27,430 nt of DNA. Source: a virus. The stretch spans positions 1-27,430 of the IMG/VR virus record IMGVR_UViG_3300030108_001889. The stretch is one strand, 5' to 3'. The translations under genes and the position numbers were made by a program. Shown piece by piece: positions 1-27,430 of the stretch (position 1 is the first letter of the stretch; every line of letters starts with the position of its first letter). Under the pieces are notes generated by a model. The model had not been told where the DNA came from. It saw only the letters and a program-made list of their open reading frames with translations, and made no database searches.

Positions 1-71
1 TGCATGAGTTGATGGATGCACTAAGAAGATTAGAAGATAAGTTAGACAAAGTATTGATGGGAAGTAGATAA
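1..71 (+). CDS. Partial gene, C-terminal end of an upstream structural-module protein
   Basis: An open frame runs in from the left edge and ends at the TAA at 69-71, which overlaps the next ATG as TAATG. The visible tail (HELMDALRRLEDKLDKVLMG and two more residues) is charged, leucine-spaced and probably helical. The start lies outside the window. No family can be named from 22 residues. Its position and coupling suggest a virion or assembly protein. Confidence 0.55.
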   Translation, partial: HELMDALRRLEDKLDKVLMGSR

Positions 72-1999
72 TGGCAAGATTTGCAGGATTTAAACCCGAA
101 GGAATGAGAAAGATAGCCACTAAAATGGGTTATCAAGGCTCTATGGATGACTTCGATAATTACTTACAACAAAACCCTGAAAAGAAAAGACAGATGATTG
201 TCTATGAATCTATGGCTAGACAGATGGCTAAAGGTGGCGTTGTTAACATGCAAGTTGGAGGAACTACTCAAGCAGATCCGAGACAATTACCACAAGCAGA
301 TGTGCCTTCCCCACCTACACAATATACCCCTGATACTGGCATAGGTGATGTTTTTACTGATAGAGCACAAAACCCTGCATTACCTCAAGGTGGTGTAACT
401 ATACCTGTCGGAACACAAATAACACAAGATCAACTTTTAGGTGGTGACTTAGGACAACTATCAGGCACAGTAGGTGTGCCTACAACTGTAGCACCAACAA
501 CAACTGCTAATATACAACAACAAAAAGACGCTAACATAACTTCTGCAGAGAGGAGTGCTCCAGCAGTAGATAGTGCTTTGGCGGCAACTCAAGCAGCACA
601 GACAACATTAGAAGACCCAAGAGCTAAAGTATTAGCGGCTCAACAAACAGCATCAAGTGTTGGTGATTTAAATGCCGCACAAGGTCAAGCTACATTATTA
701 CAAAATCCAATACAAAGACAAATAGAGCAAGGTGAGCTAGTATCGTCTACTGCTAATGCAGAGACTGCATCTAAGTATACAGAGCAAATACAAGCTGCAA
801 CTGCAACACCAACAGATCAAGCAACTGTTCAAGGACAGTTAGCTAGTCTTACTGCAAACTTTGATGCAACTAATCCACCATCATGGGCGGCAGGTGCTAT
901 TAGAGGTGTACAAGCAGTAATGCAACAAAGAGGTTTGGGTGCATCTAGTATAGCAGGTCAAGCATTAATACAAGCCGCCATAGAGTCAGCTTTACCTGTA
1001 GCACAAGCAGATGCAAGTGTGTTTGCACAATTTGAAAATCAAAACTTATCTAACAGACAGCAACGTGCTATGTTAGCTGCCCAACAAAGAGCACAGTTTA
1101 TAGGACAAGAGTTTGATCAAGCATTTCAAGCAAGAGTGCAAAATGCCGCAAAGGTTGGTGATATAGCTAATTTAAACTTTAATGCAGAACAGCAGATAGC
1201 ATTAGAGAATAGTCGTGCTACAAATACTATGAACTTAAACAATCTATCTAATAGACAAGCTCTTGTATTAGCAGAGGCATCTGCACTAGCAAACTTAGAT
1301 TCATCTAATTTAAATAACAGACAACAAGCCGCTGTACAAAACGCACAATCATTCTTACAGCAAGACATGGCTAATTTAACAAATCAACAGCAGACAGAGT
1401 TGTTTAAAGCACAACAGAGAACACAAGCATTGTTTACAGATCAAGCTGCTACAAATGCCGCTAATCAGTTTAATGCAACATCACAAAATCAAGTAGATCA
1501 GTTCTTCTCTAATTTAGCACAACAAGCATCGCAGTTTAATGCGACACAAGCTAATGCACAATCTCAGTTTAATGCAGGGCAAGTGAATACAGTAGAGCGA
1601 TTTAACGCAGAGATAAACAATCAACGTGATCAATTTAATGCACAAAACCAATTAGCAATAGCACAGAACAACGCAGTGTGGAGGAGAGAAATTGCAACAG
1701 CAGATACAGTCGCTGTAAACAGAGCAAATGAGTTGAATGCAAACGCAGTTCTTGATATATCTAAAGAGGCATACGATAACCTATGGTCTCACTATAATGA
1801 CACTATGGAGTGGGCATGGACATCTGCAGATAATCAGTTAGATAGAATAAATAGATTAGCTGAAGCAGAGCTTAGTGCAGACATAAGAAAAGAAGTGGCG
1901 GCAATGGAGTCAAGTTCAGCAGCAGGTGGTGCAGTGGGTAATTTAATAGGCACATTAGGAGCCGCAGCTATAAGTAAAGGATTATTTGGTGGAGCATAA
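71..1999 (+). CDS. Large Gln/Asn/Ala-rich structural protein, probably an internal virion (ejection) protein
   Basis: This 642-residue protein is extremely rich in Gln, Ala and Asn and poor in Cys. Residues 60-145 are Pro/Thr/Gly-rich and probably flexible. Residues 150-550 look like long amphipathic helices carrying repeats: NLSNRQ-like units at about 325, 391, 413 and 435, then QFNA units at about 466, 488, 499, 510 and 521. The C-terminus (about 617-642) is a Gly/Ala-rich hydrophobic stretch with small-residue spacing that could insert in a membrane. Podoviral ejection proteins share this general make-up, but I see no catalytic motif and no certain family match. It heads a chain of coupled structural genes. 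Ejection protein is an inference from composition and neighbours; a tail-associated coiled-coil protein is the main alternative. Confidence 0.85.
   Translation: MARFAGFKPEGMRKIATKMGYQGSMDDFDNYLQQNPEKKRQMIVYESMARQMAKGGVVNMQVGGTTQADPRQLPQADVPSPPTQYTPDTGIGDVFTDRAQNPALPQGGVTIPVGTQITQDQLLGGDLGQLSGTVGVPTTVAPTTTANIQQQKDANITSAERSAPAVDSALAATQAAQTTLEDPRAKVLAAQQTASSVGDLNAAQGQATLLQNPIQRQIEQGELVSSTANAETASKYTEQIQAATATPTDQATVQGQLASLTANFDATNPPSWAAGAIRGVQAVMQQRGLGASSIAGQALIQAAIESALPVAQADASVFAQFENQNLSNRQQRAMLAAQQRAQFIGQEFDQAFQARVQNAAKVGDIANLNFNAEQQIALENSRATNTMNLNNLSNRQALVLAEASALANLDSSNLNNRQQAAVQNAQSFLQQDMANLTNQQQTELFKAQQRTQALFTDQAATNAANQFNATSQNQVDQFFSNLAQQASQFNATQANAQSQFNAGQVNTVERFNAEINNQRDQFNAQNQLAIAQNNAVWRREIATADTVAVNRANELNANAVLDISKEAYDNLWSHYNDTMEWAWTSADNQLDRINRLAEAELSADIRKEVAAMESSSAAGGAVGNLIGTLGAAAISKGLFGGA
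1043..1642 (+). repeat. Coding repeats: NLxNRQ units followed by QFNA units
   Basis: Inside the 642-residue protein, four NLSNRQ / NLNNRQ / NLTNQQ units are followed by five (Q/R)FNA units at spacings of 22, 11, 11 and 11 residues. Part of the DNA is also repeated, for example cagtttaatgc recurs. The 11-residue spacing fits a hendecad coiled-coil or helical solenoid. Confidence 0.6.
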
Positions 2000-2226
2000 T
2001 GATAACAAATCCAACATTACAAATATTAAGTTCATTTGAAAAGTTAAGAATGCCTGAAACAAAGGCTGAACCAAAAGGCATGGGCATGATGACTAGATCA
2101 AGACCACCCATGCAAGACATGGATCAAGAAAAGATACCTATGATGAAAGCTAGAGAAATACAACTGCATATTAGAAATGCAAACAAAGCAAAGAAGAACG
2201 GAGAAAGCGATGGAACAATCGTTTGA
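1999..2226 (+). CDS. Small Met-rich protein of the structural operon
   Basis: The 75-residue protein starts at the ATG of a TAATG overlap with the upstream gene and ends 17 bases inside the next gene. It is rich in Met, Lys and Pro, with a MGMM segment and a charged, helical C-terminal third. There is no signal peptide, membrane segment or recognisable motif. Coupling on both sides makes it a believable gene of the structural cluster. Its function is unknown; a small virion component or an assembly helper are both possible. Confidence 0.6.
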   Translation: MITNPTLQILSSFEKLRMPETKAEPKGMGMMTRSRPPMQDMDQEKIPMMKAREIQLHIRNANKAKKNGESDGTIV

Positions 2227-2701
2227 TAGACCTATACCCGGAATGGGTATGACATTTGAGGTTGGCTCACGACCTTGGCAAACACCCCCTGAATTAACAA
2301 CTGTAGAACAAGCCACAGATTATTATGTGGAGAGAATGAATACGGATGCATTTAAAGGTCAGCTTATAGATGTTATAGAGATGGGTGTGCCTTTAGCCAC
2401 GTTAGCAAATACTATACAACTTGCTAGTGTTATGGAAGGTATACATTCTGTGGATGTAGGCATACTAATGATACCTATTATTGTAGAGTTGCTAATTACA
2501 ATAGCTGATTCTCAAGGTGCTAAATATCAAACTGGTATGGAGGGCATGGAGAACGAGAGAGCCACAGCACCTAATAGAATTATTAGTGACATGATGCGAG
2601 AACGCAACATGAAAGAAGAAGAGATGCCAATGGAAGAACCTCAAGAGATGGCACAAGAAGAACAAACACAACCTATGGGATTGATGGCTAGGAGAACGTA
2701 A
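2210..2701 (+). CDS. Structural-operon protein with a hydrophobic central helix
   Basis: I chose the ATG at 2210 because GGAGAAAGCG lies directly in front of it; an earlier in-frame ATG at 2177 has no ribosome binding site. The resulting 163-residue protein has a folded-looking N-terminal half, a strongly hydrophobic stretch (about residues 83-104, ILMIPIIVELLITIA), and a Met/Glu/Gln-rich disordered tail with repeated EEP/EEQ motifs. It overlaps the upstream gene by 17 bases and the next as TAATG. The hydrophobic segment beside large internal proteins suggests a small virion or membrane-interacting component. Family not recognised. Confidence 0.75.
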   Translation: MEQSFDRPIPGMGMTFEVGSRPWQTPPELTTVEQATDYYVERMNTDAFKGQLIDVIEMGVPLATLANTIQLASVMEGIHSVDVGILMIPIIVELLITIADSQGAKYQTGMEGMENERATAPNRIISDMMRERNMKEEEMPMEEPQEMAQEEQTQPMGLMARRT

Positions 2702-4107
2702 TGTTAGGTAAATTTTTTGGATCTGAGTTTGGTAAAGGCTTAGTTGCTGGTGCAGCTAAAGGTTTTGAAAAAGGCTTTGCAGACGATATAGAAAGAACAA
2801 AAGATAATGCAGATAGACTAGTGTTAACTGCCTATGAAGGTGGTGTTGAAGCCAAAAAAGAGTTTGACAGAGTATATAAAGATAATAGAAAAATAGTAGA
2901 TCAGATAATTGCTAACTTAGGTGGTGCAGAAGGTGCTGATAATGATGATGCAATATACGCTGCTCAAGGGCTGATTAGTGATCAAGGATTAAATGGAGCA
3001 CTAGAATACTCGACAAAATTACAACAACATTATCAAGATTATAATTATGATCCTATAAAAATGTTGCAGATGGGTAAAATAACTAATCACTCTACTCCGA
3101 TGACTGCAGACTTACTTACTAAATCAACTGTTCCTCCAATACCCACACCTAATATAAAAGAATTAGCAAAAAGTGCTGATGTAGGTATTATGAAGTTCTT
3201 TGGGGAAAAGGATTATACCGCAGGAACAATAGACACACGAGCTAAAGCACTTTTAAAAGCGAGGGGCATAGATATAAATCAAACCGATTTAAATTTACCA
3301 CCTGCCGTATCTGTTAAAATAGATCCACTAATTGCTGGGATGAAATCAAATCCCATAGATGAAAAGATTAGGCTACAAGTTATGTATGAAAATGCAGATA
3401 AAACAGATGTAGATAGGATGGCTTTAATTAAAAATATGATGAATGTTCAAAACAGCATCATAAATAGAATTAGAAAAGAGAAAGAAACAAGATTACCCGG
3501 ACCCTTAAATGACACTGAAGCAAAATATTATGGTAATTTAGCAGTTAAGGCAATGTTAGATAGGTTTAATATTAGAGCAGACTCTAATACTAGAGGTGAA
3601 TATATAATGAATAAGGTAAAAGCAGAGAAAAGAAATTTAATTTTAAAGTATCAAGGTATAATTTTAGACAAAATTAAAGAAGGTGCTGTAAAAGGATTAC
3701 TAGGAAAACAAGGTAATTTTTACACAGAAGTTATAAATTCTATTGCAAACGATAAAAATTTAGTGGTTGTAGATGGTTTGTTTACTACTGGCGATACCAG
3801 TTTATTTGAATCAAAGGACTTGGACGTATTAAACAAAGGTATTGATCCATTAAAAAAATTAGGAACATTTAAATTAGACTCAGCATCCACGGCTGATTTA
3901 TCTTCTACTGAGCTTATTACTAGAATAAAAAATGCACAAAAGGCTTCTAATTATAGTTCTAGCATGAAAGAGTTTTTAGAAAAAAGTAATGTTGGATTTG
4001 ATGCCTTAGTGGATTTAGCAAACAAGATAAAAAAAGAAGATACTACTGGGAACATGATTTCAGGTAGAGCTATGAGATTAGCTAGAGAGAGACTTGGAGC
4101 TTTATAA
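2701..4107 (+). CDS. Putative internal virion protein
   Basis: This 468-residue protein begins at a TAATG overlap. Its first 30 residues (MLGKFFGSEFGKGLVAGAAK and following) form a glycine-spaced amphipathic segment like the membrane-active N-termini of phage ejection proteins. The rest is mostly charged helices (Lys, Asp, Asn, Ile rich) with no catalytic motif. It lies between the Gln-rich protein group and the 1148-residue protein, the same place that the middle internal core protein occupies in T7-like phages. The role is inferred from position and composition, not from a family match. Confidence 0.8.
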   Translation: MLGKFFGSEFGKGLVAGAAKGFEKGFADDIERTKDNADRLVLTAYEGGVEAKKEFDRVYKDNRKIVDQIIANLGGAEGADNDDAIYAAQGLISDQGLNGALEYSTKLQQHYQDYNYDPIKMLQMGKITNHSTPMTADLLTKSTVPPIPTPNIKELAKSADVGIMKFFGEKDYTAGTIDTRAKALLKARGIDINQTDLNLPPAVSVKIDPLIAGMKSNPIDEKIRLQVMYENADKTDVDRMALIKNMMNVQNSIINRIRKEKETRLPGPLNDTEAKYYGNLAVKAMLDRFNIRADSNTRGEYIMNKVKAEKRNLILKYQGIILDKIKEGAVKGLLGKQGNFYTEVINSIANDKNLVVVDGLFTTGDTSLFESKDLDVLNKGIDPLKKLGTFKLDSASTADLSSTELITRIKNAQKASNYSSSMKEFLEKSNVGFDALVDLANKIKKEDTTGNMISGRAMRLARERLGAL

Positions 4108-7100
4108 TGGAAGGTGATTACACCCAATTCAGCCAAGAGGATTTAACTAGAGAAAATTTAATTGAAAACTCAATGTTCTTGAAGGATGCAGGTAAGTTTT
4201 TGAGAGACAGAGAAAATTTTACGTCTTTTGATCCCGAAGAAATATATGATCAATATTTAGAACACTTCAGATATCAAAATGTTAATGAGGTAACTGCTGT
4301 TAGAGATATGTATCAAGCTCAAGCCTACAAAGAAAAAGGTGATGAGGAAGGTCTATCTAGAATGGGCAGACTGATGGATACATTTGATAAACAAGATTCA
4401 GAATTTACAACAGAAACTATGAAAGATTACTTGGGTGGCATATTTAGTGCACCATCCACATACGCTGGCATGTTCTCATTTGGAGCAGCAAAAGGTGGTG
4501 CATTGGCTGCTCAACAAGGAATAAAGTTTGGAATAAAACAATTAATAAAAGATGGTGTTCAAGTTGCAGGTAAAAATTTAACTACTGGTGCTTTAAAAAA
4601 GGCAGGTAATTATTCTAGATTAAAAGCTCTAAGAGAGGGTTTTGGAAAAGGTGGTTATAAAACTGCAATAGGAGCAGGTGTTGTAGATGCATTAGGGGCA
4701 TCGGGTACTGCTGCGGCACAAGAGGAAACTAGGGTAACGATAGATCCAAGTCGTGAATTTGATATGAGTAATGTTGCATTAGCAGGTGCTTTGGGTTTTG
4801 TTCCCGGAACACTTTTAGGAAGCTATACAGGTTCAGCAAAAGCAGTGACAGCAAACACAGCAGAGATATATTTAAAAAATGCTTTAAAAGAAAATAGAAA
4901 ATTAGTACACACCTCATTTAAAAAATACACTTTAAAAAATTTAAGAGACAAGGGTGCAGTAGGTAAAATTACTAAAGAATTAAATTCAAGATTACAAAAG
5001 GTAGCTTTATCTGAAACCATCGAAAAAGAGTTAAAAGCAGGTCAAAAGCTAAAAGCAGACTTAGCTCCTGAACGTGGAACTCTTTTGAGTATTGACAATA
5101 AAATAATAGCTAATATTGCTTCAGCAGGTGCAGAAATAATAAATTTAATAGGACCTAGATCGAGTAACATAATTAAGGGTAGTGATCAAGACTTACAAGA
5201 AAGAGTCACATCTAGAATAGCTAGAGCTTTTGCAGAGCCAAATGAAAAAATTAAATCTGTGTTAACAGAACAATTTCAAGGTATATTAAAAAAGCATAAT
5301 CTAACTGCTCAAGAGTTTGGATCTTTATATGCTGCAGAAATATCTGAAGCAGGTAAAACTCTTAGAGGTGCTAGACTTGATAAAAGCGAAGTAAAAGAGT
5401 TATTTGATGAGTTAACTGAAATAGATAAAGGATTATATACTTTAGGTCGTACTACAGAGGAAGCAAGAAACAAACTATTTAAACGTGCAGATAGGGGTAA
5501 CCTTTTAAATTCTATAAATGATGGACTACAAGCATTAAATAAAACTCGTATTGGTTTAATGACAATACAGTTAGCAACCACTGTAAGAAATACAACAAAC
5601 GGATATCTAAGAAATCATATTTATGGTTTAAATAATTTAAACGCTGGTATTCTTAAAACACTTGTTGTGTCCCCAGCTAAACTAGTTGCAGGTTTCGTTA
5701 AGAATCCAACTGCGAACTTAACTGATAATCAATTAAAACAAGCAGGTGTTTTTGCCGCTAAAGAGGGAGTGGCAGATTTAAAAAACTTTTGGTCATCTTT
5801 AATAATGAAAGACATGGTTTTAGGATTACAAAGCGAGGACACTGCTGTCTTAGTGAAAATGTTTAAAGACAAAAATTTAGGTAACTCTGATAAAGCATTA
5901 GAGTTATTTAGAGAATTAGGTGACATAGGAAATTCTTCAAGATTTTTGTCAATGGGAGGTAATGGCTCTATAGGAACACACAATAGTCGTTTGATGAAGG
6001 GGGCTGCTTATGCAAACTTTTTAAACACTTACAGTGATAATATGTTTAAGGCTGCTATCTTTTCTAGAGAAATAGATAAGATGATAAAAATAGATGCAGG
6101 GAACGTATTTAAAAAGAATGGCATTAAAAATTTAAAAGATTTAGTTGCAAGTGGCAACATGAGAATGGTGGATGAAAAAGCATTGGCACAGGGTATGTCA
6201 CAAGCTATGGATTTTACTTATCAAACGGGTAGATTCAGAGGCAGAAAAGGTGGATTTAATACATTAGCCGCTGCATTTATAGATGTTACGAGCACTCAAT
6301 TAGGATCTACCTTTGTCCCCTTTCCTAGATACATGGTGAATGCTTTTAGATTTGCTTATGAACATGCTCCTGTTTTTGGACTAACGGATCTTGGCACAGG
6401 AATATTAAATAGCTCTAGGATGACAGATCGAATAGCTAAACAATTCACAGGTCTTATGATGTTAACTGCTTTCTATGGTATGAGAGAACAGTTAGGAGAT
6501 GAAAATACGGGTGCGTATGAATATAAAAATCCATACGGTCATGGAACATTTGATGCGAGAGCTGCATTAGGTCCTTTTACACCTTTTGCTGCTTTAGCCG
6601 ATTATATATATAGATTAGGTAAGCCGAATGGCACTTTTGAGAGAGAATTTGGATTTAGACTACACGATAATGAAAAAGTATCTGAGAAAATAAAGATGCG
6701 AGATCTAACGAGTGCCTTAACAGGTGGTGCTTTTGGTAGAGCGGGTGTTAGTTTAGACATAATGGATGGGTTAGTTACAAGTTTAACAAAGGAATCTAGT
6801 TTAGCTGAAGATGTAAAATTATCCGAAGTAGGTGCTAGATTTTTAGGAAATTATCTTAGTACTTATACTGTCGGTGCAGGAGTTATAAAAGATATATATG
6901 CTATGGTTGACCCCGACTATAGACTTTTAACAGATAATACCGATGTAGAATTCATACCTTACATGTTGAAACAAGCCACAAGATCTTTTCCTATGGAGGC
7001 ACATGCAGATGGTGATGGTTTTTTTGAGAGACCCGCACAAACATCTCCTTATAAAGAGGGTGGCATAAGAAATCACATGCCTTTCTTTAGACAAATATCG

Positions 7101-7553
7101 GGTTTAACTCCTATAGAACCAAAAAATACTGCTCAAAAGGAATTAGATAGATTAAGGTTAGATTATGTGGAGGTAGCACCCAAGAAGTTGCAAGACCCTG
7201 AAGCAAATAGAGATGCGAGACAATACATGGGAACAGCTTTAGAGGGGTACTTGTCTGATTACATCAATAGTCCTGACTATCGAAGTTTAGATAACGATGC
7301 ACAAAAAAAGAAAGCTCTTAAAATAGAAATGGCAAACATAAAGAATGAAGCGTTAGCCTACGCTGTTGGAGCACAAGATTGGGATACTTCAGAGGATATA
7401 ATAAGAAAGAATAAAGCACGTTTCTTTAGATTAAGAAGTTTAGATAGAGAGATAATAGAACGAGAGTGGAGAAAAAGAAATCCGGGAATGGACATTGAAA
7501 TGGATGATTACGGTGAATTGCTAGAGGTGGGTGAAGATATGGGTCTAATTTAG
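4107..7553 (+). CDS. Very large internal virion / DNA-ejection protein
   Basis: At 1148 residues this is the largest gene in the window, and it starts at a TAATG overlap. The N-terminal 120 residues are acidic and soluble. Residues about 120-260 are Gly/Ala-rich with several weakly hydrophobic segments (for example GALGFVPGTLLGSYTG). A middle part contains QLATTVRNTTNGYLRNHIYG and a long helical region. The C-terminal 200 residues are highly charged. Size, last place in the structural operon and glycine-rich membrane-like segments fit the gp16-like ejection proteins of podoviruses. I found no lysozyme or transglycosylase catalytic motif. Its stop codon TAG overlaps the stop of the converging gene. 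Confidence 0.85.
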   Translation: MEGDYTQFSQEDLTRENLIENSMFLKDAGKFLRDRENFTSFDPEEIYDQYLEHFRYQNVNEVTAVRDMYQAQAYKEKGDEEGLSRMGRLMDTFDKQDSEFTTETMKDYLGGIFSAPSTYAGMFSFGAAKGGALAAQQGIKFGIKQLIKDGVQVAGKNLTTGALKKAGNYSRLKALREGFGKGGYKTAIGAGVVDALGASGTAAAQEETRVTIDPSREFDMSNVALAGALGFVPGTLLGSYTGSAKAVTANTAEIYLKNALKENRKLVHTSFKKYTLKNLRDKGAVGKITKELNSRLQKVALSETIEKELKAGQKLKADLAPERGTLLSIDNKIIANIASAGAEIINLIGPRSSNIIKGSDQDLQERVTSRIARAFAEPNEKIKSVLTEQFQGILKKHNLTAQEFGSLYAAEISEAGKTLRGARLDKSEVKELFDELTEIDKGLYTLGRTTEEARNKLFKRADRGNLLNSINDGLQALNKTRIGLMTIQLATTVRNTTNGYLRNHIYGLNNLNAGILKTLVVSPAKLVAGFVKNPTANLTDNQLKQAGVFAAKEGVADLKNFWSSLIMKDMVLGLQSEDTAVLVKMFKDKNLGNSDKALELFRELGDIGNSSRFLSMGGNGSIGTHNSRLMKGAAYANFLNTYSDNMFKAAIFSREIDKMIKIDAGNVFKKNGIKNLKDLVASGNMRMVDEKALAQGMSQAMDFTYQTGRFRGRKGGFNTLAAAFIDVTSTQLGSTFVPFPRYMVNAFRFAYEHAPVFGLTDLGTGILNSSRMTDRIAKQFTGLMMLTAFYGMREQLGDENTGAYEYKNPYGHGTFDARAALGPFTPFAALADYIYRLGKPNGTFEREFGFRLHDNEKVSEKIKMRDLTSALTGGAFGRAGVSLDIMDGLVTSLTKESSLAEDVKLSEVGARFLGNYLSTYTVGAGVIKDIYAMVDPDYRLLTDNTDVEFIPYMLKQATRSFPMEAHADGDGFFERPAQTSPYKEGGIRNHMPFFRQISGLTPIEPKNTAQKELDRLRLDYVEVAPKKLQDPEANRDARQYMGTALEGYLSDYINSPDYRSLDNDAQKKKALKIEMANIKNEALAYAVGAQDWDTSEDIIRKNKARFFRLRSLDREIIEREWRKRNPGMDIEMDDYGELLEVGEDMGLI

Positions 7554-7798
7554 GTAGCAAATGCTCTCAATATACCCATCATGAGGGCGGCACAAGCAAC
7601 CCCATTTAATACTAATAATGCTCGATCATGCCAAAGATAAGCCATGACAGTTAAACAACCAGTGCCTACGCAGGAGGATACTAAATCGTAGAGGGGAAAC
7701 ACACCGACTGCTCTGCAGACTATCCCTGACATGATGAACAATGACCCTATCCATTTTAAATACCAAGATAGGTCATAAGTTGGAGTTATTTTTTGCAT
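7550..7798 (-). CDS. Small three-helix membrane protein (DUF6552-like; holin candidate)
   Basis: The 82-residue protein has three hydrophobic segments (about residues 15-33, 36-54 and 60-80), short loops and a soluble N-terminus. The pattern YDLSWYLKWIG ... WHDRALLVLNGVA resembles the small marine phage and alphaproteobacterial proteins I remember as DUF6552; that name is from memory and should be checked. It is the last gene of the leftward operon, and its stop (TAA, 7550-7552) overlaps the stop of the converging structural operon. Size and topology would suit a class I-like holin, but it is about 12 kb from the hydrolase gene, so this is only a possibility. Confidence 0.8.
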   Translation of the reverse strand: MQKITPTYDLSWYLKWIGSLFIMSGIVCRAVGVFPLYDLVSSCVGTGCLTVMAYLWHDRALLVLNGVACAALMMGILRAFAT

Positions 7799-7937
7799 TT
7801 AACTCCCTTAACTTTTTTAAAGTTACTTCAGCAATAACTTCTATATCTTTTAGATTCTTTATAATCTCTTCCATTACCCTTGGAAAAGAATTCTTTTTAC
7901 CTTGCATGAATTTTTTAGCTTCGTCTTCTAGACTCAT
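7773..7937 (-). CDS. Small helical protein of unknown function
   Basis: Hand-found frame of 54 codons, starting at the ATG at 7935-7937 and ending in TGA at 7773-7775. It overlaps the upstream 72-residue gene by 23 bases and the downstream membrane protein gene by 26. The product is Lys/Glu-rich and almost entirely amphipathic helix (MEEIIKNLKDIEVIAEVTLK). It fills what would otherwise be a 117-base gap in a gapless operon, which supports it. Function unknown. Confidence 0.55.
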   Translation of the reverse strand: MSLEDEAKKFMQGKKNSFPRVMEEIIKNLKDIEVIAEVTLKKLRELNAKNNSNL

Positions 7938-8133
7938 TCCTTGTTGCCTGTTTATAATAAGCAGAGTTATAACCTCTCTGCCACTCTCTATGTTGCATGG
8001 TCTTTTCAGAGAAAGGATTAACTTTATTAAATTTAAATCCTGTCATACCTTGATTAAATTGCAACTTTAATGGGGCATCATATTTACCCAAACCTCTTTC
8101 TTGTCTACTTAGAACTTTTTTCTTTTGTTTCAT
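7915..8133 (-). CDS. Small basic protein with a WQRGY motif
   Basis: 72 residues, highly basic (Lys, Arg, Gln), no Cys and no membrane segment. Near residues 46-62 it reads MQHREWQRGYNSAYYKQ. The W/H-Q-R-G-Y core recalls a short part of bacterial ribosome modulation factor (RAHQRGYQAG), but the rest does not match. It overlaps the upstream gene by 29 bases. A nucleic-acid or ribosome-binding role is possible from charge alone; the family is not established. Confidence 0.7.
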   Translation of the reverse strand: MKQKKKVLSRQERGLGKYDAPLKLQFNQGMTGFKFNKVNPFSEKTMQHREWQRGYNSAYYKQATRNESRRRS

Positions 8134-8353
8134 TAGGTTTATCTTGTGTAGGTCGCTCCAAGTATTTTAAGATCATAGATAATCTAGCATCATACTTGTC
8201 TATCTCCTCTAACTCTTTATCTATAGAGCCTTGTATATCAGAGTGCTCCCCAATACCAACAGATGTTCTCAGATAAATTTCAACATTAGCTATGTGTTTG
8301 TTAATGTTGCCTACGTAGTAGGATTTTAATGCACTTAGTAGCATCTCTCTCAT
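8105..8353 (-). CDS. Small acidic/helical protein downstream of ribonucleotide reductase
   Basis: 82 residues, starting at an ATG with GGAAGATAAG in front, one base after the reductase stop codon. The N-terminal half forms an amphipathic helix (MLLSALKSYYVGNINKHIAN). The C-terminal half is charged (LEEIDKYDARLSMILKYLER) and ends in a Lys/Glu-rich tail. No motif is recognised. Its tight coupling to the reductase gene is the only hint of function. Confidence 0.7.
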   Translation of the reverse strand: MREMLLSALKSYYVGNINKHIANVEIYLRTSVGIGEHSDIQGSIDKELEEIDKYDARLSMILKYLERPTQDKPNETKEKSSK

Positions 8354-8354
8354 C

Positions 8355-10307
8355 TTATCTTCCTTCTATATCAACTATTTCACACGCTCCTGCGACACAC
8401 GCAAGATCTTTACTCCCCGTAGTTGTATCTTCTTTCTCAAACTCTTTTAACATGCCCCAATCAATTCTGCTAGGCATTTTCTTTATTAATTTATTATACT
8501 CTTCTTCTGATATATCTTGGTAGGGTGCTTGTTGATATGTGTGCTCACTAAAAGGTAGAAATGATATACCCGAAACCTCATCAAAGTTTCTGTATACCCA
8601 TGCACCTACATCCATCCACTCATTCTCTTTTACTGAAATAGTAACAGATGGTTTGTGTTCACACCAATGTCTCTGAAACAAAAGCCAATAATCTAACTGT
8701 TCTAGAGCAGTCATTTCAGTTCTTGTAACTGCACCGTTAGGTGACTTCATAGGAAAGCTAAACACAGAAACACTATCAGGCTTACCCATATCAGGCTCAA
8801 TAGGAATACCTACTTGTTGCATAAACTGTGTTAGAGGATCTTTGTTATCACCACGAACTGTTCTAACGTAGAAAGGATTGTGTCTAGCATGAATACCACT
8901 AGCACTGTCAACAAGTTGACTAACAGTACCACTAGGCTTAACACAAGTGATGGCAGTTGATTGTGGTATGCCCAAATCTTTAGCTATCTTTTTATTTGTT
9001 TCTACTGCTACAGTTCTTAACTGTTCTAATGTATCTTTTAAATTAGTATTATTAGGTCTAAGAATAGGGCAATCAAGTATCCCGGTTAGTGAAACACCTA
9101 ACAATCTTTCTTCTTCAGTATTATCTTTCCATATCTTTCTTAAATATTTAAAGTCAGTCAGAGTTGATTGGAAAGTTCCTAATATTGTAGCTATGCGAAC
9201 TTTACTTTGTAATGATTCTAATGTATCTGTTTCTCTGCAAACCACCTCTGTTAAATTACAAAACTGATATGGTCTAAGTATAATCTCACTACATGGATTA
9301 CAACCAAACTGATGATCAGAGCTACGTCTGCCATTCTCATCAACTTTCTTTTTAGCAGACTCTCTGTTAAATATGCCACGTTCTCCTGACTTTGATTCAT
9401 ACAAAGCAGTCCACTCTCTCATGAATGTGCCCATTTCAGGCTTACCCTTGTATGCAACAGAATTGTTAGCTAGTGATCTCTGTCCTTCTCTTTTAATATT
9501 TCTTTCAGGTTCATCCCACCATTCTCCTGATTTAGCATGTCTCATTTGATCATCGCCAAGGTTAGATAAAGATATAAGTGCTGATCGTCTAACACCACCG
9601 ACAACTACAACTTCACCAATCTTACACATGATATCATGGCACTCTATTGGATATAATCTTCTACCTCTTGCAGCCATAAACTTTTCAATACAAAAATTAA
9701 ATAAGTTTTCTAATGGAGCAGGACCTGATGCTCTACCACCAAATGTTTTTAATCTTGCACCCGCAGGTCTTATCTGTGACACATCCCACTTTGGCACTTG
9801 ACCCACATAAAGCATGGCTATCATCTCTCTAAGTGCTTTTGCCCATCCGGGTCTGCTATCTGCTACTGTTATTACAGTTTCACTACCTTCAAAATGTTCG
9901 TTGACAATAGGTAGTTTATCTACATTTTCTCTTTCAACAGAGAAGCCTACACCAGTGCCACACATTAAAATATACATACACTCATCAAAACTACGAGGAC
10001 TATCAACAGGTATGTAGCTACAGTTATATCCAGCAACATGACATCTGTCCAAAGCGACACCTGCAGTCATCAATGCTCTCATGCTAGGCATAACACCCAA
10101 AGATGTTATAGCATCGTTTATCTTTTCTTTTAGTGCTTTTGTTACTGTATAATTATGTTTGTTTTGTAAATGATTACACATGTAATCTGAATACCTATCT
10201 ACAGTTTCAATCCAAGTTTCTCTGCGTTGCTCATCATCTTTCCATCTAGCGTATCTAGATAAAGCAATAAAGTTTTGATAATCTGTTGGTAGGTAGTTGT
10301 TAATCAT
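8355..10307 (-). CDS. nrdJ: Class II (adenosylcobalamin-dependent) ribonucleoside-triphosphate reductase
   Basis: 650 residues, matching monomeric B12-dependent ribonucleotide reductase. It reduces ribonucleotides to deoxyribonucleotides for phage DNA synthesis. Visible active-site elements: Cys96 in YNCSY (first redox Cys), then NPCSE (Asn337, Cys339, Glu341) followed 11 residues later by Cys350 in FCNLTEV, the spacing of the radical and second redox cysteines. A C-terminal CVAGAC pair (Cys637, Cys642) re-reduces the active site. There is no intein or intron. It follows a 55-residue gene (stop TAA just before the ATG), downstream of the replication genes. The host must make or take up cobalamin for the enzyme to work. 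Confidence 0.95.
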   Translation of the reverse strand: MINNYLPTDYQNFIALSRYARWKDDEQRRETWIETVDRYSDYMCNHLQNKHNYTVTKALKEKINDAITSLGVMPSMRALMTAGVALDRCHVAGYNCSYIPVDSPRSFDECMYILMCGTGVGFSVERENVDKLPIVNEHFEGSETVITVADSRPGWAKALREMIAMLYVGQVPKWDVSQIRPAGARLKTFGGRASGPAPLENLFNFCIEKFMAARGRRLYPIECHDIMCKIGEVVVVGGVRRSALISLSNLGDDQMRHAKSGEWWDEPERNIKREGQRSLANNSVAYKGKPEMGTFMREWTALYESKSGERGIFNRESAKKKVDENGRRSSDHQFGCNPCSEIILRPYQFCNLTEVVCRETDTLESLQSKVRIATILGTFQSTLTDFKYLRKIWKDNTEEERLLGVSLTGILDCPILRPNNTNLKDTLEQLRTVAVETNKKIAKDLGIPQSTAITCVKPSGTVSQLVDSASGIHARHNPFYVRTVRGDNKDPLTQFMQQVGIPIEPDMGKPDSVSVFSFPMKSPNGAVTRTEMTALEQLDYWLLFQRHWCEHKPSVTISVKENEWMDVGAWVYRNFDEVSGISFLPFSEHTYQQAPYQDISEEEYNKLIKKMPSRIDWGMLKEFEKEDTTTGSKDLACVAGACEIVDIEGR

Positions 10308-10475
10308 TTATGTATCCTCTGTAACTATTCTTAAACTGGTTATTTTTAAACCATCAACCTCATGTATTATGTCCCTAACGTAATCTTCTATTTCTGCTGC
10401 TAGATTACCGTCAGAGGGTATTGTGTACTCTTCGTGATCTACTTTTACTGTAATCAATATTTTAACTCGTGTCAT
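10308..10475 (-). CDS. Small protein upstream of nrdJ
   Basis: Hand-found 55-codon frame that exactly fills the gap between nrdJ and the DUF3310 gene: the ATG at 10473-10475 overlaps the upstream stop region by 14 bases, and the TAA ends one base before the nrdJ ATG. The product alternates strand-like segments (VKILITVKV) with an acidic helix (AAEIEDYVRDIIHEVDGLKI), giving a compact alpha/beta look. GGATGACACG lies around the start. Function unknown; co-translation with nrdJ is likely. Confidence 0.65.
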   Translation of the reverse strand: MTRVKILITVKVDHEEYTIPSDGNLAAEIEDYVRDIIHEVDGLKITSLRIVTEDT

Positions 10476-10749
10476 CCTTTTTTGTTTCTATTAACTTCTT
10501 GAGATACCATAGTGCCTTTTCTAAATCTTCAACACCATTTTTATACCGATATCTCCAAACATATTTGATGATATTACCTTGCAAGTAATACTCAAAACCA
10601 CCATCAGTAGCAGCCATGATAGCATCGATTGTTTCGATGCCAGCCTTGTTGTAATGTGGTGGATGATTAACCATGTCCATGATCTCTTTGTGATCAGACT
10701 GTTGCTCTGCTTGTTTTGCTTTCATTTTCATGTACTCTAAATGTCTCAA
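10462..10749 (-). CDS. DUF3310 family protein
   Basis: The protein contains the DUF3310 signature: VNHPPHYNKAGIETIDAIMA at residues 27-46, then FEYYLQGNIIKYVWRYRYKN and DLEKALWYLKKLI. The family is common in phages, often beside replication or nucleotide-metabolism genes; its biochemical role is unsettled, and some members are annotated as nucleotide-kinase-like. The listed start is a TTG that overlaps the upstream TGA. ATGs at 10731 or 10725 are alternatives, and none has a clear ribosome binding site, so the first residues are uncertain. The conserved part is intact. Confidence 0.9.
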   Translation of the reverse strand: MRHLEYMKMKAKQAEQQSDHKEIMDMVNHPPHYNKAGIETIDAIMAATDGGFEYYLQGNIIKYVWRYRYKNGVEDLEKALWYLKKLIETKKDDTS

Positions 10750-11063
10750 GGATTATTTCTTTTTTTAGTTTTAAAGTCAATATGTATTATATTATCATTT
10801 TCTTCTCTAGTTACAAACTTACTCTTAACAAAAGACTCTAAGAAGTTTTCTAACTTAGTTAATATGGTAGGATCTAAATCCATGATAGGCACAGAGGATG
10901 CTACTAACTGTGTCAAGTGCATGAGACTAGCTCTGCTCTCTGCGTCTAATTTGGAGTCAGGATGGGCGATTATGTTTAATACAACCTCACCAGTCCAATA
11001 TGACCCATCTACTTTTGGGTCTAACTCTATATAAATAGCATTGGGTTTTTTTCTATATATCAT
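10746..11063 (-). CDS. Conserved-looking phage protein of unknown function
   Basis: 105 residues with a strong start (GTAGGAGGTACAAA before the ATG). The N-terminal third looks like beta strands (YIELDPKVDGSYWTGEVVLN), followed by helices and a basic tail (FKTKKRNNP). No catalytic motif is visible. It sits between endonuclease I and DUF3310 in the replication/nucleotide block, so a DNA-metabolism accessory role is possible but unsupported. Confidence 0.75.
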   Translation of the reverse strand: MIYRKKPNAIYIELDPKVDGSYWTGEVVLNIIAHPDSKLDAESRASLMHLTQLVASSVPIMDLDPTILTKLENFLESFVKSKFVTREENDNIIHIDFKTKKRNNP

Positions 11064-11073
11064 TTTGTACCTC

Positions 11074-11496
11074 CTACGTACATTTAATAAATTTTGGATG
11101 TTTGTTCTTCCCCTTTTCCTTTAACCATGCCTCTGGTATGATTCTGTCATGGTATAAGAAACCTTGTTCTATGCACCATTTTGCATAAGTAGTATTTGAT
11201 CCTTTGTATAACTTGTTTTTACTGTTACCAAAAACAAAACGTATGTCCAAATTAGGATGTTGTTTTTTTACCTCTACGTGCTTTCTTCTATGTGCTGCTG
11301 TAAAGTGTCCTTTTGCTTCAATAATTATGCCATTATCTAAAATAAAATCAGGTTTATATGTTCTGTAACACAAATCTTGCCATTGTATTTTTATAGTTTC
11401 ATACTCAAACTTAGCCTTAATTGTATGTAACTTCATGGCTATACTAAGTTCTAGACCACCTTTATATTTATCTTCGTTATCTATTTCAAACTCCAA
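11074..11496 (-). CDS. Endonuclease I, T7 gp3-like Holliday junction resolvase
   Basis: 140 residues that align well by eye with T7 endonuclease I. The PD-(D/E)XK active site is Glu16 (GGLELS), Asp50 (YKPDFIL), Glu60 and Lys62 (IIEAKG). The later part LDIRFVFGNSKNKLYKGS and the AWLKE near the end also match T7 gp3 (LDIRIVFSSSRTKLYKGS). In T7 this homodimer cuts branched DNA, resolving recombination and replication intermediates and helping break down host DNA. It overlaps the RecB-like nuclease gene by 16 bases. Confidence 0.93.
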   Translation of the reverse strand: MEFEIDNEDKYKGGLELSIAMKLHTIKAKFEYETIKIQWQDLCYRTYKPDFILDNGIIIEAKGHFTAAHRRKHVEVKKQHPNLDIRFVFGNSKNKLYKGSNTTYAKWCIEQGFLYHDRIIPEAWLKEKGKNKHPKFIKCT

Positions 11497-12230
11497 ATTT
11501 GACTAGCATCTTGCTTTGCTTTGTATGACCACATCCACGAGTCAACATTTGGAAAGAATAAAGAAGCAATGTAATGCTTATCTTCACTTAGTGATAATAG
11601 TTTCTGTATACTAAATGCCACTGTTTGCAGTTGTTTTTTATGTAATGACAAATTTTTAAGATTGAATTTTTTGTGCATCTTCGGTGATGCAAAAAATAAA
11701 TCCACTTTCTTCTTTGGATATGCCATTGAATACAAAGCCATTTGCCTCATTTGTGCCTCTGTAGGCTTTGATGGCATTCTAACTGTTGTCTTTAAATCCA
11801 CTATTGTATCTTTAAATAAAAAATCTATGTAGCCAATAATAGGTATGGGCAAGTCATCTAACTGTACTTCTACCTTTTGTTGATAACTTTCTAAGTTTTT
11901 ATATTTAAAATTTTTGTCTAACACCTCACCAAAACTAGCTAAAGTGTTACGTTCTTTTTTTACCTTATCATCATTTAGATCAATACCAGCTTCGCCACAA
12001 AGACCAATAAACTTAGTATCGAGTTCTAAAAAATCAAAAGAACCTTTTTCATATTTCTGTGCTAACACATGCTCTTGTGCAATACCACGAATAGCACCAG
12101 CACCACTATCTGATCTAATGCCAAATAAATATCTCATAATCCATTGTGGTGGATCTGTGATGTAGGTGTTGATGCTACTTGGGGATAAGTAGTTTATATT
12201 ATGTACCCTAAATGGGTTGTTGGATATCAC
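11481..12230 (-). CDS. RecB/Cas4-like PD-(D/E)XK exonuclease
   Basis: 249 residues. The N-terminus has the LSPSSINTYITDPPQWIMRY pattern seen in RecB-family nucleases, followed by a helix with a conserved His (His54 in AQEHVLAQ). The metal site then reads GYIDFLF (Asp136) ... IVDLKTT (Asp145, Lys147). A Gln in MRQMALYS follows, as in RecB motif III. Such phage proteins are thought to act like a 5'-3' exonuclease (T7 gp6 counterpart) in recombination and host DNA degradation. The start is a GTG overlapping the upstream TGA (GTGA); no later ATG would keep the domain whole. No Fe-S cysteine set was seen. Confidence 0.88.
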   Translation of the reverse strand: MISNNPFRVHNINYLSPSSINTYITDPPQWIMRYLFGIRSDSGAGAIRGIAQEHVLAQKYEKGSFDFLELDTKFIGLCGEAGIDLNDDKVKKERNTLASFGEVLDKNFKYKNLESYQQKVEVQLDDLPIPIIGYIDFLFKDTIVDLKTTVRMPSKPTEAQMRQMALYSMAYPKKKVDLFFASPKMHKKFNLKNLSLHKKQLQTVAFSIQKLLSLSEDKHYIASLFFPNVDSWMWSYKAKQDASQIWSLK

Positions 12231-13156
12231 TGTACTTCTTCTGTATCAATATCAATGAATTCCTCTATTACTTCTTGATCGGCTTCACTAACATCACCTT
12301 GTCTTTTTTGTACGTTAGTATCCCACTCTTTACAAACCCAATCGTTAAAACCTTTTATGAACATGCTAAACTCACCAAAAAGTTTTTTATCTTCATCGTT
12401 TATTTCAAACGACTCAGTGTAATCAACTTCAACAATAGGTGTGTAGAATGAACTACCATTAGGTAACTGATTAGCATGTGTACCATTTAAATGCATAGCA
12501 TGTTGAATTGGTAATCTAGACTTCTCTGATAACTCTGAGAATAAATCACCAAAAGTTTTAAAAGCATCCTTGTTGTCAACTTCCCAAATGAAAGGAGAAT
12601 CTGAAAAGTTTTCAACAGGGACACCTTTTTCATCTACAGGATCTTCCATAGATACTGTTCCAAAGAGCACTCGTACTCGTTTGATTTGTCTTATTAAATC
12701 TTGTGTGCTTTTGGGCAAGGCTTGAAAGTCTTCAACATAACCTGATGGCTTACCACAGTTGAACCTACCTGTGTTATCTTTCAGATCAATGTTGAGACTA
12801 TCAGCCATGATGGTTCTGTGGAAAGAGCCTTTTTTCTCTCCACCTTTAGCACCCTGATTAGCAACATATCTTTTTAGCATGAAACGCTGCATGAAAGGTC
12901 TGATGGTAATATTCTTGGAAAAAATGTAAAAAGAAGAATCTTCGCTTACAACCTCTAATCTATAAGCTCCACCCTCAATAACTTCTACGTTTGTGGGTTT
13001 ACCATTAACCTCAACCTTACCCATAATGGGTGAGTGCCAAATTCTTAATCTATTTAATGTGCTAGTTTTTTTGGGTGCTTTTTTCTCTGTAGCCATTCCC
13101 ATTGCTCTAGCTAAGTCTTCGTAATTATCTACGTTTAAATTTGCTAATTCGCTCAT
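12227..13156 (-). CDS. Probable single-stranded DNA-binding protein
   Basis: 309 residues with AAGGAGTTACA before the ATG. The middle is rich in beta strand and aromatic residues (SFYIFSKNITIRPFMQRFML, then several charged loops). The last 25 residues are strongly acidic (EVIEEFIDIDTEEVQ), like the partner-binding tails of SSB and T7 gp2.5. It lies between DNA polymerase and the recombination exonuclease, the usual place for such a protein. A clear OB-fold motif cannot be proven by eye, so the assignment rests on tail, context and size. Confidence 0.75.
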   Translation of the reverse strand: MSELANLNVDNYEDLARAMGMATEKKAPKKTSTLNRLRIWHSPIMGKVEVNGKPTNVEVIEGGAYRLEVVSEDSSFYIFSKNITIRPFMQRFMLKRYVANQGAKGGEKKGSFHRTIMADSLNIDLKDNTGRFNCGKPSGYVEDFQALPKSTQDLIRQIKRVRVLFGTVSMEDPVDEKGVPVENFSDSPFIWEVDNKDAFKTFGDLFSELSEKSRLPIQHAMHLNGTHANQLPNGSSFYTPIVEVDYTESFEINDEDKKLFGEFSMFIKGFNDWVCKEWDTNVQKRQGDVSEADQEVIEEFIDIDTEEVQ

Positions 13157-13186
13157 TGTAACTCCTTAAAAAGTCTTATAGTTATA

Positions 13187-15220
13187 TCAAGAGACATCTT
13201 TAGTGTCAAGCCAGTTGTCCCCCATCTTTGCTTCCAAAAGCAAAGGCACATTAAAATCAATACCATAGTTGGTATCAATTATTGCTTTCATATTTTCGTT
13301 TGTATTATTTATTATGTCGATTACGTTTGTTTCTTCATTCGGATGTACATCAATAACAATAGAATCATGCACCGTATTTACAATACATGATTTAAAATTT
13401 TGTAGTTGATCATCAATAGCTAATAAAATCAAAGGCACAATATCAGCAGTAGCAAAACTTTGTACTGGGTAGTTTTTTATTTGTGTAAAGTGAGACACAC
13501 CACCGTTTGTTCTTCGTTTAACATCCGGGAAAGAAAACTCTCGACCAGAAGGTATTTTAATCTTCTGTGTGTTTAAAGCCTCTTTAGCCAATCGGGTATG
13601 CCATAGTGCGATTTCTTTGTACTTTTTTGTAAACTGTTCGTAATATTTTGCTTCAGAAGTCGTTCTCCCAAATCCTGTTGCTCCATAGAGAGGGGCAAAG
13701 GTGTGAGCTTTCGCTTCTTGCCTCGTAATCTTTTGACCTGATTGCGTAATGACACTAGCAGTGTATGCATGAACGTCAAAGCCATCTTGTATCTCCTTCA
13801 TTGCTGTTTTGTCTTGTGATAAATAAGCTGCAGTTCTAAACTCTAACTGAGCAAAGTCAGCTTCTAGAATTTTCCCACCTTGCCATCTAGAAACAAATAC
13901 TTTTTTTACAGGAAATGTACCACCTCTTGGCATATTTTGCATGTTAGGATCAGCACCACTAAATCTTCCTGTTGATGTTCTGTGTTGTAAAAGTCTTACA
14001 TGTAACATTCCATCTGTCTTAGTATGTATTTTTATTCCCTCTACAAATGAAGATAAGTATGTATCTAATGCTGATAATCTTTGTATATCAGTTAAGAAGT
14101 TAAATGCAGGCACACTGTCATTTCTTTTTGTGACATGTTGTAGCACTTCTAACATTTTTTTATTAACACTAAAACCATTAGCACTTACCCACTTTACATT
14201 TGGTGGATTGAATTTAAATCCTGCTACTTTCCCCACAGAAATAAAAGAATAGCCATTCCCATTGCAGTCAGGACATTTAGGTAATCGAGCATAAAGAGTT
14301 CCATCCTTTTTCACCTTTCTAATTACACCTGATCCAATACAAGTTCTACACTTTTGTGCTTTTGTTTTATAAACTATATCGGTATTTTCTTTTATAGTTT
14401 GATTGAAATTACTTTTTTCCATAGCATGTGCAAAGTTATTCATCCACGTTGATTTATCTTTTGGCTTTCTACTGTAGAGAATCCATGACATCTGTTCTGG
14501 ACTATTTAAATTTATAGGTGTGTCACCCATAAGTTCTTTTACTTGCCCTTGTAATCTTTTTTCTATCTCACTTTTTTCATTTTGAAATTCTTGTTGAACA
14601 GACTCAAGAGTATCTACATCTACCTTGAAGCCTCGTTTGTATATCTTTGCAAGGGCAACAGATACTTTGTTAGTAAACAAAACAGTATTCATCAACCCAG
14701 CATCTTTTGGTGTATTCAATCTATAGTATTGTTTATCGCTTAGTTGTTGTGTTGCATGTAGGTCTGCTGAAAGATAACTAGACAGTTCTGCTCTTGGAAT
14801 CTCATCTGTAGCAAATCCTTGGGCAAAATAATTCTTTAACGTGTCTTCTTTCTTTGTCTCTAAATCATATCTCTCTGCACAATCTTTGAGGTGCAACGGT
14901 TCTTTGATACCTCTTTGCAAAACATACTCTGTAAGCATAGTGCAAAAGATAGGACCATCATAATTAAATCCTGATTCCCAAAGCCACATAAGATCATAAG
15001 CAATGTTATGACCGATTAGGATAGTAGCTTTGTCTAGTAACTCTTGAATGGTTACATCGTAATTGTTTTGATAAGTCCCATCCATATTAAATAAATATTC
15101 ATTACCACGATCATCTAAACACCCTACCATAACTAGCTTGTTTGATGGCTCAAATGGATCGAGGTGCATCTTACCATCTCGTTTGGTTACTGTGTTCTCT
15201 ACATCTACTACCAACTTCAT
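13187..15220 (-). CDS. polA: Family A DNA polymerase with 3'-5' exonuclease and a DnaJ-type zinc insertion
   Basis: 677 residues. Exonuclease motifs: Asp6/Glu8 (VVDVENT), Asn72/Asp76 (GHNIAYDL), Tyr149/Asp153 (YLSAD). Polymerase motifs: A at 453-461 (EADFAQLEF, Asp455, Glu460); B as R500-K504-F508-Y512-G513; C at 617-619 (VHD). The residue equivalent to E. coli Pol I position 762 is Phe508. Between exonuclease and palm, residues 291-323 hold two CxxCxGxG motifs. This insertion matches the partial DnaJ central domain described in HMO-2011-type phage polymerases. It should be the replicative polymerase, working with the helicase, primase and SSB around it. Its ATG overlaps the upstream stop (ATGA). 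Confidence 0.96.
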   Translation of the reverse strand: MKLVVDVENTVTKRDGKMHLDPFEPSNKLVMVGCLDDRGNEYLFNMDGTYQNNYDVTIQELLDKATILIGHNIAYDLMWLWESGFNYDGPIFCTMLTEYVLQRGIKEPLHLKDCAERYDLETKKEDTLKNYFAQGFATDEIPRAELSSYLSADLHATQQLSDKQYYRLNTPKDAGLMNTVLFTNKVSVALAKIYKRGFKVDVDTLESVQQEFQNEKSEIEKRLQGQVKELMGDTPINLNSPEQMSWILYSRKPKDKSTWMNNFAHAMEKSNFNQTIKENTDIVYKTKAQKCRTCIGSGVIRKVKKDGTLYARLPKCPDCNGNGYSFISVGKVAGFKFNPPNVKWVSANGFSVNKKMLEVLQHVTKRNDSVPAFNFLTDIQRLSALDTYLSSFVEGIKIHTKTDGMLHVRLLQHRTSTGRFSGADPNMQNMPRGGTFPVKKVFVSRWQGGKILEADFAQLEFRTAAYLSQDKTAMKEIQDGFDVHAYTASVITQSGQKITRQEAKAHTFAPLYGATGFGRTTSEAKYYEQFTKKYKEIALWHTRLAKEALNTQKIKIPSGREFSFPDVKRRTNGGVSHFTQIKNYPVQSFATADIVPLILLAIDDQLQNFKSCIVNTVHDSIVIDVHPNEETNVIDIINNTNENMKAIIDTNYGIDFNVPLLLEAKMGDNWLDTKDVS
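14252..14350 (-). other. DnaJ central-domain-like zinc motif encoded inside DNA polymerase
   Basis: Residues 291-323 read CRTCIGSG ... CPDCNGNG, with 21 residues between the second and third cysteine. Each half is an exact CxxCxGxG, the unit of the DnaJ cysteine-rich domain; two units can bind one zinc. The segment lies after the exonuclease domain, where T7 polymerase starts its thumb, so it may act as a substrate, thioredoxin-like or partner-docking element. Confidence 0.85.
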
Positions 15221-15693
15221 TCTAATCTCTCCTGCAATTTATCTATTGGTAAATTAAAACATGTTGCCCTTACAGTATAATTATTGGAAGGGTCAACTTC
15301 CCCTTTTTTTAAATAAGTTGCTTTATCAAAGTATTCTTGTTTTTTCATGACACCAAGATACCAACCTACACTAAAGTCTTTCTTGACTCTTGTGAATGCG
15401 TAATAGTCACACTCTTGCTTTGCATTGTATTCTGTAATGCTACACTCATAGTGTGGTAAGGGTGTGACACTTGTTTGTTTAGTTTTAACATCTACTTTGT
15501 ACCCATTTATTAATAGATCATAGTTGTATGTATTATCCCATTCACCACCTAACACAAACAACACAATCTGTTCTCCTATGAAACCTGCTAAGTTTCCACC
15601 ACCATTTAATATGGAGTTTGTTAATCTTCCTACTTCTACTGCTTTCTCTCTAGCTTTGAGAAACATATCTTCCGATACATTTACTTCGATCAA
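15217..15693 (-). CDS. PD-(D/E)XK-like nuclease, putative
   Basis: 158 residues. The pattern GFIGEQIVL (Glu41), YDLLINGYKVDVKTK (Asp59, Asp68, Lys70) fits the restriction-endonuclease-like core, with an early Glu in a helix and a D...(D)xK on two strands. The rest alternates strands and helices. The only start that gives this frame is a TTG (AAGGT upstream) immediately after an in-frame stop; an internal Met at residue 10 is the alternative. It overlaps helicase and polymerase by 4 bases on each side. Role inferred: DNA processing at the replication fork. Confidence 0.75.
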   Translation of the reverse strand: MIEVNVSEDMFLKAREKAVEVGRLTNSILNGGGNLAGFIGEQIVLFVLGGEWDNTYNYDLLINGYKVDVKTKQTSVTPLPHYECSITEYNAKQECDYYAFTRVKKDFSVGWYLGVMKKQEYFDKATYLKKGEVDPSNNYTVRATCFNLPIDKLQERLE

Positions 15694-16916
15694 GATTCAT
15701 ACCTTCCTAGTTTATAATTCAATTCACAAGTTATGACACCATGCCAACCTGTTAATTTATTCTTTACGATATTTAAATGCCTTTGTAAATCTTCTACATC
15801 ACCATCATCTTGCTTGGGTGGATTCTTAGCTATCAATATCATAAGATCTGCTTCCGCTGCTTTACCAGTTCTACTGCCTTCCATCATAGATTGATTAAGT
15901 AAAACTTTGCCTTCTGCATCAGCAGACAGTTGTGACATGTAAAAGACTGCACACTCATGTTGTTTGGCAATCTGTCTTGCATGTATCGCATTTGCTTTGA
16001 GTGCTTCATCTGCTCTTGCAAAGCCTTGTGACCGAGCAAACTTGTCACCCATATCAAGCAGTAACACATCAGGCTTGTATGATTTACACACACTTTCTAC
16101 CCATGACATATCTCTGCCTGTAGCATCTTTAATTTTAATTTTATCTTTTATTGGTGCATACAAGTCTCGTGCTCTTGATGGATTCTTTTTAACTTGTTGC
16201 ATAGTCATACCAGTAGCTGCAGTAAGATATCTTGCACCGACTCTGTGACTACCTTCTTCGTTACATAACACAATACAGTTTGCACCTTGATGTGCTAAAC
16301 CGTTTGGTGATGCAATCATACTTGCATGGAAAGATGTTTTACCAGTATTGGGTCTAGCACCCACTTCAATCAGATGCCCAGCATTCACACCGTTAATCAT
16401 ACGTGTGAGTGAAGGTATATTGAAATGCCATCTAGCTTCAAGATCATTCTTGGCTAACAATGTCTCAATCTCAATGTCATCCCATTCTACATTTAGGTCA
16501 GGGGTGAAGTCATCATTGTGTTGTTCTAGCAATAGTCGAAGTGGCTCAAGACTAGTTTGCACACCATTCACATAGTCAAAGCCTAAGTTAGCTATGTCCT
16601 CACCTACAACTTGTTGGAATAGTTTTGATAGCACCTCTTGTGCTACATCACCACCCAATGGTTGTTCTTTTTTAATTGTTTTGAAAAGTATTGAGTATGC
16701 TTGTTTCTGTGCAGTTGTCATTTGAGGATGACTAGATATAAACAATGCTTCTATTTCATCCGGGGATAGAGTTCTCTCATACCTATCCATTGCTAAATCT
16801 ATTGACTGTTTGATCTTCCTAGCATCTTTGCTAAACAATCTATCAGGACACTTTGCACCACGATGTTCATCGTAGAACTCCTTGTCCATCAAACTTCTTA
16901 ATAATGCTAATTCCAT
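15690..16916 (-). CDS. DnaB-like replicative helicase (RecA-type P-loop ATPase)
   Basis: 408 residues. An N-terminal helical part (1-150) precedes a RecA-fold motor: Walker A GARPNTGKTS at 186-195, NEEG at 219-222, Walker B DVLLLDMGD around 283-291, and YMSQLSADAEGK plus SRTGKAAEADLMI later, as in DnaB/T7 gp4 helicases. It should unwind DNA ahead of the polymerase as a hexamer. In T7 the primase and helicase are one protein; here the primase is the separate gene just upstream, 3 bases away. GGAGTAAAAT precedes the ATG. Confidence 0.92.
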   Translation of the reverse strand: MELALLRSLMDKEFYDEHRGAKCPDRLFSKDARKIKQSIDLAMDRYERTLSPDEIEALFISSHPQMTTAQKQAYSILFKTIKKEQPLGGDVAQEVLSKLFQQVVGEDIANLGFDYVNGVQTSLEPLRLLLEQHNDDFTPDLNVEWDDIEIETLLAKNDLEARWHFNIPSLTRMINGVNAGHLIEVGARPNTGKTSFHASMIASPNGLAHQGANCIVLCNEEGSHRVGARYLTAATGMTMQQVKKNPSRARDLYAPIKDKIKIKDATGRDMSWVESVCKSYKPDVLLLDMGDKFARSQGFARADEALKANAIHARQIAKQHECAVFYMSQLSADAEGKVLLNQSMMEGSRTGKAAEADLMILIAKNPPKQDDGDVEDLQRHLNIVKNKLTGWHGVITCELNYKLGRYES

Positions 16917-16919
16917 ATT

Positions 16920-17711
16920 TTACTCCTTCGGGGTTAGGTTATATAAATTAGTTATGTCTTTTTTATTATAATATTTTAAATCGTCAGTTAGTCTTAATAC
17001 CTTTATGTTGTTCACGTATCCTCTTAACTCTTTTGCAAAAGCAAAAATCTTAGGCATAGCATCGGGGTCAAGTGCTATAATAATTGTAGAGAACCGTGAA
17101 AGAAAATCCTTGTGTTCTTCTGAGAGTGAAGTTCCAAGAATAGCAACCCCGACGTATGCATTGCCACCAACTCTAGCAGCACTAACACAGTCCTCTACAA
17201 CAACACCGACAGTACCACTGCCATAATGATATGGCAAGGTATTATTTCCGTATCGTTTCCATTTGGGTAGTCGTGATGTTAATGCTCTTCCTGTCGCATC
17301 TACAACTTTGTTGCCATCCTTAATTAGAAAGACAACCCTATCTTCTTTTACATCGTAATGTAAATCTAGCTCCGTTGGATCTAGACTCCATGTATTGCAA
17401 AACTGTATTAACTTTTTTCTATTATTATGGGGAACAATATATTCGGGTAACACAAAGGCAGTGCATGGAGGAGATTCATTTTCTTTCTGTGACTTTGCAG
17501 TCTTAATATCATCAGCAGAAAGTCTTACCTTTGTATTACCCTTTATGTTACAAGAAGCCTTGTAACAATTCCATACTAACATTCCCATGTTATTTGTAGC
17601 AGTAAATGTTTTATAACCATTACAAATGGGGCAGTTAAGTCTCTTGGTATGTCCTATAGGTATGTTTAAGTCTAACATGTACCCCCGGACAAAGTTAATG
17701 TCATTTACCAT
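16920..17711 (-). CDS. DNA primase with zinc-binding and Toprim domains
   Basis: 263 residues. The N-terminal zinc finger uses Cys27, Cys30, Cys49 and Cys54 (CPIC ... CYKASC). A Toprim-like core follows, with VVVEDCVSAARVG (Glu173) and IIALDPDAM (Asp215, Asp217). This is the layout of the T7 gp4 primase half: zinc finger for template recognition and Toprim for metal-dependent RNA primer synthesis. It is followed by the helicase, which suggests the two act as a complex. The start ATG is 5 bases after the recombinase gene stop. Confidence 0.92.
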   Translation of the reverse strand: MVNDINFVRGYMLDLNIPIGHTKRLNCPICNGYKTFTATNNMGMLVWNCYKASCNIKGNTKVRLSADDIKTAKSQKENESPPCTAFVLPEYIVPHNNRKKLIQFCNTWSLDPTELDLHYDVKEDRVVFLIKDGNKVVDATGRALTSRLPKWKRYGNNTLPYHYGSGTVGVVVEDCVSAARVGGNAYVGVAILGTSLSEEHKDFLSRFSTIIIALDPDAMPKIFAFAKELRGYVNNIKVLRLTDDLKYYNKKDITNLYNLTPKE

Positions 17712-17715
17712 AATT

Positions 17716-18609
17716 CTAAAAATCCGTCAATTTTTTTCTTGCATCGAGTGCAAAGTTGGCAGAAGTAAAGGTATTTTTCATATATGGTTTCACGCTCTGT
17801 GGATTCGCATGACCAGTAACTGCCATGATATTACCCATAGATACTCCTGCATCCACCATCTCTGTTGTACCAGTTCTTCTGAGGTCAGATAATCGCAAGT
17901 TTTCAGACAATCCAGCCTCGTTCATGATCTTTCTACCAATGAATGGTAGTTTAGTGAGCGAATAAGGCTCATACAGACCCCTTCTTGGCTTTGGTCTAGG
18001 GGTAACATACCTCTGAAATCCAAAGTCCTCACGCTGAGATTTTAACATGTCATTGAGATCATCAGATATTGGCAAGAATACCTCTGCTTTTCTCTTTGAC
18101 TGTTTGATATGTGCTTTTTGGTTGTCTAAATCCAAACTGTCCCATGTTAACACTCTCATATCACCCAGTCTTTGACACCATTCGTATGCCATATGCACAA
18201 TCAAGCCTATACTTCTATAATTGAAGTGAGAATAAGCATGATCTAGGAACTTTTTGACATCTTCCTTCTGCCAAATGACTCTTCTCTGTTCGGGTGTCCT
18301 CTTTTTTACATTTGAAAAAGGATTAGAGTTACAATACTCCATCTGAATACCATAATTTACTAATACTCTAGACACAGACATGACATGATTCGCCATATGT
18401 ATGCCTTTCTCACACCATTTTTCGTAGCACATCTTTGCATTCTTAGTTGTGATATCGGATATGTTAGTACTACCCAAAGTGCGAGTAGTACCAACATTTG
18501 TATCCATAGCCACACTAAGAAAATACTTATATTGTGCTTTGGTTTCATCACGTAAGTTATTGAAATCAAACGATAAATAGTATTCTTGTAGTAACTTATT
18601 TGTCTTCAT
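17716..18609 (-). CDS. int: Tyrosine recombinase / integrase
   Basis: 297 residues. An N-terminal SAM-like DNA-binding half (1-105) precedes the catalytic domain. Visible catalytic set: Arg147 (WCQRLGDMR), a Lys in the beta hairpin (KQSKRKAEV, 172 or 174), SDLRR (Ser241, Arg244), His267 (TGHANPQS) and the nucleophile Tyr276 (KPYMKNT). The usual His of HxxR is Ser here. It starts at a TAATG overlap with the DUF932 gene, embedded in the replication operon. It may integrate the phage into the host chromosome or resolve genome forms; no att site is visible beside it. Confidence 0.93.
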   Translation of the reverse strand: MKTNKLLQEYYLSFDFNNLRDETKAQYKYFLSVAMDTNVGTTRTLGSTNISDITTKNAKMCYEKWCEKGIHMANHVMSVSRVLVNYGIQMEYCNSNPFSNVKKRTPEQRRVIWQKEDVKKFLDHAYSHFNYRSIGLIVHMAYEWCQRLGDMRVLTWDSLDLDNQKAHIKQSKRKAEVFLPISDDLNDMLKSQREDFGFQRYVTPRPKPRRGLYEPYSLTKLPFIGRKIMNEAGLSENLRLSDLRRTGTTEMVDAGVSMGNIMAVTGHANPQSVKPYMKNTFTSANFALDARKKLTDF

Positions 18610-19463
18610 TACGCTGCCACCAATTGCTTGAACTGTGGTGAGTTAATCCACTTGGCAACCTCTTGCTCTCTCTTCCACATGGACTCTGCCTTAGTGTCGT
18701 GACCAGTATTTCTAAGAGTGAAACCATTCTTGTCATCAGCATAAGAAGAGTAGTTAGTGAAGGCAGAGTAAAGAGCAAACACATTCTTACCTCGCTTGGC
18801 AATCTCTTTGTGTGCTAACTCATACATCTTGTCTACCATCTTCTCAGACTTGATGATACTAGATAAGAATGTCTTACCGTCTACATTGAGAGGTGTGTCT
18901 GCCCACTTCTGTAGCATCTGACAACGCAACTCGAAACTAGCTCTAGCTTTCTTAACTCTATTGATAAAGTTACCATAGAGAAAGCCACTAGTATTCTTCA
19001 TCACGATACTGCTGAAGTCACCAGTAATCTGCCCATTGCTACAATAGGTATCGATAGCACCCGTATGCACTTGATTAGAACAAGACCCATCAATACCATG
19101 CAAAGCGATGATACGTTCATTGATGACAGTCCTATGCTTATTGGTGATCACCTCATGCTGAACATTAGGTAAGACGATATCCAAGAAACCAAAGGCATTA
19201 TTTCTAGCAGTCTTGATTGTTACCTCTGCATCTTCTAGCTCGTGAGGCAATCTATTGTCTTGTATCACTTGCTTGATCCCGTTGAAAAACTGTGGGTGTG
19301 ATGCACACTTAAAGCCATCGCCTACGATACCGATATAGTCTCCAGTACTTTTATTGATGACATACTTTTTGCCTTTCATCTTGGTTGGCTTGAAGCCTAC
19401 TTTGAAGTCAAGGTCAGATCCCTCTATCTGAAATAAAGGGTTAGTTACAAAATCTAATGGCAT
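18609..19463 (-). CDS. DUF932-like phage/plasmid protein
   Basis: 284 residues preceded by GAAAGGAGAATATC. The central and C-terminal parts look like the DUF932 family: an early beta-rich part with a VGDGFK segment, then a region with HGIDGSCSNQ, and a helical C-terminus (AESMWKREQEVAKWI). DUF932 proteins occur on phages and plasmids and their function is unknown. It is translationally coupled to the integrase (TAATG). Family call is by resemblance, moderately sure; no catalytic residues can be named. Confidence 0.8.
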   Translation of the reverse strand: MPLDFVTNPLFQIEGSDLDFKVGFKPTKMKGKKYVINKSTGDYIGIVGDGFKCASHPQFFNGIKQVIQDNRLPHELEDAEVTIKTARNNAFGFLDIVLPNVQHEVITNKHRTVINERIIALHGIDGSCSNQVHTGAIDTYCSNGQITGDFSSIVMKNTSGFLYGNFINRVKKARASFELRCQMLQKWADTPLNVDGKTFLSSIIKSEKMVDKMYELAHKEIAKRGKNVFALYSAFTNYSSYADDKNGFTLRNTGHDTKAESMWKREQEVAKWINSPQFKQLVAA

Positions 19464-19491
19464 GATATTCTCCTTTCTCCATTGTTTGTAA

Positions 19492-19614
19492 TTAAGATAC
19501 TTTTATGGCTATGTATATGCATAGTCCAATGATTAATAATTTACCATAGTCGAGGTCGTATCTTGTCCCCTCGCCATAGTTGACGTTAAAAAAATCTACT
19601 ATTCTATGAAACAT
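19492..19614 (-). CDS. 40-residue single-pass membrane peptide
   Basis: Hand-found frame with an excellent ribosome binding site (AAGGAG, 5 bases before ATG). The first half is polar with several Tyr and Asp; the second half is a transmembrane helix (KLLIIGLCIYIAIKVS) ending directly at the stop. It follows another tiny membrane gene by 9 bases. In the group downstream of a cell wall hydrolase, it could be a holin, antiholin or lysis regulator. No family recognised. Confidence 0.65.
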   Translation of the reverse strand: MFHRIVDFFNVNYGEGTRYDLDYGKLLIIGLCIYIAIKVS

Positions 19615-19623
19615 TTTTACTCC

Positions 19624-19758
19624 TTATAAAAATTTATTTAATAGTTCACCTATGACTACTACTGTAGCACAAGCATAGATATATATGATGACCCATTTTA
19701 ATACATGGTTTATTTGGTCATCTGCCATGTATACCCACTCGTGGTATTTCTTACTCAT
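19624..19758 (-). CDS. 44-residue single-pass membrane peptide
   Basis: Hand-found frame starting at an ATG with GGGGGAGAAC in front, overlapping the upstream gene by 8 bases. A charged N-terminus (MSKKYHEWVYMADDQINHVL) is followed by one transmembrane helix (VIIYIYACATVVVIGELL) and a short basic end. Its stop TAA leads straight into the GGAG of the next gene. Likely an inner-membrane peptide; a holin-like role is conjecture from the neighbourhood. Confidence 0.65.
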   Translation of the reverse strand: MSKKYHEWVYMADDQINHVLKWVIIYIYACATVVVIGELLNKFL

Positions 19759-20107
19759 GTTCTCCCCCTACATCGTTATCATCATACTTAATCCTCTTGC
19801 CTTTGTAATACATGTATCTACTTCGGCTAGGTGTATGATAACCCTTCTTTAGGAAAAGTGTTGGTTTTCTTTTTGCAGTCTCAAATGTGGCTACAGTTAT
19901 AACGATAGCACACAGTATAAAGACATGAGCAATTGCAGTTATGCCAAACACCCACATGCTGCCAAAGTACATAGAGAATACTATGCACCACATCCATGCT
20001 AACACTTGCATAACCATATGTCGTGTGTTCAAATCCGGGATGTGTTGCAATGGATTAAGTTTGTGATTCATAATCGACTGCCACACATCATGTATTATTT
20101 TATTCAT
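19751..20107 (-). CDS. Membrane protein with two transmembrane helices
   Basis: 118 residues. A soluble, His/Asn-rich N-terminus (1-32) is followed by two hydrophobic helices (about 33-50 and 52-73: MQVLAWMWCIVFSMYFGSMW, then FGITAIAHVFILCAIVITVA), and then a basic, Tyr-rich cytoplasm-like tail ending acidic. It overlaps genes on both sides by 8 bases. Size and topology suit a class II holin placed after the hydrolase, but no holin family is recognised. Confidence 0.75.
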   Translation of the reverse strand: MNKIIHDVWQSIMNHKLNPLQHIPDLNTRHMVMQVLAWMWCIVFSMYFGSMWVFGITAIAHVFILCAIVITVATFETAKRKPTLFLKKGYHTPSRSRYMYYKGKRIKYDDNDVGGEHE

Positions 20108-20279
20108 CCTTTACTTCCTTTATTTCATCTTCTAAAAAAGTATTTCCGTCATCCAAAGTATACCAATTTTCACCACTCCATTTCTTTCTCTTAACTATTT
20201 TACCTTCTCCTATGGTATCTAAGTGTCCGTAAAAATTAGATTGCCCTGTGACTTCAGTTCCTATTTCAAATTTATACAT
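20100..20279 (-). CDS. Small soluble protein of unknown function
   Basis: Hand-found 59-codon frame between the hydrolase and the two-helix membrane protein, overlapping the latter by 8 bases. The product looks like a small beta barrel (KFEIGTEVTGQSNFYG, then KIVKRKKWSGENWYTLDDGN) with an acidic C-terminal helix. The strand-turn-strand pattern with Trp and Gly is reminiscent of SH3-like folds, without proof. AAGGAGTAAATAAATCAA lies upstream of the ATG. Confidence 0.65.
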   Translation of the reverse strand: MYKFEIGTEVTGQSNFYGHLDTIGEGKIVKRKKWSGENWYTLDDGNTFLEDEIKEVKDE

Positions 20280-20284
20280 TTGAT

Positions 20285-20719
20285 TTATTTACTCCTTTCA
20301 ATATCCCATCTATAAAATATGTGATCATCTATTCTAGTTACATAAGTTTTAGTCTCTGCCCAACTAGGATTAACATAGTGGGCATGGTAGTGTGTAGCAC
20401 CCTCAACAAAGTCATCTAGATGTCCATTATACACACCGTTAGCAACATGCATAGCATCTCCCCATGCTTTCTTTTGTTTAGGTTTATCACTTTTCCCATC
20501 ACAATACCAACTAAATTGACATTTATTTTTAATTGGTAATGATGGTTTCCACTTATATGTTAAGCCTTGCTTTACTACATCGCAGACATTGTTGGGATAC
20601 CTAGGATCTTTGACCCTATTCATCACAACTTGTGCAACTGCCACTTGCCCAATGAAACTTTGATTTTTAGCTTCGTGGTATACATTAAGTGCTAGACATA
20701 CGATTGCTTCCATTAACAT
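20285..20719 (-). CDS. Cell wall hydrolase, SleB type (endolysin candidate)
   Basis: I chose the ATG at 20719 (AAAGGAAT in front; overlaps the methyltransferase stop as ATGTTAA). The longer frame from 20764 has no ribosome binding site and would run into the upstream gene. The 144-residue protein is almost wholly a SleB/CwlJ (Hydrolase_2) domain: NVYHEAKNQ with catalytic Glu16, VAVAQVVMNRVKDPRYPNNV, CQFSWYCDG, and THYHAHYVNPSWA near the end. Such enzymes cut peptidoglycan glycan strands. There is no signal peptide, so export to the periplasm would need a holin. The nearby small membrane genes are candidates. Confidence 0.92.
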   Translation of the reverse strand: MLMEAIVCLALNVYHEAKNQSFIGQVAVAQVVMNRVKDPRYPNNVCDVVKQGLTYKWKPSLPIKNKCQFSWYCDGKSDKPKQKKAWGDAMHVANGVYNGHLDDFVEGATHYHAHYVNPSWAETKTYVTRIDDHIFYRWDIERSK

Positions 20720-21846
20720 TGTTTTATTCCTTTCAATATATGTGCGATGACATCTACAGTCCAACCATTCCCAATCATCTTGTATCGCTGAGTATTGGAA
20801 ACACCTTCTGTGTAGTTGTCAGGCAAAGTTTGTAATCTCTCACACTCTAGTGGTGTAAGTTTTCGGTACAAGAAGTCTTCACTAACCACCACATTATCTT
20901 TTTGTACTGTGGTAAGACAGTTAGACTTTGCACCATCGCTAACCTCAAGTTGCGTAGTAAATGGCAACTCTAGTTGGTTATCCTTTCTAGTTCCATGCTC
21001 ATCAAGCCTACGATTAACAATGCGACCAATGGCAACCTTTGGTTGTCTGTGTCCACCTTGCATAGTCGTAAGGGTAGGTGACTTACCTTGAGGTGAATAC
21101 ACTCTCTTGATAATATCAAATCCCTTGATGTCATTAGCCATGCCTACTTGTATAGGCTTCTTGCTTTTGACAAACGTAGGTATCTGCCCCTTGTACATAG
21201 ATGCAGTAAGACAGTGTGCCTTGTCATCATCAACAGACTTGACTAGATCTCCTCGCACTCTGCCACACCATGTACCCTTGAGGTAGTTGGGTGCTTCGTC
21301 AAAGGGCAAGTCCTCTAGTATATCAGCTAGAACAATACCTTTGTCCTCTAGAGGTGGTATGGGTATCTGCTTATAATAATCACCCACAAGTTTGCCCCAC
21401 CAATAGAGCCTAAACCTCTTTTGACCAGAAACCCACTTAGAGTCTAAGGCTTGTGGCTCAAACCCAATCGCTTCAGATATAATATCTTGAGACTTCTGAG
21501 ACATACGCACATTCTCTAGTAATACATACTTAGGCTTAACTGCATCTAGCACACGTATGAAGTCAAAGAATAATTTGCTACGTGGGTCATCAAAGTTAAG
21601 CTGATGTCCCGCAAACGAAAATCCCTGACAAGGGCTGCCACCCATCAGCAGATCAATGCTACCTTTAGTAGGCATTTTGATCTTAGTTACATCTCCCCAT
21701 TGAAATGTATCTGGGAAATTCTTTTGTGTAATCTGCATAGCATACTTGTCAATCTCACAAGCAAAGTAGTTCTCTACATCAATGTCGGCACGTTGTAAGG
21801 CTAACTGCCCACAACTCATGCCATCAAATAAACTTAGTACGTTCAT
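20713..21846 (-). CDS. DNA (cytosine-5)-methyltransferase
   Basis: 377 residues with the ordered C5-methyltransferase motifs: I (LFDGMSCG, SAM binding, residues 6-13), IV (GGSPCQGFS, catalytic Cys73), VI (ENVR at 111-114), VIII (QKRFR at 142-146), and IX/X at the C-terminus (LTPLECERLQTLPDNY, then GNGWTVDV). A variable region for target recognition lies at about 160-320. No restriction endonuclease gene is next to it, so it appears to be an orphan enzyme that may protect phage DNA from host restriction or mark DNA for regulation. It overlaps the gene before it by 4 bases and the hydrolase after it by 7. Confidence 0.95.
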   Translation of the reverse strand: MNVLSLFDGMSCGQLALQRADIDVENYFACEIDKYAMQITQKNFPDTFQWGDVTKIKMPTKGSIDLLMGGSPCQGFSFAGHQLNFDDPRSKLFFDFIRVLDAVKPKYVLLENVRMSQKSQDIISEAIGFEPQALDSKWVSGQKRFRLYWWGKLVGDYYKQIPIPPLEDKGIVLADILEDLPFDEAPNYLKGTWCGRVRGDLVKSVDDDKAHCLTASMYKGQIPTFVKSKKPIQVGMANDIKGFDIIKRVYSPQGKSPTLTTMQGGHRQPKVAIGRIVNRRLDEHGTRKDNQLELPFTTQLEVSDGAKSNCLTTVQKDNVVVSEDFLYRKLTPLECERLQTLPDNYTEGVSNTQRYKMIGNGWTVDVIAHILKGIKQC

Positions 21847-22052
21847 GGCTTCTCCTTTCGTATGATTGCATAATCTCTGTAAAGTCTATGCTTAAAGTAT
21901 AAGTTCTCTGAGTCCTCATACATAAACATGTAAAACTTCTTCAGTAAGAAATTTGCCTCTTCGTATTTCTGTTGCACCTCTTCTTGATTCTTAGGTGCTT
22001 TCAAGATAGTCTTGCCACCCTCACTTAACTGATCTCTTTGTGTACTACTCAT
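21843..22052 (-). CDS. Small protein upstream of the methyltransferase
   Basis: 69 residues, polar N-terminus (STQRDQLSEGGKTILKAPKN) followed by an amphipathic helix rich in Tyr, Phe and Glu (EEANFLLKKFYMFMYEDSEN) and a basic end. Its ATG overlaps the upstream gene by 8 bases, and its stop overlaps the methyltransferase ATG (ATGA). No motif recognised; it may simply be an early accessory gene. Confidence 0.65.
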   Translation of the reverse strand: MSSTQRDQLSEGGKTILKAPKNQEEVQQKYEEANFLLKKFYMFMYEDSENLYFKHRLYRDYAIIRKEKP

Positions 22053-22200
22053 GTTTCATCTCCTCTATGTTTGTAAATTTAAACGCATCAACATCATTAC
22101 ATTCCACATCAGATTCTAGAACACGTATCAATCGTTTCCTAGCTTCTTCTTCTGTATCGGCTTCAATGACATCAGTATAAACCACCATCCAACTAGGCAT
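22045..22200 (-). CDS. 51-residue acidic protein
   Basis: Hand-found frame from the ATG at 22198-22200 to TAG at 22045-22047, overlapping both neighbours by 8 bases. The product starts with a strand (SWMVVYTDVIEA), continues with an Arg/Glu helix (TEEEARKRLIRVLESD) and ends with an acidic strand-helix. The alternating strand-helix-strand is a compact fold and the 8-base overlaps match the neighbouring junctions. Function unknown. Confidence 0.6.
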   Translation of the reverse strand: MPSWMVVYTDVIEADTEEEARKRLIRVLESDVECNDVDAFKFTNIEEMKHE

Positions 22201-22369
22201 CATCTCTACTCTTCAGATATGAGATGGCAGCCACGACTGAACTTATGTGATCTACCATCTCTTTGTATGACTTGAACTTTAATTTGCTAGTTACATATAT
22301 CAAATCCTTTTTATCTAAACTCCATTGAGCATGTGTGTCACTACGACACTCGTATAGTACCTTACTCAT
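22193..22369 (-). CDS. 58-residue protein
   Basis: Hand-found frame with GGAGAAGTTCA before the ATG, overlapping the upstream and downstream genes by 8 bases each. Contains one Cys, a strand pair (QWSLDKKDLIYVTSKLKF) and a C-terminal helix (EMVDHISSVVAAISYLKSRD). Not recognised. The regular 8-base overlaps on both sides are the main support. Confidence 0.6.
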   Translation of the reverse strand: MSKVLYECRSDTHAQWSLDKKDLIYVTSKLKFKSYKEMVDHISSVVAAISYLKSRDDA

Positions 22370-22613
22370 TGAACTTCTCCTTTCTAAGTTTGTTCCATTC
22401 TTGTATTGACATCTTAAATCTAGATAGCTGAGAACGTATCTTAGAAGGGGTAACTAAATCCCCTTGTGTGATACGCACCCACTTCCTACCTACAACTGCA
22501 TACACAAGATACTGCCCACAGATAGGATACCTAGTATCATAAAAGTTGGCAGAGTATCTCTGTGCATTTGCCCACAAGTTACTAAGTGGCTTTTCTAATG
22601 TGGACACTCTCAT
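22362..22613 (-). CDS. Small protein, possibly related to the C-terminus of its upstream neighbour
   Basis: I place the start at the ATG at 22611-22613, which overlaps the upstream stop as ATGA; the longer frame from 22640 lies inside that gene. The 83-residue product has an aromatic-rich middle (YSANFYDTRYPICGQYLVYA) and a charged C-terminal helix (SIQEWNKLRKEKFNE). The GQYLV segment followed by a basic strand resembles part of the preceding protein (RGQYLVDGENWRRYS), so the two may share a small domain. Confidence 0.65.
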   Translation of the reverse strand: MRVSTLEKPLSNLWANAQRYSANFYDTRYPICGQYLVYAVVGRKWVRITQGDLVTPSKIRSQLSRFKMSIQEWNKLRKEKFNE

Positions 22614-23149
22614 TTCTTGTCCACATATACACGTAAGCACTTAGACTTTTCTATAGGCTGACCAAAGGAATATCTTCTCCAATTCTCACCATCAACTAGA
22701 TACTGACCACGCACTCTTATCTTGTAGGAATCTGTGTTAAGATATTCTCTTAGTTGTGCAACAAATGCCCTACCACTAGCATCGTTGGGTATGTCGCAGA
22801 AGGTATATCTATGTCCTTCAAGATTGAAGTTATCATGATATGCTTTTCTCCATCTATGTTCTTCTTTAGCAAACTTATCTATGATCTCATCTTTCTCCTC
22901 AAGAAGCTCATCTAGCTTGGCTATCTTGGCATGTAGATCATGATACATCTCAGTCTTGTCCTTACTCATAAGTATCTTGAAAAACTTACGCAATAGATGC
23001 TCTAGTGCCATGTCTCCTATCTTTACATGCTCACCTCGACCCTCAGAGAAAACCTCATGATTGAGAATGTTCTCCATGTCGCAAGGTCTCTTGCGTGTAG
23101 ATAATGCCCCTAACATATCGTTAAGAGTGCTGATATTAAGATCTTTCAT
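22610..23149 (-). CDS. Early protein with a central coiled coil
   Basis: Start chosen at the ATG at 23147-23149, with AGGAGAGTAAAA in front; the frame extends further upstream but would overlap two other genes. The 179-residue protein has a helical N-terminus, a coiled coil at about residues 66-104 (KIAKLDELLEEKDEIIDKFA), then a basic, Tyr/Arg-rich C-terminal domain with a GQYLV strand. No catalytic motif. Perhaps an oligomeric nucleic-acid or host-factor-binding protein; not recognised. Confidence 0.7.
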   Translation of the reverse strand: MKDLNISTLNDMLGALSTRKRPCDMENILNHEVFSEGRGEHVKIGDMALEHLLRKFFKILMSKDKTEMYHDLHAKIAKLDELLEEKDEIIDKFAKEEHRWRKAYHDNFNLEGHRYTFCDIPNDASGRAFVAQLREYLNTDSYKIRVRGQYLVDGENWRRYSFGQPIEKSKCLRVYVDKK

Positions 23150-23291
23150 TTTTACTCTCCTCTTTTTTGAGTTGTTGTTTAAAAGTATTATCGGTCTTAC
23201 GATTATACTTCTTCTTGTTTGGCACAACTTGCTTTCTTCGCCTATTGTGTGCCATTGCTTTCGCAATTGGGTTGATTGGTTTAATCATCAT
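23136..23291 (-). CDS. Small very basic protein with ArfA-like sequence feel
   Basis: Hand-found 51-codon frame starting at ATGATG (23286-23291), overlapping the upstream stop and ending 14 bases inside the next gene. The product is packed with Lys and Arg: NPIAKAMAHNRRRKQVVPNK, then KKYNRK. This resembles the short basic phage proteins related to the ribosome-rescue factor ArfA (RxRVxKxKK ... YxRK), but the match is short and uncertain. There is no Shine-Dalgarno; the palindromic element at 23295-23309 occupies that place. Confidence 0.55.
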   Translation of the reverse strand: MMIKPINPIAKAMAHNRRRKQVVPNKKKYNRKTDNTFKQQLKKEESKNERS

Positions 23292-23472
23292 TTTTTACCA
23301 ACTTGGTAAGTTTTCTGAATGCATTTGATTGTATGTCTGTGTACCCACTCTCAATGAAAACCAAAGTGAAGTCATCAAAGTTTAGTGGGTTGCACTTCTT
23401 GAACTCACACAACTTCTTGTGCAGCTCAAACATACAAAACAAATCTCTCATAGTCGTTACGTATGCCATCAT
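23281..23472 (-). CDS. Small protein of the early cluster
   Basis: 63 residues, starting at ATGATG that overlaps the upstream stop. It is Cys-containing (three Cys), with hydrophobic/aromatic helices (DLFCMFELHKKLCEFKKCNP, FDDFTLVFIESGY). Its C-terminal codons (KLTKLVKN) are written through a copy of the palindromic element. Not recognised. Confidence 0.65.
   Translation of the reverse strand: MMAYVTTMRDLFCMFELHKKLCEFKKCNPLNFDDFTLVFIESGYTDIQSNAFRKLTKLVKNDD
23295..23309 (-). repeat. Palindromic element, copy 1
   Basis: TTACCAAGTTGGTAA on the minus strand, followed by AAAAAA and then the ATG of the 51-residue gene 3 bases after the palindrome. It is identical to copy 2 over 27 bases (23288-23314 versus 25681-25707). 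It lies in the final codons of the 63-residue gene. Confidence 0.85.
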
Positions 23473-24221
23473 GCTACCTTTCTGTTATAATGTTTCTTGC
23501 CACTACCATGTGAGGGAATGAATATATTCTTAGCCTTGATCGTATTGCCAGAACATAGCTTACAATCCACACACGTAGTTCTCTTACCAGCTTCTTCAGA
23601 TGCTGGACATAGTATCTCCTTGCCCCTAATCATCTCAGACACACTCGCTCCTACTCTGAATGTCCTATTGCCTAGTGACCATTGATACTCTGCTTGTTCT
23701 AGGTTATCCACTGATATCATACACATATCTGCTCTGACATCAGCATTGTCCACACCAAACTGATGTGTGTACCCAGTTCTGCCTTTTGACTTAGACAGTA
23801 TGCTATCCCATATATAACTAGGGATAATACTAGGATCGCCATAGCTACCTAGTCTGACAGTCATGCCCTCAAACCAATTAGCTAGTGCAGTATGCCCACT
23901 TACTCGTGTATACTTGCCTTTCTTGTATGTCTTGTATACCGAAAGCACATACAATAACATGACATAGCAACTGCGTTCATCTGCACCACCACTCTCCTTG
24001 TTTGGATTAGGCACACCTCTGTGTATACAATCACCACATATAGAATAATCCTCGCCTAACCGACTAGCAGTAATCGGATCTATATCTGATCGTATGATTA
24101 GTGTAGATGCCATGCGACCAGTTTTACTGTTGTTACTCTTTTTATCGGGCAAGGCTATCCCTACAATAGGCTTACCATCTAAGGGACTAGCACCCTCATA
24201 AAATATTATACCCTCTGTCAT
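23469..24221 (-). CDS. Cysteine-rich early protein, probable zinc binder
   Basis: 250 residues. Two cysteine clusters are visible: Cys62-GD-Cys65 with Cys85 downstream, and Cys205 ... Cys217-VD-Cys220-KL-Cys223 near the C-terminus, together enough for one or two zinc sites. The N-terminus reads GIIFYEGASPLDGKPIVGIA, a pattern I have seen in proteins of other phages, but I cannot name a family. No nuclease or ATPase motif. It is the largest gene of the unknown early cluster and overlaps both neighbours by 4 bases. Confidence 0.8.
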   Translation of the reverse strand: MTEGIIFYEGASPLDGKPIVGIALPDKKSNNSKTGRMASTLIIRSDIDPITASRLGEDYSICGDCIHRGVPNPNKESGGADERSCYVMLLYVLSVYKTYKKGKYTRVSGHTALANWFEGMTVRLGSYGDPSIIPSYIWDSILSKSKGRTGYTHQFGVDNADVRADMCMISVDNLEQAEYQWSLGNRTFRVGASVSEMIRGKEILCPASEEAGKRTTCVDCKLCSGNTIKAKNIFIPSHGSGKKHYNRKVA

Positions 24222-24370
24222 GGTTTTATCCTTTCTAATATTACATCATCATAGCCTTTGGCTATCCAATCGTCATAGTCTCTCTTGGCATCTTCATATT
24301 TCTTGTAGTAGTCATCATTGCCCCCTACCCAAACAATCCATCGCCAACCATCTTTATAATCTTGATCCAT
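24218..24370 (-). CDS. 50-residue acidic aromatic protein
   Basis: Hand-found frame, ATG at 24368-24370 with GAGGAGAAAACT in front; its stop TGA overlaps the next ATG by 4 bases. The product is rich in Asp, Tyr and Trp (DGWRWIVWVGGNDDYYKKYE, then AKRDYDDWIAKGYDDVIL). High acid plus aromatic content in such a short early protein recalls DNA-mimic or host-enzyme inhibitors, but nothing specific is shown. Confidence 0.65.
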   Translation of the reverse strand: MDQDYKDGWRWIVWVGGNDDYYKKYEDAKRDYDDWIAKGYDDVILERIKP

Positions 24371-24383
24371 AGTTTTCTCCTCT

Positions 24384-24758
24384 CTAAATACGTGTTATTG
24401 GTTTACCATTCTCTGTCTCTAATGCCACAGCATATGTGAAGTCTCTCTTGACCTCTTCGTACTTGCTAGGATCAGATTTGCTTTGCACCATAAAGAAGTT
24501 ATCTCGCTTGGGATTGTAATGCACTCGTCTCCACAATCTCATATCCTTAAATGTGCGATACTCCTTTTGATCCCATTCCCCACATACAAAAGCATGAACA
24601 TTCTTATGCCCACTTTCTCTAACTCGCTTTTGTCCACCCTCACGTACTGTGAAGTTAGCTTTTGTGAGAAACAAGCTATCCCTATGGTCTATGACAAGTC
24701 CACCTTGTTGTATGCTCCACTTTCGCCTATGTAGATTCCAATATACTCTAACTTTCAT
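24384..24758 (-). CDS. Conserved-looking phage protein of unknown function
   Basis: Start placed at the ATG at 24756-24758 (AGGAG 8 bases upstream); a TTG six bases earlier is too close to that site. The 124-residue protein is beta-rich and basic: KVRVYWNLHRRKWSIQQGGL at the N-terminus, then KNVHAFVCGEW and VHYNPKRDNFFMV. I have an impression of similar proteins in unrelated phages but cannot name the family. It overlaps the upstream gene by 11 bases. Confidence 0.75.
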   Translation of the reverse strand: MKVRVYWNLHRRKWSIQQGGLVIDHRDSLFLTKANFTVREGGQKRVRESGHKNVHAFVCGEWDQKEYRTFKDMRLWRRVHYNPKRDNFFMVQSKSDPSKYEEVKRDFTYAVALETENGKPITRI

Positions 24759-24933
24759 CTTCAATCTCCTCTAATATGTCCATATCCATATCCTCTGTTA
24801 GATACTCTAGTGGTTTAAATCTTACACCTCTTTTTAGTTGGTACAGTTGTATATGTGTACCCTTTTTGTTTAACTTCTCATTGCCATCATCATCTACTAC
24901 GTAGAATTTGATGTCTGCTACTAATATACTCAT
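24748..24933 (-). CDS. Small acidic protein
   Basis: 61 residues with GAGGAGAGAACT before the ATG. The N-terminal half has two strands around a DDDGNEKLNKKG turn; the C-terminal third is strongly acidic (EDMDMDILEEIEDES). The acidic tail could bind a basic partner or mimic DNA. No family recognised. It overlaps the next gene by 11 bases. Confidence 0.65.
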   Translation of the reverse strand: MSILVADIKFYVVDDDGNEKLNKKGTHIQLYQLKRGVRFKPLEYLTEDMDMDILEEIEDES

Positions 24934-24948
24934 AGTTCTCTCCTCTCG

Positions 24949-25128
24949 TTATATAATGATATAGTTACCTTTTAGTCTCACTTTCTTAGATATACAAGTA
25001 GTGCAAATCACAGTCTCATACTCTTGCTTTTTGCCCTCATTGCAATAGTCGTGATACTCTCCATTGTCATCACGAAGAGCAAAACGCTCCTCTTTATCGC
25101 AGCTTTCACACTTAAAATAATATGCCAT
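24949..25128 (-). CDS. 59-residue zinc-ribbon protein
   Basis: Hand-found frame with AGGAGTGAGAC in front of the ATG, 3 bases after the upstream stop. Cys7-ES-Cys10 and Cys42-TT-Cys45 form a classic zinc-ribbon pair, with a single extra Cys at 29 between them. The knuckles flank an acidic segment and end in a basic strand (KKVRLKGNY). Small phage zinc ribbons often bind nucleic acid or RNA polymerase; the target here is unknown. Confidence 0.7.
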   Translation of the reverse strand: MAYYFKCESCDKEERFALRDDNGEYHDYCNEGKKQEYETVICTTCISKKVRLKGNYIII

Positions 25129-25131
25129 GTC

Positions 25132-25329
25132 TCACTCCTCTCCATTCATTATGAATAAAAACCCACCATAATTACCTTCGGGGTCTGCACTTACTGCAAT
25201 TTTAACATCTTGATATCTAGGTTTAGTCAAAATAAATTCTGGGAATCCTTCTGCGTCTTCCCCTAAGAATTTCTTTATAGTAAAACCCTCTAACTGCTTA
25301 TAGTATTTATGATGTGAACTAATAGCCAT
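25132..25329 (-). CDS. Small protein of the early cluster
   Basis: 65 residues with a strong ribosome binding site (AGGAGGGACAA before ATG). It is mainly beta by appearance (FTIKKFLGEDAEGFPEFILT, VKIAVSADPEGNYGGFLFIM) with an acidic end. No motif recognised. Confidence 0.65.
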   Translation of the reverse strand: MAISSHHKYYKQLEGFTIKKFLGEDAEGFPEFILTKPRYQDVKIAVSADPEGNYGGFLFIMNGEE

Positions 25330-25338
25330 TTGTCCCTC

Positions 25339-25668
25339 CTATTCTACTCGATCATGTATTGGCACTGCCCCATAGAAACTATGCTCTAGCATTCTCTCCA
25401 CAGTTTCAGAGAACCTAGAATCACTAGTCCCCCCATAGTTGCCCCCAAACATACTGTGTCTCTTTCCTACATCAGTAGGCACAATTTTAATAGTTCTCCT
25501 ATCAAAATGCTCTTGTATTACTAACTCAGCAGATGGGTACTTATCACTTGGAGTGTCTCCCCCACGTACATTAGTGATACACAATCCATTTATATTCCAT
25601 GATGACACACCATTGTTGGTGCAATCCCCATACTTATTACATTTATAGATATTTATATTTAGTCCCAT
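25339..25668 (-). CDS. Small protein directly behind a palindromic element
   Basis: 109 residues, AAAGGAGAGTCCA before the ATG. Asn/Gly/Ser-rich with four early Cys or polar turns (YKCNKYGDCTNNGVSSWNIN), then a charged middle (EHFDRRTIKIVPTDVGKRHS). Probably secreted-like or beta-rich in fold but without a signal peptide. The element at 25688-25702 lies 20 bases upstream of its start, so it may be directly regulated by whatever binds there. Function unknown. Confidence 0.7.
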   Translation of the reverse strand: MGLNINIYKCNKYGDCTNNGVSSWNINGLCITNVRGGDTPSDKYPSAELVIQEHFDRRTIKIVPTDVGKRHSMFGGNYGGTSDSRFSETVERMLEHSFYGAVPIHDRVE

Positions 25669-25687
25669 TGGACTCTCCTTTCATTTT

Positions 25688-25702
25688 TTACCAACTTGGT
25701 AA
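25688..25702 (-). repeat. Palindromic element, copy 2
   Basis: Perfect 7-1-7 palindrome TTACCAAGTTGGTAA with the A-run downstream on the minus strand. It lies in the short gap between the 75- and 109-residue genes, 20 bases before the start of the latter. Shares CATACAATC upstream with copy 1. Confidence 0.88.
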
Positions 25703-25705
25703 GTT

Positions 25706-25933
25706 TTAGTTACGATTGTATGCCCTCTCAGCTAATATAAATGATAAAGCCATACACATTATGCCACAATAGCCAAAGGATAGTAAGATAATCCAAAAGA
25801 TTAGATCATCTTCAAAGTATAAGGCTAAAGGGAATGCCAATAATATTGCGTTAAGATAAAAGAATATCATTGCATATGAACAATAGTCTGAATATCTAAT
25901 TAATTTTCTTCTAGTCTCGTATCTGTTTGCCAT
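25706..25933 (-). CDS. Small membrane protein, two transmembrane helices
   Basis: Start placed at the ATG at 25931-25933 (GAGGAG nine bases upstream); the open frame extends further but inside the previous gene. The 75-residue protein has a basic N-terminus (ANRYETRRKLIRYSDY), two helices (about 18-40 and 45-68, the second FWIILLSFGYCGIMCMALSF) and a short charged end. An early inner-membrane protein could block superinfection or disturb host envelope functions; no family is recognised. Confidence 0.7.
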   Translation of the reverse strand: MANRYETRRKLIRYSDYCSYAMIFFYLNAILLAFPLALYFEDDLIFWIILLSFGYCGIMCMALSFILAERAYNRN

Positions 25934-26120
25934 TTTTCCATGCTCCTCTAACAGTTGTTTTTTCCCACTTCTCAAACTCTTTTAGAGTTGTGAAGAATTG
26001 ATATGTGAAGTTATCAGCTTTTCTGTTTAGCCACTCCACAAACAAAGATTTACCTTTAATACAAGAGATAATATTTTCCCTCTTGTTATAAATGTAAAAC
26101 ACATTATTTTTATATTCCAT
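25911..26120 (-). CDS. Small basic protein behind a palindromic element
   Basis: Start placed at the ATG at 26118-26120 with AGAGGAGACTAAAA in front, rather than the upstream ATG at 26180, which lacks a binding site and would include the palindrome at 26140-26154. The 69-residue product is aromatic and basic (YKNNVFYIYNKRENIISCIK, then WLNRKADNFTYQFFTTLKEF). It overlaps the membrane protein gene by 23 bases. Not recognised. Confidence 0.65.
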   Translation of the reverse strand: MEYKNNVFYIYNKRENIISCIKGKSLFVEWLNRKADNFTYQFFTTLKEFEKWEKTTVRGAWKNGKQIRD

Positions 26121-26139
26121 TTTTAGTCTCCTCTGTTTT

Positions 26140-26154
26140 TTACCAACTTGGTAA
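26140..26154 (-). repeat. Palindromic element, copy 3
   Basis: Same palindrome and A-run, in the gap before the 69-residue gene (20 bases upstream of its ATG). A CATAAT, a possible -10 hexamer, ends about 6 bases upstream of it on the minus strand. Confidence 0.88.
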
Positions 26155-26203
26155 GAAATATTATGCAATATCCATGCCAAAACACGAATCCTACAGAAAA
26201 ATA

Positions 26204-26416
26204 TTAGTCTTTGAATAGGTCTTGTAATTTACGTAATGACTCATTCATAGCCATATCGTCAGCTTGTTTTTGATTCGCAAACTCGGCAGCTTTGTCCACA
26301 ATCGTAAAGTCAAAATCTCTCCTCGTGCCATGTTTGGCAAACCTAGACATTGAAGATTCCAACTTGCCACGAGATACGTTTACACGTATTCCATTATCCC
26401 AATAATATTTACTCAT
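26204..26416 (-). CDS. Small basic early protein
   Basis: 70 residues, AGGAGTGAGGT before the ATG. Basic N-terminal half (VNVSRGKLESSMSRFAKHGT) and a helical, acidic C-terminal half (EFANQKQADDMAMNESLRKL). It is the first gene after the terminator at 26486-26521, so its promoter should lie at 26417-26485 unless transcription reads through. Function unknown. Confidence 0.65.
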   Translation of the reverse strand: MSKYYWDNGIRVNVSRGKLESSMSRFAKHGTRRDFDFTIVDKAAEFANQKQADDMAMNESLRKLQDLFKD

Positions 26417-26464
26417 ACCTCACTCCTCTATAAAAATCACTCGCCACTCCTCACTCCTCACTCC

Positions 26465-26479
26465 CTACTAGGATAGTAG
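26465..26479. repeat. Inverted repeat CTACTA-GGA-TAGTAG, with GGAGTGA repeats beside it
   Basis: A perfect 6-bp inverted repeat with a 3-base centre lies in the gap between the terminator and the 70-residue gene. On the minus strand it is followed by a run of GGAGTGA-like direct repeats (26418-26463). The gap should hold a leftward promoter, but I could not find a convincing -35/-10 pair. It could be an operator or a processing site. Confidence 0.4.
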
Positions 26480-26485
26480 TGGCAC

Positions 26486-26521
26486 AAAAAAAAAATAAAG
26501 AGTGAGAAATAAATCTCACTC
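26486..26521 (-). terminator. Intrinsic (Rho-independent) terminator
   Basis: On the minus strand GAGTGAGA pairs with TCTCACTC (8-bp stem, 26500-26507 with 26514-26521, 6-base loop) and is followed by TTTATTTTTTTTTT. It lies 17 bases after the stop of the 195-residue gene and should end transcripts of the two right-end genes. Confidence 0.88.
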
Positions 26522-26537
26522 AATATTTTGTAAATTG

Positions 26538-27125
26538 TTATGCAACATTCATCATATCTTTTACAGCTTGGATATCATTAAGCTGTTTTGTTTGTTCATC
26601 TTCAATTTTCTTAGCATTAATTTCAGCTTGGAAAACTTGCGTAATTGTATCAATAATTTTCTTATTTGAACAATCGTACTTTTTAGAACGTGATTTAAAA
26701 TATTCTTTAACATCTTCTTCTAAAGTTTTTTCAATTGGTGGGGTATTGAATAAATTTCCCATACCTCTAATAGATGCAAACTTAATTGGTTTTTTCTTAG
26801 TTGTACAATCTGCAATTTTATCTTTAACAACTTTTTTAGCTGATAAAGGATTTTTTCCTAATTTACGCATAGCAGTTAAATGGTTAGGTGTGCATTTTTT
26901 AACAACTTGGTAAAATTCTGAAGATTGCTTTTTAAGTTCTTTATCAAGTTCAGCTTTAAAACCTTTATCAAGATTTAACTTTTTAACTTTATCATAGCAA
27001 TTGAAATAAATTGCAGAAAAATCAATTAAATCTTCATAATGCTCAATAACTAATTTTGAATTACTTTTATCAAAATTATTTTCTTTATTGATTAACTTTA
27101 AAGTATTTTCGATATATTGTGTCAT
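26538..27125 (-). CDS. Lys/Asn-rich protein of unknown function, own terminator
   Basis: 195 residues with GAAAGGATAAAAAA before the ATG. It is mostly helix, rich in Lys, Asn and Asp, with three Cys (for example KKCTPNHL, DCTTKKKP) and a basic middle (GKNPLSAKKVVKDKIADC). Two clusters of helices flank a Gly/Pro loop (RGMGNLFNTPPIEK). No family recognised. The gene is more AT-rich than the rest of the operon and is followed by a strong terminator, which makes it an independent unit. A mismatched palindromic element lies within it (26899-26913). Confidence 0.8.
   Translation of the reverse strand: MTQYIENTLKLINKENNFDKSNSKLVIEHYEDLIDFSAIYFNCYDKVKKLNLDKGFKAELDKELKKQSSEFYQVVKKCTPNHLTAMRKLGKNPLSAKKVVKDKIADCTTKKKPIKFASIRGMGNLFNTPPIEKTLEEDVKEYFKSRSKKYDCSNKKIIDTITQVFQAEINAKKIEDEQTKQLNDIQAVKDMMNVA
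26899..26913 (-). repeat. Palindromic element, copy 4 (one mismatch, inside a gene)
   Basis: TTACCAAGTTGTTAA on the minus strand, inside the 195-residue gene (YQVVKK codons). It matches copy 5 at 24 of 25 positions including the flanks (26893-26917 versus 27405-27429), so it is not just a chance short match. Confidence 0.65.
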
Positions 27126-27141
27126 TTTTTTATCCTTTCAT
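27123..27141 (-). promoter_or_regulatory. Translation leader of the 195-residue gene, identical to the one at 27389-27407
   Basis: Read on the minus strand, ATGAAAGGATAAAAAAATG contains the Shine-Dalgarno (AAAGGA) and the start codon. The same 19 bases precede the next gene upstream, so the two right-end genes share a copied leader. An ATG-AAA-GGA-TAA mini-frame (MKG) is embedded in it. Confidence 0.65.
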
Positions 27142-27175
27142 AATTAATTAAAATAACAGTTAATACTTGCAATTC

Positions 27176-27391
27176 TTATGCCAAAACTAAACGATCTTGG
27201 AATAATAAATATTTAATTTGTTTTTCTTCAATGATATTAATTTGAATATCAAATTTTTCATTGTTATTAATAGCATTGTAAAACTTCTTTAATTTATACA
27301 TTGAAATATTATATTCGTTTGAAATTTTTCTTAACTTATCATTTAATTCAATACGATTATAAAATTCAATTTGATTTTTATTTAACTTCAT
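27176..27391 (-). CDS. Small Lys/Asn-rich protein, possible helix-turn-helix
   Basis: 71 residues, GAAAGGATAAAAAA before the ATG. The middle (LNDKLRKISNEYNISMYKLK) has the helix, short turn and second helix of a helix-turn-helix, with the turn around EYNIS. The C-terminus is a hydrophobic strand (QIKYLLFQDRLVLA). If real it could bind the nearby palindromes, but this is a weak visual match. It is the first gene of the leftward series in the window and follows the element at 27411-27425. Confidence 0.65.
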   Translation of the reverse strand: MKLNKNQIEFYNRIELNDKLRKISNEYNISMYKLKKFYNAINNNEKFDIQINIIEEKQIKYLLFQDRLVLA

Positions 27392-27407
27392 TTTTTTATC
27401 CTTTCAT
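27389..27407 (-). promoter_or_regulatory. Translation leader of the right-end gene
   Basis: Same 19 bases as at 27123-27141 on the minus strand, with AAAGGA placed 7 bases before ATG. Here the leader directly joins the A-run of the palindromic element at 27411-27425, so element and ribosome binding site form one unit. Confidence 0.65.
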
Positions 27408-27410
27408 TTT

Positions 27411-27425
27411 TTACCAACTTGGTAA
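27411..27425 (-). repeat. Palindromic element, copy 5
   Basis: Perfect copy at the right edge of the window, 19 bases before the start of the 71-residue gene, with the A-run merging into the Shine-Dalgarno leader. Sequence beyond the window would be needed to see its promoter. Confidence 0.85.
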
Positions 27426-27430
27426 AATTT

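Follow-up and report, generated by a model that had tools for sequence, protein, structure and literature searches.

What purpose is served by two DnaJ-like cysteine motifs in the middle of a phage replicative DNA polymerase? The question is raised by a polymerase gene in a 27,430-nucleotide stretch of DNA (hereafter, the window) drawn from a 32,960-base virus record (IMG/VR record IMGVR_UViG_3300030108_001889), where it stands beside two other replication genes.

13,187-15,220, minus strand: replicative family-A DNA polymerase with 3'-5' exonuclease, 677 amino acids; PF00476 and PF01612 both above cut-off
15,690-16,916, minus strand: DnaB-like replicative helicase (phrog_19, E=3.8e-45; 72% identical to HMO-2011 gp11)
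16,920-17,711, minus strand: DNA primase (phrog_47, E=1.1e-20; 57% identical to HMO-2011 gp10)

The polymerase matches the Pfam model PF00476 at 177.1 bits over residues 347-671 (cut-off 34.3) and PF01612 at 27.1 bits over residues 55-163 (cut-off 23.6), and the catalytic residues D6, E8, D76, Y149, D153, D455, R500, K504 and D619 were all found in it. Its nearest named relative is the polymerase of HMO-2011, at 63.4% identity, and in a maximum-likelihood polymerase tree the window is nested within the HMO-2011-type clade beside isolates, with an SH-aLRT of 100 for a set of 17 rows, among them HMO-2011, CRP-345, CRP-2 and the window. Primase (56.8% identity to HMO-2011), helicase (72.1%) and polymerase follow the same gene order as in HMO-2011, and homologues of HMO-2011 gp08-gp13 and gp15-gp18, which include integrase, primase, helicase, endonuclease I and ribonucleotide reductase, lie near the polymerase on the minus strand with their order kept. 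The preliminary description of this DNA had assigned it to the HMO-2011 group and had called for a phylogeny against polymerases of that type; the tree puts the window inside the group, not outside it, and the 63% identity and replication gene order bear the assignment out. Judged by polymerase phylogeny and replication genes, then, the marine phage of the window is HMO-2011-type, a statement best kept to these genes, as PMC8528129 describes the HMO-2011-type replication module combined with other structural modules in some phages.

The polymerases of HMO-2011, CRP-1, CRP-2, CRP-3, CRP-345 and HTVC033P share with the window their clade, the insert described below, its four cysteines and the replication gene order. 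From HMO-2011 the window shows no difference in kind, apart from the 63% identity and an extra ORF of 158 amino acids between helicase and polymerase (15,217-15,693, minus strand), which has no Pfam or PHROG match and no counterpart between the HMO-2011 helicase and polymerase. Elsewhere in the window, a likely cytosine-C5 DNA methyltransferase (20,713-21,846, minus strand; GGSPCQGFS motif read by eye) adjoins a cell wall hydrolase (PF07486; 20,285-20,764, minus strand). HMO-type polymerases were also met on contigs of 55 kb and 63 kb that occur under identical names in two MAGs differing in phylum (Flavobacteriales and Marinimicrobia), and these look like mis-binned viral contigs.

The cysteine motifs themselves occupy a short stretch of the polymerase gene.

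14,252-14,350, minus strand: putative zinc module, C291-G323, CRTCIGSG ... CPDCNGNG, from translation and from ligand conservation in 219 relatives
14,348-14,350, minus strand: codon of C291
14,339-14,341, minus strand: codon of C294
14,273-14,275, minus strand: codon of C316
14,264-14,266, minus strand: codon of C319

Residues 291-323 read CRTCIGSG-VIRKVKKDGTLYARLPK-CPDCNGNG and map exactly to 14,252-14,350, with the cysteine pairs located between the exonuclease match (55-163) and the polymerase match (347-671). A shuffled protein of the same composition (8 Cys, 39 Gly) would by an analytic estimate contain 2.7e-4 CxxCxGxG units, and two units would be expected at about 3.5e-8. The Pfam model DnaJ_CXXCXGXG (PF00684) scores 23.4 bits against the whole protein and 29.2 bits against an excised 54 amino acids, in both cases below its curated cut-off of 32.7. 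The preliminary description had placed two exact CxxCxGxG units here, between exonuclease and polymerase domains, and had matched them to the DnaJ-type central domain reported for HMO-2011-type phages; translation and Pfam matches agree on the placement, and the two exact units agree with the reported domain. PMC6918029 and PMC9038755 describe part of the DnaJ central domain, bearing a pair of CXXCXGXG motifs, in HMO-2011-type polymerases, and these two papers together with PMC8528129 recognise the group by it; the motif is thus a published hallmark of HMO-2011-type phages, and its observation here is not new. As to function, the descriptions there go no further than recalling the part that DnaJ plays when lambda replicates (PMC9038755). 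The present analysis adds where exactly the insert sits, which residues replace the ligands, how charge is distributed and which relatives lack zinc; taken together, these favour a thumb clamp that works independently of thioredoxin.

A search of 50,697 phage records for the zinc module and its flanking sequence recovered only HMO-2011-type polymerases, apart from two further records with weak partial matches, one of them annotated as a phage dnaJ. The literal form of the motif is a less faithful marker. The published membership test, two exact CXXCXGXG units, is satisfied by 158 of the 219 relatives examined and loses the other 61, CRP-2, CRP-207 and CRP-345 among the failures, mostly through drift of the first glycine of the second unit. 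Across the aligned sequences, the four-ligand pattern together with G296 and G323 is a better marker of the group than the literal rule.

Whether the cysteines bind metal can be judged from what replaces them. Across 219 distinct relatives, C291, C294 and C319 are invariant, and the position of C316 is occupied by Cys in 214, Asp in four and His in one, so that the ligand positions are conserved and are swapped only for other metal ligands; G296 and G323 are likewise invariant and G298 is kept in 218, while the four other cysteines of the polymerase are replaced freely. Since C316 gives way only to residues that can serve as zinc ligands, metal binding is favoured over disulfides, and we strongly infer from this pattern that the cysteines act as metal ligands and that zinc is bound at one site. 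The single site follows from the correspondence of the four cysteines to the half of the DnaJ domain that comprises motifs 2 and 3. The 'double zinc motif' of the preliminary description is therefore right in its two CxxCxGxG units, but these most likely form one zinc site, half of a DnaJ domain.

The five C316-variant sequences in the alignment keep all nine of the catalytic residues checked, and a pattern scan found the Asp form in 24 viral-contig stretches, some of them from contigs already sampled. Close relatives with Asp as the third ligand carry NKDPxCNGLGY, and those with His carry TKHLDC. All C316D variants have at least one His in a Y[HN]F[HN] sequence a few residues past the fourth cysteine, and this His may be a replacement ligand; as YHF also occurs in some ordinary variants, the idea of a compensating His is only suggestive.

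A likeness to DnaJ invites the reading that the polymerase carries a DnaJ fragment that recruits the DnaK of the host, in the way known for DnaJ from the replication of lambda. A profile built from 41 modules, searched against solved structures, did rank the zinc domain of E. coli DnaJ first (E=4e-4), with the fingers of Q antiterminators lower and without significance (E=0.05), and the link to lambda is raised in PMC9038755. At E values up to 0.01, 40 of the 41 module sequences match the Pfam DnaJ model, but 38 match the Q-like phrog_6060, and Anti-TRAP and GRXCR models also match the module. The cysteine-rich domain of DnaJ/Hsp40 (1exk) resembles the window module in having two CxxCxGxG units around a hairpin, the module corresponding to DnaJ motifs 2 and 3; DnaJ, however, is a co-chaperone with four units and two zinc sites, whereas the window polymerase has only two of the four units, scores below the Pfam cut-off and gives no Pfam match to a J domain at E up to 10. 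The finger of phage Q antiterminators (7ubj, 4mo1; phrog_6060) is a CxxC ... CxxCxGxG hairpin of nearly equal span, although host protein and process differ. With one DnaJ zinc site present instead of two, the J-domain match absent and an equal likeness to zinc hairpins that are not chaperones, recruitment of DnaK seems highly improbable. As a sign of chaperone function, the DnaJ resemblance is rejected, given the matches to Q antiterminator, Anti-TRAP and GRXCR models. The DnaJ label given earlier is accurate as a sequence resemblance, but one shared with other zinc hairpins such as those of phage Q antiterminators, and judged by these profiles the module looks like one type of zinc hairpin and not like DnaJ in its chaperone capacity.

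Another way to approach the function of the module is through its position in the polymerase fold. Thumb helix H1 of family-A polymerases starts with the motif [FIV]Nx[NSG]S, as seen in the Pol I and T7 structures. We used this motif, together with an AlphaFold2 model of the window polymerase (mean pLDDT 90.8; 79-93 in the insert), to place the following features.

14,474-14,500, minus strand: thumb helix H1, residues 241-249, with the motif INLNSPEQMSWILY, in common with Pol I FNLSSTKQLQTILF; helix in the model
14,162-14,473, minus strand: predicted thumb-tip insert, residues 250-353, between H1 and H2, from the model and from H1-to-TGR spacing
14,276-14,326, minus strand: predicted basic hairpin between the CxxC units, residues 299-315, VIRKVKKDGTLYARLPK; K302, K304, K305, G307 and K315 largely conserved
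14,123-14,161, minus strand: thumb helix H2, residues 354-366; helix in the model

The order in the model is helix H (202-231), H1 (241-249), the insert, H2 (354-366) and helix I (370-399). The spacing from NGxxxD to H1 is 40 residues in the window, 35 in E. coli Pol I and 104 in T7, and that from H1 to TGR is 181, 88 and 93, respectively. By sequence and model, therefore, the window polymerase has an insert of about 100 residues after H1, between H1 and H2, whereas the thioredoxin-binding domain of T7 lies before H1 and has no equivalent at that point in the window polymerase (40 residues against 104); the two are not the same insertion. An hhalign profile alignment with T7 partly overlaid the two inserts, an overlay that we did not follow: in the window polymerase no H1 comes after FNPPN, the model has H1 at 241-249, and motif and spacing are contrary to it. 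Searches with the whole model (Foldseek and VIA-align) recovered Pol I, Pol theta and Pol nu structures and were uninformative on the insert itself, and a search of a viral structure library returned phage PolA-type matches.

The gene 5 polymerase of T7 remains a useful comparison, being, like that of the window, a phage replicative family-A enzyme with a positively charged thumb insert of about 70-100 residues; its insert stands before H1, lacks the zinc motif and requires thioredoxin, while that of the window stands after H1 and has the zinc motif. One could suppose that the cysteines form a docking site for thioredoxin or glutaredoxin, or a redox switch reacting with either, and so a counterpart of the T7 domain, given that both inserts are in the thumb, that four cysteines are present and that HMO-2011-type genomes possibly encode a glutaredoxin. 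The absence of the insertion before H1 nevertheless leaves docking of the T7 kind unsupported, and the insertion site rules it out; the occurrence of Asp or His in place of C316 makes sense for a metal ligand and not for disulfide chemistry, so that for thioredoxin or redox readings at large we see only the slenderest chance. The module had been described as lying near the site where T7 polymerase binds thioredoxin, which is true loosely but not of the position relative to H1; of the accompanying suggestion of a processivity or partner-docking module, the general idea is retained here as a probable direction, without T7-type thioredoxin docking.

A further trait of the insert is its charge. 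Its net charge is +12 to +13, against -8 for the remainder of the polymerase, and across the family the insert averages +12.7 with a minimum of +7; the thioredoxin-binding domain of T7 has +7, against -20 for the rest of that enzyme. Basic residues of the T7 processivity insert contact the DNA backbone in simulations (PMC5984650), and a Klenow thumb mutant is reported to have reduced DNA affinity and processivity (Minnick 1996, as cited in PMC10061031). From the charge pattern, the T7 parallel and the Klenow mutant we infer a thumb-tip clamp, in which a basic beta-hairpin module with a single zinc would be set between thumb helices H1 and H2. The two CxxC pairs would share a single Zn ion and stiffen the hairpin at its base, keeping the loop, rich in lysine and arginine, at the tip of the thumb, which is where family-A enzymes hold newly made duplex. 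The result would be a built-in clamp for product DNA, giving the enzyme higher DNA affinity and processivity with no need of thioredoxin; it may additionally receive the acidic tail of an SSB-like protein of the phage. We regard this reading, tail docking included as an option, as evenly poised between right and wrong. Motif, position, conservation, charge and phage group are shown by the sequences; DNA contact, processivity and partner docking by the insert are what the reading proposes. The tip of the hairpin, the least confident part of the insert in the AlphaFold2 model (pLDDT 79), counts against it, as does the partial overlay with the T7 insert in the profile alignment.

Relatives in which the insert lacks zinc bear on this reading in both directions. 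The R8W- and N37-type polymerases and those of ICP2, MEP402 and QDWS535, which the tree places as a sister group, also have an insert at the H1-H2 site, 50-55 or 119-124 residues long and devoid of the cysteine pairs, so that the insertion is not special to the HMO-2011 group. These phages (R8W-/N37-type Autographiviridae; Zobellviridae, with ICP2 and MEP402) share the thumb site with the window, and in several of the zinc-less inserts a basic hairpin can be recognised, as in FKGGKRAGEGKTK and YKSGKRMGEPRYS. The N37 insert, with a net charge of -1, shows that not every sister insert is basic and counts against a clamp. A model of one zinc-less relative, made from ten sequences, has a pLDDT of 70 and an insert that is mostly beta at a pLDDT of about 80-89. 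In MEP402, ICP2 and QDWS535 the polymerase is split over two ORFs, with an ORF of 77 amino acids between the halves in MEP402. As sister phages have their inserts at this very site without zinc, the insert is probably older than the zinc, and the simplest history on these sequences would be an old thumb-tip insert to which an ancestor of HMO-2011 added zinc; loss of zinc in the sister lineage, where the tree has long branches, would be the alternative.

That sister polymerases manage without zinc at this site, and that non-ligand positions in the CxxC units vary freely, would also suit a purely structural role, in which zinc steadies a large loop and the module touches nothing important. The strong conservation of the loop residues K302, K304 and G307 and of the charge speaks against such a brace, which we consider improbable.

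The positive charge is less decisive in favour of DNA, as it fits docking of an acidic tail equally well and to that extent counts against a clamp. A candidate for such a tail is encoded next to the polymerase.

12,227-13,156, minus strand: gp13 homologue with acidic C-terminal tail, 47.7% identical to HMO-2011 gp13

The C-terminal tails of gp13 are mostly acidic in isolates, as in the window, and the C-terminal tail of the T7 SSB binds the thioredoxin-binding domain of its polymerase (PMC7699545), which together make tail docking the main alternative, or addition, to the clamp. The hairpin would then mainly bind the acidic tail of gp13, the helicase or a host factor, with little direct DNA contact, and the polymerase would be tethered at the fork; contact between a thumb tip and SSB has been modelled for another family-A polymerase, according to PMC10061031. 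The gp13 homologue could possibly be an unrecognised single-strand DNA binding protein and docking partner, but it has no Pfam match and no recognised SSB domain, and the tail of HTVC033P is only weakly acidic (6 acidic and 4 basic residues of 30). Docking as the main function is thus a possible reading, though a rather unlikely one.

Returning to the zinc-braced clamp, its placement between H1 and H2, distinct from the T7 site, frames a direct test: does a zinc-braced hairpin take the place of thioredoxin in processivity? More broadly, and tentatively, though with a real chance of being right, the H1-H2 insert of many phages, which often includes a basic hairpin, may be a kind of thumb clamp that is independent of thioredoxin and that has been locked by zinc in the abundant marine HMO-2011 lineage. 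If so, these phages would have a self-sufficient replicative enzyme, built on a structural solution unlike the thioredoxin dock of T7.
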